This document shows positions 1 through 64,000 of a stretch of 64,000 nt of DNA, piece by piece. A program made the position numbers and the translations under genes. The notes beneath the pieces were generated by a model, which was not told the origin of the DNA, made no database searches, and saw nothing but the letters and a program-made list of their open reading frames with translations. The DNA is from Thermoflexus hugenholtzii (lineage in GTDB: Bacteria > Chloroflexota > Anaerolineae > Thermoflexales > Thermoflexaceae). The DNA lies in NCBI RefSeq assembly GCF_018771565.1, contig NZ_CP076326.1, forward strand, positions 2,921,785-2,985,784, given 5' to 3'. Every line of letters begins with the position of its first letter. Position 1 is the stretch's first letter.

Positions 1-956
1 TGCAACCCGGGGAAACCCTTTACCGCATCGCCCTGCGTTACGGCACCACGGTGGAACGGCTGATGGCCCTGAACGGCCTTCGCAACCCCCACCGGATCTT
101 CGTCGGGCAGCTCCTCCGGATCCCCGAGGAGGCCCCTGGGACGCCGGCCGCCTGGCCGGCACCCTTCCAAGACATCCGGCTCGGTCCGGCGCCGGCGGTG
201 CAGGGACGGGTCTTTCCGGTGCGGGTGCGGCTTTCCCAGCCGGCTACCCTGGAGGCGCGCTTCCTGGGCATCGCCTTTCCGCTGGCTCCCACCCCGGAGG
301 GCGGGGAGGGCTTGATCGCGGTGCCCGCCATGCAGGCCCCAGGGGTCTATTCCCTGGGGGTGACCGCCCGCACTTCGGACGGCCGGACGGTGCAGGTGAG
401 CCTTCCGGTTCAGGTGGTGGCTGGTCCCTACGGTCGAGAGGCCATCCGCCTGCCGCCCGATCGCCAGGGTCTGCTGGACCCCGAGCTGCTCCGTGTGGAG
501 CGGGAGAAGGTGCTGGCGGCCTGCACGCCCTTTGAACCGGAACGGCGCTGGCAGGGACCCTTCCGGTATCCGGTGGCCCGGCCGGAGGTGACCTCCGAGT
601 TCGGTACCCGTCGCTCGTATAATGGGGGTCCTTACTCCAGCTATCACGAGGGGCTGGACCTGCGAGGGAGCGCTGGAACGCCGGTTTATGCCCCGGCAGA
701 CGGCCTGGTGGCCCTGGCGGAGGCGTTGGTGGTGCGGGGCAACGCGGTGATCCTGCGCCACGGATGGGGTATATGCAGCGGCTACTGGCATCTCCAGGCC
801 GTAGCGGTGCGGGAGGGTCAGACGGTGAAGGCAGGGGATCTCCTGGGCTATGTGGGGAACACCGGCCTCTCCACCGGGGCCCACCTCCACTGGGAGATCC
901 GGGTGCGGGGGATCCCGGTTGACCCCCGACAGTGGGTGGAGGGACCCCTGCCGTAG
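1..956 (+). CDS. LysM / M23 metalloendopeptidase, 5' end missing
   Basis: The gene runs in from before the window; the open frame is readable from base 3. The first ~43 residues form a LysM peptidoglycan-binding repeat (GETLYRIALRYGTTVERLM, then VGQLLRIP). A GTG at 51 lies inside this repeat and is not the true start. A middle region of beta-rich sequence is followed by a C-terminal M23 peptidase domain with the zinc motifs HEGLD (645-659) and HLHWE (882-896). M23 enzymes cut peptide cross-links of peptidoglycan, and LysM anchors them to the wall. The protein is therefore probably exported, but the signal sequence is outside the window. It converges with the next gene over 19 bp with no obvious terminator. 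Confidence 0.9.
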   Translation, partial: QPGETLYRIALRYGTTVERLMALNGLRNPHRIFVGQLLRIPEEAPGTPAAWPAPFQDIRLGPAPAVQGRVFPVRVRLSQPATLEARFLGIAFPLAPTPEGGEGLIAVPAMQAPGVYSLGVTARTSDGRTVQVSLPVQVVAGPYGREAIRLPPDRQGLLDPELLRVEREKVLAACTPFEPERRWQGPFRYPVARPEVTSEFGTRRSYNGGPYSSYHEGLDLRGSAGTPVYAPADGLVALAEALVVRGNAVILRHGWGICSGYWHLQAVAVREGQTVKAGDLLGYVGNTGLSTGAHLHWEIRVRGIPVDPRQWVEGPLP

Positions 957-975
957 CGTGGTGGGAGGGGTGAGA

Positions 976-2277
976 TCAGGACGATGGCCCCAGGGGTTTG
1001 CCCTCCGAGAGGGACCAGAGGGCGGGGGGGACGAGCATCCCCTGCCGCCCGATGAGCAGCCCGACTCGCGCCCGCTGTGCCGCCTCCAGGGCCCGATGAT
1101 CCAGGGCCCGTCCGAACACCACCGGCAGCACCGGATCCCCCACCCCCTGGGCCTGCAGGCGCTCGCGGGCTTCCGGGTGCCGCAGGATCCGCTCCACGAA
1201 CTCGGTAATGGAGCGGGCCCACACCTTCGCTTTGGCCGAGACTAACAACCAGGCCTCCCGGCCGTCGGGCAGGCGGGCCCGGGCCAGGCCATCGACCTCG
1301 CCGAGGCCGTCCAGGGTGATGGAGACCACGGGGGTCAGCAGGGTGCCGCCCTGCTGGGCGATCCATTCCTGGAGGGCCTGGACCATATGTTCTTCAGTGA
1401 TGGGGCCGATGATCTGGCCGAAGTGGTCCAGGGTGCGCTGGAACTGTTCCTGGCGCAGAAGGACCTGCTGGAGGATCTCCTCCGTGCGGCGCTGGGCTTC
1501 GGCCAAGGCGCGGACCTCGGCGCTGAGCTCGGCGAAGCGGCGGTCGGTTTCGGCGCGGTGGGCGACGAATTCCTCGTAATGCCGGCGCTGGGCTTCGGCC
1601 AGTTCAGCGAAACGGCGGTCGGTTTCAGCGCGATGGGCGGCCAGGGATTCCTCGGTGCGGCGCTGGGCTTCGGCCAGCTCGGCGAAGCGGCGGTCGGTTT
1701 CGGCGCGGTGGGCGGCGAATTCCTCGTAGTGTCGGCGCTGGGCTTCGGCCAGCTCGGCGAAACGGCGGTCGGTTTCGGCGCGGTGAGCGGCCAGGGATTC
1801 CTCGGTGCGGCGCTGGGCTTCGGCCAGCTCGGCGAAGCGGCGATCGGTTTCCTCCCGATAGGCCAGGAACTCCTGGCGGTGGGCGGCGAACTCTTCGTAG
1901 TGCCGGCGCTGGGCTTCGGCCAGCTCGGCGAAGCGGCGATCGGTTTCCTCCCGATAGGCCAGGAACTCCTGACGGTGGGTGTTGAAGAGCTCGCTCAGGC
2001 GACGAACGGTCTCAGTGAGCTCGGCGAGGCGAGCGTCCGTGTGGGCCTGTTGAGCCAGGAACTCCTGACGGTGGGCGACGAAGAGCTCGCTCAGGCGACG
2101 AACGGCTTCCGCCAGCTCCGCGAAGCGGCGTTCAGTCTCCGCCCGAAGCCCAGCCAGCTCGGCGGGCATGCGGAGGACCTCCTCCGAGGCCAGCAGGGCC
2201 CAGAGGACCTTCCGCCACTCCGGGTGGGTCTCTAAGAGGACCACCAGATCCCGCAGGTCTTCCGCCGTCAGCGCCAT
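976..2277 (-). CDS. coiled-coil repeat protein with nuclease-like C-terminal domain
   Basis: 433 residues. The N-terminal ~45 residues form a short helical domain. Residues 47-274 are a very regular charged coiled coil built from near-identical 32- and 25-residue units (core ETDRRFAELAEAQRR). The last ~150 residues look like the PD-(D/E)XK-type fold seen in DUF3782-like cyanobacterial and Chloroflexi proteins: a GLGEVDGLARA stretch followed by WLLVSAKAKVW resembles a D...xxK core. I infer a restriction-endonuclease-like fold; activity is not shown. It is the last gene of a minus-strand string, 23 bp after the ureohydrolase, with GGGAGG nine bases before the ATG. The exact function is unknown. 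Confidence 0.8.
   Translation of the reverse strand: MALTAEDLRDLVVLLETHPEWRKVLWALLASEEVLRMPAELAGLRAETERRFAELAEAVRRLSELFVAHRQEFLAQQAHTDARLAELTETVRRLSELFNTHRQEFLAYREETDRRFAELAEAQRRHYEEFAAHRQEFLAYREETDRRFAELAEAQRRTEESLAAHRAETDRRFAELAEAQRRHYEEFAAHRAETDRRFAELAEAQRRTEESLAAHRAETDRRFAELAEAQRRHYEEFVAHRAETDRRFAELSAEVRALAEAQRRTEEILQQVLLRQEQFQRTLDHFGQIIGPITEEHMVQALQEWIAQQGGTLLTPVVSITLDGLGEVDGLARARLPDGREAWLLVSAKAKVWARSITEFVERILRHPEARERLQAQGVGDPVLPVVFGRALDHRALEAAQRARVGLLIGRQGMLVPPALWSLSEGKPLGPSS
1456..2139 (-). repeat. tandem coiled-coil coding repeats, 96-bp and 75-bp units
   Basis: Within the preceding gene the units run in order: three of 32 residues, four of 25 residues alternating between a HYEEF and a TEESL version, then one longer final unit. 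The alternation makes a ~150-bp super-repeat (a 25-residue pair). The two unit lengths differ by exactly seven residues, one heptad, as expected if modules were gained or lost in register with the coiled coil. Confidence 0.9.
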
Positions 2278-2300
2278 CGTATGCCTCCCGTCTGGGATGA

Positions 2301-3308
2301 TTATGGCCCGGCGGGCGGACCTGTGTCAATCCCGGATTCGGATTTCACCCCGACCATCCCCCGCCCGATCAGAAAGGCCCATGCGACCGCCGCCGCAAGC
2401 GCCACGGTCCGTCCATCGGGATCCAGAGGTGGAGCGGTTTCCATCAGATCCATCCCCCAGCATGCCGGATGGGCGGCCAACCTCCGCACCAGCGCCAGCA
2501 CCGACGCGGGTAGCAATCCCCCCGGGCTGGGCGCGGACACCCCGGGCGCGCAGGCGGCCTCGAACACATCCATGTCAAAACTGATGAAAAACCCAAGGGT
2601 GCCTGCAGTGACCACCTCCAAGACCTGGGCAGTCAGGACTTCTGGATCCTCCCGATGGACGTGGGCCGCCGGGATCATGTGGACGCCATGCCGGCGGGCG
2701 ACTTCATAATAGGCCCGGCTGTTGCGTCCCCCCAGCAGCCCGATTTGCACCAGATGCCGCCCCTCGACCAGTCCTTCCTCCAGCAGGCGGCGGAAAGGGG
2801 TTCCGCTGGTGATCTCCCCCTCCAGAGGCTCCCGCAGGTCATGATGGGCGTCAAACTGGATCACCCCCAGAGGCTTCCCCAGCCCTTCGATCACCCCCCG
2901 CAGGGTGGCATACGAGAGGCTGTGATCTCCGCCCAGGACCAGGGAGCGCAGGCCCTGACGGGTCACCTCCCGCAGCACCGCCGTCACCCGCCGGTGGGTC
3001 TCGTGGATATCCGTGTGCACCACGGCCACATCCCCCAGGTCCACCAGCCGGAGGCCTTCCGCCAGATCTACCCCGCTCTCCAGATCGAAGGCTGTCATCC
3101 GATAAAGGGCGCGGCGGATGGCCGCAGGGGCCTCCCGGGCACCCCGCCGGCCGATCACCGCGGTGTCAAAGGGGATGCCGATCACCGCCACATGGGCCCC
3201 AGCCGGATCCGTTTGCAGCAGATCCGCGATCCGCACGTCCCGGGGATCCGGGGGGACCGGGGAGCGCTCGGGCGGGCGCAGCCAGGGGAGCGGGGGGAAG
3301 CCCGTCAT
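2301..3308 (-). CDS. ureohydrolase (agmatinase / formimidoylglutamase family)
   Basis: 335 residues, matching the arginase-agmatinase family length. Manganese-binding motifs are all visible: GGDHS, FDAHHD and SFDMD. After the last motif the usual DP is replaced by EA, followed by CAPGVSAPSPGG; the APGVSAP sequence is more typical of formimidoylglutamase (HutG-like, formimidoylglutamate to glutamate plus formamide) than of agmatinase. No other histidine-degradation or polyamine gene is nearby, so the substrate is open. The ATG at 3308 was chosen because it overlaps the acpS stop (ATGA); the frame extends further upstream only through acpS. Confidence 0.85.
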   Translation of the reverse strand: MTGFPPLPWLRPPERSPVPPDPRDVRIADLLQTDPAGAHVAVIGIPFDTAVIGRRGAREAPAAIRRALYRMTAFDLESGVDLAEGLRLVDLGDVAVVHTDIHETHRRVTAVLREVTRQGLRSLVLGGDHSLSYATLRGVIEGLGKPLGVIQFDAHHDLREPLEGEITSGTPFRRLLEEGLVEGRHLVQIGLLGGRNSRAYYEVARRHGVHMIPAAHVHREDPEVLTAQVLEVVTAGTLGFFISFDMDVFEAACAPGVSAPSPGGLLPASVLALVRRLAAHPACWGMDLMETAPPLDPDGRTVALAAAVAWAFLIGRGMVGVKSESGIDTGPPAGP

Positions 3309-3721
3309 GAACGGCGCTCCGAGGGAAGATCGAGAGGGGGAAGCCCTCCGATGGAGGCCACTACCGCGATGGCGAACCCCCCGTCGTGGGTCATGCTCAC
3401 CGCCCATTGCTTCAGGCCCAGCACCCGGGCGCGCTCCGCGGCCCATCCCCGCAGGTGTACGTGAGGCTGTCCCCGGTGGTCCGGGAGGATCTCCACGTCG
3501 TGAAATCCGATGCCCTCGCGGGCCATGATCCGAAGGCCCACCCCCAGGGCCTTGGCGACAGCCTCCTTGGCCGCAAAGCGGGCCGCATACTCAGCCACCC
3601 GCCCGCGGCATGCCTGCCGTTCGGCCGGCGTGAAAACCCGCCGGAGCAGACGGTCCCCGAAGCGGGCGATGGCCTGCTCCATCCGTCGGATCTCCAGGAT
3701 ATCCACTCCGATCGCGATCAT
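3305..3721 (-). CDS. acpS: holo-[acyl-carrier-protein] synthase
   Basis: 138 residues, the AcpS size. It transfers phosphopantetheine from CoA to a serine of acyl carrier protein, activating it for fatty-acid synthesis. The magnesium-binding aspartate is in IAIGVDILEI at the N-terminus, and the second signature is RFAAKEAVAKALG. The C-terminal ~20 residues beyond the conserved VSMTHDGGFAIAVV strand are extra. It lies 27 bp after the alpha/beta hydrolase and overlaps the ureohydrolase by four bases, so the three genes are probably co-transcribed. Confidence 0.93.
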   Translation of the reverse strand: MIAIGVDILEIRRMEQAIARFGDRLLRRVFTPAERQACRGRVAEYAARFAAKEAVAKALGVGLRIMAREGIGFHDVEILPDHRGQPHVHLRGWAAERARVLGLKQWAVSMTHDGGFAIAVVASIGGLPPLDLPSERRS

Positions 3722-3748
3722 CCGCGCGCTGTGACTCCGAGAAGGGAT

Positions 3749-4534
3749 TCAGGCATCCGGATCTGTGCGGGAGGCAATCTCCGTCAGGAAGGACCGGATC
3801 GCTTCGGCGACGGCTTCGGGCTGCTCCAGCATCACCATGTGGCCTGCCCCCTCGATCCGCACCAGCCGCGCGCCCGGGATATGGGCCGCCAGATATTCCG
3901 CATATTTGAAGGGCGTCATCCGGTCCGCTGTCCCGCCGATCACCAGGGTGGGGGCTCGGATCTCCCCCAGGCGGCCCATCACGTCGAAGGCGTCGCACGC
4001 CCGATAATCCCCTTCCATCACCCGGGGGTCCGCAGAGAGGAGCATGCGGCGTCCTTCCTCCACCAGCCGAACCGGTGGATCCACTCCCCAGCTCCACTCG
4101 GTGATGAGCTCGACCGTGCGGTGGAAATCGGACCGCAGGCCTTCAAGGATCTGAGGGCTGACCCGGAGGCGGGCCCCGGTGGCGATCAGGATCAGCCCCG
4201 CCACGCGCTCCGGATGGTGGAGGGCCGCCCACTGGGCGATGGCTCCGCCCATCGAGTGACCCACCCAGATGGCCGGCGGCAACCCCAGGGCGGCCATCCA
4301 CTCCACCACCACCCGGGTGTAGTCCGCGATGGAGGAGCGCCCGCGCCCCCGGGACCGGCCGTGGCCGGGCAGATCCAGCGCGTAAACGGTCGCCCCCGGG
4401 AGGTTCCGCAGCGCCCCGGGCCACACCAGATGGGACTCCCCGGCACCGTGGATCAGGAGCAGGGTGTGACGCGCGTGGACATCGGTGTGAACAGCGTAAA
4501 AAATACTGTCCTCGCCGACCGGTTGTTCCGGCAT
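3749..4534 (-). CDS. alpha/beta hydrolase
   Basis: 261 residues of a single alpha/beta-hydrolase domain. The oxyanion-hole HGAG is in LLLIHGAGESHLVWP, the nucleophile serine is in VGHSMGG, the acid is in GGTADRM and the histidine in GAGHMVMLEQPE. The family includes esterases, C-C bond hydrolases and haloperoxidase-like enzymes; the substrate cannot be read from sequence. The ATG at 4534 is preceded by GGAGGT at good spacing; a longer frame upstream overlaps the peroxidase gene and has low-complexity Cys/Gly/Pro composition, so it was rejected. Confidence 0.88.
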   Translation of the reverse strand: MPEQPVGEDSIFYAVHTDVHARHTLLLIHGAGESHLVWPGALRNLPGATVYALDLPGHGRSRGRGRSSIADYTRVVVEWMAALGLPPAIWVGHSMGGAIAQWAALHHPERVAGLILIATGARLRVSPQILEGLRSDFHRTVELITEWSWGVDPPVRLVEEGRRMLLSADPRVMEGDYRACDAFDVMGRLGEIRAPTLVIGGTADRMTPFKYAEYLAAHIPGARLVRIEGAGHMVMLEQPEAVAEAIRSFLTEIASRTDPDA

Positions 4535-4553
4535 CGCGACCTCCGGGATCCGG

Positions 4554-6794
4554 CTATCCCAAAAGCTGCACCAGCAGCTGGAGCAGCCGCCAGTAGGCCC
4601 GCCGGACCGGCCCTGGCCAGTCCGGCCCGGGCAGGAAGGGTGGGAAGGCTCGGGCCCCCGCTTCCCGCCACAGGTTATCCCATCCGCTGGCGTCCCACAG
4701 CAGGTCCGCCCCTGGCAGCCCCGCCGCCCGCACCTTCGGATCCGGGTTGAATCCATTGTGGACCAGAACGTTGTCGTGGATCCAGTTGCGCTCCGGGATG
4801 GCCCCCACGTCGAAGACCGTCCCCTTCGGGAAGACCTGGTGCAGGCCCACCACGGCGATGCCCACCGAGGCGTTGTCCCGGATCTCGTTGCCGGTCACCT
4901 CGGTCTCATCCGCCGCCATGATCAGGATCCCGGTCCCCGAGGGGACGTTGCCCACAATGGCCCCCGGTTTGGCAAAGTTGGGTCCGTTGTTGCGGATGAT
5001 GCGGTTGCCGATGATCCGGTTGCGGGAGCCTACCTTCGACTCTAGATTGGGCAGGACGAAGACCAGCAACCCGGCCGCGTTGTCGTGCGCGTAGTTGTTC
5101 ACCACCGTGATGTTCACGGAGTTCTCCACCTCGATCCCGCTGACGTTGCCGTAGGCCTCGCTGTCGCGGATCACCCCATTGCGGGATTGACCGATGTAGA
5201 TGCCGGTGTCCCAGGCCCCGGTGGCCACCACCCGTTCGATCAGGATGTCCTCGCTGCCCACCGGATACACGCCGTAAGCCCCGGTGTCCTCGGTGACCAC
5301 GTCCCGGATCACGATCCCCCGGGCGCCGGGCACCACGATGCCATTGTTGGTGTAATGGCGCACGATGAAGTTCTCCACCGTGAACCCGTCCCGGGTGGCG
5401 ATGATGCCGTCCCCGCGTATGCTTTCCCCGTCCAGGATCGGCCGCTGGCCGTCCCGGACGATTCCCCTCAGGGTGAGGTTCTCCACCTCTACTACCAGGG
5501 ACTCCCGGTAGATCCCGGGCTCCACCAGGATGGTGTCCCCGGGGCCGGCCTGATCCAGGGCCGCCTGGATGGACTCACCGGGTCGGACCACCCGGGTCTG
5601 CGGAGCGCGAGGAGGTTCCGACGCGGCGGCGGCCCCCACGTTGTAACGGGCGGCCACCGCGCGAGCGGGGTTCTCCAGGCGGGGCACCACCGGCAGGCCG
5701 GAGGGGACGGATTCGGGCACCGGGGGCATGGCCGATTCATCCGTCAGGGCATACAGGAAGGCCACCAGGTCCTCGCGTTCCTCCGGGCTCAGGCGGAAGG
5801 ACTGGATCTTGCTGTCTAAGTTCGGCAGATCCATGCCCCGGCCCCGTCCTCCGCCATCTTTGTAGAAGTCCACCACCTCCTCCAGGGTGGCGAAGATCCC
5901 GTTGTGCATATAGGGCGCGGTGAGGGCCACGTTGCGCAGGGTGGGCACCTTGAAGGCCCGCTCGTCCCGAGGGGAGCCGGTGACCTCCGCGCGGCCCCGA
6001 TCCGCCGGCCCTCCCGGGAGATCCGGCACCCCAATGACCCGGAAGTCCGAGGAGCCGAACAAGGGGAGCGTGTGACACTCAAAGCATCGGGTGCGGCCGG
6101 AGCGGAAGAGGTTGAGGCCGCGTCGCTGGGCGGGGGTGAGGGCTGCGGCGTCGCCGGCGGCGAAGCGATCGAAGGGAGAGTTCCGGCTGACCAGGGTGCG
6201 CTCGAAAGCGGCGATGGCCTTGGCGATGTTCTCAAACGTCACCGCCGAGCCGTCCCGGCCCCCGAAAGCCCGGTCGAACCGCTCCCGGTATTCCGGGATC
6301 GCCTTCAGGGCCCGGACCAGGCGCTCCGGGTCCGTGGCCATCTCCCGAGGATCGGTGAGGGACATACGGGCCGCCTCCTCCAGGGAGGTGGCGCGCCCGT
6401 CCCAGAACAGGCGGCGCAGGTAGCCCACGTTCCAGAGGGTGGGGGCGCCCCGCCGCATCGGCTGCCCATCGGCCCCGATGGATCGTCCCTTGCCATCGGT
6501 GAAGCCGAGATCCGGATGATGGCAGGTCGCACATGAACGCGTCCGATCGCCCGAGAGGATCGGGTCGTAGAACAGGAGCCGACCCAGCTCCGCCTTCTCG
6601 GGGGTCTGGGGGTTGTCCGGAGGGATGGGCATCGGGGGGAAGGGGCGACGGAGGGCCCCGGTCGCGCCGGGCATCCCATCGGACAGACCGCCTGGGGGAA
6701 GATCCGGGGGAACCGGCCAGAAGGCCGCGATCAGGAAAAGCGTAATGAGGAGCAGCACCAGCCCGCCGCCGATTCGAATTCCCCAGCGTTTCAT
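4554..6794 (-). CDS. diheme cytochrome-c peroxidase fused to a parallel beta-helix domain
   Basis: 746 residues. Residues ~7-27 are a signal anchor or uncleaved signal. Residues ~40-370 are a MauG/bacterial cytochrome-c peroxidase domain with two c-type haem motifs, CATCH (C88, C91, H92) and CFECH (C237, C240, H241), and the conserved AFKVPTLRNV and PYMHNG segments. After a ~40-residue Pro/Ala linker, residues ~395-690 form a right-handed parallel beta-helix (NosD/PbH1-like), opening with PGESIQAALDQAGPGDTI and rich in Asn/Val/Ile turns such as ENSVNITVVNNYAHDNAAG. The protein is probably on the outer face of the membrane. The start at 6794 has GGAGG eight bases upstream and begins the hydrophobic segment; an ATG 16 codons earlier does not. 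Confidence 0.88.
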   Translation of the reverse strand: MKRWGIRIGGGLVLLLITLFLIAAFWPVPPDLPPGGLSDGMPGATGALRRPFPPMPIPPDNPQTPEKAELGRLLFYDPILSGDRTRSCATCHHPDLGFTDGKGRSIGADGQPMRRGAPTLWNVGYLRRLFWDGRATSLEEAARMSLTDPREMATDPERLVRALKAIPEYRERFDRAFGGRDGSAVTFENIAKAIAAFERTLVSRNSPFDRFAAGDAAALTPAQRRGLNLFRSGRTRCFECHTLPLFGSSDFRVIGVPDLPGGPADRGRAEVTGSPRDERAFKVPTLRNVALTAPYMHNGIFATLEEVVDFYKDGGGRGRGMDLPNLDSKIQSFRLSPEEREDLVAFLYALTDESAMPPVPESVPSGLPVVPRLENPARAVAARYNVGAAAASEPPRAPQTRVVRPGESIQAALDQAGPGDTILVEPGIYRESLVVEVENLTLRGIVRDGQRPILDGESIRGDGIIATRDGFTVENFIVRHYTNNGIVVPGARGIVIRDVVTEDTGAYGVYPVGSEDILIERVVATGAWDTGIYIGQSRNGVIRDSEAYGNVSGIEVENSVNITVVNNYAHDNAAGLLVFVLPNLESKVGSRNRIIGNRIIRNNGPNFAKPGAIVGNVPSGTGILIMAADETEVTGNEIRDNASVGIAVVGLHQVFPKGTVFDVGAIPERNWIHDNVLVHNGFNPDPKVRAAGLPGADLLWDASGWDNLWREAGARAFPPFLPGPDWPGPVRRAYWRLLQLLVQLLG

Positions 6795-6894
6795 GATGGC
6801 CCCTCCGAAGATGGGATGTGCAGTGAGAGGCGATCGGCCCATGCCCTGCCCTCGGAGCCTGCCGGAAAGGAGGGTGGGAGGACGGGCCGGATCG

Positions 6895-7098
6895 TCAGAG
6901 CTGCGTCGGCCGGGAGCAACGGACGATCCGTCGGACCCGGCGCTCGAACTCCCGACGGGGCATCAGGACCCGGCGCCCGCAGGTGAGGCAACGGATCCCG
7001 ATGTCCGCCCCCACGCGGACCACCTGCCACTCCGTGCCGCCGCACGGATGCGGCTTTCGTAGCTGCACCACATCGTCCAGATGGATCTCCAGGGGCAT
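6895..7098 (-). CDS. DUF951 small zinc-ribbon-like protein
   Basis: 67 residues, the normal DUF951 length. It opens [20 protein letters not shown], followed by W[13 protein letters not shown] and CLTCGR; the three cysteines together with H17 could bind a metal. The family is widespread in Firmicutes and Chloroflexi and its function is unknown. GGAGGGA lies just upstream of the ATG. It sits 42 bp downstream of the HAD gene and 100 bp upstream of the peroxidase. Confidence 0.9.
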
Positions 7099-7140
7099 GG
7101 CCTCCCTCCGCCTGAGGAGCCGACGGGGCCCTTGGAAGGC

Positions 7141-7749
7141 TCAGCGTGTCCCGTTGAGCCATTCCTGCAGCTGCCTGAGGACCTCCTCTGGATCTCGGAA
7201 CAGGATCCCATGCATGCCCAGGGCGCGGGCCGCCTGCACGTTTTCGGGGAGGTCATCGAGGAAAGCCGTCGCCTCCGGGGGAAGGCCCAGGCCCTCCAGA
7301 GCGCACCGGTAGATCCGGGGGTCCGGCTTCAACAGCCCCACCTCGGCGGAGATCACCACCACGTCGAAGAGCTCCAGCAGACCCAGCCGGCGCAGCACCT
7401 CCCGCAATCCGGACCAGGCGTTGCTGATCAGGCCGAGAGGGATGCGGCCTTTCCACCGCCGCAAGGCCTCCACCAGGGGCTCGTTCAGGCGGTCCCCGGC
7501 GAAGAAACGCTCGCGCAGCCGATGGAGAGCCTGCGGATCGGTGATCCCCAGGCGCTCCCCGACGGCCTGCCAGAAGGCCGGCTCCGGGAGCTCTCCCCGC
7601 TGGGCGCGCAGGGAGAGATCGCTGGCGAAGAGCAGCGCCTCCAGCGCTTCCCGGCTCATCCCCAGCTCTCGGGCCAGCTGCTCCCGGGGGGAGAGGTCCT
7701 CCGTCCGCACCAGCACGCCCCCGAAGTCCACGATCACAGCCCGTCGCAT
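7141..7749 (-). CDS. HAD-superfamily (IA) hydrolase
   Basis: 202 residues. Motif I is VDFGGVL, so the nucleophile Asp is present but the usual second Asp two positions later is Gly, as in the YihX/epoxide-hydrolase N-domain branch. Motif II is LISNAW, the lysine is in [10 protein letters not shown] and the acidic motif is FLDDLPEN. Enzymes of this branch remove phosphate from small sugar phosphates or similar compounds. It is the first gene of the minus-strand string. A TAGACT hexamer at 7780-7785 (minus) could be its -10. Confidence 0.87.
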
Positions 7750-7796
7750 TCCGGAGCTCCCTCCGCCGAGGATGATTTTAGTCTATCCGATCAACA

Positions 7797-7827
7797 GGGG
7801 CCGGGAAATGGAGAAATCCCCGGCCCC
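7797..7827 (-). terminator. GC-rich hairpin after the VOC gene
   Basis: GGGGCCGGG (7797-7805) pairs perfectly with CCCGGCCCC (7819-7827) across a 13-base A-rich loop. It lies 30 bp downstream of the VOC stop codon and upstream of the HAD gene, so it probably separates two minus-strand units. No U-tract follows, so termination is uncertain. Confidence 0.4.
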
Positions 7828-7857
7828 ATGTGCCCCACCGAGATGGGGTTGCTGGGC

Positions 7858-8274
7858 TTAGGGCTGGGGTTCGGGAGGCGCGACCTCGCCGCCCTCAGAG
7901 GCCCGACGGCGCCGCGGGGCCTTCGGGCGTAGCGATTGCACCAGATGATGGGGGTTCCCGTCGGGATCATAGAACGTTCCGATGATCATCACCCCGGGAA
8001 CCTCCACCAGATCTCCCACCTGAACCCCCAGGCGCTTCAGGCGCCGGAGGGTGCGCTGGGCGTTTCGCACCGGGAACATCGCCCCGCCTCCGGAGCCCGC
8101 CGCCCCCTGATAGAGCAGGATCCCCGGGCCGCGGGGAGGGCCGAACTCCACCCACCGGCCCTCCGGGTCCTCCTCCCGAAGGGGCAGCCCCAGGGTCTCC
8201 CCATAAAAGGCCTTCGCCCGCGCCAGATCCCGCACCGGGCACAGCACCCCCTGCACTTTGCGCACCATCGGCAT
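7858..8274 (-). CDS. VOC (glyoxalase/bleomycin-resistance fold) protein
   Basis: 138 residues with one VOC module: two beta-alpha-beta-beta-beta repeats, beginning VQGVLCPVRDLARAKAFYGE and ending FYDPDGNPHHLVQSL. Typical metal-ligand positions are only partly conserved, so dioxygenase, isomerase or binding roles cannot be told apart. The last ~25 residues are a basic, Pro/Arg-rich tail. GGGAGGT precedes the ATG, and a perfect TATAAT lies 30 bases upstream of it. Confidence 0.85.
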   Translation of the reverse strand: MPMVRKVQGVLCPVRDLARAKAFYGETLGLPLREEDPEGRWVEFGPPRGPGILLYQGAAGSGGGAMFPVRNAQRTLRRLKRLGVQVGDLVEVPGVMIIGTFYDPDGNPHHLVQSLRPKAPRRRRASEGGEVAPPEPQP

Positions 8275-8303
8275 CGCGACCTCCCGGCATGGAGTTTGCC
8301 TCC

Positions 8304-8332
8304 ATTATAGTCTCACCCTCATCATTGGTCCG
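8304..8332 (-). promoter_or_regulatory. promoter of the VOC gene
   Basis: Reading the minus strand, CGGACC (8327-8332) lies 17 bases before a perfect TATAAT (8304-8309). This predicts a start near 8297 and a 5' leader of about 22 bases. The 136-bp gap to the divergent UbiD-type gene has no clear plus-strand promoter; TACACT at 8372-8377 is the best -10 candidate. Confidence 0.55.
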
Positions 8333-8410
8333 CTCTAAATCGGTCAGGGGGCCGGGGAGGGGGAATTTCGATACACTATGGGGGAACGAGGCTCTGGGAG
8401 GAGGTGGAGG

Positions 8411-9877
8411 ATGGCCTATCGGGACCTGCGGGATTTCCTGCGGCGTCTGGAGGAGGCCGGGGAGCTGGTGCGGATCCGCGCCCCGGTCTCCGCGGAGCTG
8501 GAGATCACGGAGATCGCGGACCGGGTGATGAAGGGCCCGGCAGCGCGCAACAAGGCACTGTGGTTTGAGAACGTGGATGGGAAGGGGATCCCTGTGGTCA
8601 TCAATCTCTTCGGCACCCCGCGCCGGATGGCCTGGGCGCTGGGGGTGGAGGATCTGGAGGACCTCCGGCGGCGGCTGGAGGCGTTGCTGCGCCCGGAGCT
8701 TCCGCAGGGGGTGGGGGAGGCCCTGGAGCGGCTGGGCCAGGTGCTGGGGGCGTTGCGGAGCATCGGCCTGGGCCCCCGGCGGGTCTCCCGCGCGCCCTGT
8801 CAGGAGGTGGTAGAGACCGAGCAGCCCTCCCTGGATCGGTTGCCGATCCTGAAATGCTGGCCGAAAGATGGGGGGCGTTACATCACCCTGGGCCAGGTGA
8901 TCACGCGGGATCCTCGCACCGGCAAGCGCAACGTCGGGCTGTATCGCCTGCAGGTTCACGACGAACGCACCCTGGGCGTGCATTGGCAGATCCATAAAGG
9001 GGGAGCGGAGCACGAGCGGGCCGCCCGGGAGGTGGGGGCGGAGCGCATCCCCATCGCCGTGGCCCTGGGCGGGGATCCGGCCTGCATCTGGGCGGCCAGC
9101 GCGCCTTTGCCGCCGGACATCGACGAATACCTGCTGGCCGGCTGGCTCCGGGGCCGGCCCGTCGAGATGGTCCGCTGCGTCACGCAGCCCCTCGAGGTCC
9201 CGGCTTCGGCCGAGATCGTCATCGAAGGATACATCGATCCTCGGGAGCAGCGGCTGGAGGGTCCCTTCGGCGACCACACCGGTTACTACACGCCTCCTGA
9301 GCCCTTCCCGGTGATGCACATCACCGCCATCACCCATCGGCGGGATCCCATTTATCCCACCACCATCGTAGGGCGCCCGCCCATGGAGGATTACTGGATG
9401 GGCAAGGCCACTGAGCGGCTTTTCCTCCCTCTGGTCCGTCTCTTCCTGCCGGAGGTGGTGGATTACAACATGCCTGCAGAGGGAGTCTTCCACAACCTGG
9501 TGATCGTGAGCATCCGCAAGCGGTTCCCCGGTCACGCCCGCAAGGTGATCTTCGGCCTGTGGGGTCTGGGGTTGCTCAGCCTGGCCAAATGCATCGTGGT
9601 GGTGGATGAGTGGGTGGACGTCCATAACCTCTCCGAGGTGGCTTGGCAGGTTCTGGGGAACGTGGACTGGAAGCGGGACGTGGTGATCGTGGAAGGGCCG
9701 GTGGATCACTTGGATCACGCCGCGCCCCTGCGGGCCTACGGGGGCAAGATCGGCATCGACGCCACAGCCAAGGGTCCGGAGGAAGGGCATCCCCGAGGCT
9801 GGCCGGAGCGCATCGAGATGAGCCCGGAGATCCGGGCCCTGGTCGATCGGCGGTGGGAGGAATACGGACTTGCATGA
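8411..9877 (+). CDS. UbiD-family decarboxylase
   Basis: 488 residues, full length for the prenylated-FMN-dependent UbiD family, which decarboxylates aromatic and alpha,beta-unsaturated acids. Visible family features: YRDLRDFLRRLEEAGEL at the start, NVGLYRLQVHDERTLGVHW, the acidic site EGYIDP..RLEGPFGDHTGYY and DGVR-like C-terminal GIDATAKGPEE. The ATG at 8411 follows GGAGGTGGAGG; the 11 upstream codons were rejected. In respiring bacteria the usual role is ubiquinone or menaquinone synthesis (UbiD, or the futalosine-pathway decarboxylase), but no quinone gene is adjacent, so I do not assign a symbol. Confidence 0.9.
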   Translation: MAYRDLRDFLRRLEEAGELVRIRAPVSAELEITEIADRVMKGPAARNKALWFENVDGKGIPVVINLFGTPRRMAWALGVEDLEDLRRRLEALLRPELPQGVGEALERLGQVLGALRSIGLGPRRVSRAPCQEVVETEQPSLDRLPILKCWPKDGGRYITLGQVITRDPRTGKRNVGLYRLQVHDERTLGVHWQIHKGGAEHERAAREVGAERIPIAVALGGDPACIWAASAPLPPDIDEYLLAGWLRGRPVEMVRCVTQPLEVPASAEIVIEGYIDPREQRLEGPFGDHTGYYTPPEPFPVMHITAITHRRDPIYPTTIVGRPPMEDYWMGKATERLFLPLVRLFLPEVVDYNMPAEGVFHNLVIVSIRKRFPGHARKVIFGLWGLGLLSLAKCIVVVDEWVDVHNLSEVAWQVLGNVDWKRDVVIVEGPVDHLDHAAPLRAYGGKIGIDATAKGPEEGHPRGWPERIEMSPEIRALVDRRWEEYGLA

Positions 9878-9970
9878 AGCATGAAAGGGCACAAGCCTCC
9901 TCGCCCTCTGCGGAAAAGGAAGGAGAGAACCTCAGCGTGATCGCCTTGTATTCCGCAAGGAGGGAGCGCT

Positions 9971-10177
9971 ATGAAGGTGCGATATGATCGGGAGGCGGAC
10001 ATCCTGGCGATCGAATGGCTCCCCGAGGGCGTGATCGACCACGCGGAGCATACGGGCTCTCTGATCGCCCATTTCACGGCCGATGGGCAGCTGGCGCTCC
10101 TGGAGATCCTGGATGCCCGCCGCTTCCTGGCCCAGGTTCTCCAGGCGGCGCTGCAAGGGGAGGGGGTGTTGACGTAG
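9971..10177 (+). CDS. DUF2283 small protein
   Basis: 68 residues. It has the DUF2283 pattern: MKVRYDREADILAIEW at the N-terminus, GSLIAHFTADGQLALLEILDAR in the middle and a short helical C-terminus. AAGGAGGG lies nine bases upstream. The function of the family is unknown; members are often found beside toxin-antitoxin-like small genes, but none is visible here. It is 93 bp after the UbiD-type gene and may be co-transcribed. Confidence 0.85.
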   Translation: MKVRYDREADILAIEWLPEGVIDHAEHTGSLIAHFTADGQLALLEILDARRFLAQVLQAALQGEGVLT

Positions 10178-10280
10178 GGCCCGTCCGCGAATGAGGGCGC
10201 GTCCCGAGAGGCCGGAGATCGAATGGGTGGATTCGCGTTCGATTCGGGGACGACTCCCTATCGCGGGGGCGATCCCACGT

Positions 10281-10313
10281 AAAAACCCGGGGGCGCAGGA
10301 CGCGCCCCCGGGT
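10281..10313 (-). terminator. intrinsic terminator of clpC
   Basis: ACCCGGGGGCGC (10285-10296) pairs with GCGCCCCCGGGT (10302-10313), a perfect 12-bp stem with the loop AGGAC. On the minus strand it is followed by TTTTTACG. It begins nine bases after the clpC stop codon. Confidence 0.88.
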
Positions 10314-10321
10314 GCCATCCC

Positions 10322-12790
<2,469 letters not shown>

Positions 12791-12852
12791 TGCGTCCTCC
12801 TTCCGGCTGACCGCTGAATGTGCCCGGCGAACCCGCAACCGGTTTCACTCTT

Positions 12853-12881
12853 AGTATAACACGCCATCCCTTTCGCCGGTT
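12853..12881 (-). promoter_or_regulatory. promoter of clpC
   Basis: TATACT on the minus strand (12853-12858) is a near-consensus -10. The sequence 17 bases upstream (AACCGG) is a poor -35. It predicts a leader of about 55 bases. I see no clear CIRCE (GCACTC-N9-GAGTGC) or CtsR repeat around it. Confidence 0.45.
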
Positions 12882-12997
12882 AGTTTCAGAAAACGGATTG
12901 CCGCTACTCTAAGCGGTTTCGATCCCCGCGTTGCCATACAACACAATCGCAGGAAGTCGCCTTCGTTAATCCGTCCGCAACGCCTTAGCCGATCCGA

Positions 12998-13045
12998 TGG
13001 GTGTGGAAGGGCGATGCCAAACCCTGCTGCGATGGGCGGAGCGAG
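12998..13045. repeat. dispersed ~45-bp repeat, copy 1
   Basis: The core GCTGCGATGGGCG (13026-13038), with the flanks GTGGAAGGGCG and GAGC, recurs at 50641-50685. Both copies lie just downstream of a minus-strand gene. Confidence 0.5.
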
Positions 13046-13100
13046 GGAGCTGGGGCGCCGGCGGTTCAGGTCGTGTCCTTCCTCCGGCCGGGTAGGGCCT

Positions 13101-14306
13101 TCAGGAAGCTTCCTCCGGTCCCGTCTGCTCGCTGGCCCGGAGGCGCGCCTGAGCCATCTCCCAGTCCAGCATGGCGTATTCGGGGGAAGCGACCCGACGC
13201 AGGCTGAGCGCCAGCCGCCGGTTCTCCGCGTCGATCCGGATCAACCGCACCACCAGCTCCTCCCCTTCCCGCACCACTTCCTTGGGATGGTTCACCCGGT
13301 GCTCGGCCAGCTCCGAGATATGGATCAGGCCCTCCACCTCCGGGAACTCTTTCAGGGCGGCGAAGGCGCCGAAGTTCATCAGGCGGGTGATCACCACCTC
13401 GACTAGCTGCCCCTCTCGCAGGTGGGAGATCGCCTCCTGCCAGGGATCAGGCTCCACCCGTTTGCGGCTCAGGGCGACGCGCTTGCGCTCCCGATCCACC
13501 CCGATGACTTCCACCTCGACTTCCTGGCCTACCGAGAGCACATCCCGGGGATGTCGCACTCGACGCCAGGAGAGCTCGCTGATGTGGATCAGGCCGTCCA
13601 CCCCGCCCAGGTCCACGAAGGCGCCGAAGTCGGTCAGGCTGATGACCCGGCCCTTCACCCGCATCCCGGGCTCCAGGCGCGCCAGGAGCTCCTCCTTTTG
13701 CCGCTTCTGGAGCTCCTTCTGAGCCTCCCGCTCCGAGAGGATCAGCCGGTTGGCCTCCGGGTCTACCTCGATGATGCGAGCCCAGATCTTCTGGCCCACC
13801 CGGCGTTTGAGGCGCTGCTCCACCGGCAGCTTCTCCTCGCCGGGCTCCTGAGGGAGGACCTGGGAAGCCGGGATGAACCCTCGCAGCCGTCCGACCTTCA
13901 CCACCAGCCCTCCCTTGTTGAAACCGCTGACCGTGAGCTCCAGGATCTCCCCGGCCTCCATCAGCTGCCGGGCGCGCTGCCAGTCCTCCTCCATCAGCGC
14001 CCGCTGGAGGGAGAGGAGGATGTTCCCGCTGCGATCCTCCGGGTTCACCACCTGGACCTGGATCACATCCCCCTCGCGGAGCACCTCGCGGATCTCTTTC
14101 GGCATCCGCTCCAGCTCGCGGCCGGTGATCACCCCCTCGGCCTTCATGCCGATGTCCACCAGGATCTCCGTCGGGGTGATCCGGACGATGGTGCCGCGCA
14201 CGATGTCGCCGCGTCGGAGCGAGGGGGGAGATAGCTCCAGCCACTCGCCCATCTCGGCCATGGCGTTGGCGTTTTCGGGGCGATCCTGCCGGATCTCTTC
14301 GCTCAT
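13101..14306 (-). CDS. rpsA: 30S ribosomal protein S1 homologue, four S1 domains
   Basis: 401 residues with four S1 RNA-binding domains, starting near residues 33 (GDIVRGTIVRITPTEILVDI), 120, 205 (GMRVKGRVISLTDFGAFVDL) and 290 (GQLVEVVITRLMNFGAFAAL). The four-domain form is usual outside Proteobacteria, where S1 has six. S1 helps mRNA bind the 30S subunit. The ATG at 14306 is preceded by AGGAG and lies ~50 bases after a good promoter; the longer upstream frame runs through that promoter and was rejected. Confidence 0.92.
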   Translation of the reverse strand: MSEEIRQDRPENANAMAEMGEWLELSPPSLRRGDIVRGTIVRITPTEILVDIGMKAEGVITGRELERMPKEIREVLREGDVIQVQVVNPEDRSGNILLSLQRALMEEDWQRARQLMEAGEILELTVSGFNKGGLVVKVGRLRGFIPASQVLPQEPGEEKLPVEQRLKRRVGQKIWARIIEVDPEANRLILSEREAQKELQKRQKEELLARLEPGMRVKGRVISLTDFGAFVDLGGVDGLIHISELSWRRVRHPRDVLSVGQEVEVEVIGVDRERKRVALSRKRVEPDPWQEAISHLREGQLVEVVITRLMNFGAFAALKEFPEVEGLIHISELAEHRVNHPKEVVREGEELVVRLIRIDAENRRLALSLRRVASPEYAMLDWEMAQARLRASEQTGPEEAS

Positions 14307-14364
14307 CCCACATAACTCCTGACGCAGGGTCAGATCCCATAAGGCCCGGGAAAGGCTTGCCCCA

Positions 14365-14393
14365 ATTATAGCGAGGAGGGTGGGAATCGGCAA
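14365..14393 (-). promoter_or_regulatory. promoter of rpsA
   Basis: On the minus strand, TTGCCG (14388-14393), 17 bases, then a perfect TATAAT (14365-14370). It predicts transcription from about 14358 and a ~50-base leader. Confidence 0.75.
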
Positions 14394-14433
14394 AGGTTCT
14401 TTCAGAAGGCAAGGCCTTGCCGCTGCCGGCCGG

Positions 14434-15234
14434 TCATCCGCGCAGGGAGACCTCGCCGGCGTGGAAGCGCCGCTCGCGCCCATCCGGGAGGCGCACCCGC
14501 AGCCCGCCCCCCTCATCTACGCCTTCGGCGATCCCTTCGCAGGCCCCCTCCGGGGTCAGGACCCGCACCGGGTGCCCCAGCATGATCAGCGCTGCGGCCC
14601 AGCGCTCCACGAGCCGCGCCCCCGCGTTCCATTCCAGATACAGAGAGGCGAAGGCGCGCAACAGACCTTTGAGAACGGCGAGCCGGGGGATCGGACGGCC
14701 GAGGGTCTGGGACAGGCTTCCCAGGATCTCCCGCAGGTCCGGAGGGATCTCCTCCGGCGAGATGTTGATGTTGATCCCGATCCCGATCACCGCGAAGGCC
14801 GGAGGAAACGCTTCGACCAGGATGCCGCCGGCCTTCCGCCAGGCCATTAAGGAAGGAACCTCGCCGGTGACGGGGGGGATCATCAGGTCGTTGGGCCATT
14901 TGAGGCCGGCCGGGCAGCCGGTCCCCCGCACGGCCTCCACCGCCGCCAGCCCGGCGACCATCACCAGCTGGGGCCAGTCCGCCACGGGCCGGCGCGGGCG
15001 AACCAGGAGCGAGAGGGCGATGGCGCGCCCCCGGGGGGTCCACCAGGACCGCCCGGCCCGTCCCCGGCCTCGGGTCTGGGCGTCTGCCAGGACGGCCACC
15101 CCCTCCGGCGCGCCCATATCCCCCAGGTCTCGGGCCACATCGTTGGTGGACCCGACCTCGGGATACAGGTAGATCTCCCGGATCCAGGGGATCTCCTCGG
15201 TGAGCCGTCGCACTTCCTCCGGATCCCAGTCCAA
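14434..15234 (-). CDS. birA: biotin--[acetyl-CoA-carboxylase] ligase, monofunctional
   Basis: 266 residues. It activates biotin with ATP and attaches it to the carrier-protein lysine of biotin carboxylases. Signatures: VGSTNDVA, GRGRAGRSWWTPRG (the adenylate loop), LKWPNDL with the conserved lysine, and VIGIGINI. A C-terminal SH3-like domain is present, but the N-terminal DNA-binding domain of repressor-type BirA is absent. I chose the TTG at 15234 because AGGAGGAG lies just upstream and it gives the normal length. A GTG at 15369 would add 45 atypical residues and would overlap the tRNA promoter. Confidence 0.88.
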   Translation of the reverse strand: MDWDPEEVRRLTEEIPWIREIYLYPEVGSTNDVARDLGDMGAPEGVAVLADAQTRGRGRAGRSWWTPRGRAIALSLLVRPRRPVADWPQLVMVAGLAAVEAVRGTGCPAGLKWPNDLMIPPVTGEVPSLMAWRKAGGILVEAFPPAFAVIGIGININISPEEIPPDLREILGSLSQTLGRPIPRLAVLKGLLRAFASLYLEWNAGARLVERWAAALIMLGHPVRVLTPEGACEGIAEGVDEGGGLRVRLPDGRERRFHAGEVSLRG

Positions 15235-15348
15235 GGCTCCTCCTGCCGGCGGACTTTCCGAATGCGCCAGGAGATCCCTCGCCGCTTCGGATTCTCCTCT
15301 CTTCCGGAGGCGAAGGCAAAGCCGGAGCGGGGGATGGGAGACCGGGGA

Positions 15349-15377
15349 TTGCCATGCGGGGTGAAGCACGGTAGAAT
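15349..15377 (+). promoter_or_regulatory. promoter of the tRNA-His/tRNA-Arg unit
   Basis: TTGCCA (15349-15354), a 17-base spacer, then TAGAAT (15372-15377), each five of six to consensus. The predicted start is near 15384, five or six bases before tRNA-His. Confidence 0.8.
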
Positions 15378-15389
15378 ATAAAAGGCGTG

Positions 15390-15462
15390 GAGGGCGTAGC
15401 TCAGCGGTTAGAGCGCCTGACTGTGGATCAGGAGGTCGCGGGTTCGATCCCCGTCGCCCTCC
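15390..15462 (+). tRNA. tRNA-His (GTG)
   Basis: All four arms fold: acceptor GAGGGCG/CGCCCTC, D-stem GCTC/GAGC, anticodon stem CCTGA/TCAGG with loop CTGTGGA, and T-stem GCGGG/CCCGT. Anticodon GTG. A G at 15389 can serve as the encoded G-1 opposite the discriminator C, typical of tRNA-His. CCA is not encoded. Confidence 0.95.
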
Positions 15463-15469
15463 CTGGAGG

Positions 15470-15546
15470 GCCCCCGTAGCTCAACTGGATAGAGCGCTGG
15501 ACTTCGGATCCAGTGGTTGCGCGTTCGAGTCGCGCCGGGGGCGCCA
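15470..15546 (+). tRNA. tRNA-Arg (TCG)
   Basis: Acceptor GCCCCCG/CGGGGGC, D-stem GCTC/GAGC, anticodon stem CTGGA/TCCAG with loop CTTCGGA (anticodon TCG), T-stem GCGCG/CGCGC. The CCA end is encoded (15544-15546), unlike its neighbour, which begins only seven bases upstream. The two are surely co-transcribed. Confidence 0.95.
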
Positions 15547-15553
15547 TCCGGTC

Positions 15554-15590
15554 GGTGTGGGGGCTTCCCTCCCCACGCCGTTTTTGTTTT
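15554..15590 (+). terminator. intrinsic terminator of the tRNA unit
   Basis: GGTGTGGGG (15554-15562) pairs with CCCCACGCC (15571-15579), one G-U, and is followed by GTTTTTGTTTT. It ends the two-tRNA transcript. Confidence 0.88.
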
Positions 15591-15620
15591 CGCTTCGCTG
15601 TGAAGCGGGATTCATCTCCG

Positions 15621-15848
15621 ATGGCACGCGCGCCGGAACCGGTTTCGGATTCCTTCCGCAGGCGCTGGGCTCGACCGGCCCTGGTCCTCAGCGGGGCCGT
15701 GCTGGGCCTGGTGGTGGCGTGGTTGTTCTCCCTGGTATCCGGCATCCCCCTGCCCCTGTGGGAGGCTCTGGCCGCCCTCCTTCTGGGAGCCCTCCTGGGC
15801 TTCTCCGCCAGCCTCCCTACGCCGCCCCGCCCATCCGCGCGGCCGTGA
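15621..15848 (+). CDS. small two-helix membrane protein
   Basis: 75 residues. Two hydrophobic segments (ALVLSGAVLGLVVAWLFSLV and LWEALAALLLGALLGFSASL) are separated by a short polar turn. The N-terminus is basic (RRRWAR) and the C-terminus is Pro-rich. I do not recognise the family; it could be a DUF-type small membrane protein. The ATG at 15621 lies after the tRNA terminator, so longer upstream starts are unlikely. The ribosome site is weak (GCGGGA), so its reality is only moderately supported. Confidence 0.5.
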   Translation: MARAPEPVSDSFRRRWARPALVLSGAVLGLVVAWLFSLVSGIPLPLWEALAALLLGALLGFSASLPTPPRPSARP

Positions 15849-15862
15849 TCCGGGAGGATCCC

Positions 15863-15888
15863 ACAGGCCCTGACCGGGCTCTGTTTCC
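15863..15888. terminator. weak hairpin between convergent genes
   Basis: ACAGGCCC and GGGCTCTGT can pair with one bulge around TGACC, followed on the plus strand by TTCCTC. It lies between the convergent small membrane protein and the ABC permease. Confidence 0.35.
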
Positions 15889-16737
15889 TCAGTAGCCGGT
15901 CTCCCGATCGATGGCCCCGTGCTGCCGGGCCCGGCCCTCTGCGAAGCGGTAGAAGCCGAAGCCGAGGATCAGCGACAGGAGGGCCATCCCGCTCAGCGCT
16001 CCCAGCAGCTGGGCGTCCGACCATCCGGCGAAAGTGGGAAAACGGAAGGCGGAGGGGCCCAGCAGCGCCCGGCGGACGCTCTCCAGCCAGTAGGTGAGGG
16101 GAAGGCCGTAGCCCAGCGGCCGCAGGAAAGGCGGGAGGACCTCCAGGGGGAACACCGCGCCGCAGAAGAGATACAGCGCCCCGGCCACCGCCTCGCCGAT
16201 CACCCAGACGTGACGGGCGGCCAGCAGGGTCGCCCCGGCCAGACCCACCCCCAGCCCGATCATCGCCAGCATCCCCAGGGCCATCGCGAGGAGGAAAACC
16301 CCCGCGCCCGCGGCCGAGGGCCGGAGGGGAAGCCCGAAGGCCAAAACCCCGAACAGCAGAGTGATGGCCACGGCGATGGTCCCGGTGGCCATCCGCGCCA
16401 TCCCCCGACCCACCAGATACGCCTCCGGCGGGATCGGGGCGATGTAGAAGTATTTGAGGATCCCGTATTCCTCGCGGTCGATGATCAGGACCTGGCTGAT
16501 CCCCGTGAGGACCGCTCCCACGTAGATGTAAAAGGCGTTCCCGAGATAGAGATAGGCGAACATCGGGTGCCCGAAATCCGCCCGGGCCACCACCTTATAC
16601 ATCAGGATCAGGATGAGGACGCTGGCGATGGGCTTGGCGATGGAGTAAACCGTGAACAGAAAGGGATCCGTCCAGTTGGACTCAATCTGCCAGCCCAGCC
16701 ATGCTGCCGTGCGGAGGGTTCGCCAGAGGGTTCGCAT
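15889..16737 (-). CDS. ABC-2 type transporter permease (second subunit)
   Basis: 282 residues with six predicted membrane helices and the ABC-2 layout (cytoplasmic N-terminus, PLTYWLESVRRALLG near the last helices). It starts immediately at the end of the upstream permease with no gap, and the ATPase overlaps that gene, so the three form one exporter: one ATPase and two different permeases. Substrate unknown; DrrA/NodI-like systems export drugs, polysaccharides or lipids. Confidence 0.88.
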   Translation of the reverse strand: MRTLWRTLRTAAWLGWQIESNWTDPFLFTVYSIAKPIASVLILILMYKVVARADFGHPMFAYLYLGNAFYIYVGAVLTGISQVLIIDREEYGILKYFYIAPIPPEAYLVGRGMARMATGTIAVAITLLFGVLAFGLPLRPSAAGAGVFLLAMALGMLAMIGLGVGLAGATLLAARHVWVIGEAVAGALYLFCGAVFPLEVLPPFLRPLGYGLPLTYWLESVRRALLGPSAFRFPTFAGWSDAQLLGALSGMALLSLILGFGFYRFAEGRARQHGAIDRETGY

Positions 16738-17556
16738 TCAGCGCCTCCGTTCGGTGAGCCGACCCTCGCGGCGGGCCAGCCGTTCCATCGCGTTCAGGGC
16801 CCGGTGGGCGGCGAGGAGGAAGATCCCGCTGAGGGCCGCCAGGCCGGCGATCTCGATGCCGACGGGGAACAGGCCGCTGGCGGCCTGCGGGAAAAGCAGC
16901 TGCCGCATGGCGTCCAGGCCCAGGGTGAGGGGGATGAGGGAGGCCAGGGCGCCCACCCAGAACCCCAGGGCCCGGATGGGGAAGTAGAACCCGGAGAGCA
17001 GATAGATGGGCTCCTGGAGCAGGTTGGAGAGGTGCCAGGCCTCTCGACCCCACATCAGGAAGAGAGACGCCAGCAGCATCCCCAGCCCATAGAGCGCCAG
17101 GAGGGTGAGCAGAAAGGTCCCAATCAGGGCCAGGGGATCCGCCGGCGCGTAACGCACGCCGAAGAGGAGGGACCCTGCCAGCACGATCACCGAGGCCCGG
17201 AGGGTGGTGGCCAGCATCCCCCCCAGGGCCATGCCGGCCAGGATCCCCATCATCGGGCCCGGCGCGATGATGAAAAGGGGGAGGTTCCCGGATTCTTTCT
17301 CCCAGTAGAGCTGGCTGGACATGGACCATAGGACGTTGAGCCAGAAGGCGGTCATGGCCCCGCCCAGGATCACGAACCCGATATAGGCCTCAGGGGCCTG
17401 AAGAGCCCGGTAGATGAACACATAGGCGGAGGTGCCCAGGAGCGGCAACCCCACGTCGATGAGCACCCAGCTGGGCTCCCGGTTCTGGCCGACGATGCGC
17501 GGATACGCCCGCGCGATCATCGTCCGCAGGAAGAGGATGACGGCCTCCCGGCTCAT
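16738..17556 (-). CDS. ABC-2 type transporter permease (first subunit)
   Basis: 272 residues, six predicted helices, with the family segment LSGFYFPIRALGFWVGALASLIPLT between helices 4 and 5. The ATG at 17556 overlaps the ATPase stop as ATGA, and its first residues are the ordinary cytoplasmic helix. The frame is open for 106 more codons upstream, but this is the shadow of the ATPase gene. Confidence 0.88.
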   Translation of the reverse strand: MSREAVILFLRTMIARAYPRIVGQNREPSWVLIDVGLPLLGTSAYVFIYRALQAPEAYIGFVILGGAMTAFWLNVLWSMSSQLYWEKESGNLPLFIIAPGPMMGILAGMALGGMLATTLRASVIVLAGSLLFGVRYAPADPLALIGTFLLTLLALYGLGMLLASLFLMWGREAWHLSNLLQEPIYLLSGFYFPIRALGFWVGALASLIPLTLGLDAMRQLLFPQAASGLFPVGIEIAGLAALSGIFLLAAHRALNAMERLARREGRLTERRR

Positions 17557-18569
17557 TCGGGCTCCTCCTCCTCGGCCTCGGAGAGCCCGCGGCCCACCAG
17601 GCGGACGAACACATCCTCCAGGGTGGGCTCGCGCTTGCGCAGGGCCAGGATGTGGGCGCCGTGAGCGGTCAGGGCGGAGATGACCGGCCCGATCGCCCCT
17701 TCCTCTTCCAGGATGAGATCCACCTCCGCCCGCCCGTCCCGAGGCCGGTAATACGCCTGCCGCACGCCCGGGATCCCCTGCAGGGCGGGGAACCATCCTC
17801 CGAGGCCGTCGATCTCCAGGGAGAAGACCGCATCGCGCTGGAGCTGGCGCTTCAGGTTCCCGGGGGCGTCGCACGCCAGGATGCGCCCCCGGTCGATGAT
17901 GGCCACCCGGTCGCAGAGCTCATCGGCCTCCAGCATGTAGTGGGTGGTCAGCAGGATCGTCCGACCCGGCCGCTCCCGGATCCACTCCCGGATGAAGAAG
18001 CGGATCTGTCGGGCGGCGTTGACGTCCAGCCCCAGGGTCGGCTCGTCCAGAAACAGGATCTGCGGGTCGGTCAGGAACCCCCGGATGATGTTGACCTTCT
18101 GCCGCAGCCCGGTGGAGAGATCTGACATCTTGGAGTCCCCCCGATCCCGCAGGCCGAACCGCTCCAGGAGCTCCTCGATGCGCCGGCGGGCGGTTCGGTT
18201 GTCCAGGCCGTAGAACTGGGAGAACATCCACAGGTTCTCCCGCACGGTGAGCAGCCCGTAACCGCAGGACTCCCCACCGGCCACCATGTTGATGCGGCGG
18301 CGGATCGCCTCGGGCTGGGCCACGACGTCGTAGCCGGCGACCCACGCCCGCCCGGAGGTGGGCAGGAGCAGCGTGGTGAGGATCTTGATCAGCGTGGTCT
18401 TCCCGGCCCCGTTGGGACCCAGCAGCCCGAACAGTTCCCCGGGATGGATCTCCAGGTCGACCTCATGCAGGGCCACCCGCTCCTGAGGAGGTTGCCCCCG
18501 CCGGCGGGAGACCCGGTAAACCCGGGTCAGGCGCTCGGTGCGCACCGCTGGAACCGCTCGATCTTCCAT
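17553..18569 (-). CDS. ABC-2 type transporter ATP-binding protein
   Basis: 338 residues. Walker A GPNGAGKT, a variant signature LSTGLRQK instead of LSGGQ, Walker B ILFLDEPT and the switch histidine in LLTTHYMLEADEL. The C-terminal ~90 residues are the DrrA-type regulatory tail, ending in an acidic EAEEEEPE. It powers the two permeases encoded directly downstream. Confidence 0.92.
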   Translation of the reverse strand: MEDRAVPAVRTERLTRVYRVSRRRGQPPQERVALHEVDLEIHPGELFGLLGPNGAGKTTLIKILTTLLLPTSGRAWVAGYDVVAQPEAIRRRINMVAGGESCGYGLLTVRENLWMFSQFYGLDNRTARRRIEELLERFGLRDRGDSKMSDLSTGLRQKVNIIRGFLTDPQILFLDEPTLGLDVNAARQIRFFIREWIRERPGRTILLTTHYMLEADELCDRVAIIDRGRILACDAPGNLKRQLQRDAVFSLEIDGLGGWFPALQGIPGVRQAYYRPRDGRAEVDLILEEEGAIGPVISALTAHGAHILALRKREPTLEDVFVRLVGRGLSEAEEEEPE

Positions 18570-18855
18570 GGGCTGAACGCCTCTTCGGTTTCGGGATCCA
18601 GCCTCTCCAGGATGACCGCTCTCATCTCCGGTTTAGTTTACCCCAAATCATGGGGCCGATCCTCTTTCGGAGCGGCACATCCCGGGCGGATCTGCTTATC
18701 CACCTTTGGAAATTACACTTCGGTCTTAGACCCCAACTGCGGGTGCAAGGCATCGGATTTTAAGGGACCATTCGACCGAAACAGTTAAGGAAGTTGGATC
18801 TAAAATCCTTCCTGCGGTAAAATTCGGGCGGGCCGATTGGGGGTCCGTTTCGGCG

Positions 18856-18888
18856 TTGGGGAAACGTCGGGCAAACGTTGGGCAAGCG
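18856..18888 (+). promoter_or_regulatory. three tandem 11-bp operator repeats
   Basis: TTGGGGAAACG, TCGGGCAAACG and TTGGGCAAGCG abut without gaps (consensus TNGGGNAANCG). An 11-bp step places each unit on the same face of the DNA, as in PhoB-type boxes. They end 25 bp before TATATT, the position of an activator site. Confidence 0.55.
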
Positions 18889-18925
18889 TCCAGATCCGAG
18901 GGAGAGGACCCTGTATATTGATAAG

Positions 18926-19002
18926 TGAGCAGCGGGCGGAACCTCTTCTCCTCCTTTTAGCCGAGCGCCGGGGATGGCGGCCCCCGGCGCTTCGCTTTTA
19001 TT
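18926..19002 (+). ncRNA. candidate small RNA with anti-Shine-Dalgarno stretch
   Basis: The predicted start lies seven bases after TATATT. The RNA would contain CTTCTCCTCCTTTT (18944-18957), complementary to strong ribosome binding sites, and end at a 10-bp hairpin followed by TTTT. No coding gene on the plus strand needs this terminator. The hypothesis rests on pattern only; an earlier start near 18830 is also possible. Confidence 0.4.
18964..19002 (+). terminator. orphan intrinsic terminator
   Basis: AGCGCCGGGG (18964-18973) and CCCCGGCGCT (18982-18991) pair perfectly; TCGCTTTTATT follows on the plus strand. Read on the minus strand as a lipA terminator it has no U-tract. Confidence 0.65.
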
Positions 19003-19014
19003 CCGTCCGGCTTT

Positions 19015-19944
19015 TCAGGGACGGGGGACCCGGGAGAGGGCCCGGGCCTGGGCTTCCGCCCGATAGCTGCTGCGGACCAGAGGGCCGCTCTCCACCCAGC
19101 GGAACCCCAGCTCATATCCGATCCGTTTGAGGGCCTCGAACTCCTCCGGCCGGTAGAACCGCTCCACCGGGAGGTGGTTCCGGGAGGGCTGGAGATACTG
19201 GCCGATGGTGAGGATGTCCACCCCCACCGCCCGCAGGTCCTTCATCACATCGATGATCTCCTCCCAGGTCTCGCCCAGCCCGACCATGATGCCGGACTTG
19301 GTGACGCACTCCGGCCACAGCTTCTTGGCGTTCGAGAGGGTAGCCATAGCCCACTCATAACGATCCTGGGGCTGCACCTTCTTGAAGAGACGCGGCACGG
19401 TCTCCACGTTGTGGTTGAAGATATCCGGCCGCGCCTCGATGACGATGCGCAGGGCCTCGATGGAGCCTTTGAAGTCCGGGGTGAGGACCTCCACGGTGCA
19501 TCCGGGGACCCGCTCCCGGATGCGGCGGATGGTCATTGCGAAGAGGGTGGCCCCGCCGTCGGGCAGCTCGTCCCGATTCACCGAGGTGATCACCACGTGG
19601 GAGAGGCCCATGGCCCGCACGGCCTCGGCCACACGATTGGGCTCGTCCCAGTCGATGGAGAGGGGGCGGCCGGTCCGGACGGCGCAGAAGCGGCAGGAGC
19701 GGGTGCACACATCTCCGAGGATCATGAAGGTGGCGGTGCCATGCCCCCAGCACTCCCCGATGTTGGGGCAGCGGGCTTCCTCGCAGACCGTGTGAAGTCG
19801 CTTGCTCCGCATCAACCGGAGCACGAACTCATAGGTCTCGCCCTGAGGGGCCCGGACTTTCAACCATTCGGGGCGCCGCGCCGGGCGGACGGGCGCGTCC
19901 GGCATCGCCTCCACGGAGAGGGATTCACGGGTCGGAGAGGCCAT
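19015..19944 (-). CDS. lipA: lipoyl synthase
   Basis: 309 residues. It inserts two sulfur atoms into octanoyl groups on lipoate-dependent enzymes. The auxiliary cluster cysteines are in [12 protein letters not shown], and the radical-SAM cluster is CTRSCRFC. The conserved C-terminal RSSY serine motif is present. The ATG at 19944 follows GAGGTGA; the upstream frame runs into the dispersed repeat and was rejected. lipB is not adjacent. Confidence 0.95.
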
Positions 19945-20023
19945 CCGCTCACCTCGTGATGAGGTTGCTGCTCCCGTCCATCCTAACACATCGAAGGGGG
20001 GACCCGCAACAACGCACGCCCTT

Positions 20024-20103
20024 GGGTGTGTCCCGACTTTGTCGGGCCTGGCCGTCTTGCATGACAACTGCGAGCAGTTGTCCTGCGATTTTGGGACACA
20101 CCC
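20024..20103. repeat. 80-bp palindromic dispersed repeat, copy 1
   Basis: Perfect 11-bp terminal inverted repeats GGGTGTGTCCC (20024-20034) and GGGACACACCC (20093-20103) enclose an inner hairpin GACAACTG/CAGTTGTC (20063-20082). A close relative is at 31638-31712. It lies 49 bp downstream of the metallo-beta-lactamase-fold gene. Confidence 0.85.
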
Positions 20104-20151
20104 CCGCCCTTTCGCCCGGGATAGGCGGGCGCGCGGGGAGCCTGCCGGATC

Positions 20152-21093
20152 TTAGCGGGAGGCGCCGCCTTTTTTGCGAGATTTGGCCGCCCCCGCCTTC
20201 TCCTTGGGCTTCTCTTTCGGGGCTTTCTTGCCGGCGGCGTAAAGTTCCAGCAGCCGCTCCAGGGCGGAGCGGATGCGGCGCTGGACCCGCTCCCGCTCGT
20301 ATTCAGGGACCGGGAAGTAGGCCATGAACTCGGCGATCAGGGCGCCGAGCTCGGGTTTGCGCGAGGAGGCCGCCAGGGCCCGGACCCGTCGCATCAACGC
20401 CTTCAGGTAATCCAGGAGAGGGGAGATGTCCGAGGGCGAAGCGAGGGGGCCCCGCCCGGGCACGATGTGACGGGCCACCCGGCCGGCGCGCAGCTGCTCC
20501 AGCTGCTCCAGCCACCGCTCCAGGTCCGCCTCCCCCAGGTTGGGATGGGTGCTCAGCGTCACGGTGTCTCCCACAAACACCGCGTCATGTTCGGGGATGC
20601 GCGCCCAGATTTGCCCGGGGGAAGCCCCGTCCACGTGCTCCAGGATCACCGTCGGCGCGCCGAACTTCAGGACCAGACGGTCGGAGAAGGTCAGATTGGG
20701 CAGCATGAGGGGGGCGCGGGCCAGTTGCTCCGCCGACTCGGTCTGGCCGAGGCTGATGAGGAGGTCGATCAGCTGCTGGCGTCCCATCTCCCCATGGCCT
20801 CGGAGCCGATCGAACACGTGATGATGGGCGATGATCAGGGCGGGCTTCCCTTCCAGAAGGAAGGGGGTGCCCATGACCCGATCCCGGGTGGCATCCGTGT
20901 AAATGACGGCGAGGATGGGCATGGGGGCGATGGACTGCAGGGCCTGCCGCCACCAGGCGGCGTGCAGCGGGTCCGCCGGGGTGTCGATGCAGATCCATCC
21001 CTGCTCCGTCCGCACCGCCCCCACAGTGGCGAAGTGGAGGCGGTCCTCCACGAAGATGCGGGAATCCAGCGAAAAGGGGCGTGTCTCTTCCAT
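20152..21093 (-). CDS. metallo-beta-lactamase-fold protein with degenerate metal site
   Basis: 313 residues. The fold signatures are clear: VGAVRTEQGWICIDTPADP at the N-terminus, FVGDTVTL and IVPGRGP. But the HxHxDH motif reads TDATRDR, keeping only the aspartate, and the usual PGHG histidine is PGRG. The protein is therefore probably not a normal two-zinc hydrolase. The C-terminus is an unusual Lys-rich tail (GKKAPKEKPKEKAG) that could bind nucleic acid or acidic surfaces. Two starts, 21105 and 21093, are possible; the second has better spacing from GGAGGG. Confidence 0.8.
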   Translation of the reverse strand: MEETRPFSLDSRIFVEDRLHFATVGAVRTEQGWICIDTPADPLHAAWWRQALQSIAPMPILAVIYTDATRDRVMGTPFLLEGKPALIIAHHHVFDRLRGHGEMGRQQLIDLLISLGQTESAEQLARAPLMLPNLTFSDRLVLKFGAPTVILEHVDGASPGQIWARIPEHDAVFVGDTVTLSTHPNLGEADLERWLEQLEQLRAGRVARHIVPGRGPLASPSDISPLLDYLKALMRRVRALAASSRKPELGALIAEFMAYFPVPEYERERVQRRIRSALERLLELYAAGKKAPKEKPKEKAGAAKSRKKGGASR

Positions 21094-21215
21094 CCGATGA
21101 TCCATCCCTCCGCCAGGTTGGGGGATCCCGGCAACAGATCGATCCACGTGTGCCGGTGACCCATCATAGCGCAAAGGGGGCATGGCTTCAAGGCCGGCGC
21201 GCCGGCCTTCCGAAT

Positions 21216-21244
21216 TTGACAGCGGCATCCCTTCCGGGTAAACA
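21216..21244 (+). promoter_or_regulatory. promoter of the riboswitch operon
   Basis: Perfect TTGACA (21216-21221), a 17-base spacer, then TAAACA (21239-21244). The predicted start (~21251) coincides with the first base of the riboswitch. Confidence 0.65.
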
Positions 21245-21251
21245 TAGGCAT

Positions 21252-21372
21252 GGCCGGAAGGGGAGTAGCCCCCGGGTCCACCGGGCCCGGTGATGGGATC
21301 GTCAGCACGGGATGTTCCGAATCCCGATCCCCGGTCCCATCGCCCGCTCCGGGTGCGGCGAGACCTTCGGCC
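21252..21372 (+). ncRNA. yybP-ykoY (manganese) riboswitch
   Basis: The 5' side reads GGCCGGAAGGGGAGTAGC (21252-21269) with the family-defining GGGGAGUAGC; the conserved internal AUCGUCAGCACGG lies at 21298-21310; the 3' side is GCGAGACCUUCGGCC ending at 21372. GGCCG-AAGG and CCUUCGGCC form the closing P1 helix. The class senses Mn2+ and commonly controls P-type ATPase, TerC and MntP genes, which matches the operon downstream. The recognition is from motif and context; no covariance search was run. Confidence 0.88.
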
Positions 21373-21431
21373 GATGCCGGGAAGCATCCTTGCCGGATGC
21401 GTTCGGGCGTCGGTCGAAGGTCTTTTTCTTT
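21361..21431 (+). terminator. riboswitch-controlled intrinsic terminator
   Basis: AGACCTTCGGCCGATGCC (21361-21378) pairs over 18 bp, two of them G-U, with 21406-21423; a nested hairpin GCATCC/GGATGC (21384-21400) caps it, and TTTTTCTT follows. Its left arm contains the 3' strand of riboswitch P1, so the two structures exclude each other: Mn2+-bound RNA should read through. Confidence 0.85.
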
Positions 21432-21501
21432 AGCGGAACAGGGGCGCGCGGAACGTCCATCCGACCCTGAGGTTCTCAGGGAACCTGAAGGAGGTGCGGC
21501 G

Positions 21502-22197
21502 ATGCTGTTCTGGTGGGATCCCCTTTACTTCCTGTTCGCCATGCCGGCGCTGTTGTTGGGCCTGTATGCTCAGGCGAAGGTCCAGGCGGCCTATAACCGG
21601 TGGCTGCGGGCGCCGGCTCGACTGACCGGGCTGGAGGCGGCCCAGCGCCTGCTGCAGGCGGCCGGTCTGTATGAGGTGCGCATCGAGGGAACCCCCGGGC
21701 ACCTGACGGACCATTACGATCCTTCGAGCAAGGTGCTCCGGCTCTCCCCCAGCGTGGCGGGCGTGCCCTCGGTGGCCTCCCTGGCGGTGGCGGCCCATGA
21801 GATCGGGCACGCGCTCCAGGACGCGGAAGGTTACTGGGGGCTGCGGGCCCGGGCGGCCCTGGTGCCCGCGGTGAACTTCGGCTCCTGGCTCGGCCCGATC
21901 CTCTTCCTGATCGGCTTCCTGATGCAGAGCCTGACGCTGGTCTGGGCAGGGGTGCTGTTCTTCTCCGCCGCCGCCCTCTTCGCCCTGGTCACGCTGCCCG
22001 TGGAGCTGGACGCCAGCCGCCGGGCCCTGGCCCTGCTGGAGTCGAGCGGGCTGCTGTGGACCCCCGAGGAGCGGGCGGGGGCCCGGGAGGTGCTGCGGGC
22101 GGCCGCGCTGACCTACGTGGCGGCCCTGGCCCAGGCTCTCTCCACCCTGGCCTACTACGCCTTCCTGGCCATGGGCATGCGGCGCTCGGAGGAATAG
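21502..22197 (+). CDS. YugP-type membrane zinc metallopeptidase
   Basis: 231 residues. It matches the neutral zinc metallopeptidase family PF04298: an N-terminal membrane segment (PLYFLFAMPALLLGLYAQAK), the zinc motif AAHEIGHALQ near residue 98, two central helices and a C-terminal helix. AAGGAGG precedes the ATG. It is the first gene after the manganese riboswitch and ends three bases before the ATPase gene. Role unknown; with zinc motif and membrane position it may be a membrane protein protease. Confidence 0.88.
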   Translation: MLFWWDPLYFLFAMPALLLGLYAQAKVQAAYNRWLRAPARLTGLEAAQRLLQAAGLYEVRIEGTPGHLTDHYDPSSKVLRLSPSVAGVPSVASLAVAAHEIGHALQDAEGYWGLRARAALVPAVNFGSWLGPILFLIGFLMQSLTLVWAGVLFFSAAALFALVTLPVELDASRRALALLESSGLLWTPEERAGAREVLRAAALTYVAALAQALSTLAYYAFLAMGMRRSEE

Positions 22198-22200
22198 CCG

Positions 22201-24891
22201 ATGGAGCAGACCTCCGAGCCCCGGATCCCCTGGCATACCTTATCGGTCGAAGAGTGTTTCCAGCGGCTGCGCGCGGGGCCGGCGGGGTTGAGCCGGGAGG
22301 AGGCGGCCCGCCGGCTCCGGGAATGGGGCCCCAACGAGCTGGAGCCCCCCCGGCGCATCTCGCCCCTGGCCATCCTCCTGGCCCAGTTCCGGAACATCCT
22401 GGTGCTAATCCTCCTGGCCGCCACCGCCCTCTCCATCGTCCTGGGCCATGGGACGGAGGCGGTGGTCATCATGATCATCGTCTTCTTCTCCGTCCTGCTC
22501 GGCTTCGTCCAGGAATACCGCGCGGAGCGGGCCCTGGAGGCGTTGCGCCGGATGGCCGCGCCGATGGCCACCGTCCTCCGGGAGGGCGTGGAGGAGCGGA
22601 TCCCCGCGCGGGAGCTGGTGCCGGGGGACGTAGTGGTCCTCCACGCCGGGGATCGGGTGCCGGCGGACCTGCGGCTGATCGAGGCGGTCAACCTCCAGAT
22701 CGATGAGGCCGTCCTGACCGGCGAGTCGGTCCCGGTGGAGAAACACACGGCGGCGATCCCGGATCCTGCGCTCCCGATCGGGGATCGGCGGAACATGGCC
22801 TATGCGGGGACGGTGGTGACGTATGGGCGGGGCCAGGGGCTCGTGGTCGCCACCGGGATGCGGACGGAGTTCGGGGCCATTGCCCGGATGTTGCAGACGA
22901 TCCAGGAGGAGCGGACGCCGCTGCAGGAGAACCTGGATCGGGTGGGGAAGGCGCTGGCCCGGGCCGCCCTGGGGGTGGTGGCCCTCATCGTGGCCCTGGG
23001 TCTGCTGCGGGGCCGGCCCTGGCTGGAGATGTTGATCTTCGGCCTGGCCCTGGCCGTGGCCGTGGTCCCGGAAGCCCTGCCGGCGGTGGTCACCATCTCC
23101 CTGGCCCTGGGGGTGCAGCGGATGGTCCGGCGCAACGCCCTGATCCGGCGGCTGCCGGCCGTGGAGACCCTGGGGAGCACCGATGTGATCTGCACGGATA
23201 AAACCGGGACCCTCACCCGGAACGAGATGACGGTGCGGCGCCTCTTCGTCTGTGGGCGGTTCTGGGAGGTGACCGGGAGCGGATACGAGCCGGCGGGGGA
23301 GTTTCGGGTGGACGGGCAACCTGTGACGCCTTCAGAGGCCGTGCGCCGGCTCCTTCGGGCCGCCGCCCTGGCCTCGGACGCCCGCCTCTATCGGGGCGCG
23401 GATGGCGCCTGGCAGGGACAGGGGGATCCCACGGAGCGGGCCCTCCTGGTCGCGGCGATGAAGGCCGGGCTGGACCCGGAGGAGCTGAACCGCCGTCATC
23501 CTCGGGTCCGCGAGATCCCCTTCACCTCCGAGCGCAAGCGGATGACCACCCTGCATCAGGGTCCGGAGGGCCTCTTCGCGGCCTCCAAGGGAGCCCCCGA
23601 GGTGATCCTGGAGAGCTGCCGCTTTCTGCTCACGGAGGAAGGCGAGCGACCCCTCACCCCTTCGGATCGGGAGCAAATCCTGGAGGCCGCCCGGGCGATG
23701 GCCGGGGAGGCGCTCCGGGTGCTGGGGGTGGCGGACAAGCCCCAGGCCCTTCCGGAGGACGCCGAGGAGGGGATGGTCTTCCTGGGCCTGGTGGGGATGA
23801 TCGACCCCCCGCGTCCCGAGGCGAAGCAGGCCATCCGGGTGTGCCGGGAGGCCGGGATCCGGGTGGTGATGATCACCGGGGATCATCCGCTGACGGCCCA
23901 GGCCATCGCGCGGGAGCTCGGCCTCCTCCGGGATGGCCGGGTCGTCACCGGGGCAGAGCTGGATCGCATGAGCGATGAGGAGTTCGAGGACCAGGTGGAG
24001 GGGATCGATGTCTACGCCCGGGTGTCGCCGGCCCATAAGTTCCGGGTGGTCACCGCCCTCCAGAAGAAAGGCCACATCGTGGCGATGACCGGGGATGGGG
24101 TCAACGATGCTCCCGCCCTGAAGAAAGCCGACATCGGCGTCGCCATGGGCATCACCGGCACGGACGTCTCCAAAGAGGCCGCGGCGATGGTGTTGCTGGA
24201 CGACAACTTCGCTTCCATCGTGGCGGCCGTGGAGGAAGGCCGGGCGATCTTCTCCAACATCAAGAAATACCTGATGTATCTGCTTTCCTCGAACGTGGGG
24301 GAGATCCTTCTGATGGCCCTGGCCTCCCTGGCCGGGCTCCCCCCACCCCTCAGCGCGGCTCAGATCCTGTATGTGAACCTGGCCACCGACGGCCTGCCCG
24401 CGCTGGCCCTCTCGGTGGACCCGCCGGAGCCGGATTTGATGCGCCGGCCGCCCCGCAACCCCCGCGGCGGCCTCTTCACCCGGCCCGTGGTGCTGTTGAT
24501 GCTGGCCGGAGGCCTCTGGTCCGCCCTGGTCAACCTCTCCCTGTTCGCCTGGGCCCTCTCCTCCGGCCGCAGCCTGCAAGAGGCCATGACCATGGCCTTC
24601 GTGTCCCTGGTCCTGATCCAGTTCTTCAAGGCCTACAACTTCCGTTCGGATCGACACTCGGTCCTGCGGCAGCCCTTCGCGAACCGCTGGCTGAACCGGG
24701 CGATCCTCTGGGAGGGGGCGATGCTGTTGTTGCTGATCTACGTGCCCTTCCTGCGGGATCTGTTCGGGATCTACAGCCTCCCGCCGATCGATTGGGCCAT
24801 CGTCCTGATGGCGGCAGCCACGGTGGTGCCGGTGCTGGAGCTGGTGAAGTGGGTCGAGCGCCGGGGGCTGCTGGGATCCCTGGACGGCTGA
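22201..24891 (+). CDS. P-type cation (Ca2+/Mn2+-like) ATPase
   Basis: 896 residues, type IIA/P-ATPase layout. N-terminal cation-ATPase domain, A-domain LTGES, M4 motif PEALPAV, phosphorylation site DKTGTLT, the nucleotide domain with FTSERKRMT, hinge GDGVNDAPAL, and M6 NLATDGLPALAL. The M4 glycine of the usual PEGLPA is Ala. Such pumps export Ca2+ or Mn2+; the riboswitch upstream favours Mn2+ (YoaB-like), an inference. It is probably in the cytoplasmic membrane. Confidence 0.92.
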   Translation: MEQTSEPRIPWHTLSVEECFQRLRAGPAGLSREEAARRLREWGPNELEPPRRISPLAILLAQFRNILVLILLAATALSIVLGHGTEAVVIMIIVFFSVLLGFVQEYRAERALEALRRMAAPMATVLREGVEERIPARELVPGDVVVLHAGDRVPADLRLIEAVNLQIDEAVLTGESVPVEKHTAAIPDPALPIGDRRNMAYAGTVVTYGRGQGLVVATGMRTEFGAIARMLQTIQEERTPLQENLDRVGKALARAALGVVALIVALGLLRGRPWLEMLIFGLALAVAVVPEALPAVVTISLALGVQRMVRRNALIRRLPAVETLGSTDVICTDKTGTLTRNEMTVRRLFVCGRFWEVTGSGYEPAGEFRVDGQPVTPSEAVRRLLRAAALASDARLYRGADGAWQGQGDPTERALLVAAMKAGLDPEELNRRHPRVREIPFTSERKRMTTLHQGPEGLFAASKGAPEVILESCRFLLTEEGERPLTPSDREQILEAARAMAGEALRVLGVADKPQALPEDAEEGMVFLGLVGMIDPPRPEAKQAIRVCREAGIRVVMITGDHPLTAQAIARELGLLRDGRVVTGAELDRMSDEEFEDQVEGIDVYARVSPAHKFRVVTALQKKGHIVAMTGDGVNDAPALKKADIGVAMGITGTDVSKEAAAMVLLDDNFASIVAAVEEGRAIFSNIKKYLMYLLSSNVGEILLMALASLAGLPPPLSAAQILYVNLATDGLPALALSVDPPEPDLMRRPPRNPRGGLFTRPVVLLMLAGGLWSALVNLSLFAWALSSGRSLQEAMTMAFVSLVLIQFFKAYNFRSDRHSVLRQPFANRWLNRAILWEGAMLLLLIYVPFLRDLFGIYSLPPIDWAIVLMAAATVVPVLELVKWVERRGLLGSLDG

Positions 24892-24912
24892 TCCAGAACG
24901 GAGGCGGACCGG

Positions 24913-25551
24913 ATGCTGGGAGAGGGGACAAGCCGGGTTCGAGCGCTGATCGAATCGGTGATGGCGGAGCTGGGGTATGGGGGGATCTTCCTGGCTGCGG
25001 TGGTAGAGGTGGTCTTCCCGCCCCTGCCCTCGGATCTTCTGGTGCCGGCGGCGGGAGTGGCGGCCGCCGGCGGCGTCCTGAGACCGGAAGGGGTCATCCT
25101 CGCCGCCACCGCCGGCACCGTGGTCGGCGCCCTGATCCTCTACGCCTTCGGGCGACGGGGCGAGCCGGGTGTCCGCCGCGCGGTTCGCCGCTATGGGCGC
25201 TGGCTGGGGATCCGGGAGGCGGAGGTCGACCGCGCTCTTCTGCTGTTCCGACGCTACGGGGCTCCTATCCTGCTCGTCGCCCATCTGATCCCCGGGTTGC
25301 GCAGCGGGATCGCTATCCCCGCCGGGATGAGCGGGATGCCTCTGATGCCCTTCGGGGGGCTCACCGCCCTGGGGGCAGCGTTGCGGGCGACCTTGCAGAC
25401 TGCTGCCGGCCTCTTCCTGGCCTGGCATTTGGACGTATGGATTTCGACGCTTTCCCTCCCGGGGGTGATAATCATTGGGGGGTTCGCAGCAGTGGCCCTG
25501 GGGTGGACGCTGGTCCGCCGGAAGCGAGGCCATCGCCCGCCGCATCCTTGA
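24913..25551 (+). CDS. DedA-family membrane protein
   Basis: 212 residues, with several membrane helices and the DedA signature: VEVVFPPLPSDLLVPAAG near residue 30 and HLIPGLRSGIAIPAGMSGM in the second half. DedA proteins scramble or flip undecaprenyl-phosphate and other lipids and need the proton gradient. Basic C-terminus RRKRGHRPPH. It is 21 bp after the ATPase gene, in the same operon. Confidence 0.88.
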   Translation: MLGEGTSRVRALIESVMAELGYGGIFLAAVVEVVFPPLPSDLLVPAAGVAAAGGVLRPEGVILAATAGTVVGALILYAFGRRGEPGVRRAVRRYGRWLGIREAEVDRALLLFRRYGAPILLVAHLIPGLRSGIAIPAGMSGMPLMPFGGLTALGAALRATLQTAAGLFLAWHLDVWISTLSLPGVIIIGGFAAVALGWTLVRRKRGHRPPHP

Positions 25552-25575
25552 ATCTGAGGGCATAGAGGTGGACAG

Positions 25576-26517
25576 ATGGAGTTTCCGCTCTGGGCCTGGA
25601 TTTTCTTTCACCTGATCGTAGCGGTCATGCTGGCTCTGGACCTCGGGGTGTTTCACCGGAACGCCCACGAGGTGAGGTTAAAAGAAGCGATGATCTGGAG
25701 CGTGGTCTGGATCGCTGTGGCCCTGGCCTTCAACGCCCTGATCCTGCTGGCCTGGGGCCACGAACCCGCCCTCCACTTCCTCACCGCCTACCTGGTGGAG
25801 AAATCCCTCAGCGCCGATAACCTCTTCGTCTTCGCCGTGATCTTCGCCTATTTCGGCGTCCCGCCGGCCTATCAGCACCGCGTGCTCTTCTGGGGGATCC
25901 TGGGCGCTGTCCTGATGCGGGCGGCTTTCATCTTCGCCGGCGTTCAGCTGCTCAAGGCCTTCCATCCGGCCGTCTATCTCTTCGGCGCCTTTCTGGTCTA
26001 CACGGGGATCCGGCTGGCCCTGCGCAGTGAAGAGGAAGAAGTGCGCCCGGAGCGCAACCCCGTCCTCCGCTTCGCCCGTCGCTTCCTGCCCATCACCCCG
26101 ACCTTCCATGGACAGCGTTTCTTCATCCGGGAGGGGCGCCGGTGGATGGCCACGCCGTTGCTGCTGACCCTGCTGGTGGTGGAGAGCACCGACCTGATGT
26201 TCGCCGTGGACTCGGTGCCGGCGGTGCTGGCCATCACTCCCGAGCTGTTCATCGCCTACACCTCGAATATCTTCGCCATCCTGGGGCTGCGGGCCCTTTA
26301 CTTTGTCCTGTCCGGCCTGATCCAGCGCCTGCGTTATCTCCACTACGGCCTCTCCGTGATCCTGACCTATATCGGGCTCAAGATGCTGCTTTCGGATTAC
26401 GTCCACATCCCGCCTGCCCTCTCGCTGGCCATCGTGCTTCTGACCCTCCTGGTCAGCGGGCTGGCCTCGTGGGTCGTGGAGCGGCGGGAGAAGGTTCATT
26501 CCCTCAGCCACCGGTGA
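25576..26517 (+). CDS. TerC-family membrane protein
   Basis: 313 residues, about eight to nine membrane helices. The TerC family signatures are present: VEKSLSADNLFVFAVIFAYF (acidic pocket) and VVESTDLMFAVDSVPAVLAI. TerC/Alx proteins export Mn2+ (Alx in E. coli is also controlled by a yybP-ykoY riboswitch), and here it shares an operon with the pump and the riboswitch. It is 24 bp after dedA. Confidence 0.93.
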   Translation: MEFPLWAWIFFHLIVAVMLALDLGVFHRNAHEVRLKEAMIWSVVWIAVALAFNALILLAWGHEPALHFLTAYLVEKSLSADNLFVFAVIFAYFGVPPAYQHRVLFWGILGAVLMRAAFIFAGVQLLKAFHPAVYLFGAFLVYTGIRLALRSEEEEVRPERNPVLRFARRFLPITPTFHGQRFFIREGRRWMATPLLLTLLVVESTDLMFAVDSVPAVLAITPELFIAYTSNIFAILGLRALYFVLSGLIQRLRYLHYGLSVILTYIGLKMLLSDYVHIPPALSLAIVLLTLLVSGLASWVVERREKVHSLSHR

Positions 26518-26522
26518 GGCCG

Positions 26523-27431
26523 ATGGCGCATCAGCCCAGCTTGTTTGAGTTCAAAGCCCGTTCCGAGCTGACGCCGGAGACTCCCCTCGCCCGGGCCCGA
26601 CAGGCCTTCGCGGATCACTTGAAGGGCGGGGATTACTCCCGGCACACCGTGTATTTCTTCACCCACGATCTCCGCCTGCTGGGGCAATGCCTGGGCGAGG
26701 ATCGCCCCGTGGGGACCATCGGGCTGCGGGATCTGCAGGATTTCGTGGATTGGCTCCGCCATCGTCGCGGGGTCCCATGCACGCCCAAGTCCCTGCGGCG
26801 GCGCATCACGGCCGTGAAGGCCTTCTTCCGCTGGCTCCATGAGGAGCTCGGTGTCCTGCCGACCAACCCCGCCGAGGCCCTGGTTTACCCCGAGGCCGTC
26901 GAACCCCTCCCGGAGGTGCTGACCCCGGAACAGGTCCGGGCCGTCCGGGAGGCGGCGGAGGGATTCCGTCGGGAAGGGGATGCCCGTCCCCTCACGCTGC
27001 TCACCCTGCTCCTCCACACCGGCCTGAAGAAAAGCGAGGTGGTTGCCCTGCGCCTGGAGCATTTCGATCTCCGCGAGCCGGCGGTCTGGATCCGTTACGC
27101 CCATCCTCGCTATCGCCATAAGGAGCGCCGGCTCCCGCTCCCGCCGGAGTGGCCGGAGCTGTTCCGGGAGTATCTCCAGCAATATCGCATCGAAGGTCGG
27201 GTTTTCCCGTGGACGCCCCGGAACTTAGAATACGTGCTGGACGATGTGGCCCGTCGGGCCGGGATGGCGCACCTCTCCTTTGAGACCCTGCGGTGGACAT
27301 GCGCGTTGCAGGATTTCATCCGGGGGATGGATCCGGAAGACCTGCGCCAGAAGCTGGGTCTCTCCGAGATCCAGTGGCGGGACACGCTCCGGCGCCTGCA
27401 GGCGCTGGCCGGGCGCTTCGCAGGCTCCTGA
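26523..27431 (+). CDS. degenerate tyrosine-recombinase-like protein
   Basis: 302 residues with the XerC/D architecture: an N-terminal SAM-like DNA-binding domain (residues ~20-110) and a C-terminal catalytic-fold domain. But the active site is altered. The first Arg is Lys (HTGLKKSEVVAL), the H-x-x-R box is FETLRWTC (Arg only), and the region where the Tyr nucleophile should be reads RDTLRRLQALAG without tyrosine. It is probably a DNA-binding protein that no longer cuts. It starts five bases after terC, an unusual partner for a metal operon. Confidence 0.83.
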   Translation: MAHQPSLFEFKARSELTPETPLARARQAFADHLKGGDYSRHTVYFFTHDLRLLGQCLGEDRPVGTIGLRDLQDFVDWLRHRRGVPCTPKSLRRRITAVKAFFRWLHEELGVLPTNPAEALVYPEAVEPLPEVLTPEQVRAVREAAEGFRREGDARPLTLLTLLLHTGLKKSEVVALRLEHFDLREPAVWIRYAHPRYRHKERRLPLPPEWPELFREYLQQYRIEGRVFPWTPRNLEYVLDDVARRAGMAHLSFETLRWTCALQDFIRGMDPEDLRQKLGLSEIQWRDTLRRLQALAGRFAGS

Positions 27432-27436
27432 GAGCG

Positions 27437-30400
27437 TTGCGGATTCTTTTCCTCGCGCTGGCGTTGCTCCCCTCCCCACGTCCCCTCGCCGCCCATCGTC
27501 CCCCGCCTTCGTCTCTCATCCCGGGAATACCGACCTTGCATCCCGCTCTGGCGAGGCGGCTGCTCCGGGCCCGCCCCGAGGAAAAGATCCCGGTCCTGAT
27601 CCAGCTGGAGGGGGCCTCGCCCGGCGAGGCAGCGGCCGCGGAGGCCGGCGCGGATCGACCGGCCGCGGAACGACGCGCGCGCCTGGTCGCCCGCCTGCGC
27701 GCCCGGGCAGAAGCGGCCGGAGCCCCGCTCCTCCAGCGTCTCCGGGAGGCCGAGGGGGCCGGCGAGGCCGAAGGAGTTCACCTGCTCTGGCTCCCGAATC
27801 AGATCGCCGCCCGGATCTCTCCCCGCATGCTGCTCGCCCTCGCCCGGGAGCCCAGCGTCCGACAGATCCGCGAGGATCGTTTCCGGCGCTGGATCACCGC
27901 CGCTCCCCTCCGGGAGACCCTCGATCCGCTCTCGACGCCGTGGAATCTGGACATGGTGCGCGCGCCGGAGGCGTGGGCAGCCTTCGCCATCACCGGCACC
28001 GGCGTGGTGGTGGCGAACATCGACACGGGGGTGGACTGGCTGCATCCGGCCCTGCAGCGGGCGTACCGGGGTTACGACGCCCGGGGCTTCCATCGTCATG
28101 CGGGGAACTGGTTCGACGCCACCGGAGCCGGCGCGCTCTATCCGGTGGACGCCAACGGCCACGGCACGCATACCATGGGCCTGATGGTGGGCGAGGGGAC
28201 CGGCGTCGCCCCCGGTGCCCGCTGGATCGCCGCGCGGGCTTTCGACGCCCAGGGCTACGCCTACGACTCGTGGATCCACGCCGCCTTCCAGTGGATCCTG
28301 GCGCCGGAGGGGGATCCGGCTCTGGCCCCTGACATCGTGAACAACTCGTGGGGGAACCCCGACGGCTGGGATACCACCTTCATGGAGGATCTGGCGGCCC
28401 TGCAGGCTGCCGGGATCTTTGCGGTCTTCAGCGCCGGCAATCAGGGCCCGGGGCCTGGCTCCATCGCCTCCCCCGCCAGCCTCCCGGGGGCCTTCGCGGT
28501 GGGCGCGGTGGACGCCGAGGGACAGGTGGCCCTGTTCTCCAGTCGGGGCCCCTCCCCCTGGGGGGAGGTTCGTCCCCACGTCGTGGCCCCCGGGGTCCGG
28601 GTTCGCTCCACCCTCCCCGGCGGGACCTATGGGGAGCTCAGCGGGACCTCGATGGCCGCGCCCCACGCTGCAGGCGTGGCTGCTCTCCTCAAGGCCGCCC
28701 GGCCGGAGCTCTCCCCTCTGCAGATCGCGGAGATCCTGACCCGCACCGCGACACCTCTCACCGTCACCGTCCCGAATTTCGATAGCGGGTGGGGACTGGT
28801 GAACGCGATGGAGGCCCTCAGCGCGGTGGTGGAGAGCGGCCTTCTGGAGGGCGCCGTTCAGGATCCCGAGGGCCGCCCGATCGCCGGGGCCACGGTGACC
28901 GCCCGCGCCCGGGATGGGCGGTTCCAAGTCTCCCGGGAGAGCGATCCGGCGGGGCGTTACCGGCTCTTCCTCCGGGCCTCCACCTACGATGTCACCGCCT
29001 CCGCCTTCGGCTACGCCCCAGCCCAGGTCTTCGGGATCCAGATCCTTCAGGGGATCACCCGCTCCCTGGATTTCCGGCTGGATCCTCTCCCCCGGGGCTC
29101 TCTGGTCGTCCACGCCGTCGATGAGCACGGCGCCCCGGTTCGGGATCCCTCTCTCTCCCTGGTAGGGACTCCTGTTTCCCTGACCCAGCCTGCCTTTCCA
29201 TTCACCCTCTCCTTGCCGGTCGGCACTTATCTCCTGCGCCTGCGGGCGCTGGGCCATCGGGTGGTGACGGACACGGTGGAGATCGCGGCCGGGATCACCA
29301 CCACCCGCATCCTCACCATGCCGCGCATGCCCCGCGTCCTGCTGGTGGACTCCGGGGCCTGGTATAACGAGTCCGCCCTCTTCTTTTACCGGCAGGCCCT
29401 CGACGCCCAGGCGTGGTCCTACGATGAATACCGGGTGACCTATCCGCCGATCCCACCGCCCACCGCCACCCTCACCGCTTACGAGGTGGTGATCTGGTCC
29501 TCGCCTTTCGACTCCCCCGGTTACATCGGCGCAGACCGCGCGCTGACTTTCTTCCTGGGCCAGGGCGGCCGCCTGCTGGTGAGCGGCCAGGACGTGGCCT
29601 TCTGGGACGATGGGGGGAACGGGTTCTTCTACGCGCCGTATCTGCGAAGGATGCTGGGGACCCGATATGTGCGGGACTCCAGCGGGATCTTCACGGTGAC
29701 CGGAGCGCTGGGAGGGCCTTTCGACGGGCTGGTGGTGGACATTCGCGGGGAAGGCGGCGCCCAAAACCAGCGCTTCCCGGATGAGATCGCCCCCGCCGAC
29801 CCGCTGACCGATCAGCCGATGCGCTACCTCGACGACGGGGGGGCCGTGACCGCCGTGGGCCTGTGCCGCCCCCATCGTGGGCTGGTGTTCGCCTTCGGCC
29901 TGGAGGGGATCCCGGACCCCGCGCTGCGGGGGGAGGTCCTGGAGCGCTCGCTTCGGGCCCTCATCGCCCCGCCGTCTCCGGCCGGCCTGCGCTGGGATCC
30001 GGCCTACACCGAGCGCGTGGTGCCCACCGCCACTCAGGTCCTCTTCACCGCCACCCTCCAGAACCTGAGCGAGGTGGCCACCGATACCATACGGTTGGAG
30101 ATGGAAGGAACCGGCTGGCCGGTGACGCTCACGCCCGATGCGATGACCCTGGCCCCCTGCGCCGCAGGGGTCCTCACGCTGACCGTGGACGTCCCCGCCG
30201 GGCTCCCCCGGGATGCAGGAGCCCGGATCACGGTCACCGCCCGTTCCACGCTCTCCCCCACCCTCTCCGCCTCCGGCGTGTGGCAACTTAAAACGCCTGC
30301 CCGGTTGTTGCTGGTGGAGGACGATCGCTGGTATGAGGTGGGGGAGGCTTATCGCCGGGCCCTGACGGCGGTGGGGATCTCCTTCGATCGCTGGCGGGTC

Positions 30401-31624
30401 GCCGACCTCTTCGGACAGGGATCCCCATCGGAGGGGGACCTGGCGCGCTACGAGGGGGTGATCTGGTTCACCGGCTATGACTGGTATGATCCGCTCTCGC
30501 CGGCGGAGGAAGCGCGGCTGCTAACGTATGTGCAGGGCGGCGGGCGCCTGGTCTTCTTCTCGCAGGATTACCTGTATTCGCTGCTCAACGGCGGGCGATC
30601 CTGGGCGTTCGCCCGTGCCCTCGGGGTGAGGACCCATGACGAGGGGCTCACCACAACGGTGGCCCTCCCCAGCCCCCTCTCTCCAATCGGCCGGGGGCTC
30701 CCCCGCTGGGAGCTCACTCTTCCCTACCCGAACTGGACCGACGCCCTGGAGCCGATGCCCGATGCCCGACCGCTCTGGCGTGGCGCGCACGGCCGGCCGA
30801 TCGCCCTGACCCGCTCGGAGGGAGCGGGGCGTCTGGTTTTCTCCACCCTCGGCCTGGAGGGAGTGCCCGAGCCGTTGCAGGCAGCCGTGATGCGCCACGT
30901 GCTCTCCGGGCTGGGGCCCATGGGGGAGACGAGGCTGGAGGTCGTCCCTCGGATCGCGCCCGCTGGAGCCCGGCGGGAGATCGCCGTCTTCGTGACCCAT
31001 ACGCAAGGGCTTTCGATCGCCCTCCGCCTGCAGGTGCCTCCGCCATGGACCATCCGGGATCCGGATCAATCGCCCGGGTGGACCTTGGACCCGGAGCTTC
31101 CCGGATGGCAGGGCCGGATCCTCGCCCCAGCGGTGCTCACCGCCTCGATGATCCTGGAGGGGCCCTCCGGGTGGGCCCCTCTGACGCTGGAGGGCACCGA
31201 CGGGCGCTGGCCCCTGCGGCAGATCCTCCCGGTTGGCGTAGGGGTCTCGGATCTCGCCATCGCTTTCGCAGGAGATCCCAGTGCTCCTTCGGGACAGGCC
31301 TACGCCGGATCCTGGACGCTCCAGCCATCCGGCGATCTCTCCCTGGCGCTCACGCTGACCCTGCCCATGGGCTGGAAGGATCCCCGCTTCCGGATGGATG
31401 GAAGCGATCTGCCTCAGCCTTCCCCGGGCAGCGGCGTGTGGTCCGGGACGCTGGGCCCCGGGGAGCCGCTGCAGGTTATCGCCCTCGGGGCGCCTCTGAC
31501 GCTGGAGCCGGATCCCCGGCGTCTCGTCCTGCGGGCCGAGGATGCGTGGGGAGGCGTGTGGGAGCGCGAGGTGGTCATCACGGCGGTCCCCTGGCGGGCA
31601 TATCTTCCAGTCATCGCCCGTTGA
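27437..31624 (+). CDS. large secreted S8 (subtilisin-like) serine peptidase
   Basis: About 1395 residues. A basic n-region and hydrophobic LFLALALLP form a signal peptide. An N-terminal inhibitor-like segment leads to the S8 domain with catalytic Asp (IDTGVDW), His (NGHGTHTMG) and Ser (SGTSMAAPHAAG). Then comes a carboxypeptidase-regulatory-like domain (LEGAVQDPEGRPIAGATVTA), and two copies of a Rossmann-like module starting RVLLVDSGAWY and RLLLVEDDRWY, each with a GGRL(V/L) turn, separated by a beta domain. It ends WRAYLPVIAR. The TTG at 27437 is the best start after the preceding stop; it has a weak ribosome site, and an earlier start inside the previous gene is possible. Confidence 0.85.
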   Translation: MRILFLALALLPSPRPLAAHRPPPSSLIPGIPTLHPALARRLLRARPEEKIPVLIQLEGASPGEAAAAEAGADRPAAERRARLVARLRARAEAAGAPLLQRLREAEGAGEAEGVHLLWLPNQIAARISPRMLLALAREPSVRQIREDRFRRWITAAPLRETLDPLSTPWNLDMVRAPEAWAAFAITGTGVVVANIDTGVDWLHPALQRAYRGYDARGFHRHAGNWFDATGAGALYPVDANGHGTHTMGLMVGEGTGVAPGARWIAARAFDAQGYAYDSWIHAAFQWILAPEGDPALAPDIVNNSWGNPDGWDTTFMEDLAALQAAGIFAVFSAGNQGPGPGSIASPASLPGAFAVGAVDAEGQVALFSSRGPSPWGEVRPHVVAPGVRVRSTLPGGTYGELSGTSMAAPHAAGVAALLKAARPELSPLQIAEILTRTATPLTVTVPNFDSGWGLVNAMEALSAVVESGLLEGAVQDPEGRPIAGATVTARARDGRFQVSRESDPAGRYRLFLRASTYDVTASAFGYAPAQVFGIQILQGITRSLDFRLDPLPRGSLVVHAVDEHGAPVRDPSLSLVGTPVSLTQPAFPFTLSLPVGTYLLRLRALGHRVVTDTVEIAAGITTTRILTMPRMPRVLLVDSGAWYNESALFFYRQALDAQAWSYDEYRVTYPPIPPPTATLTAYEVVIWSSPFDSPGYIGADRALTFFLGQGGRLLVSGQDVAFWDDGGNGFFYAPYLRRMLGTRYVRDSSGIFTVTGALGGPFDGLVVDIRGEGGAQNQRFPDEIAPADPLTDQPMRYLDDGGAVTAVGLCRPHRGLVFAFGLEGIPDPALRGEVLERSLRALIAPPSPAGLRWDPAYTERVVPTATQVLFTATLQNLSEVATDTIRLEMEGTGWPVTLTPDAMTLAPCAAGVLTLTVDVPAGLPRDAGARITVTARSTLSPTLSASGVWQLKTPARLLLVEDDRWYEVGEAYRRALTAVGISFDRWRVADLFGQGSPSEGDLARYEGVIWFTGYDWYDPLSPAEEARLLTYVQGGGRLVFFSQDYLYSLLNGGRSWAFARALGVRTHDEGLTTTVALPSPLSPIGRGLPRWELTLPYPNWTDALEPMPDARPLWRGAHGRPIALTRSEGAGRLVFSTLGLEGVPEPLQAAVMRHVLSGLGPMGETRLEVVPRIAPAGARREIAVFVTHTQGLSIALRLQVPPPWTIRDPDQSPGWTLDPELPGWQGRILAPAVLTASMILEGPSGWAPLTLEGTDGRWPLRQILPVGVGVSDLAIAFAGDPSAPSGQAYAGSWTLQPSGDLSLALTLTLPMGWKDPRFRMDGSDLPQPSPGSGVWSGTLGPGEPLQVIALGAPLTLEPDPRRLVLRAEDAWGGVWEREVVITAVPWRAYLPVIAR

Positions 31625-31637
31625 ATCCCGTCCTGAA

Positions 31638-31712
31638 GGGTGTGTCCCAATTTTGTCGGGCCTCGCCGCGTTGTAGGACAACTGCTCGCAGTTGTCCTAC
31701 GATTTTGGGACC
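31638..31712. repeat. palindromic dispersed repeat, copy 2
   Basis: Begins with the same GGGTGTGTCCC as copy 1 and has the same order of parts. The inner hairpin is longer: TAGGACAACTGC/GCAGTTGTCCTA, a 12-bp stem with a 2-base loop (31674-31699). The right end has drifted (GGGACCTGTCC). It starts 13 bp after the peptidase stop codon. Confidence 0.8.
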
Positions 31713-31838
31713 TGTCCTGCAGGTTCCCTCGTCGCCGCACCCCATGCGTGGTTCTCCGGGGCGGATGCCTGCCCGATGTAACATGAAGCGGGCATCGATC
31801 CATCGGGTTTCGGACAAGGATCCTGGCGTGGAGATGCG

Positions 31839-32681
31839 ATGGGCACGTTGTATGTGGTGGGCACTCCCATCGGGAACCTGGAGGACATCACCCTGCGGGC
31901 GCTGCGGGTGTTGCGGGAGTGCGCCCTGATCGCCGCCGAAGACACCCGCAAGACCCGTATTCTTCTGGACCGCTACGGCATCGAGAAGCCGATGATCAGT
32001 TACTTCGAGCACAACGAGGCGGCCCGCATCCCCCAGATCCTGGAGGCCCTGGCCCAGGGGGATGTGGCCCTGGTCTCCGAAGCGGGAATGCCCGGCCTCT
32101 CGGACCCGGGCTACGTCCTGATTCGGGCGGCTCTGGAGCGCGGGTTCCCGGTGGTGCCGATCCCCGGGCCCTCCGCCCCGGTGACCGCCCTGGTGGTCTC
32201 CGGGCTGCCGGCGGATCGTTTCCTCTTCCTGGGCTTTTTGCCCCGCAAGCCCGGCGAACGTCGCCGGCTGCTTGCCCAGGTGGCTGCCCTCCCGTGGACC
32301 CTGGTGGCCTTTGAGGCGCCCCATCGCCTCCGCGAAACCCTCCGGGACATCCTGGAGATCTTGGGCGACCGCCCGATGGCCGTCGCCCGGGAGCTCACCA
32401 AGATCCACGAGGAGATCCGCCGCGGGACGGTGCGGGAGATCCTGACGCACTTCGCCGAAGTGGAGCCTCGGGGGGAGTTCACCCTGGTCATCGCCGGGGC
32501 GCCGGAGGAGGTTTCCCAATGGGAAGAAGAAGAGGTGCGCGCCCGGCTGGAGGAGCTGTTGCGCAGCGGACGGACCCCAGCCCAGGCGGCCCGGGAGGTG
32601 GCCCGGGCCTCCGGATGGCCCCGGGACGCGGTCTATCGAATGGCCCTGCGGATCCGATCGGAGAGCGAGCCGCGCCGATGA
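31839..32681 (+). CDS. rsmI: 16S rRNA (cytidine1402-2'-O)-methyltransferase
   Basis: 280 residues. The tetrapyrrole-methylase fold signature begins MGTLYVVGTPIGNLEDITLR, followed by AAEDTRKT, SEAGMPGLSDPG and IPGPSAPVTAL. It methylates the 2'-O of C1402 in the decoding centre. It ends with the usual helical C-terminal domain. The next gene starts inside its stop codon. GGAGATGCG upstream serves as ribosome site. Confidence 0.95.
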   Translation: MGTLYVVGTPIGNLEDITLRALRVLRECALIAAEDTRKTRILLDRYGIEKPMISYFEHNEAARIPQILEALAQGDVALVSEAGMPGLSDPGYVLIRAALERGFPVVPIPGPSAPVTALVVSGLPADRFLFLGFLPRKPGERRRLLAQVAALPWTLVAFEAPHRLRETLRDILEILGDRPMAVARELTKIHEEIRRGTVREILTHFAEVEPRGEFTLVIAGAPEEVSQWEEEEVRARLEELLRSGRTPAQAAREVARASGWPRDAVYRMALRIRSESEPRR

Positions 32682-33871
32682 CGATGTCATCCATCGAAGA
32701 GATCGCCTTCCATCCCCGCTCGATGATCCGCCTGATGTTGCTTTCGGAGATCCTCTGGGCGGTGGGGGAGGGATTGTTCTTCTATCTGCTCCCGGTCTAC
32801 GTGCAGGATCTGGGGGCCACTCCTGCTCAGGTTGGGCTGGCCTTCGGGGTCGGGGAGCTGGCCCTGACCCTTACCTATCTGCCGGTGGGATGGCTGGCGG
32901 ATCGAACCCGGCGCAAGCCGCTGATGTTGGGCGGGTGGTTCGCCGGGCTGATCGGGATCCTCCTGATGGCCGGGGCGACCACCTGGTGGGCCCTGTTTCC
33001 CGGCCTGACCCTCTATCTGATGTCCGGCTATTGCCTGCCGGTGATCCACGCCTATGTGGCCCGCATGGCCGGCCCCATCCCGCTGGAGCGGGCCTTCCCC
33101 CTCCTGAGCGCCGGTTACGCCGTGGGCGGTTTGCTGACGCCGGCCCTGGGCGGATGGATGGCTCAGCGAGTCGGGATGCGCCCGGTGTTGCTCCTCAGCG
33201 CCGGCCTCTTCGCCCTCTCCACCGTCGCGGCGCTGTTCCTCCCCCTGGATCCCCCACCGGATCCTCATGGGCGGGGCCGCCGCTTGGGATCCTGGCGGCG
33301 GATCCCCTGGCGTTTCGGGCTGGCCCTGCTCGCGTTGTTCACCGTGGGGCAGGTGGGCCTGATCCTGCTGCCGAACTTCCTGCAACAGGCGGGAGGATGG
33401 TCCAAGTCCCATTTGGGGCTGTTCGCCTCCCTGCAGGCCCTGGGGACCATCCTGCTGGGCCCGGCGTTGGGGCGGTGGGATCAGGGCCGGGCGCGGCCGG
33501 TGGGGCTGGCGGCGGCATGGGGGCTGGCCGGGATCGGAATGGGGCTGCTCCTCCTGGGATTCCGCGTGCTTCCCCTGGCAGGCGCGGCGATGGTTCTTGT
33601 GGGAGGGGCGTATGCCGCCTACTCCCTGGCCGCCGCGCGGATCCTGCGTCTGACCCCTTCGGAGACCCAGGCGACCGCCGCAGCCCTCCTGCACACCGCC
33701 CGCAGCCTGGCGCTGGCGCTGGCCGCTCCCTTCGCCGGGCTCCTGTTCTCCTTTCATCCGGCTCGCCCCCTGCAGGTCGCCGGTCTGCTCCTCCCCCTGG
33801 CCCTGTTCGGCGTCCTCCGAGCGGGGAGGCTGATCCAGATCCCCGCTGAGGAGGTTCCCCAGTCTCCATAG
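32678..33871 (+). CDS. MFS transporter
   Basis: 397 residues, twelve predicted membrane helices in two halves, joined by a cytoplasmic loop (PPPDPHGRGRRLGSWRRI). The MFS motif A between helices 2 and 3 is GWLADRTRRKPLMLGG. It resembles drug or sugar efflux carriers, but the substrate cannot be read. The start is fixed by the ATGA overlap with rsmI. Confidence 0.88.
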   Translation: MTMSSIEEIAFHPRSMIRLMLLSEILWAVGEGLFFYLLPVYVQDLGATPAQVGLAFGVGELALTLTYLPVGWLADRTRRKPLMLGGWFAGLIGILLMAGATTWWALFPGLTLYLMSGYCLPVIHAYVARMAGPIPLERAFPLLSAGYAVGGLLTPALGGWMAQRVGMRPVLLLSAGLFALSTVAALFLPLDPPPDPHGRGRRLGSWRRIPWRFGLALLALFTVGQVGLILLPNFLQQAGGWSKSHLGLFASLQALGTILLGPALGRWDQGRARPVGLAAAWGLAGIGMGLLLLGFRVLPLAGAAMVLVGGAYAAYSLAAARILRLTPSETQATAAALLHTARSLALALAAPFAGLLFSFHPARPLQVAGLLLPLALFGVLRAGRLIQIPAEEVPQSP

Positions 33872-33898
33872 AACCGCGCCGTGCGGCCCCCCGGCGGG

Positions 33899-33904
33899 TA
33901 TAAT
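33899..33904 (+). promoter_or_regulatory. -10 element before tldD
   Basis: Perfect TATAAT at 33899-33904, 28 bp after the MFS gene. No good -35 is visible 16-18 bases upstream. It predicts an ~80-base leader for the tldD-tldE unit. Confidence 0.45.
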
Positions 33905-33990
33905 GGGAGCGCAATCCTGTTCCAGAGGGCGCGACAAGGGTGAGCAGTCGCGCACTTCCCGGCCGGGCAAGATCCACTCAGGAGGCAGCC

Positions 33991-35463
33991 GTGAAGGAGA
34001 TCCTGGAGCGCGCGTTGAACGTGGCCCAGCTGCGCGGCGCGACCTATGCGGACGTCCGCCTGGTCCACCGCATCGAGCAATCCCTCCTGGTCCGCAACGG
34101 CGTCGTGCAGGGCATCAGCCAGATCGAGGATATGGGCTTCGGGGTGCGAGTGATCGCCGACGGCGCGTGGGGCTTCGCCTCCAGCGCCCGCCTCACCCTG
34201 GAGGAGGCTGAGCGCGTGGCCGAACGGGCCGTTCAGATCGCCCGGGCCAGCGCCCTCTTCAAGAAAGAGGACGTGGACATCGGCCCGCCGGTGGTCCAGC
34301 GCGGAACTTATCGGACCCCGGTGCAGATCGATCCCTTCACCGTCCCCCTGGAGAAGAAGCTGGAGATCCTGCTCGCCGCCGATGCGGCCATGCGCGCCGT
34401 GCGCGGGATCGCCGCCACCGAAGCGGAGATGGTGTTCATCCGCGAGCGCAAGACCTTTGCCAGCACCGAAGGCTCCTGGATCGAACAGGAGATCATCGAG
34501 TCGGGCTGCGGCATCGAGGCGACCGCCGTGGGTCCCGATGAGGTGCAGCGCCGCTCCTACCCCAAATCGGTGGGGCGTCACCAGATGACCCGGGGCTGGG
34601 AGTTCATCGAAGAGTGTGACCTGCCCGGGAACGCCCCGCGCATCGCGGAGGAGGCGGTGGCCCTCCTCACCGCCGACCCGTGTCCGGAGACGGTGACCAC
34701 GGTGATCCTGGGCGGCTCCCAGGTGGCCCTCCAGATCCACGAATCGTGCGGCCATCCCATCGAGCTGGACCGGGTGTTCGGGACCGAGGCCGCCTATGCG
34801 GGCACTTCCTTCCTCACTCCGGAGAAGCTGGGGACGTTCCGCTACGGCTCCGAGGTGGTGAACATCACCGCCGACGCCACCCTCCCCGGGGGCCTGGGCA
34901 CCTTCGGGTGGGACGATGAGGGGGTGCCCGCGCAGCGGGTGGACATCGTGAAAGAGGGCCTCTTCGTCGGCTACATGACCTCCCGGGAGACGGCCCGTCA
35001 GCTGCTCAAGCTCCTGGGCCCCTCCCCCTACGTCACCGGCCTCTCCAACGGCACCATGCGGGCCTCGGGCTGGAACCGTATCCCCCTGATCCGGATGACC
35101 AACGTGAACCTGCTCCCGGGGACCTGGCGGCTGGAGGATCTGATCGCCGACACTGACGAAGGGATCTTCATGGACACCAACCGCTCCTGGAGTATCGACG
35201 ACAAGCGGCTCAACTTCCAGTTCGGCTGCGAGATCGCCTGGGAGATCAAAGGGGGAAAGCTGACCCGCATGCTCAAGAACCCGATTTACACCGGGATCAC
35301 GCCGGAGTTCTGGCGCTCCTGTGATGCGGTGTGCAACGCGGACCACTGGGTGATCTGGGGGACGCCGAACTGCGGCAAGGGGCAACCCTCCCAGCTGGCC
35401 CACACCGGCCACGGGGCCGCCCCCGCCCGCTTCCGGAACGTGCGGGTGTTCAGTCGGAAATGA
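33991..35463 (+). CDS. tldD: TldD-family metalloprotease
   Basis: 490 residues. TldD/TldE form a heterodimeric protease that works through the HExxxH zinc motif of TldD; here it is HESCGHPIE. Known substrates are the microcin B17 precursor and CcdA. The conserved GTFGWDDEGVPAQR and GLSNGTMRASGWNR segments are present. The GTG at 33991 is preceded by AGGAGG; the track frame extends 17 codons without a site. The TldE partner follows 43 bp downstream. Confidence 0.92.
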   Translation: MKEILERALNVAQLRGATYADVRLVHRIEQSLLVRNGVVQGISQIEDMGFGVRVIADGAWGFASSARLTLEEAERVAERAVQIARASALFKKEDVDIGPPVVQRGTYRTPVQIDPFTVPLEKKLEILLAADAAMRAVRGIAATEAEMVFIRERKTFASTEGSWIEQEIIESGCGIEATAVGPDEVQRRSYPKSVGRHQMTRGWEFIEECDLPGNAPRIAEEAVALLTADPCPETVTTVILGGSQVALQIHESCGHPIELDRVFGTEAAYAGTSFLTPEKLGTFRYGSEVVNITADATLPGGLGTFGWDDEGVPAQRVDIVKEGLFVGYMTSRETARQLLKLLGPSPYVTGLSNGTMRASGWNRIPLIRMTNVNLLPGTWRLEDLIADTDEGIFMDTNRSWSIDDKRLNFQFGCEIAWEIKGGKLTRMLKNPIYTGITPEFWRSCDAVCNADHWVIWGTPNCGKGQPSQLAHTGHGAAPARFRNVRVFSRK

Positions 35464-35506
35464 GCGGCTGCGCAGTCTTCCATTTTCCCCTTTGAGGAGC
35501 CGAACG

Positions 35507-36856
35507 ATGCTGGGCGAACCCATCATCCGGGAGATCCTGGGGAAGGCGTTGCGAGCCTCCCCGGCCGACGAGACGGAGATCGTGCTGGAGGCCCACGACA
35601 GCGCCCTCACTCGCTTCGCCAACAACGTCATCCACCAGAACGTGGCCGAGGTCAACACCGAGATCGCCGTCCGGGTGGTCCTCGGGAAGCGGGTGGGCGC
35701 CGCGGTCACCAATCGCCTGACGGAGGAGGCCCTGGGGCGGGCCATCGAAGAGGCCGTGGCCCTCGCCCGGCTGCAGCCGGAGAACCCGGAGTTCCCGGGC
35801 CTGCCGGAACCCCAGCCCATCGAGCCGGTGGCCGCCTTCGATGAGGCGGTGGCGGGGGCCACGCCGGAGTGGCGGGCGCGGGCGGTGGGGGCCGTCTGCC
35901 GGCTGGCGGAATCCATGGGCGTGAACGCGGCGGGGGCCCTCTCCACCGGGGTGTATGAGCTGGCGGTGGCCAACTCCAAAGGGGTGTTCGCCTATCACGC
36001 CGGCACCGAGACCCACTTCAGCACGGTGGTGATGAGCGACGATGGATCCGGCTACGCCCACCGCGCCGCCTGGCGCCTCGCCGATCTCGATGTGGAAGCG
36101 CTGGGCCGTTCGGCCATCGAGCGGGCCCTGCGGAGCCGGAACCCTCGTCCCATCGAGCCCGGGGTGTATCCGGTGGTCCTGGAGCCCTACGCCGTGGAGG
36201 ACATCCTCTCCTGGCTGGGCTACGCGGGGGCCGGCGCCCTGGCCGTCCAGGAGGGTCGCTCGTGGATGAACGATCGCATCGGCCGCCCGGTGATGTCCCC
36301 TCAGATCACCATCTGGGATGATGGCCGGGATCCGGCCGGGCTGCCCCTGCCCTTCGACTTCGAAGGGGTGCCCCGGCAGCGGGTGATCATCGTCGAGCGC
36401 GGGGTCCCTCAGGGGCCGGTGTATGACACGGTCACCGCCGCCCGGGAAGGCCGACGGTCCACCGGCCACGCCCTCCCCCGCTCCCGTCCGCAGACCGCCA
36501 GCCTGGGCCCCATCCCGCTCCACCTGTTCATGGCCCCCGGCGAGGCCACGATCGAGGAGATGGTCCGGCAGGTGGATCGAGGCCTTTACATCACCCGGTT
36601 CTGGTATACCCGGCTGGTGCACCCGCGGGACTGCGTGCTGACCGGCATGACGCGGGACGGTGTGTTCTGGATCGAGAAGGGGGAGATCGCCTATCCGGTC
36701 CGCAACCTGCGGTTCACCCAGGGGTATGTGCCTGCCCTGGCCGGGGTGCGCGCGGTGGGGAAGGAGCGCTGGCTGATCTCGGAGGGCTTCGGCTTCACCT
36801 GCGTGCCCGCCCTGTTGCTGGAGGCCTTCACCTTCACCGGCGTGACCGAGTTCTGA
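35507..36856 (+). CDS. pmbA: TldE/PmbA-family partner of TldD
   Basis: 449 residues of the PmbA/TldE family, homologous to TldD along its length (VYELAVANSKGVFAYHAGTE, FEGVPRQRVIIVERG) but lacking an HExxxH motif. This is expected of the non-catalytic partner that shapes the active site. ATG at 35507 with GAGGAG before it. Paired with the upstream tldD. Confidence 0.88.
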   Translation: MLGEPIIREILGKALRASPADETEIVLEAHDSALTRFANNVIHQNVAEVNTEIAVRVVLGKRVGAAVTNRLTEEALGRAIEEAVALARLQPENPEFPGLPEPQPIEPVAAFDEAVAGATPEWRARAVGAVCRLAESMGVNAAGALSTGVYELAVANSKGVFAYHAGTETHFSTVVMSDDGSGYAHRAAWRLADLDVEALGRSAIERALRSRNPRPIEPGVYPVVLEPYAVEDILSWLGYAGAGALAVQEGRSWMNDRIGRPVMSPQITIWDDGRDPAGLPLPFDFEGVPRQRVIIVERGVPQGPVYDTVTAAREGRRSTGHALPRSRPQTASLGPIPLHLFMAPGEATIEEMVRQVDRGLYITRFWYTRLVHPRDCVLTGMTRDGVFWIEKGEIAYPVRNLRFTQGYVPALAGVRAVGKERWLISEGFGFTCVPALLLEAFTFTGVTEF

Positions 36857-36875
36857 ACGCCCGAGGGGGTGACCG

Positions 36876-38255
36876 TTGGGGGAATCCCGTCCCGCGCTGG
36901 CTGTGCATGGGCATTTCTATCAGCCCCCCCGCGAGGATCCGTGGACCGGGGAGGTGCCGCCGGAGCCCGGCGCCGCGCCGTATCACGATTTCAACGAGAA
37001 GATCACGGCGGAATGCTACCGCCCCCTGGCGGAGCGTTGCCTGTTCGAACGGATCAGCTTCAACGTCGGGCCGACCCTGATCGGCTGGCTGGCCCGCCAT
37101 GACCCGGAGACCTACCGTCGGATCCTGGAGGCGGACCGCGTGAACGTGGCCCGGGGGGTGGGCAACGCCATCGCCCAGTCCGCGCATCACACCATCCTCC
37201 CCCTGGCCCGGCGCCGCGATAAGGTCACCCAGGTCTATTGGGGGATCCAGTCCTTCCAGCACCGCTTCGGCCGGCACCCCCGGGGGATGTGGCTGCCCGA
37301 GATGGCCGTGGACCTGGCCACCCTGGAGGTGCTGGCGGAGGCCGGGTTGACCTTCACCATCCTCTCCTCCGAGCAGGTGCGCGGACCCCTCCCGCGCGGG
37401 GCGGGGCCCTATCGGGTCCGCCTGGAGGCGAACGCCTATTTCACCGTGTTCGTCCGCGATCGGGATCTCTCCAACCAGGTCTCCTTCGTCATGCCCTCCC
37501 TGGGGCCGGCGGATCGCTGGGCGGCGGAGGCCCTGCGGGATCGGACGGCGCTCACGCTGCTGGCCACCGATGGGGAGACCTTCGGCCATCATCACCGGGA
37601 GGGCGTCGATTTCCTCGAGCGTCTGCTCCGGCCGCCGGCGGGGGCTTACGAGGTGGTGACCCTCACCGAATACCTGCGGGCCCATCCGCCGGTGGAGGAG
37701 GTGGAGGTCCTGCAGAACACGGCGTGGAGCTGCGCCCACGGGCTGGCCCGCTGGAGCACCGGGTGCGCCTGCACCCCGGGGGATTCTCGCTGGAAGGCGA
37801 TCCTGCGGGCGGCTATGGACCTTCTGGCGGAGGAGATCGACGCGGCCTATCTGGATCTCGCCCACGGCTGGATCCGCGATCCGTGGCGGCTGCGGGACGA
37901 ATACATCCACGTGGTGCTGGGGGCGATGGAGGCGCCGGCTCTGTTACGGGAGTTCGCTGATCGTCCCCTTCCCTCGGACGTGGAGCGGCGGCTGCTCCTG
38001 GCCCTTCAGGCCCAGGTCCACCGCCAGCGGATGTTCGCCAGCTGCGGGTGGTTCTTCGAGGACCTGGATGGGCTGGAGCCCCGCCTGGTGATCCGACAGG
38101 CGGCCCGGGCCATCGAGTTGATCGAGCAGGCCACCGGGGTGGATCTGGCCGCAGGGTATCGGCGGGCGTTGGCTCTGGCCCGCAGCGGCCGCACCGGCAA
38201 GACCGGCGCCCAGATCTTCGACGAGATCTGGGCCGCCCGCCCTCAGCCCCGATGA
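36876..38255 (+). CDS. glycoside hydrolase family 57-type protein
   Basis: 459 residues. GH57 alpha-glucan enzyme signatures: HGHFYQPPREDP near the start, GMWLPEMAVD (region with the catalytic Glu) and LATDGETFGHHH (region with the catalytic Asp). The C-terminal half has the DUF3536-type helical extension with CAHGLARWSTGC. Substrate (starch-like glucans versus other) is undetermined. The TTG start is 19 bp after pmbA and has GAGGGGG upstream. Confidence 0.85.
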   Translation: MGESRPALAVHGHFYQPPREDPWTGEVPPEPGAAPYHDFNEKITAECYRPLAERCLFERISFNVGPTLIGWLARHDPETYRRILEADRVNVARGVGNAIAQSAHHTILPLARRRDKVTQVYWGIQSFQHRFGRHPRGMWLPEMAVDLATLEVLAEAGLTFTILSSEQVRGPLPRGAGPYRVRLEANAYFTVFVRDRDLSNQVSFVMPSLGPADRWAAEALRDRTALTLLATDGETFGHHHREGVDFLERLLRPPAGAYEVVTLTEYLRAHPPVEEVEVLQNTAWSCAHGLARWSTGCACTPGDSRWKAILRAAMDLLAEEIDAAYLDLAHGWIRDPWRLRDEYIHVVLGAMEAPALLREFADRPLPSDVERRLLLALQAQVHRQRMFASCGWFFEDLDGLEPRLVIRQAARAIELIEQATGVDLAAGYRRALALARSGRTGKTGAQIFDEIWAARPQPR

Positions 38256-38272
38256 TCGCATGAGAACCAGAA

Positions 38273-38299
38273 CGGGCGGCCGCAGGACGCGGCCGCCCG
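38273..38299. terminator. hairpin between GH57 and doxX
   Basis: CGGGCGGCCGC (38273-38283) pairs perfectly with GCGGCCGCCCG (38289-38299) around the loop AGGAC, the same loop as the clpC terminator. On the minus strand TTCTGGTTCT follows, so it suits doxX; it may serve both convergent genes. Confidence 0.6.
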
Positions 38300-38322
38300 G
38301 AAGGGGGAACCCGCAAGGCCCT

Positions 38323-38841
38323 TCAGGCCGCCTGCCGGAAGAGCCGCGGCGCCCAGCCCGGAGCGGTCAGGGCGATGAGCGCGATGAGGACCGCGAGGAT
38401 CAGAATCACCCCGAAGGCGAGGGGCTGCGGCCAGGTCAGGCCCAGCGCCGCGTCCAGGCTATAGCGGCCCGGCCCGTAGAGCCCGAAGAAGCCGCTCAGG
38501 GCCACCAGGACCAGGTTATACTCAAACCCGCCGCGATCGATCCACAGCCCCTTCGGCGCATGCACGCGGACGATGGCCACCAGCTGGGAGGCGATCAGCG
38601 GCAGGACCGCCCACGGCGTCGCCAGGCCCAAAGCTAGCAGCAGCCCGCCGATGAACTCCCCCAGTCCCAGCAGCCACGCCCACAGACGGCCCGGCCGGAT
38701 GTTCCAGCTCTCCAGCCAGCCCGCCGTCCCGCTGAGGCCGTGGCCACCGAACCACCCGAACAGCTTCTGGGCCCCGTGGCCCGCGAAGAGCAAACCGATC
38801 AGGACGCGCAAGATCGCCCACCCGAGATCCGGCCGCAACAT
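38323..38841 (-). CDS. DoxX-family membrane protein
   Basis: 172 residues with four membrane helices. The DoxX/DoxD-like core LGWAILRVLIGLLFAGHGAQKLFGWFGG is at the N-terminus. Family members take part in thiosulfate:quinone oxidoreduction, mycothiol-linked redox control, or have no known role. AGGAGGTGAGG lies just upstream of the ATG. It is transcribed away from the glp cluster. Confidence 0.88.
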   Translation of the reverse strand: MLRPDLGWAILRVLIGLLFAGHGAQKLFGWFGGHGLSGTAGWLESWNIRPGRLWAWLLGLGEFIGGLLLALGLATPWAVLPLIASQLVAIVRVHAPKGLWIDRGGFEYNLVLVALSGFFGLYGPGRYSLDAALGLTWPQPLAFGVILILAVLIALIALTAPGWAPRLFRQAA

Positions 38842-39247
38842 AGACCCTCACCTCCTTCCTGCACCCGGATTCCCAGGGTCAGCGTCCACGCATCAATATA
38901 TCTCTCCTCTATGAGAATTCCGTAAGCGCCCCGCAGGCCGTCACCCCACCCCCCGCCTCCGACCCCGATTAATCGTTTCATTTTGAGACATTTTTGATGG
39001 GAGGTTGTTTCAGCTTGAAACAAATCGGCCTCAGCGCTTGCCCATGTGCGGGGAGTCTGGGAAGATAGAAACCGAACAAATAGGTCTGAATTCGGATGCG
39101 AGGAGGTGCGCCGGGGAGCGGGGTGAGGGGAGTGCGTGAGGAGACGCGGTGGGTTTTCGCGGACGGCCCGTCCGTCCTGCCGGATCGGTGCGTTTCCGCT
39201 CAGCGGCAGCGTCCGCATGCCCCTGACATAACGAAAGGAGTGCGACC
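38842..39247. other. regulatory region between doxX and glpF
   Basis: 406 bp without a gene. It contains a minus-strand TATATT (38895-38900) as a possible doxX -10, the two GTTTCA-type operators, and a TTGCCC (39038-39043) followed 17 bases later by GAAGAT as the best but weak glpF promoter pair. The last 100 bp have no clear element other than AAAGGAG before the glpF ATG. Confidence 0.55.
38975..39023 (+). promoter_or_regulatory. two operators upstream of glpF
   Basis: Site 1, GTTTCATTTTGAGAC (38975-38989), is an imperfect inverted repeat. Site 2, TTGTTTCAGCTTGAAACAA (39005-39023), has perfect 8-bp arms around GCT. Both share half-site GTTTCA and a 3-base spacer. The centres are 32 bp apart, three helical turns. 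They suggest a dimeric regulator of the glycerol cluster. Confidence 0.65.
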
Positions 39248-39955
39248 ATGGCACCCTGGGTGGCAGAGATCATCGGCACCATGATCCTCATCCTGCTGGG
39301 CGACGGCGTGGTGGCCAACGTCGTCCTGGGCAAGACCAAGGGCCAGAACTCGGGGTGGATCGTGATCACCACAGGGTGGGCCATGGCGGTGGCCGTGGCC
39401 GTGTATGCGGTGGGCCGCATCAGCGGCGCCCACATCAACCCGGCCGTGACCATCGCCCTCGCCGCGGTCGGCAAGTTCCCCTGGTCGGACGTCCCGCTCT
39501 ACATCGTCGGGCAGTTCATCGGCGCCTTCATCGGCGCGGTGCTCGTGTGGCTGGCTTACTACTCCCACTGGGCGGAGACGCCCGATCCCGCCCTCAAGCG
39601 CGCGGTGTTCTGCACAGCCCCCAACATCCGCAATTACCCCCTGAACTTCATCACCGAGGTCATCGGGACCTTCACGCTGGTCTTCGGGGTCCTGGCCATC
39701 ACCGCTAACAAGCTGGCCGAAGGCTTTGCCCCTCTTCTCGTGGGCTTCTTGGTGTGGTCCATCGGCCTCTCCCTGGGTGGGCCCACGGGCTACGCCATCA
39801 ACCCGGCCCGTGACCTCGGGCCGCGGATCGCCCACGCGGTGCTGCCCATCCCGGGCAAGGGCGACTCCGACTGGGGCTACAGCTGGGTGCCGGTGGTCGG
39901 CCCCATCGTGGGCGGCCTGATCGGCGCCTTCCTCTTCGTCGCCCTGGGGCTGTGA
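39248..39955 (+). CDS. glpF: glycerol uptake facilitator (aquaglyceroporin)
   Basis: 235 residues, six membrane helices and two re-entrant NPA loops: GAHINPAVT and GYAINPARDLGPR. The Asp after the second NPAR is the mark of glycerol-conducting channels rather than water-only aquaporins. First gene of the glycerol/dihydroxyacetone cluster, with AAAGGAG seven bases upstream. Confidence 0.93.
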   Translation: MAPWVAEIIGTMILILLGDGVVANVVLGKTKGQNSGWIVITTGWAMAVAVAVYAVGRISGAHINPAVTIALAAVGKFPWSDVPLYIVGQFIGAFIGAVLVWLAYYSHWAETPDPALKRAVFCTAPNIRNYPLNFITEVIGTFTLVFGVLAITANKLAEGFAPLLVGFLVWSIGLSLGGPTGYAINPARDLGPRIAHAVLPIPGKGDSDWGYSWVPVVGPIVGGLIGAFLFVALGL

Positions 39956-39967
39956 GCCAGCATCGTC

Positions 39968-40000
39968 GGGTGGGGGAGGGTTCACTCCCCTCCCCCACCC
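39968..40000 (+). other. intercistronic hairpin glpF/dhaK
   Basis: GGGTGGGGGAGGG (39968-39980) pairs over 13 bp without a mismatch with CCCTCCCCCACCC (39988-40000), loop TTCACTC. No U-tract follows. It could protect or define the end of a glpF mRNA, or attenuate transcription. Confidence 0.65.
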
Positions 40001-40036
40001 GGATCTCCCGTTCCCCCGATCCGTCAGGAGGTCGCC

Positions 40037-41038
40037 ATGAAGAAGCTGATCAACGATCCGATGAATGTGGTCCCGGAGGCCTTGGAGGGGATGGCCAAGG
40101 CCCATCCCGACCTGATCAAGGTGCACTTCAACCCCAACTACGTCTATCGCGCCGACGCGCCCCGGCCGGGGAAGGTGGCGGTGATCTCGGGCGGCGGCAG
40201 CGGCCACGAGCCGATGCATGTGGGCTTCGTCGGCTACGGGATGCTGGACGCTGCCTGCCCCGGCGCCGTGTTCACCTCCCCCACCCCCGACCAGATGTAT
40301 GAGGCGGCCAAGACCGTCCACGGGGGCGCGGGGATCCTGATGATCGTCAAGAACTACGCCGGGGACGTGATGAACTTCGACATGGCGGCGGATCTGCTGC
40401 GAGGCGAGGGCTACCAGGTGGAGAGCGTGCTGATCGCCGACGACGTGGCGGTGGAGAGCAGCCTCTACTCCCAGGGCCGGCGGGGCACCGGCACCACCGT
40501 GCTGGCGGAGAAGATCCTGGGGGCCGCCGCCGAGCGCGGCTACGACCTCCAGCGCCTGGCCGCCCTGGGCCGCCGGGTGGCGGAGAACGGCCGCTCCATG
40601 GGGATGGCCCTCACCTCCTGTATCGTCCCTCACGTGGGCAAGCCCACCTTCGAGCTGGGCGAGGATGAGATGGAGATCGGCATCGGCATCCACGGGGAGC
40701 CCGGCCGCTACCGCGAGCCCCTGAAGAAGGCCGATGAGATCGTCGAGCGGCTGATGGAGCCCATCTTGAAGGACCTCCCCTTCAAGGCCGGCGACCGGGT
40801 GATCTGCATGGTGAACTCCATGGGCGGCACTCCCCTGAGCGAGCTCTACATCGTCTACCGCAAGGTCGCGGAGATCTGTGAGAAGTCCGGCATTCAGATC
40901 GTCCGCAACCTGGTGGGGGCCTACATCACCTCCCTGGAGATGGCCGGGACCTCCATCACCCTGCTCCGGGCCGACGACGAGATGCTGGAGCTGTGGGATC
41001 ACCCGGTCAAGACCCCGGCGCTGCGCTGGGGGATGTAG
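40037..41038 (+). CDS. dhaK: dihydroxyacetone kinase subunit DhaK
   Basis: 333 residues. DhaK binds dihydroxyacetone covalently through a histidine; here GIGIHGEPG. Other signatures: [11 protein letters not shown] near the N-terminus and [15 protein letters not shown]. It is the substrate-binding subunit. The phosphate comes from DhaL, and DhaM is encoded 6 kb downstream, so the kinase is of the PEP/PTS type rather than ATP-dependent. Confidence 0.95.
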
Positions 41039-41053
41039 AGGGCGAAGGATCCG

Positions 41054-41088
41054 GGGGTGGGCGGAGCGGTTCCGCGCTCCCCCATCCC
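41054..41088 (+). other. intercistronic hairpin dhaK/dhaL
   Basis: GGAGCG/CGCTCC at 41063-41080, extended outward by GGGGTGGG/CCCATCCC with one bulge. It lies 15 bp after the dhaK stop and has no U-tract. Confidence 0.5.
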
Positions 41089-41120
41089 TCACTCGATCTT
41101 AAAGCGGAGGGCCGTCGAAA

Positions 41121-41759
<639 letters not shown>

Positions 41760-41796
41760 GGCGCATCCAATCCATCTTTCTGCAAGGAGGTCTGCC

Positions 41797-43311
41797 ATGG
41801 CGAAATATGTGATGGCCATCGATCAGGGAACAACCAGCACCCGGGCCATGATCTTCGATCACGAGAGCAACGTGGTGGCCTGGGACCAGAAGGAGCATGA
41901 GCAGATCTACCCCCAGCCCGGCTGGGTCGAGCACAACCCGATGGAGATCTGGGAGCGCACCCAGGAGGTGGTCAAGAACGCCCTGGCCAAGGCCGGGATC
42001 AGCGGGTCCGACATCGTCGCCATCGGGGTGACCAACCAGCGGGAGACCACCATCGTCTGGAACAAGCGCACCGGCAAGCCGTATTACAACGCCATCGTCT
42101 GGCAGGACACCCGCACTGCCCCCATCTGCGCCCAGCTCCAGCGCGAGGGCTACGAGGCCACGTATCGGGAGAAGACCGGCCTCCCCATCGCCACTTACTT
42201 CTCCGGCCCCAAGATCCAGTGGATCCTGGACAACGTCCCCGGGGTGCGGGAGGACGCGGAGAAGGGGGAGGCCCTCTTCGGCAACATCGACACCTGGTTG
42301 ATCTGGTGGCTGACCGGCGGGCCGGACGGGGGCGCCCACGTCACCGATGTCTCCAACGCCAGCCGGACGATGTTGATGAACCTGCGCACCCTGGACTGGG
42401 ACGATGACATCCTGAAGATCCACCGCATCCCGCGCCAGATGCTCCCCCAGATCCGCCCGTCCTCCGACCCCCGCTTCTATGGGAAGACGCCGAAGAGCGG
42501 GCTGCTCGGGGCCGAGGTGCCGGTCTGCGGGGACCTGGGGGATCAGCAGGCGGCCCTGGTCGGCCAGGCCGGCCTGGACGTCGGGATGGCCAAGAACACC
42601 TACGGCACCGGCTGCTTCCTCCTCCTCAACACCGGCACCAACATCGTCCCCTCCAAGAGCGGCCTGCTCACCACCGTGGCCTATCAATTCGGGGACGGCC
42701 CCTGCATCTACGCCCTGGAAGGCTCCATCGCCATCACCGGCGCCCTGGTCCAGTGGCTGCGGGACAACCTGGGCTTGATCAAGACCTCCGCGGAGGTGGA
42801 GGACCTGGCCCGCACGGTGGAGGACAACGGGGGCATCTACTTCGTGCCCTTCTTCTCCGGCGCCTTCGCCCCCTACTGGCGGCTGGACGCCCGGGGCGTG
42901 ATCGTGGGGCTCACCCGCTACATCAACAAGGGCCACCTGGCCCGCGCCGTCCTGGAGGCCACGGCTTACCAGACCCGGGACGTGTTCGACGCCATGTATG
43001 CGGACTCCGGGATCCGGCTGGCTGAGCTGCGCGTGGACGGGGGGATGGTGCGCAATGAGTTGCTGATGCAGTTCCAGGCCGACATCCTGGGGGTGCCGGT
43101 GGTGCGGCCGGTGATCCAGGAGACCACCTCCCTGGGCGCGGCCTACGCCGCCGGGATGGCCGTGGGCTTCTGGAGCGGCCCGGAGCAGATCCGTCAATAC
43201 TGGAAGGAGGATAAGCGCTGGTTGCCGAAGATGGATCCGGAGACCCGGGAGAAGCTCTACGCCGGATGGAAGAAGGCGGTGGAGCGCTCCTTCGGATGGG
43301 TGGAGTTCTAA
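41797..43311 (+). CDS. glpK: glycerol kinase
   Basis: 504 residues, the usual FGGY-kinase length. Signatures: [15 protein letters not shown] at the N-terminus, NQRETTIVW with the glycerol-binding Arg-Glu, [12 protein letters not shown] in the adenosine site and the C-terminal [18 protein letters not shown]. It makes sn-glycerol 3-phosphate. AAGGAGG lies upstream; it follows dhaL by 37 bp. Confidence 0.96.
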
Positions 43312-43336
43312 GGAGCCCGGACTCCGGTGAACCCAG

Positions 43337-43376
43337 GGGGCCGGGCGAGGCCGGGGGTGCCTGCCCGGCCCCTTTT
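43337..43376 (+). terminator. partial terminator between glpK and glpA
   Basis: GGGGCCGGGC (43337-43346) pairs perfectly with GCCCGGCCCC (43363-43372), a 16-base loop, followed by TTTT. Downstream genes follow only 20 bp later, so it may lower their expression relative to glpK. Confidence 0.65.
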
Positions 43377-43396
43377 CGCCAAGGGAGGAACGCCGG

Positions 43397-44563
43397 ATGG
43401 CTTATCACGTGGTGGTGATCGGCGCCGGATCCACCGGGGCGGCCACCGCCCACGACCTGGCCCTCCGGGGCTTCCGGGTGACGGTGGTGGAGCGCGGGGA
43501 AGTGGCCTCCGGGACCTCGGGGCGGAACCACTGTCTGCTCCACTCCGGGGGACGTTACGCCATGAAAGACCCCGAGTCCGCCCGGGAGTGCATCGCGGAG
43601 AACATGATCCTGCGCCGGATCATGCCGGACGCCCTGGAGCTCAACGATGGGCTCTTCGTCGCCCTGGACGAAGGGGATCTCTCCTTCAAGGAGCGGTTCC
43701 TGGCCGCCTGTGAGGAGTGCGGCATCCCGGCCCGGGAGATCCCGGTGCGGCAGGCCCTGGCCCTGGAGCCCCATCTCAACCCCGGCATCCGCGCCGCCGT
43801 TCAGGTCCCCGATGGGGTGTTCGAGCCGTTGCGCTTCTGCCTCTCCTTCCTGGCCACCGCCCGACGCAACGGGGCGACCGTCCTCACCTATACCGAGGTG
43901 GTGGACATGGTCTTCCAGGGTCGGACGGTGGCCGGCGTCAGGGTGCGGGATCGCCGGACCGGTCAGCAGCGGACCATCGGCGCGGACGTGGTGATCAACG
44001 CCGCTGGGCCGTGGGCCGGGAGGATCGCGGCGATGGCCGGGGTGGACGTGCCCGTGGTCCCCACCGCGGGGGTGATGATCTCCGTCGGCCGGCGCTGGAA
44101 CCGCATGGTGATCAACCGCCTGAACCTCCCCGGGGACGGGGACATCATCGTCCCCCAGCGGCGCACGGCCATCATCGGAACCACCTCCTGGAAGGTGGAA
44201 GATCCCGATTTCATCCCGATCCCGGAGGACCACGTCCGCCTGCTCCTGGCGAGCGCCGAACGGTTCATCCCCGGCTACACCCAGGGAGGGATCCGGGGGG
44301 TCTTCGCGGTGGCCCGGCCCCTGGTGGGGCGGCGGGGGGTGGCCGCCGACGGCCGCGAGCTCTCCCGAACCTTCGAGTGCTTCGACCACGCGGCCGACGG
44401 CGTGGAGGGCTTCGTGACCATCACCGGGGGGAAGATGACCACCGCCCGGGCGATGGCCGAGAAGGTCGTCGACGTCGTGTGCGCCAAGCTGGGCCTCTCC
44501 ATCCCATGCCGGACCCATGAGGTGCCGCTGCTCCCCTATCGGGCCTTCTATGAGTTGACCTGA
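43397..44563 (+). CDS. glpA: FAD-dependent glycerol-3-phosphate dehydrogenase, short GlpA type
   Basis: 388 residues. It oxidises glycerol 3-phosphate to dihydroxyacetone phosphate. FAD-binding motif VIGAGSTGAATAHDLALRG, the GlpA-like SGTSGRNHCLLHSGGRYA, and near the end TGGKMTTARAMAEKV. E. coli GlpA is ~540 residues because of a C-terminal BFD-type iron-sulfur domain; here that domain is absent. The next three genes encode a succinate-dehydrogenase-type electron module. AAGGGAGG lies upstream of the ATG. Confidence 0.88.
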   Translation: MAYHVVVIGAGSTGAATAHDLALRGFRVTVVERGEVASGTSGRNHCLLHSGGRYAMKDPESARECIAENMILRRIMPDALELNDGLFVALDEGDLSFKERFLAACEECGIPAREIPVRQALALEPHLNPGIRAAVQVPDGVFEPLRFCLSFLATARRNGATVLTYTEVVDMVFQGRTVAGVRVRDRRTGQQRTIGADVVINAAGPWAGRIAAMAGVDVPVVPTAGVMISVGRRWNRMVINRLNLPGDGDIIVPQRRTAIIGTTSWKVEDPDFIPIPEDHVRLLLASAERFIPGYTQGGIRGVFAVARPLVGRRGVAADGRELSRTFECFDHAADGVEGFVTITGGKMTTARAMAEKVVDVVCAKLGLSIPCRTHEVPLLPYRAFYELT

Positions 44564-44583
44564 TCGCACCGGAGGATACCGGC

Positions 44584-45300
44584 ATGCCCACATGGCAGCT
44601 GCGCCTGCTGCGGGGCCGCCCGGGAAACCCGCCCCGCCTGCAAACGTATCGGGTGGAGCTCCCGGCCGAGGCCTACCTCATCGACGCGGTGGAGAAGATC
44701 TGGGCGGAGCAGGACCGCGACCTGCTCTTCCGCCACGCCTGTCACCACGCCTCGTGCGGGGCGTGCGGGGTCCGGGTGAACGGACGAGAGCGGCTGATGT
44801 GCATCACCCCGCTCCGGGAGTTCGCTCCCGATCGTCCGATTGTCGTTGAGCCGTTGCGGCATTTCCCCTGGCTCGGCGACCTGCTGGTGGACGTGTCGCC
44901 GATGATGCGCCGGATGATGGCGGTGGGCTTCGCCGTCATCCGGCGGGACGAGCTCACGGCCGACCGTCCGCTGCCGGAAGGGGTGGAAAAGGCCACGCGG
45001 TTTGAGGATTGCATCGAGTGCGGCCTGTGCCTCTCGGCGTGCCCGGTGATGGCCGCCGACGAGGCCTATCTGGGGCCGGCGACCCTGGCGGCCATCGAGC
45101 GCATGCTGGCCGAGCCCCGAGGGGCGGACCGCGGACGGCTCCTCGCCCTGGCGGATGACCCCCACGGGGTTTGGCGCTGCCACTCCGCGATGGAGTGCAC
45201 GGCCGTCTGCCCCTCGAACGTAGATCCGGCTGCGGCCATCGGACGGCTGCGTCGCTACCTGTTAGCGGAGAAGCTGCGGCGCTGGCTGGGAGGTGGATGA
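44584..45300 (+). CDS. SdhB/FrdB-type iron-sulfur protein
   Basis: 238 residues, the full succinate dehydrogenase/fumarate reductase iron-sulfur subunit. [2Fe-2S] motif C-x4-C-x2-C-x11-C in CHHASCGACGVRVNG; [4Fe-4S] motif CIECGLCLSACP; [3Fe-4S]-type motif CHSAMECTAVCP. It normally carries electrons from SdhA to quinone. No SdhA is present in the window; its genomic place is taken by the short GlpA, 20 bp upstream. The start of the membrane subunit overlaps its stop as ATGA. Confidence 0.93.
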   Translation: MPTWQLRLLRGRPGNPPRLQTYRVELPAEAYLIDAVEKIWAEQDRDLLFRHACHHASCGACGVRVNGRERLMCITPLREFAPDRPIVVEPLRHFPWLGDLLVDVSPMMRRMMAVGFAVIRRDELTADRPLPEGVEKATRFEDCIECGLCLSACPVMAADEAYLGPATLAAIERMLAEPRGADRGRLLALADDPHGVWRCHSAMECTAVCPSNVDPAAAIGRLRRYLLAEKLRRWLGGG

Positions 45301-45689
45301 TGACGACGGAACCGCGCTGGAAGCGAGCCCGGGGATGGATGGATCTCCGGGGAAGGCGGGAAGGAGGGCTCGCCTTCTTGCTGATGCGGCTGACCGGCAT
45401 CGGCCTGGTGATCTACCTGTTCCTCCATTTGTATGTCCTCCGCCTGCTGGCCCAGGGGCCGGAGGCCTGGGACGCCTTCATCGCCACTGCCAAATCCCCT
45501 CTCTTCCTGATGCTGGACGGGATCCTGATCCTGGGCCTGCTCTACCACGCCTTCAACGGCGTCCGGGTGACGTTGCTGGGGCTGGGGATCGGGGTGCCCC
45601 TCCAGGCCCGTTTGTTCTGGGGGGTGATGGTGTTGACCCTGCTGCTCACCGGGGTGGCGGTCTACGCCATCTTCGCGCTGGCCGGATGA
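45297..45689 (+). CDS. SdhC-type cytochrome b membrane anchor
   Basis: 130 residues, three membrane helices. SdhC-like features: LMRLTGIGLVIYLFLHLYVL with a haem-ligand-type His, and YHAFNGVRVTLLGLG matching the H-x-x-NG-x-R motif of Sdh cytochrome b subunits. It would hold haem b and a quinone site in the membrane together with the next gene. The ATGA overlap with the iron-sulfur gene sets the start. Confidence 0.85.
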   Translation: MMTTEPRWKRARGWMDLRGRREGGLAFLLMRLTGIGLVIYLFLHLYVLRLLAQGPEAWDAFIATAKSPLFLMLDGILILGLLYHAFNGVRVTLLGLGIGVPLQARLFWGVMVLTLLLTGVAVYAIFALAG

Positions 45690-45715
45690 TTTAAGATTGC
45701 GGAAAGAGGCGCGCC

Positions 45716-46045
45716 ATGTGGATCTGGCAGGCGTTCACCGGATTGCTTCTTCTGGTCCTGCTGGCCTTGCACATGATCTTCAATCACTTCGTGGTGGAGG
45801 GCGGTCTGCGCACTTACCGCGATGTGGTGGCCTACCTCTCTCATCCCCTGGTTTTCGCCTGGGAGATCGCGCTGCTGATCGTGGTCACCGCCCACGCGCT
45901 GATGGGGGTGCGGGCCATCCTCCTGGATCTGGGCATCCGCCCGGCGACGGACCGCTGGCTGAAGCGGGGCCTGACGTTGCTGGCGCTGGGGATCATCGGC
46001 TATGGGATGTGGCTCTCATGGCTGATCCGCTCCCGAGGTTTATAG
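45716..46045 (+). CDS. SdhD-type membrane anchor
   Basis: 109 residues with three membrane helices. HAL-x-GVRAILLDLG matches the SdhD H-x-x-GxR-x-x-x-D motif; FNHFVVEGGLRTYRDVVAYL resembles the second conserved region. It completes the SQR-type anchor. The next gene starts within its last 28 bases. Confidence 0.83.
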   Translation: MWIWQAFTGLLLLVLLALHMIFNHFVVEGGLRTYRDVVAYLSHPLVFAWEIALLIVVTAHALMGVRAILLDLGIRPATDRWLKRGLTLLALGIIGYGMWLSWLIRSRGL

Positions 46046-46650
46046 CGCTGGACTGGGAAGCCCTGTGGGCGCCCTATGAGGAGGAGGCCTACCGCAGGAT
46101 CCTGGAGCGCCTCCGGCCCGGGGAGCGCGTGTTGGAGATCGGCGCCGGGGATCTGCGGCTGGCCCTGCGGATGGTCGAGGCGGGGGTCGGGGTGATCGCG
46201 GTGGAGCGCCAGTGGGCGGTGCTGGCCCGAGGGCTGCAGGCCCTGGGCCTCTCCCCGGGCATCTTGCGCTGGGAGCGGCCGATCCCGCTCCGGGAGGGAC
46301 GCCTGCTTGTGGTCTGGGCCGACGCGCGGACCTGGCCCTTTCCCCCGGTGGACACCGCGGTGCTGTTGATGCGACACTGCGCCTCGTTCCCGTTCTACAT
46401 CCGCAAGCTCCAGGCCGCGGGTTGCCGCCGGCTGTTCACCAACGCCCGCTGGCGCATGGGCGTGGAGGAGATCGATCTGGGGCCCGCCCGATCCTTTGAA
46501 GAGATCTCCCCGGGCTGGTATGCTTGCCGATGCGGCGCCGTCGGCTTCCGGGAGGGCCCCCCTGAGGCCATCGACGCGGCGGCCCTGGAGCGGGTATGGG
46601 AGGTGGAAACGTGCCCGGCCTGCCAGCCGCTCACTGTTGAAGGGGCCTGA
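46018..46650 (+). CDS. SAM-methyltransferase-fold protein with zinc-ribbon-like tail
   Basis: 210 residues. The N-terminal half shows a SAM motif I (RVLEIGAGDLRLALRM) and a following acidic strand (VIAVERQ), resembling rRNA adenine-dimethylase-type enzymes, but the usual catalytic NPPY is absent. The C-terminal quarter has CRCG and CPAC pairs that could bind zinc. Function unknown. It overlaps the SdhD-type gene by 28 bp, so it belongs to the operon. The ATG at 46018 gives this length; longer frames overlap the anchor genes completely. Confidence 0.7.
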   Translation: MADPLPRFIALDWEALWAPYEEEAYRRILERLRPGERVLEIGAGDLRLALRMVEAGVGVIAVERQWAVLARGLQALGLSPGILRWERPIPLREGRLLVVWADARTWPFPPVDTAVLLMRHCASFPFYIRKLQAAGCRRLFTNARWRMGVEEIDLGPARSFEEISPGWYACRCGAVGFREGPPEAIDAAALERVWEVETCPACQPLTVEGA

Positions 46651-46699
46651 TCGGGGCGCCCATGACGGCGGGAAGATCATGGAGTGGAGGTGAAAGGCG

Positions 46700-47245
46700 A
46701 TGCGCTTAAGCGGCAAGAAGGTGGCCATCCTGGTGGAGGAAGGCTTCGAGGACCTGGAGTTCTGGGTCCCGCTGATGCGTCTGCAGGAAGAAGGGGCCTC
46801 GGTGACCGTGGTCGGCCTGGAGGCCGGGAAAGTGGTCCGCAGCAAGAGCGGTGGGTTGACGGCGAAGGCGGATGTGGCCGCCGATCAGGTCTCCGCAACG
46901 GACTTCGACGCCGTGGTGGTTCCCGGCGGCTGGGCCCCCGACAAGCTCCGCCGTTACGAGGCGGTCCTCCGCCTGGTCCGCGACGCCTACCGCCAGGGCA
47001 AGATCGTGGCCATGATCTGCCACGGCGGCCAGGTGGGGATCTCCGCCGGGATCGTGCGGGGTCATCGGGCCACCGGCAGTTTGGGGATCAAAGATGACCT
47101 GATCAACGCCGGGGCGATCTGGGTCGACGAGCCGGCCTTCCGGGACGGCAATCTGGTCTGGGGTCGGGTGGTTCCGGACATCCCGGCCTTCTGCCGGGAG
47201 CTGGTGGCCGCCCTGGTGGGCGAGCCTGTCTCTCAGCCTCGATAG
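46700..47245 (+). CDS. DJ-1/PfpI-family protein
   Basis: 181 residues. The cysteine nucleophile is in MICHGGQV, and the conserved glutamate is in LVEEGFEDLEF. Members act as proteases, glyoxalases or deglycases that remove methylglyoxal damage. Methylglyoxal arises from dihydroxyacetone phosphate, so a detoxifying role here is a reasonable inference. GGAGGTGAAAGG precedes the ATG. Confidence 0.88.
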   Translation: MRLSGKKVAILVEEGFEDLEFWVPLMRLQEEGASVTVVGLEAGKVVRSKSGGLTAKADVAADQVSATDFDAVVVPGGWAPDKLRRYEAVLRLVRDAYRQGKIVAMICHGGQVGISAGIVRGHRATGSLGIKDDLINAGAIWVDEPAFRDGNLVWGRVVPDIPAFCRELVAALVGEPVSQPR

Positions 47246-47255
47246 GGGAGCCTCG

Positions 47256-47657
47256 ATGGTTGCCCTGGTGATCGTGGCCCACAGCGCCAAGCTGGCGGAG
47301 GGGGTGAAGGAATTGGCGGACCAGATGGTCCAGGGCCGTGTCCCCATTTTCGCCGCGGGCGGCCTGGACGCCCACACCCTGGGCACCAACGTCGAGCGGA
47401 TCCGCGAGGCTCTGGAGGCCGCCCTCTCCCGGGCGGATGAGGTGCTGGTCCTGATGGATCTGGGGAGCGCGGTGATGGGGACGCAGATGGCCGTGGAGAT
47501 GCTTCCCCCCGAGGTCCGCCCGCGCATCCTCCTCAGCCAGGCGCCGCTGGTCGAAGGCGCCATCGTCGCCGCCGTGGAGGCCGCCATCGGAAAGGGGGCG
47601 ACGGAGGTGGAAGCCTCGGCAGTGGAGGCTTGTCGGATGCCTAAGGTGATCCGTTGA
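47256..47657 (+). CDS. dhaM: PTS EIIA-type subunit DhaM of dihydroxyacetone kinase
   Basis: 133 residues, only the EIIA(Man)-like domain. The phospho-accepting histidine is in IVAHSAKLAEG; VLMDLGSAVMGTQMAVEML is the other signature. In E. coli DhaM is fused to HPr and an EI-like piece; here those are separate genes directly downstream. DhaM takes phosphate from HPr and recharges ADP on DhaL. Confidence 0.93.
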   Translation: MVALVIVAHSAKLAEGVKELADQMVQGRVPIFAAGGLDAHTLGTNVERIREALEAALSRADEVLVLMDLGSAVMGTQMAVEMLPPEVRPRILLSQAPLVEGAIVAAVEAAIGKGATEVEASAVEACRMPKVIR

Positions 47658-47684
47658 GGAGATCCCACGGAGGTCCGGAGGCGG

Positions 47685-47966
47685 ATGCGGCAGGTGACGC
47701 TCACGCTCACCAACGCGGTCGGGTTACACGCGCGGCCGGCAGCGGTGTTCGTCCAGACGGCCGCGCGCTTTCGTTCGAACATCACGGTGCGGAACCTCAC
47801 CCGGGGAACCCCACCGGTGAACGCCAAGGCGATCCTGGCGGTGCTCACCCTGGGGGCGGAGCACGGCCACGAGATCGAGATCGTCGCCGAAGGGCCGGAT
47901 GAGGAGGAGGCCATCGCGGCCCTCCAGGCCCTGGTGGAGTCGCGGTTCGGGGAGGATGGGGGATGA
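47685..47966 (+). CDS. ptsH: phosphocarrier protein HPr
   Basis: 93 residues. The His15 site is GLHARPAA. The region of the regulatory Ser46 reads VNAKAILAVLTLG, with Ala in place of serine, so regulation by an HPr kinase seems unlikely. A short acidic C-terminal tail is extra. It accepts phosphate from Enzyme I and gives it to DhaM. The EI gene starts inside its stop codon. Confidence 0.93.
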   Translation: MRQVTLTLTNAVGLHARPAAVFVQTAARFRSNITVRNLTRGTPPVNAKAILAVLTLGAEHGHEIEIVAEGPDEEEAIAALQALVESRFGEDGG

Positions 47967-49672
47967 GCCGCCGCCTGCAGGGTCTTCCGGCCTCCCCTGG
48001 GGTCGCCCTCGGCCCTGCCTGGTGGTTCCGGCGGGCCGAGCGGGGCCCGCTGCGGGCACGAGGGGAGGATCCCGCAGTGGAGCGGACGCGGCTGGAGGCT
48101 GCCCGGCAGCAAGCCGCCGCCGAGCTGGCGGCGCTGCAGGAAGCGAACCGTGATCGTCTGTCTCCGGAGGAGCTGGCCATCTTCGAGGCCCAGACCCTGA
48201 TGCTCCAGGATCCGGAGCTCCTGGCCCAGGTGGAGGCGGCGCTGGCCGAGGGGGCTTCCGCCGAGGCCGCATGGAGCCAGGCGGTGGAAGCTTTCGCCGC
48301 CCGGCTGGCGGCGTTGCCGGACCCCTACTTCCAGGCCCGGGCGGCGGATGTGCGGGATGTGGGGAACCGGGTGCTCCGCCATTTGATGGGCGCTCCGGAG
48401 GAGCCGGCCATGCCGGCCCACCCGGTGATCGTTGTCGCCGACGACCTGCTGCCCTCCGAAACGGTTCGTCTGGATCCCCAGCGGGTGCTGGCGTTCGTGA
48501 CCGAGGGGGGCGGGCCGACGGCCCACGCCGCTATCCTCGCCCGCCGGCTCGGGGTGCCCGCCGTGGTGGCGGTGGGATCGGCGCTCCGAGCCGTCCCCGA
48601 CGGCGCGACGCTCCTGGTGGATGGCGAGGCGGGCTGGGTGGAGATCGAGCCCGCCCCGGAAGTGATCCGCCAGGCCCAGGCGCGACAGGCCCGCTGGCAG
48701 GCGGAGCGGGCGCAGGCGGAGGCCGCCGCCCACGAGCCGGCGCTCACCCGCGACGGGGTCCGGATTGAGGTGGCGGCCAACGTCGGGAGCCTGGAGGACG
48801 CCCGGGAGGCTTTCCGAAGGGGAGCGGATGCCATCGGCCTGCTGCGCACGGAGTTCCTCTATCTCGAGCGGACGGCCGCTCCTACCGAGGAGGAAGAGGT
48901 CGCCGCTTACCGGGCGCTCCTGGAGGCCATGGGGGGGAAGCCGGTGGTGGTGCGCACCCTGGACGTCGGGGGGGACAAGCCGCTGCCTTATCTCCCGATG
49001 CCCTCCGAGCCCAATCCCTTCCTGGGAGTGCGAGGCGTGCGGCTTTCGCGCCAGCATCCGGATTTGCTTCGCCGGCAGCTCCGGGCGCTGCTGCGGGCCG
49101 GCGCGGGCTTCCCCCTTCGCATCATGTTCCCGATGGTCAGCACCGTGGAGGAGATCCGCTGGCTCCGGGCGCTTCTGGACGAGGTGCGCGCCGCTCTGGC
49201 GCGGGAGGGCGTCCCCCTGCCGGAGGACCTGCAGGTGGGGATGATGGTGGAGGTGCCCGCGGCGGCGTTGCTGGCGGAGCACTTCCGGCCCTGGGTGGAT
49301 TTTTTCAGCATCGGGACCAACGATCTCACCCAGTATGTGCTGGCGGCGGATCGGACCAACCCGGCGGTGGCCGGGATGGCGGACGGCCTGCATCCGGCGG
49401 TGCTGCGCCTGATCCGCCAGGTGACGGCCGCCGCGGAGGGGACCGGGAAGTGGGTGGGGGTCTGCGGGGAGCTGGCCGGCGACCTCCAGGCGGTGCCCGT
49501 GCTGATCGGCCTGGGGGTCCGGGAGCTCAGCGTGAACCCCGTGCGCGTGCCGGAGGTCAAAGCCGTCGTCCGTCGCTGGTCCCTGCAGGAGGCTCAGGCC
49601 CTGGCCGAGGCCGCCCTGGCGCAGGAGGACGCCCCTGCGGTCCGCCGTCTGGTCCAGGAGGCCTCCGCCTGA
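47963..49672 (+). CDS. ptsI: phosphoenolpyruvate-protein phosphotransferase (Enzyme I)
   Basis: 569 residues, full length. The phosphohistidine is in GGGPTAHAAILARRLG; DVGGDKPLPYL, GMMVEVPAAALLAEHF and IGTNDLTQYVLAADR mark the PEP-binding barrel. It takes phosphate from PEP and passes it to HPr. No sugar permease (EII) is in the window, so this chain may serve only DhaKLM. It is the last gene of the cluster. Confidence 0.95.
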   Translation: MSRRLQGLPASPGVALGPAWWFRRAERGPLRARGEDPAVERTRLEAARQQAAAELAALQEANRDRLSPEELAIFEAQTLMLQDPELLAQVEAALAEGASAEAAWSQAVEAFAARLAALPDPYFQARAADVRDVGNRVLRHLMGAPEEPAMPAHPVIVVADDLLPSETVRLDPQRVLAFVTEGGGPTAHAAILARRLGVPAVVAVGSALRAVPDGATLLVDGEAGWVEIEPAPEVIRQAQARQARWQAERAQAEAAAHEPALTRDGVRIEVAANVGSLEDAREAFRRGADAIGLLRTEFLYLERTAAPTEEEEVAAYRALLEAMGGKPVVVRTLDVGGDKPLPYLPMPSEPNPFLGVRGVRLSRQHPDLLRRQLRALLRAGAGFPLRIMFPMVSTVEEIRWLRALLDEVRAALAREGVPLPEDLQVGMMVEVPAAALLAEHFRPWVDFFSIGTNDLTQYVLAADRTNPAVAGMADGLHPAVLRLIRQVTAAAEGTGKWVGVCGELAGDLQAVPVLIGLGVRELSVNPVRVPEVKAVVRRWSLQEAQALAEAALAQEDAPAVRRLVQEASA

Positions 49673-49700
49673 GAAGCCTGCTCAGTGAGAGGGGCCGTCC

Positions 49701-50621
49701 TCACGGCCAGACTCGAAAGGCCGCGAAGGTCTCCGCCTGACGGACGCCATCCGAGGCGACCGCCCGGACCTCCACCAGGGTTCCACTGGGGAAGGCTCCG
49801 ACCCCGAACGCCCCCTCCGCCTTTCCCTGCTCATCCGTGATCCGCTCCAGCGGATCCGCTCCGGGTGCCTCCACACGCACCCGGGCTTGAGGCACCGGCC
49901 GGCCGGTCTCGTCGGTGACCAGCACGGTGACCCGCTGGATTTCCCCGGCGGCCACGATGGGGCGGTGCAGGAGGAGCTGAACCCGGAGGGCGGGCATGGG
50001 CCCGGCGATGCGGGCGGGGACCCGGGGGCTCATCCCGCGGGCCTGGGCGTAAAGCTCCCCCAGGGGCAGCGGCCGCACCTGCTGATCCACCGGATCCCAT
50101 CCCACCTTCATCCGCTGGAACACCTGGACGATACGGCCGTTCTCCAGGAAGGGCTCCGTGATGGGGTTCCCCAGGATCTTCGCGCCGCCGTGGCGGAGCC
50201 AGAAGGCCAGAAACATCGCGCTCACCGTGTGCCCGGTCTCCGGGATATATCGGCGGAACGGGCGGCCCAGGGGGATGCGTTCGGGCGGCAGCGGCGGCGC
50301 GCCCAGTCCCATGGCCTCGGCGATGGGGAGGAGCTGGACGGCCTCCTCCGGCGGCGCCAGGGGATCCCAGCGCAGGCAGGCATACTGGAAGCACTGGATC
50401 TGATCCGGGGGCTCCAGGACCGCCGGGGTGATCGGATAGCCCAGGAAGTCCACCCCACCGTGCGCCTCGAAGAAGCGCAGGAAGGGCTCCCGGACGGTGT
50501 GGCCGGTCTCCGGGAAGAACCGCTCCCCGGGCCCCTGGGTCTGCGGGCTCAGCAGAAGCCCCAGCGCCAGCAACAGCCCGGCGGCCGGGATAGACAGCCG
50601 GAATCGGAAAGGCTCCCCCAT
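49701..50621 (-). CDS. secreted protein with two ETGH-GG repeats and an Ig-like domain
   Basis: 306 residues. Signal peptide (LSIPAAGLLLALGLLL). Two ~90-residue repeats each begin FPETGHTVREPFLRFFEAHGG or IPETGHTVSAMFLAFWLRHG, with GYPIT / GNPITEPF and a CFQYACLRWDP or VFQRMKVGWDP strand. They recall LGFP-type wall repeats and are common in Chloroflexi. The C-terminal ~100 residues resemble a bacterial Ig-like (Big_1) domain (VLVTDETGRPVPQARVRVEAPG). No enzyme site is visible. Convergent with ptsI. Confidence 0.8.
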   Translation of the reverse strand: MGEPFRFRLSIPAAGLLLALGLLLSPQTQGPGERFFPETGHTVREPFLRFFEAHGGVDFLGYPITPAVLEPPDQIQCFQYACLRWDPLAPPEEAVQLLPIAEAMGLGAPPLPPERIPLGRPFRRYIPETGHTVSAMFLAFWLRHGGAKILGNPITEPFLENGRIVQVFQRMKVGWDPVDQQVRPLPLGELYAQARGMSPRVPARIAGPMPALRVQLLLHRPIVAAGEIQRVTVLVTDETGRPVPQARVRVEAPGADPLERITDEQGKAEGAFGVGAFPSGTLVEVRAVASDGVRQAETFAAFRVWP

Positions 50622-50640
50622 CGCATCCGCCTATCCGCCT

Positions 50641-50685
50641 GGTGGGAGGGGCGCAGCGCCGCTGCGATGGGCGTAGCAGCGCTGG
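50641..50685. repeat. dispersed ~45-bp repeat, copy 2
   Basis: Contains the same GCTGCGATGGGCG core (50662-50674) as the element near 13026, within GTGGGAGGGGCGCAGC and a partly palindromic AGCGC/GCGCT flank. It lies in the 68-bp gap just downstream of the aldolase gene. Confidence 0.5.
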
Positions 50686-50689
50686 GCCT

Positions 50690-51793
50690 CTACTCCATGG
50701 GCACCTGAGGGATGACGCGTCCGCGCAGGCGCTCCATGATGTCCTCCAGGCTGCGGCCGGTGACGGTGATCCCATGGTTGCGCAGCCCGATCACCGCTCG
50801 GGCGGGATCGGGGGCCTGGCGCACCAGCTCAGCCACCTCCGCCGCCAGCTCCCACGTCCCGCACGGATAGTTCACCGTGGTCACCGGGATCCCCTCCATC
50901 CAGGCGTGGACGTGGATGATCGCCCCCACCTCGGGGTGCTCCCGGTAGATCATCCAGTGCTCGATGGCATCCACGGAGACGCGTCGGGGTTCGATATGGG
51001 GCGGGACGCTGAGGAGGATCACGTTGCGCGCTGCATCGTAGCCCTTCACCAGCAGAATGTCCCGCCCGATCACCTGCAGATTGCCTTTGTCCACGCCGCT
51101 GGCGCTCATCCAGAAGCGCTGGGCGTCCTCCCGCACGCTCAGGTTGCCGTAGCTCAGACCGCCCAGCCCGTAAAGCCGCTTGACGTGCTGGAAATCCCGG
51201 GGCGGAAGGATCTCCTCCAGGGGGAAGGGGGCAGGCAGCAGGTTCAGGGAGGCCAGGAACCGCCCTGCCTCCTTCAGCTTCTCCGTCCGCTCGTTGCCGT
51301 TCCAGAGCTCGGGAGGGAGATCCGGGTGGAATTCGTTGTTGATGACCAGCCGGGCCTGGGCCAGTGGGGCAAGGCGCCGGTAGATCCGCTCGAAGAAGTC
51401 CGCCTCATCCTCCCCGCAGGCCTCCACGTAATGGCCCAGCTCCAGGGTGATGAAGTGCGCTTCCCAGCGCGCCCCGTTGACAGAGGAGGACCGGCCGCCC
51501 GGGACCAGGACGATGAGGAGGTTGGAGAGGGCGCGGACCAGGATGGGATAGCAGGTCTTCAGGAAGTCGGTGGGGACCTCGGGCAGCTCGACGACGGAGG
51601 CCACGAAGGTGCCCTGGGATTTGCGTCGGAAGGGGCGCGGGCGCTCCGGACGGGTGAAGTTCAGCACCAGGCGGATGGTGGGCGTGGGCTCCTCCAGAAA
51701 CGTGTGCCCGTGGGCCCGCAGGGCCTGCCATAACCCCTGGCGGAACCATCGCAGCCCCGGCGTCTCCGCCGCTCCGACGATCACGAAATCCAT
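50690..51793 (-). CDS. class II aldolase/adducin-family protein with long N-terminal domain
   Basis: 367 residues. The C-terminal ~180 residues are the class II aldolase fold with zinc histidines in IIHVHAWMEG and GLRNHGITVTG, and the start LYGLGGLSYGNLSVR. This family includes fuculose-phosphate aldolase and dehydratases of sugar phosphates. The N-terminal ~180 residues are not recognised; they contain a GGRSSSVNGARWEAH stretch. Substrate unknown. Confidence 0.82.
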   Translation of the reverse strand: MDFVIVGAAETPGLRWFRQGLWQALRAHGHTFLEEPTPTIRLVLNFTRPERPRPFRRKSQGTFVASVVELPEVPTDFLKTCYPILVRALSNLLIVLVPGGRSSSVNGARWEAHFITLELGHYVEACGEDEADFFERIYRRLAPLAQARLVINNEFHPDLPPELWNGNERTEKLKEAGRFLASLNLLPAPFPLEEILPPRDFQHVKRLYGLGGLSYGNLSVREDAQRFWMSASGVDKGNLQVIGRDILLVKGYDAARNVILLSVPPHIEPRRVSVDAIEHWMIYREHPEVGAIIHVHAWMEGIPVTTVNYPCGTWELAAEVAELVRQAPDPARAVIGLRNHGITVTGRSLEDIMERLRGRVIPQVPME

Positions 51794-51821
51794 TGGCTCC
51801 CTCCTCCGTTCGCAGGTTCGA

Positions 51822-53264
<1,443 letters not shown>

Positions 53265-53309
53265 TTACGCCGCGAAGGATCTCCTGCCTTCCCCAAGGAT
53301 CTAAGGCTT

Positions 53310-53338
53310 ATTGTAGCGGCCCCAAAGGGCCCTTTCAA
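53310..53338 (-). promoter_or_regulatory. promoter of proS
   Basis: Minus strand TTGAAA (53333-53338), 17 bases, TACAAT (53310-53315). The predicted leader is about 50 bases. Confidence 0.78.
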
Positions 53339-53352
53339 GCCACCTTCCCCGC

Positions 53353-53361
53353 TGGTATACT
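53353..53361 (+). promoter_or_regulatory. extended -10 promoter of the TPR gene
   Basis: TGGTATACT is an extended -10 with a TG motif. It predicts a start near 53368; the GTG at 53398 would have a 30-base leader with GGGAG as its ribosome site. Confidence 0.6.
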
Positions 53362-53397
53362 TGGACTTTGACGGATCCAACAGGCGGGAGACCCGCG

Positions 53398-55665
53398 GTG
53401 GGGGAAGAGCGCCTGCGGTATGAACAGGCGTTGCAGCGCGGCCATGCCGCGCTCTGGCAGAAGCAGTGGGCGGCGGCCATCGCGGCTTATCGCGAGGCCC
53501 TGACGGTGGCGCCGGAGGAGCCGGAGGCCCTGACCGGGCTGGGCCTGGCCTGTATGGAGGCCGGGCGCTATGAAGAGGCTCTGGAGGCCTTCCGGCAGCT
53601 GGAGCGCCTCCGCCCCGAGGATCCCGCGCCGGTGTGGCGCCTCGCCGAGGTGCATCAGCGCGCCGGCCGGGCGGCGGAGGCGGCGGCCCATTACCACCGG
53701 GCCGGCCGGATGTTCGCCGATCGCGGCGATCTTCGACGCGCCATCCAGGCATGGGCCCAGGCCGTCCGCCTGGATCCGGGCCGGATCGAGACGCTGGAGG
53801 CCCTGGCCCGGGCGTATCGCCAGCTGGATCAGCGGGAGGCGGCGATCCGGGTGGATCTGGCCCTCGCCCGCGCCTGGATCCAGCAAGGGGACCTGCAGCG
53901 GGCCCTCGAGGCCATCGACGCCGCCCTCGCCCTGGATCCGGATCATCCGCAGGCCTTGCAGGCCCGGGACTGGCTGCGCGTCCAGCTGGCCCGGCGGACC
54001 GGCACCGGTCCATTGCCCCGGCCGACGTCCAGGGCCGAAAGCGCCGAGGCGGAGCAGACCCGGGCTGAGGCCCTCTGGATGCTGGCCCCGGAGGAGGCCG
54101 AAGCCCCTGCGGATCCGATCCGCCGCGCCCTCTCCCAAGCGCTCCGGGAGCTGGCGGATCTCGTGTTCTCGGAGGAGCCGGGTTCGTTTTCTGAATCCGA
54201 GTGGTTCCGGATCCATGCCCTCCTGGGCCGGGCGGTGGACGCCCACGCCCAGGGCCAGCTGCGGGAGGCGCTGGCCTTCTACGAACAGGTGCGCGCCGCC
54301 GGGCTGGAGCACCCGGCCCTCCCCTTCGCCATCGGCGCCGCGCTGGCCGAGCTCCGGCGTTGCGAGGAAGCCGCCTCGTATCTCCGGCGCGCCACGGATG
54401 TCCCCACCTATGCCTTCGCCGGTCTCCTCCTGCTGGCCCGCTGTGAGGAACGGCAGGGCGCGGCGGCGTCCGCCGCCCTGCGCTACCTGGAGGCCCTGGA
54501 GTCCCTGGATCAGGAGCTGGCCCGGGAGGAAAGCCAGGAGGTCCTCCGGGAGCGCTATCGCTTCCTGCGCTCCTGGCTCCCCCGGCATCCAGATCGTCAG
54601 GCGGCCCTCCTGGAGGGGGCCCGTCAGATCCTGGAGAGCCCGACCTGGGAGGATCGGATCCTCTGGATCCGCCAGGCGCTGGATCAATGGACTGCCGGCA
54701 CGCCGTTCCGGCTCACCCTGGCCGACGCCCTCCTCTCTCCCCAGGGGGAGCGGGTGCTCCTGGATCTGGGGCAAACCTATACGTGGGCCCAGCTGGGCCT
54801 GTTCTACAGCGCGCTGGAGGAGGCGTTGCGGATCCTGGCCGGCGCCCCCTTCGCCCCGCTGACCCATCTCATCCTCGGGCAGCTGCTGGTCTGGAGCCGC
54901 CACATCCCGGCGGCGGCGAACAAATTCCGGATCCTGGGGGCCTATTTCCTGCATCTGGAAGATCCCTATATGGCCCTCGCCGCCTTCGAGCAGGTCACCC
55001 GGCTGGCTCCCATGGATCTGGCGGCTCTGGAACGGCTGCTGCAGCTCGCCCAGACCCTGGGCGATGCGCCGCGGGCGCTGCAGGCCTTCTGCGGCTTGGT
55101 GGACGCGCATATGCAGATGGCGGATCTGGAACAGGCGGAGCGAATCGGCCGGGAGGGGCTGGCGTGGGCTTCCCGCCATGGGCTCCCCGGCTCGACGCTG
55201 TCGCCCCTCCTCCGCCGGCTGGTGGAGATCGCCGTCCAGCGTCTGGACTGGAACGGGGCGATCGAACACCTGGAGCGGTTGCGAGCCCTCGCCCCGGAGG
55301 ACCTGGAGGCCCGCTGGGGCCTGGTGGAGGCCTACCTGCGGGCGAACCGCAAGGATGCGGCGGTGCAGGAACTGCAGCAGCTGGTGGAGCGGGCGCGGGC
55401 CGCCGGGCGGCTGGCGGAGGCGGCCCGGAACCTGGAGGAGCTCATCCTGCTCTTCCCCGAGGAGCCGGCCCTGCGCCAGCAAGCGGCTCAGCTGTATCTG
55501 GAGCTGGAACAGCCCGGGGCGGCGGTGGCCCATCTGGAACGGATGGGGGAGCAATACCTGCAGGCCGGGCGTCTCTCCGAGGCCCAGGCGGTGTATCGCT
55601 CCTTGATGCGCCTGAACCCTGCCCAGGCCGAGCGTTACCAGGCCCTGCTGAGCTCCAGCGGATGA
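53398..55665 (+). CDS. tetratricopeptide repeat protein
   Basis: 755 residues, almost entirely TPR-like helical repeats in at least two blocks (for example AAIAAYREALTVAPEEPEAL and RLSEAQAVYRSLMRLNPAQAE). It has no signal peptide or membrane helix, so it is probably a cytoplasmic scaffold. The GTG at 53398 was preferred over a TTG at 53368 because it has a ribosome site and would not be leaderless. Partners are not known; the next gene is CdaA, 81 bp away. Confidence 0.85.
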   Translation: MGEERLRYEQALQRGHAALWQKQWAAAIAAYREALTVAPEEPEALTGLGLACMEAGRYEEALEAFRQLERLRPEDPAPVWRLAEVHQRAGRAAEAAAHYHRAGRMFADRGDLRRAIQAWAQAVRLDPGRIETLEALARAYRQLDQREAAIRVDLALARAWIQQGDLQRALEAIDAALALDPDHPQALQARDWLRVQLARRTGTGPLPRPTSRAESAEAEQTRAEALWMLAPEEAEAPADPIRRALSQALRELADLVFSEEPGSFSESEWFRIHALLGRAVDAHAQGQLREALAFYEQVRAAGLEHPALPFAIGAALAELRRCEEAASYLRRATDVPTYAFAGLLLLARCEERQGAAASAALRYLEALESLDQELAREESQEVLRERYRFLRSWLPRHPDRQAALLEGARQILESPTWEDRILWIRQALDQWTAGTPFRLTLADALLSPQGERVLLDLGQTYTWAQLGLFYSALEEALRILAGAPFAPLTHLILGQLLVWSRHIPAAANKFRILGAYFLHLEDPYMALAAFEQVTRLAPMDLAALERLLQLAQTLGDAPRALQAFCGLVDAHMQMADLEQAERIGREGLAWASRHGLPGSTLSPLLRRLVEIAVQRLDWNGAIEHLERLRALAPEDLEARWGLVEAYLRANRKDAAVQELQQLVERARAAGRLAEAARNLEELILLFPEEPALRQQAAQLYLELEQPGAAVAHLERMGEQYLQAGRLSEAQAVYRSLMRLNPAQAERYQALLSSSG

Positions 55666-55746
55666 GGGCGGGAGGAACGCCGCAGCGCGGCGCGATCCGA
55701 AAAGAAGAGGTTGCGGATCCACGTTCGATCGAACAGGTGATGGCGC

Positions 55747-56625
55747 GTGCGGGATCTGCTCTACCTGCTGGATCAGCTGAGCTGGATCAGTTTGATCGAT
55801 ATCGGGCTGGTGGCCCTCCTCTTTTTCGGGATCCTGTATTCCCTGAAAGGGACGCCGGCGGTCACCCTCGTTCGGGGCCTGTTCATCCTCATCCTGCTCG
55901 TGCTCATCCTGAGCGGCCCCCTCCGCTCCCTCCGGGCGATGCGCTGGCTTCTGGAGCGGGCGCTCCCGGCGTTGCTCATCGCCATCCCCATCATCTTCCA
56001 GCCCGAGCTGCGGCGTGCCCTGGAACGGCTGGGGCGGGTGGGGCTCTGGCTCCAGCGGGATCCAAGGGAGGCGCCCGTCGATGAGGTGATCGAGGCGTTG
56101 GTCCAGGCGTGCCCCCGGCTGGCGGAGCGTCGCCACGGCGCCCTCATCGTGCTGGAGCGCACCACCGGCCTCCAGACCTACATCGACACCGGGATCCGCC
56201 TGGACGCCCGGGTGACCCCGGAGCTGTTGATGACCATCTTCGCGCCCAACACGGTCCTGCACGACGGGGCGGTGATCATCCGGGACGGGCGGGTGGTGGC
56301 GGCGGGATGCATCCTCCCGCTCACCACCGGATGGCTGGGGGATCCCCAGCTGGGCCTGCGACACCGGGCGGCCATCGGGATCACGGAGGTGAGCGACGCC
56401 CTGGCCATCGTGATCTCTGAGGAACGCGGGACGATCTCCGTGGCGCTGAACGGGCGGATGGTGCGCCGGCTGGACGCGCGGCGCCTGGAGCTGGTGTTGC
56501 GCAACTTCTACAGCCCGCCGCCGGAGGTGGCGCAAACTTACCGCTGGTTGCAGGAGCTGCGGGAACTCGGCCGGCGCGTGTGGTTGGTGCTCTTCCCCAT
56601 CCGGGGAGCTGGGGGTAAGCAATGA
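55747..56625 (+). CDS. cdaA: diadenylate cyclase CdaA
   Basis: 292 residues. Three N-terminal membrane helices (LIDIGLVALLFFGILY onward) are followed by a DAC domain with LHDGAVIIRDG and GLRHRAAIGITE, the catalytic DGA and RHR motifs. It makes c-di-AMP from two ATP. The GTG start follows AGGTGATG. The ybbR-type regulator overlaps its stop (ATGA), the same pairing as cdaA-cdaR of Firmicutes. Confidence 0.95.
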   Translation: MRDLLYLLDQLSWISLIDIGLVALLFFGILYSLKGTPAVTLVRGLFILILLVLILSGPLRSLRAMRWLLERALPALLIAIPIIFQPELRRALERLGRVGLWLQRDPREAPVDEVIEALVQACPRLAERRHGALIVLERTTGLQTYIDTGIRLDARVTPELLMTIFAPNTVLHDGAVIIRDGRVVAAGCILPLTTGWLGDPQLGLRHRAAIGITEVSDALAIVISEERGTISVALNGRMVRRLDARRLELVLRNFYSPPPEVAQTYRWLQELRELGRRVWLVLFPIRGAGGKQ

Positions 56626-57854
56626 AGTGGGCCCGGGAGAACATGGGGCTGGCGCTGCTGGCCTTCGGGCTGGCCTTCGCCCTCTGGGCCGCCGCCGTCT
56701 GGGAGGAGAACCCGCCCGTGGAGCGATCCTTGACCGATGTCCCGCTGGCCTTTCAAGGCCTGGCGCCCGATCACGTGGTCTTCGAACGCTCCGCCGAGCG
56801 GGTCCGCCTCCGCCTGCGGGTGCCCCGGGCGATGGAGGGAACCATCGTCCCTCAGGATGTGGAGGCCTTTGTGAACGTGTCCGGCCTGGGCGAGGGAGCC
56901 TATGAGCGGCCGGTGCAGATCCGCGTTCACCGGCGGGGCATCCAGATCCTCGAAGTGGATCCCCCGGCGGTGCGCTTCCGTCTGGAGCGCCTGGAGGGCC
57001 GGGAGATCCCGGTCTCCATCCAGATCCTGGGCCAGCCCGCCGTTGGTTATCAGGTCGGCGTCCCGCTTCCCGCCCTCCCCCAGGTCCGGGTGACCGGCCC
57101 CCGCTCCCGGATCGCCGTTGCGGCCATGGCCGTGGGGCGGATCCGCATCGAGGGGGCGCGTCAAAGCGTGGAGGCGGAGGTCGCCCTGGAAGCGGTGGAC
57201 TCCGAGGGGAGGGTGCTGACGGAGGTGCAGGTGGAGCCGGCCCGGATCACGGTCACGGTCCCCATTGAACAGCGCCTGGGCTTCCGCGAGCTGCCGGTGC
57301 GGGTCAACCTGCGCGGGCGCCCGGCGCGGGGCTATCAGCTGACGGAGATCTCCGTGGATCCCCCCACGGTCACCTTGACCGGGGATCCCCGGCGGCTGGA
57401 GGAGGTCGGCAGCTATCTCTCCACCGAGCCCATCGATCTCTCCGAGGCCCGGGGCGAGTTGATCGCGGAAGTCCCTCTGGTGTTGCCGCCCGGGGTCGCC
57501 CTGGTCGGCGCCTCCAACCAGGTGGAGGTCCGCCTCCGGGTGGAGCCGATCCTCAGCACCCAGGTCTTCCAGCAGGTCCCGGTGGTGGTGGAGGGATTGC
57601 GCCCGGGGATGATCGCCCGCCTCTCCCCGGAGACGGTGGACGTGATCGTGCGGGGCCCCCTTCTTTACGTGGAGAGCCTCCAGCCGGATCAGCTGCGGGT
57701 GTGGGTGGAGGTGAGGGATCTGGAGCGGGGGACTTATACCTTGACGCCCACGGTGACCCTCAGCGCCACGGTGACCAACCTCTCCTGGACGCTGATCCCT
57801 CCCAGCCTCCAGGTGACGTTGATGCCGGCCCCCACGCCAACCCGGACGCGCTGA
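56622..57854 (+). CDS. cdaR: YbbR-domain regulator CdaR
   Basis: 410 residues. One N-terminal membrane helix (LGLALLAFGLAFALWAAAVW) and four YbbR repeats outside the cell, each ~80 residues with a VxVxGP or LxLxG turn. CdaR binds and tunes CdaA. The end is Pro/Thr-rich (PAPTPTRTR). Start set by the four-base overlap with cdaA. Confidence 0.92.
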   Translation: MKWARENMGLALLAFGLAFALWAAAVWEENPPVERSLTDVPLAFQGLAPDHVVFERSAERVRLRLRVPRAMEGTIVPQDVEAFVNVSGLGEGAYERPVQIRVHRRGIQILEVDPPAVRFRLERLEGREIPVSIQILGQPAVGYQVGVPLPALPQVRVTGPRSRIAVAAMAVGRIRIEGARQSVEAEVALEAVDSEGRVLTEVQVEPARITVTVPIEQRLGFRELPVRVNLRGRPARGYQLTEISVDPPTVTLTGDPRRLEEVGSYLSTEPIDLSEARGELIAEVPLVLPPGVALVGASNQVEVRLRVEPILSTQVFQQVPVVVEGLRPGMIARLSPETVDVIVRGPLLYVESLQPDQLRVWVEVRDLERGTYTLTPTVTLSATVTNLSWTLIPPSLQVTLMPAPTPTRTR

Positions 57855-57871
57855 GCCGCTTGAGTTACAAT
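57843..57871 (+). promoter_or_regulatory. promoter of gltX
   Basis: CGGACG (57843-57848), 17 bases, TACAAT (57866-57871). The -10 lies in the gap after cdaR; predicted leader ~28 bases. Confidence 0.5.
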
Positions 57872-57905
57872 ACCCGGTGATCACGGGATTGGGAGGGGAT
57901 CCCGG

Positions 57906-59393
57906 ATGAGCGTTCGCGTTCGGTTTGCACCCAGCCCGACCGGGTTCCTGCACGTCGGAGGGGCCCGCACGGCACTCTTCAACTGGCTCTTCGCTCGCCA
58001 TCACGGGGGCCAGTTCGTCCTGCGCATCGAGGACACCGACCGCAAGCGCCTGGTCCCCGGCGCCCTGGAGGATATCCTGGACTCCCTCCGGTGGCTGGGC
58101 CTGGATTGGGACGAAGGCCCGGACGTCGGAGGACCCTACGGGCCTTACATCCAGTCCCAGCGGTTGGAGATCTACCGGGAGCACGCCCACCGCCTGGTCG
58201 ACCTGGGCCATGCCTATTATTGCTTCTGCTCGGAGGAGCGGCTGGAGCGCCTGCGTCGGGAGCAGGAGGCCCGCAAGCAGCCCACCGGTTACGACCGCTA
58301 CTGCCGCTACAACGTCTCGCTTGAGGAGGCCCAACGTCGCATCGCCGCCGGGGAGCCCTATGTGATCCGCCTTAAGGTTCCCCTGGAGGGAACCACGTCC
58401 TTCCACGACCTGGTGCACGGGGAGATCTCCGTGCAGAACCGGACCCAGGATGATTTCGTGCTGTTGAAATCCGACGGCTACCCCACGTATCACCTGGCCA
58501 ACGTGGTGGACGATCATCTGATGCGCATCACCCACGTGATGCGGGCGGATGAATGGATCCCCAGCACGCCCCGGCACATCCTGCTCTACCAGGCCTTTGG
58601 ATGGGAGCCGCCTCAGTTCGCCCATCTGCCCATCATCTTGAGCCCGACGGGCAAGGGGAAGATGAGCAAGCGGGTGCTGCAGGAGCAGGGGCGATGGGAG
58701 ACGGCCGTCTTCGTGCGGGATTTCCGGGAAGAAGGATACCTGCCGGAGGCCCTGATCAACTTCCTGGCGCTGACCGGATGGGCTTACGACGATAAGACCG
58801 AGCTCTTCACGGTAGAGGAGCTGATCGAGAAGTTTGACATCTCCGGCATCAACCCCAAGCCGGCGGCCTTCAACTACGACAAGCTGGAGTGGATGAACGG
58901 CGTCTACATCCGGCGCCTGAGCCCGGAGGCTCTGGCGGAGCGGCTGCGGCCTTATGTGGAGGCCCTCGGCCTGCGGCCGGATCCGGAGACCCTGCGCCGG
59001 GCGATCCCCCTGATCCAGGAGCGGATCAAGACGCTGCGGGAAGGGGCGGAGATGCTGGAATTCCTGTGGAGGGAGGAGGTGTCGCCGGCATTGGAGGATC
59101 TGGTGCCCTCGGGCGCCTCCCCCGAGGCGGTGCGGGTCTGGCTGACGGAAGCCCGGCGCGTTCTGGAGGCGCTCCCCGAGTTCACCCATGAGGCCGTTGA
59201 GACGGCGCTGCGGGGCCTCGCGGATCGCCTGGGCGTGAAGGCGGGGACGCTGTTCATGGCCGTCCGCGTGGCGGTCACCGGCCGGCGGGTCACCCCCCCT
59301 CTGTTTGAGTCCCTCGCCCTCCTGGGCCGGGAGCGGACGTTGCGACGCCTGGAGGCGGCCGTCCGGCTTCTGGAGAGCGTCCCCGCCCGTTGA
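57906..59393 (+). CDS. gltX: glutamyl-tRNA synthetase
   Basis: 495 residues, class I synthetase. HIGH-type motif PSPTGFLHVGGARTA, KMSKR in GKGKMSKRVLQEQG, and the C-terminal helical anticodon-binding domain. It charges tRNA-Glu; whether it also makes Glu-tRNA-Gln depends on GatCAB, not seen here. GGGAGGGGATCCCGG precedes the ATG. Confidence 0.95.
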   Translation: MSVRVRFAPSPTGFLHVGGARTALFNWLFARHHGGQFVLRIEDTDRKRLVPGALEDILDSLRWLGLDWDEGPDVGGPYGPYIQSQRLEIYREHAHRLVDLGHAYYCFCSEERLERLRREQEARKQPTGYDRYCRYNVSLEEAQRRIAAGEPYVIRLKVPLEGTTSFHDLVHGEISVQNRTQDDFVLLKSDGYPTYHLANVVDDHLMRITHVMRADEWIPSTPRHILLYQAFGWEPPQFAHLPIILSPTGKGKMSKRVLQEQGRWETAVFVRDFREEGYLPEALINFLALTGWAYDDKTELFTVEELIEKFDISGINPKPAAFNYDKLEWMNGVYIRRLSPEALAERLRPYVEALGLRPDPETLRRAIPLIQERIKTLREGAEMLEFLWREEVSPALEDLVPSGASPEAVRVWLTEARRVLEALPEFTHEAVETALRGLADRLGVKAGTLFMAVRVAVTGRRVTPPLFESLALLGRERTLRRLEAAVRLLESVPAR

Positions 59394-59421
59394 GGGCTCC
59401 TGGGACGTAGAGAGGTGCGCG

Positions 59422-60462
59422 ATGTCCCGCTTCCGCCTTCCCGCCATCCGGCTGTTCACCCTCGCCGGGGTTCCGGTGCAGGTGCACGGGAGCCTGGTGG
59501 CGTTGCTGATGGCGGCCGTGCTGGGAGCCGGCCTGCTGGCCGGATGGCGGGAAGCCCTGCGGCAGGGCCTCTGGTGGCTTCTGTTGTTCGGGGCGGTTCT
59601 GTTGCACGAGCTGGGGCATCTCGCCGCCGCGCGCCTGCTGCGTGTCCCGGTGACCGCGGTGGTCCTCTGGCCCATGGGCGGCTTCACCGCGGTCCGGCTG
59701 TCCCCCGGCCGCTTCCGAGCGGAGCTGGGGATCGCCCTGGCTGGGCCCAGCGTCAACCTCCTCCTCGCCCTCCTCATCGCCGGGCTGGGCGGCTGGGAAG
59801 GCCCGGGAGCGCGATGGCGCCCGGAGGTGGTGTTCGGATGGTTGAACCTCCTGCTGGGCCTCTTCAACCTGCTCCCCGTGTTCCCGATGGATGGCGGGCG
59901 GATCCTGCGCAGCGCTCTGGCCATGGCCCTCGGGGAGGGCTGGGGGACCTGGCTGGCGTTGCGGGTGGGGCAGGCAGGGGCCCTGGGGATCGGCGGGCTG
60001 GCGATCTGGCAGTTCCGGCATCAGGACGCAGGCGGGCTGGTTACGATGCTGATCGCCATGTGGCTGCTCGGCCAGACCCTCCAGGAAACCCAGCAGCTGC
60101 GCCGCCGGGAGCGGTTGCAGCAGATCCCCCTCGTCCCGCATCTCCAGCCCCTTCCCCTGGCAGTGAACGATCGGATCCCGGAGCCCGCTGCCCGGCGCCT
60201 GCTTCAGCACAGCGGACAACCGATCCTGCCGGTGGAGGAGGCCGGGCGGTGGCCGGGAGGCCTGGTCCGCATGAGGGACGGCCTGCGGCGCCTGGATCTC
60301 CCCAGCCTGGATGCGACGGCTTCCCTGGGCGCCGCATGGTTATGCCTGGCCCAGAGCGAAAGCCCCGGGGTCCTGGTCCTGCGGGCTGGCCGGCCGGCCG
60401 GCTGGATCCCCCGGGAGCGGGTGGAAGCCCTGGCGCGGGAGCTTCCCGCCGGGTGGCCGTGA
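59422..60462 (+). CDS. site-2-type membrane zinc protease (M50)
   Basis: 346 residues. Zinc motif LLHELGHLAAARLL in the third helix and FPMDGGRILRS as the second-site motif (FPxDG, the NPxDG position) between later helices. The C-terminal ~100 residues are two CBS-like or degenerate CBS segments (LQHSGQPILPV). It cuts membrane-spanning helices; the substrate is unknown. AGAGGT lies upstream of the ATG. Confidence 0.88.
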   Translation: MSRFRLPAIRLFTLAGVPVQVHGSLVALLMAAVLGAGLLAGWREALRQGLWWLLLFGAVLLHELGHLAAARLLRVPVTAVVLWPMGGFTAVRLSPGRFRAELGIALAGPSVNLLLALLIAGLGGWEGPGARWRPEVVFGWLNLLLGLFNLLPVFPMDGGRILRSALAMALGEGWGTWLALRVGQAGALGIGGLAIWQFRHQDAGGLVTMLIAMWLLGQTLQETQQLRRRERLQQIPLVPHLQPLPLAVNDRIPEPAARRLLQHSGQPILPVEEAGRWPGGLVRMRDGLRRLDLPSLDATASLGAAWLCLAQSESPGVLVLRAGRPAGWIPRERVEALARELPAGWP

Positions 60463-60636
60463 ACGGATGGAGCGGTCGGGGAAGGGCGCTGGAACAGGCC
60501 GCCGCGATGTAAGGCGGAATTCCGTTGGGCTTGCGCGGAAGTCCGGACAGGCGGTTGCAGGCGGACGGCTGTTCCGGCTTTCGAAAGGGCGAAGGATATC
60601 TCCGTGCAGCGCCCCCGCTCTCCTGTGAGGTGGAGG

Positions 60637-62373
60637 ATGGTCTCGGTCCTCCGGGAGTTTTATCGGGCGAAGTTCCGAATCCTGGGCCGACGGATGAGGC
60701 GGCCGGAGGCTCCGCCGACGCCGGAGCGGGGGCTGGTGCTGATCCAGATCGATGGCCTCTCCTTCCCGCATCTGCAGCGGGCCCTGGAGGCGGGCCGCAT
60801 GCCCTATCTGGCCCGCCAGATCCAGAAGGGGCGGTTCCGGCTGGCGCCCTGGTTCGCCGGCTTCCCCACCACCACCCCGGTGGTGACCGCCGCGCTGCTC
60901 TACGGGCGGCTGGATGCCATCCCGGGGTTCCGGTGGTATGAGAAGGCCCGCCGCGAGCCCATCGGGATGAAGCGACCGCGCCATGTGCGGGAGGTCGTCG
61001 CGCGGCTGGAGGCGGAGGGCGCGGAGGGGCTGTTGCGCGGCGGCGCCTGTTACGCCAGCCTGTTCGACGGGGGGGCCGAGCGGGCCGTCTTCACCCTAAG
61101 CGCCATGGGCCCGCCCGGGCTCCTCGATGGGGTCCGGGGCGTGGGGCTCCTTCTGATCGTCCTGCTCAACCCGGGGCGCATCTGGCGGATCCTCCGCATG
61201 GTGGTGCGCGACATCCTGGACGAGCTGTGGTATGGGATCCGCTCCTGGGGGGCCGGGTGGCGCTTCCTGCGGGATCCGGCGGGGTTGCTCCGCACGGCCC
61301 TTCTGGCGCTGGGCAACGCGCTGCTCCACGAGCTGGTGACCTTCAGCCTCAGCATGGATCTCCATCGGGGGATCTCCCCTCTGTATGGGATCTACGTGCT
61401 GTATGATGAGGCGGCCCATCGCTACGGGCCGGAGCATCCGGTCGCCCTGCGGGCCCTCCGCCGGCTGGACGCTTACCTGCGGGAGATCGATCGGATGGCC
61501 CGCTTCGCCCGGCGGCCGTATGATCTCTACATCTTTTCGGATCACGGGATGACCCCGGCGGTCCCTTTCGCCCGGCGTTTCCGTGAAAGCCTGGGGGATT
61601 TCGTCCGGCGCTGCATGGCCCGGTCGGTGACCCTGGACGAGGCGGTGGAGCCGGATGACCGCCGCTGGCGTTCGTGGCAATACCTGATGGCGGAGATGCG
61701 CGAGCTGGAACGGACCCTCTCCCCGCGCGGAGCCCGGGTGGTGCGGGCGGCCCGAGCCTATGTGCAGCGGCGCGCGTCCCTCCTGCGAGGGGAACCCTCC
61801 GCCCCCGCCGTGCCGTCCGCCGATGTGATCATCCGGGCCTCCGGTCCGCTGGCCCATCTTTACATCGCCGCCGTGCCGGAGCCCCTCCCCCTCAGCGAGA
61901 TCGTCATCCGCTGGCCCCAGCTCCTGGACGCCCTGATCGAGCACCCGGGGATCGGGCTGGTGATCGGCCGGGAAGGGGAGGTAGTCTTCCTGATGGGACA
62001 GGGAGGCGCGCGCGTCGTCCGCGCCGACGGCCGTTCCTCGATCTACGGCCAGGACCCCCTGGCCGATCCGGAGCGCATGGCGCCGGAGGGGCGGTGGCTG
62101 GATCCCGAGCGGACGGCTCAGGAGCTGGCCCGCCTGGCCCGGCTGCCCGGGAGTGGCGATCTCATCCTGCTGGGCGCCTGGGACGGTCGAACGGTGGTGA
62201 GTTTTGAGGATCAACTGGGGACCCATGGGGGCCTGGGCGGGCCTCAGGAGATCGCCTTCCTGATCTTCCCGGCGGAGCGCTCGTTGCGCCCCCAGGCCTG
62301 GCAGGACGCTCGGGATTTCCACGCCTTCTTGAGCCGGGCTTACGCACGCGTGTCGGAAGCTTACCCCTTTTGA
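60637..62373 (+). CDS. alkaline-phosphatase-superfamily hydrolase
   Basis: 578 residues. Type I phosphodiesterase/nucleotide pyrophosphatase features: QIDGLSFPHLQRALEAGRMP with the metal Asp, FPTTTPVVTAALLYG with the Thr nucleophile region, and YIFSDHGM. A middle insertion has two membrane-like helices (GVGLLLIVLLNPGRIW). The ATG at 60637 follows GAGGTGGAGG; an 11-codon-longer GTG start was rejected. Confidence 0.85.
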   Translation: MVSVLREFYRAKFRILGRRMRRPEAPPTPERGLVLIQIDGLSFPHLQRALEAGRMPYLARQIQKGRFRLAPWFAGFPTTTPVVTAALLYGRLDAIPGFRWYEKARREPIGMKRPRHVREVVARLEAEGAEGLLRGGACYASLFDGGAERAVFTLSAMGPPGLLDGVRGVGLLLIVLLNPGRIWRILRMVVRDILDELWYGIRSWGAGWRFLRDPAGLLRTALLALGNALLHELVTFSLSMDLHRGISPLYGIYVLYDEAAHRYGPEHPVALRALRRLDAYLREIDRMARFARRPYDLYIFSDHGMTPAVPFARRFRESLGDFVRRCMARSVTLDEAVEPDDRRWRSWQYLMAEMRELERTLSPRGARVVRAARAYVQRRASLLRGEPSAPAVPSADVIIRASGPLAHLYIAAVPEPLPLSEIVIRWPQLLDALIEHPGIGLVIGREGEVVFLMGQGGARVVRADGRSSIYGQDPLADPERMAPEGRWLDPERTAQELARLARLPGSGDLILLGAWDGRTVVSFEDQLGTHGGLGGPQEIAFLIFPAERSLRPQAWQDARDFHAFLSRAYARVSEAYPF

Positions 62374-62383
62374 GGAGGCACCG

Positions 62384-63283
62384 ATGTGGAAGCGAGGGCT
62401 GATCATCCTGATGCTCGGCGTCGCCGCATGCCAATCGTCCCCCGCGTCGACGCCGGTTGCGCCCACCGCCTTGCCCTCCCCGACGCCCATGGCCCTCGCG
62501 GCTCGGGTGAACGGGGTGCCGATCCCCCTCGCGGAGTTCGAGAGACGGCTGGCCGCTTATGAGCAGGAGTGGCGCCGCAACGGCCTGGACCCCCAGTCCG
62601 CGGAGGGGCGTCAGCGCCTTGCTGCGCTCCCTCGTCAGATCCTGGAGGGGATGATCGAGGAGGTCCTGATCGAGCAGCACGCCGCGAGGATGGGGATCAC
62701 GGTGTCTCCGGAGGAGGTGGAGGCCGCCCTGGCCCAGCTGATCCAGGAGAGCGGCGGGGTAGAGGCCTTCCGCCAACGCCTCGCCGCCCTGGGGATGACG
62801 GAGGAGGAGTTCCGGCGTAACCAGCGCGCGGCCATGCTGGCCCAGAAGGTGTTCCAGCAGCTGACGGCGGACCTGCCAGAGGTTGCCGAACAGGTCCACG
62901 CGCGGCACATCCAGGTGTCCCAGGAGGATTTGGCCCGGCAGCTGCTGGCCCGCTTGCAGCAGGGGGAGGATTTCATCGAGCTGGCCCGCCGGTATTCGGA
63001 GGATGCCGCCACCCGGGAGCTGGGAGGCGACCTGGGATGGTTCGCCCGGGGCACCCTGGCGGTGCCGGAGCTGGAGGAAGCGGCCTTCGCCACCCCGCCG
63101 GGCCAGGTGACATGGGTCACCACTCCACGGGGTTATCACCTCCTGTGGGTGGTGGAGAAGGACCCGGCTCGCCCCCTCTCCGAGGACCAGCGGGAGCTGC
63201 TCCGGCAGCGGCGGATCCAGGCCCAGCTGCAGGCCTGGCGGGCGGAGGCCCAGGTGGAGATCCTGATCCCCCTGGGGCCATAG
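62384..63283 (+). CDS. PpiC/SurA-type peptidyl-prolyl isomerase lipoprotein
   Basis: 299 residues. Lipoprotein signal with lipobox LGVAAC (Cys16), a Thr/Pro-rich linker, a SurA-like N-terminal helical domain, then a parvulin domain (ARHIQVSQED, LGGDLGWFARGTLAVPELEEAAFAT). It would act as a folding helper for secreted proteins on the outer membrane face. GAGGAG precedes the ATG. Confidence 0.9.
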   Translation: MWKRGLIILMLGVAACQSSPASTPVAPTALPSPTPMALAARVNGVPIPLAEFERRLAAYEQEWRRNGLDPQSAEGRQRLAALPRQILEGMIEEVLIEQHAARMGITVSPEEVEAALAQLIQESGGVEAFRQRLAALGMTEEEFRRNQRAAMLAQKVFQQLTADLPEVAEQVHARHIQVSQEDLARQLLARLQQGEDFIELARRYSEDAATRELGGDLGWFARGTLAVPELEEAAFATPPGQVTWVTTPRGYHLLWVVEKDPARPLSEDQRELLRQRRIQAQLQAWRAEAQVEILIPLGP

Positions 63284-63293
63284 GGGTGCCTCT

Positions 63294-64000
63294 TCAGAGG
63301 GAGTGGAGCTCCCGGGGGAAAGCCGTGAGGGACTCCCCGCCGGTTTCAGTGACTACCACTACATCCTCGATGCGGACGCCGCCTTTGCCCGGCAGGTAGA
63401 TCCCGGGCTCCACGGTGAAGGTCATGCCCGGCTGCAGGGGCGTGGCGTCCCCCGCGACCAGGTAGGGCGGCTCGTGAACCTCCAGCCCGAGCCCGTGGCC
63501 GGTGCGGTGGGGGAAATAGGCTCCGTATCCGGCGGCCTCGATGACCGCGCGGGCCGCCCGATCGACCGCCTCCGCGGGGATCCCCGGGCGCACGGCGGCG
63601 CGCCCTGCCGCGTTCGCCTCCCGGACCACCTCATAGACCCGGGCTGTCTCGGGATCCGGCTCCCCAAGGACGAAGGTGCGGGTGAGATCCGAGACGTATC
63701 CATCCACGATCACCCCGAAGTCGACGATCATCAGCTCCCCCGGCCCCATGGGGCGATCCGAAGGGGTGGCGTGGGGGAGGGCGGCGTTGGGTCCGGCCAC
63801 CACGATGGGTTCGAAGGCCAGCGCATCCGCTCCGGCCGCAAAACAGGCCTGGATCAGCCGCCGGGTGGCCTCCCGCTCCGTCATCCCCGGCCGGACCTCG
63901 GGGAGCCACTGTTGCAGCGCGGCTTCGGCGGCGGCGATGGCCCGGCGGATGGCGGCGATCTCCTCCGGACCCTTCACCATCCGCAGCCGGGCCAGCAGGG
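63294..64000 (-). CDS. M24 Xaa-Pro aminopeptidase, 5' part beyond the window
   Basis: The gene continues past the window edge; the frame is open to base 64000 (reading LLARLR before MVKGPEE). The whole pita-bread catalytic domain is present: metal ligands in IVDFGV.. SDLTRTF, TGHGLGLEVHE, TVEPGIY and RIEDVVVV. It removes an N-terminal residue before proline. The apparent ATG at 63980 lies inside the conserved RMVKxPEEI stretch and is not the true start. Confidence 0.93.
   Translation of the reverse strand, partial: LLARLRMVKGPEEIAAIRRAIAAAEAALQQWLPEVRPGMTEREATRRLIQACFAAGADALAFEPIVVAGPNAALPHATPSDRPMGPGELMIVDFGVIVDGYVSDLTRTFVLGEPDPETARVYEVVREANAAGRAAVRPGIPAEAVDRAARAVIEAAGYGAYFPHRTGHGLGLEVHEPPYLVAGDATPLQPGMTFTVEPGIYLPGKGGVRIEDVVVVTETGGESLTAFPRELHSL

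Follow-up and report, generated by a model that had tools for sequence, protein, structure and literature searches.

The glycerol gene cluster of Thermoflexus hugenholtzii

The window, that is, the whole stretch of DNA analysed here, comprises 64,000 nucleotides of contig NZ_CP076326.1 of the hot-spring bacterium T. hugenholtzii, whose genome is assembled as one contig (3.32 Mb, 98.6% complete). A single strand of the window carries, in order, genes for GlpF, DhaK, DhaL, GlpK, GlpA, SdhB, SdhC, SdhD, DhaM, an HPr-like ORF and PtsI (positions are those of the window):

39248..39955, + strand: glpF-type MIP channel (TIGR00861, 213 bits)
40037..41038, + strand: dhaK, dihydroxyacetone kinase subunit (TIGR02363, 491 bits)
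41121..41759, + strand: dhaL, dihydroxyacetone kinase subunit (TIGR02365, 258 bits)
41797..43311, + strand: glpK, glycerol kinase, upstream of glpA (TIGR01311, 742 bits)
43397..44563, + strand: glpA, short FAD-dependent glycerol-3-phosphate dehydrogenase, 388 residues (TIGR03377, 456 bits; PF01266 without PF04324)
44584..45300, + strand: sdhB-type iron-sulfur subunit, 238 residues (TIGR00384, 179 bits, cut-off 88; invariant cysteines; clade support 100/100)
45300..45689, + strand: sdhC-type membrane anchor (TIGR02970, 55.5 bits, cut-off 52.3)
45716..46045, + strand: sdhD-type membrane anchor (PF01127, 37.8 bits, cut-off 25.8)
47256..47657, + strand: dhaM, phosphoryl donor subunit (TIGR02364, 131 bits)
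47963..49672, + strand: ptsI, PEP-dependent enzyme I (TIGR01417, 553 bits)

Twenty base pairs separate glpA from sdhB, the sdhB stop codon overlaps the start of sdhC, and 26 bp separate sdhC from sdhD; the gap between sdhD and dhaM is 1.2 kb and contains two other ORFs. No SdhA gene was found in the neighborhood of GlpA-SdhBCD in the window. An earlier note on this DNA had read the segment as a short glpA and, after it, genes of the SdhB, SdhC and SdhD types, SdhA being absent; all four genes lie where it had put them, and profile searches confirm their families.

The start of a 210-residue ORF with no Pfam match (46018-46650) overlaps the last 28 bp of sdhD, and the transcript may therefore continue past sdhD. 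Further downstream, DhaM, the HPr-like ORF (47685-47966) and enzyme I constitute a small PEP-phosphotransfer cassette (47256-49672), which accompanies the module in many relatives.

The flavoprotein subunit

GlpA of the window is a DAO fold only (PF01266). It matches TIGR03377 over profile positions 1-378 of 530, and its score falls below the equivalog cut-off of 552.8 because the C-terminal domain is absent. (In E. coli GlpA, residues 432-484 match the BFD-like [2Fe-2S] family PF04324, which is absent from the window protein and from the GlpAs of two isolates.) The catalytic domain is homologous: E. coli GlpA and the related short GlpAs are 41-44% identical. An AlphaFold (AF2) model built from 15 homologues has a pLDDT of 88, and its top PDB matches include GlpD and glycerophosphate oxidase (GlpO), so that, judged by its model, GlpA has the appearance of an intact DAO-fold enzyme and not of a damaged one. 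Residues R307, R324 and K346, which we take to correspond to the phosphate-binding positions of GlpD, are unchanged in the 15 homologues.

The C-terminus of most short GlpAs is a conserved tail, L-x-x-[YH]-x-x-[YF]-[YF] (window ~44520-44560), at the point where canonical GlpA enters its iron-sulfur domain. This is a possible docking tail.

The iron-sulfur subunit and membrane anchors

The cysteines for three clusters in the SdhB-type protein (C53/58/61/73, C143/146/149/153 and C199/205/209) are invariant in 15 diverse homologues. Its match to the GlpC profile TIGR03379 is only 21.7 bits, with a cut-off of 279.9. In a tree of 119 SdhB sequences, one branch with support 100/100 splits 86 GlpA-linked SdhBs, together with seven orphans of family f3 (described below), from 25 SdhA-linked SdhBs, the latter including E. 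coli SdhB and the complex II SdhB of T. hugenholtzii itself. E145 is a signature of the GlpA-linked group (86 of 86, vs 0 of 25 SdhA-linked proteins); S/T57 is found in 85 and H51 in 81 of the 86. A switch of partner through changes at the interface alone is not supported, since the two groups also diverge outside the domain that should face the flavoprotein (Jensen-Shannon divergence 0.30 in the N-domain and 0.42 in the C-domain).

Evolutionary distances of GlpA and SdhB are correlated (mirror-tree r = 0.80), but other genes of the cluster give similar values, and the correlation is therefore not a specific sign of contact. For SdhB, AlphaFold gave a poor model (pTM 0.55) that contributes little. 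Among the matches listed in a plasmid search with SdhB, all are below 40% identity and most are annotated as succinate dehydrogenase; a scan of viral contigs yielded no relatives.

Histidines of the anchors are strictly conserved: His43 and His83 of SdhC in 71 of 71 sequences; His19, His24 and His60 of SdhD in 66 of 66. In the alignments, SdhC His83 corresponds to His84 of E. coli SdhC, and SdhD His60 to His71 of E. coli SdhD, the two E. coli residues being, as we take it, the haem ligands; the E. coli counterparts of SdhC His43 and of SdhD His19 and His24 are not histidine. Wolinella FrdC is a di-haem anchor. By analogy with such anchors, the invariant histidines make it likely that the SdhC/SdhD pair binds two b haems.

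Other dehydrogenases of the same genome

A complete SdhC-SdhD-SdhA-SdhB set is located elsewhere in the T. hugenholtzii genome (SdhC at 1602296, SdhD at 1602716, SdhA at 1603557 with 797 bits, SdhB at 1606133), making the SdhBCD of the window a second, separate set. The earlier note had proposed searching the genome for sdhA and another sdhB/sdhC/sdhD set, and had reasoned that a lone sdhA lacking iron-sulfur and anchor genes of its own would assign the window genes to ordinary complex II; the SdhA of this genome has its own SdhC, SdhD and SdhB. A search with TIGR03378 found no GlpB in the genome. A second glycerol-3-phosphate dehydrogenase, GlpD-like and 518 residues long, is encoded away from the window.

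The genes of the ordinary complex II are interspersed with others (1603103-1606118 of the contig), as read by eye: sdhD and sdhA flank a retropepsin-like ORF, and the ORFs that separate sdhA from sdhB are HEPN-like and nucleotidyltransferase-like.

Recurrence of the module

Two partly overlapping surveys address the distribution of the module. In the first, the window SdhB was compared with 400 Chloroflexota genomes. Matches at E ≤ 1.6e-57 occur in 20 genomes of 10 families, and 16 of the 20 loci examined (nine families) have GlpA directly upstream and SdhC and SdhD downstream; one of the remaining four is cut by a contig end and three belong to family f3. The following ten matches (E from 3e-46 up) all adjoin SdhA and none adjoins GlpA. 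In the second, 84,980 species genomes were scanned with an SdhB profile, and 80 of the 225 relatives obtained were kept. In 72 of these 80 loci, retrieved by their SdhB, GlpA is the neighbor; SdhA does not occur within 5 kb in any of them. The full set of four genes is found in 67, several others being cut by contig ends, and the four-gene association is thus recurrent far beyond chance.

The GlpA-SdhB-SdhC-SdhD order accordingly extends to at least nine Chloroflexota families, and the recurrence without SdhA that the earlier note had suggested looking for is found. Cultured carriers include Levilinea saccharolytica, Thermanaerothrix daxensis and Leptolinea tardivitalis. Glycerol kinase accompanies the module in 55 of the 67 complete loci; dhaK/L/M and ptsI are often there as well. 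The GlpB profile TIGR03378 scores above its cut-off in one of 20 genomes (G159), beside a separate full-length GlpA. This Dormibacterota-type genome carries a full-length GlpA-GlpB-GlpC locus together with a short GlpA-SdhBCD locus (L194, L215). A whole glycerol cluster with GlpA-SdhBCD is also found on a 61-kb contig of a Bacillota MAG (ZC3RG07; L066). SdhB matches in 13 other genomes of its order score in the canonical range only, and the contig is therefore likely to be misbinned or transferred.

Genomes without SdhA and genomes with a separated SdhB

Leptolinea tardivitalis YMTK-2 has the module, a single SdhB (the GlpA-linked one) and a single match to the GlpA profile; a search of this draft genome with the SdhA profile did not find SdhA. 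(The sole match scores 335 bits and belongs to a NadB-like gene with nadA- and nadC-like neighbors, all named by reading the sequences.) A Leptolinea MAG presents the same pattern by profile matches, the NadB-like identification covering YMTK-2 only, and in two further draft MAGs (G409, G424) nothing matches the SdhA profile. Since these genomes are drafts, any single absence could be a gap. Leptolinea also encodes UbiA-family prenyltransferases, which are compatible with quinone synthesis, though not assigned to menaquinone.

In genomes of the f3 type (L024, L026, L028, L052-L054, L103) the GlpA-type SdhB lies apart from GlpA, and those that were searched retain a short GlpA elsewhere. GlpA-type SdhC and SdhD were not found in f3 genomes; the anchors present score in the canonical complex II range only. 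Retention of both GlpA and GlpA-type SdhB after their separation supports a functional tie between them. The four-subunit form is not obligatory, since in f3 the GlpA-type SdhB persists unlinked from GlpA and without its own SdhC and SdhD. In one f3-type locus (L103) SdhB is still located between glpK and dhaL.

A probable glycerol-3-phosphate:quinone oxidoreductase

We consider it highly probable that the products of the four genes form a single membrane-bound enzyme that passes electrons from glycerol-3-phosphate to quinone, most likely menaquinone, and in which GlpA re-uses the electron wire and membrane anchor of complex II. The short GlpA would oxidize glycerol-3-phosphate to dihydroxyacetone phosphate on FAD, and the SdhB-type subunit, with its predicted [2Fe-2S], [4Fe-4S] and [3Fe-4S] clusters, would pass the electrons on. 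Anchoring of the complex would fall to the SdhC/SdhD pair, probably with two b haems, and quinone would be reduced beside the [3Fe-4S] cluster. GlpA-SdhBCD would then be the respiratory step of a glycerol pathway comprising GlpF, GlpK, GlpA-SdhBCD and DhaKLM. The earlier note's proposal of such a hybrid enzyme holds up in the genomic tests (a separate succinate dehydrogenase, recurrence without SdhA, genomes lacking SdhA). Its remark that the pairing had no described example does not: GlpA-SdhBCD had already been proposed for Thermofilum pendens (PMC11962113).

That the SdhB, SdhC and SdhD of the window are clear members of complex II families could also mean that they belong to ordinary complex II and are used by an SdhA from elsewhere, the proximity of GlpA being incidental. 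This reading was rejected in the main by the searches of the T. hugenholtzii genome for SdhA, SdhB, SdhC and SdhD, which already has a complete SdhCDAB; the separate clade of GlpA-linked SdhBs and the lack of SdhA in Leptolinea, in two MAGs and near all 80 loci also speak against it, and we regard it as extremely unlikely. It is very unlikely, too, that the flavoprotein attached to SdhBCD is a DAO-family dehydrogenase whose substrate is not glycerol-3-phosphate. The DAO superfamily is broad and the score is below the equivalog cut-off, but GlpA is by far the best-matching family, glpK is near most complete loci, often with dhaKLM, and the putative phosphate-binding residues are invariant. Moreover, the GlpA profile picks up GlpD-like proteins as well, and in Leptolinea it matches this protein alone.

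The direction of the reaction merits separate consideration. Levilinea and Leptolinea are cultured fermentative anaerobes, and Leptolinea is without complex II; in fermenting Anaerolineae the complex might run mainly in reverse, quinol reducing dihydroxyacetone phosphate to glycerol-3-phosphate for lipids. On the other hand, the neighbors of the module (glpF, glpK, dhaKLM) are catabolic, electron flow from glycerol-3-phosphate to menaquinone is downhill (about -190 mV to -74 mV), and the UbiA-family prenyltransferases of Leptolinea are compatible with quinone synthesis. Operation chiefly in reverse is very unlikely.

The origin of the proposed oxidoreductase is a more tentative matter. It is possible, though on balance doubtful, that an independent swap of partners took place in Chloroflexota, SdhBCD (with two b haems) having been captured by GlpA more than once, and that f3 later lost the anchor, its GlpA-SdhB docking on the anchor used by ordinary complex II, or functioning with none. 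If this were so, SdhBCD of complex II would be a plug-in, quinone-reducing chassis.

In the usual account, complex II has a single flavoprotein and a wire and anchor dedicated to it. Much of Chloroflexota appears to drive a flavoprotein of another family through the wire and anchor of complex II, in replacement of GlpB and GlpC. Annotation and metabolic models will be misled by such genes, which look like orphan "succinate dehydrogenase" genes where SdhA is absent, as in Leptolinea. With a complex from thermophiles, the choice of partners in respiratory complexes becomes testable.

Comparison with known systems

The GlpA-SdhBCD kind of complex has been named once before, for an archaeon and from gene order. 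Archaea related to Thermofilum carry genes for counterparts of SdhB, SdhC and SdhD after glpA, and a GlpA-SdhBCD complex has been named and drawn for T. pendens on this basis (Schmerling et al. 2025, PMC11962113, Fig. 9b). We did not find the phrase outside that paper, a description of GlpA-SdhBCD in Bacteria, or biochemistry of the Chloroflexota or archaeal form in the literature searched; subscription papers were mostly beyond the search, and an earlier bacterial report is therefore possible. In the passages found, the paper on the T. hugenholtzii genome refers to succinate dehydrogenase and to menaquinone, and not to the module. Canonical glpA in Bacteria has been stated to co-occur consistently with glpB and glpC (PMC11962113). 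A wide bacterial GlpA-SdhBCD clade is new to that picture and limits the statement. What appears to be new is thus a large bacterial clade in which phylogeny, gene loss and genome content indicate that SdhBCD serves GlpA and not SdhA.

The T. pendens arrangement (a GlpA gene, then counterparts of sdhB, sdhC and sdhD, and no sdhA) is found in the window and in 67 of the 80 loci of the second survey, and a single membrane complex is proposed here as it was for T. pendens (PMC11962113). The T. pendens system is archaeal and its assignment comes from gene order and a GlpA tree, whereas the Chloroflexota module is bacterial, is spread over at least nine families, lies in a glp-dha-PTS cluster and is backed by SdhB phylogeny and gene-loss evidence. 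In Sulfolobus acidocaldarius, too, GlpA is truncated and its membrane partner is not GlpBC; the partner there, CoxG, is reported to be an anchor outside electron transfer (PMC11962113), in place of the predicted three-cluster redox subunit and haem-type anchors of Thermoflexus.

With GlpABC, the anaerobic glycerol-3-phosphate dehydrogenase of E. coli, the module shares a homologous catalytic domain and the same proposed, menaquinone-linked reaction. The Thermoflexus GlpA differs in being without the BFD [2Fe-2S] domain, its genome is without GlpB, and SdhB, SdhC and SdhD take the place of GlpB and GlpC. With complex II (SdhABCD/FrdABCD) it shares a homologous three-cluster iron-sulfur subunit and homologous anchors with haem-ligand histidines (the haem being predicted here). 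In contrast to complex II, SdhA is replaced by a DAO-family flavoprotein, and SdhB falls into a clade of its own with distinct conserved residues.
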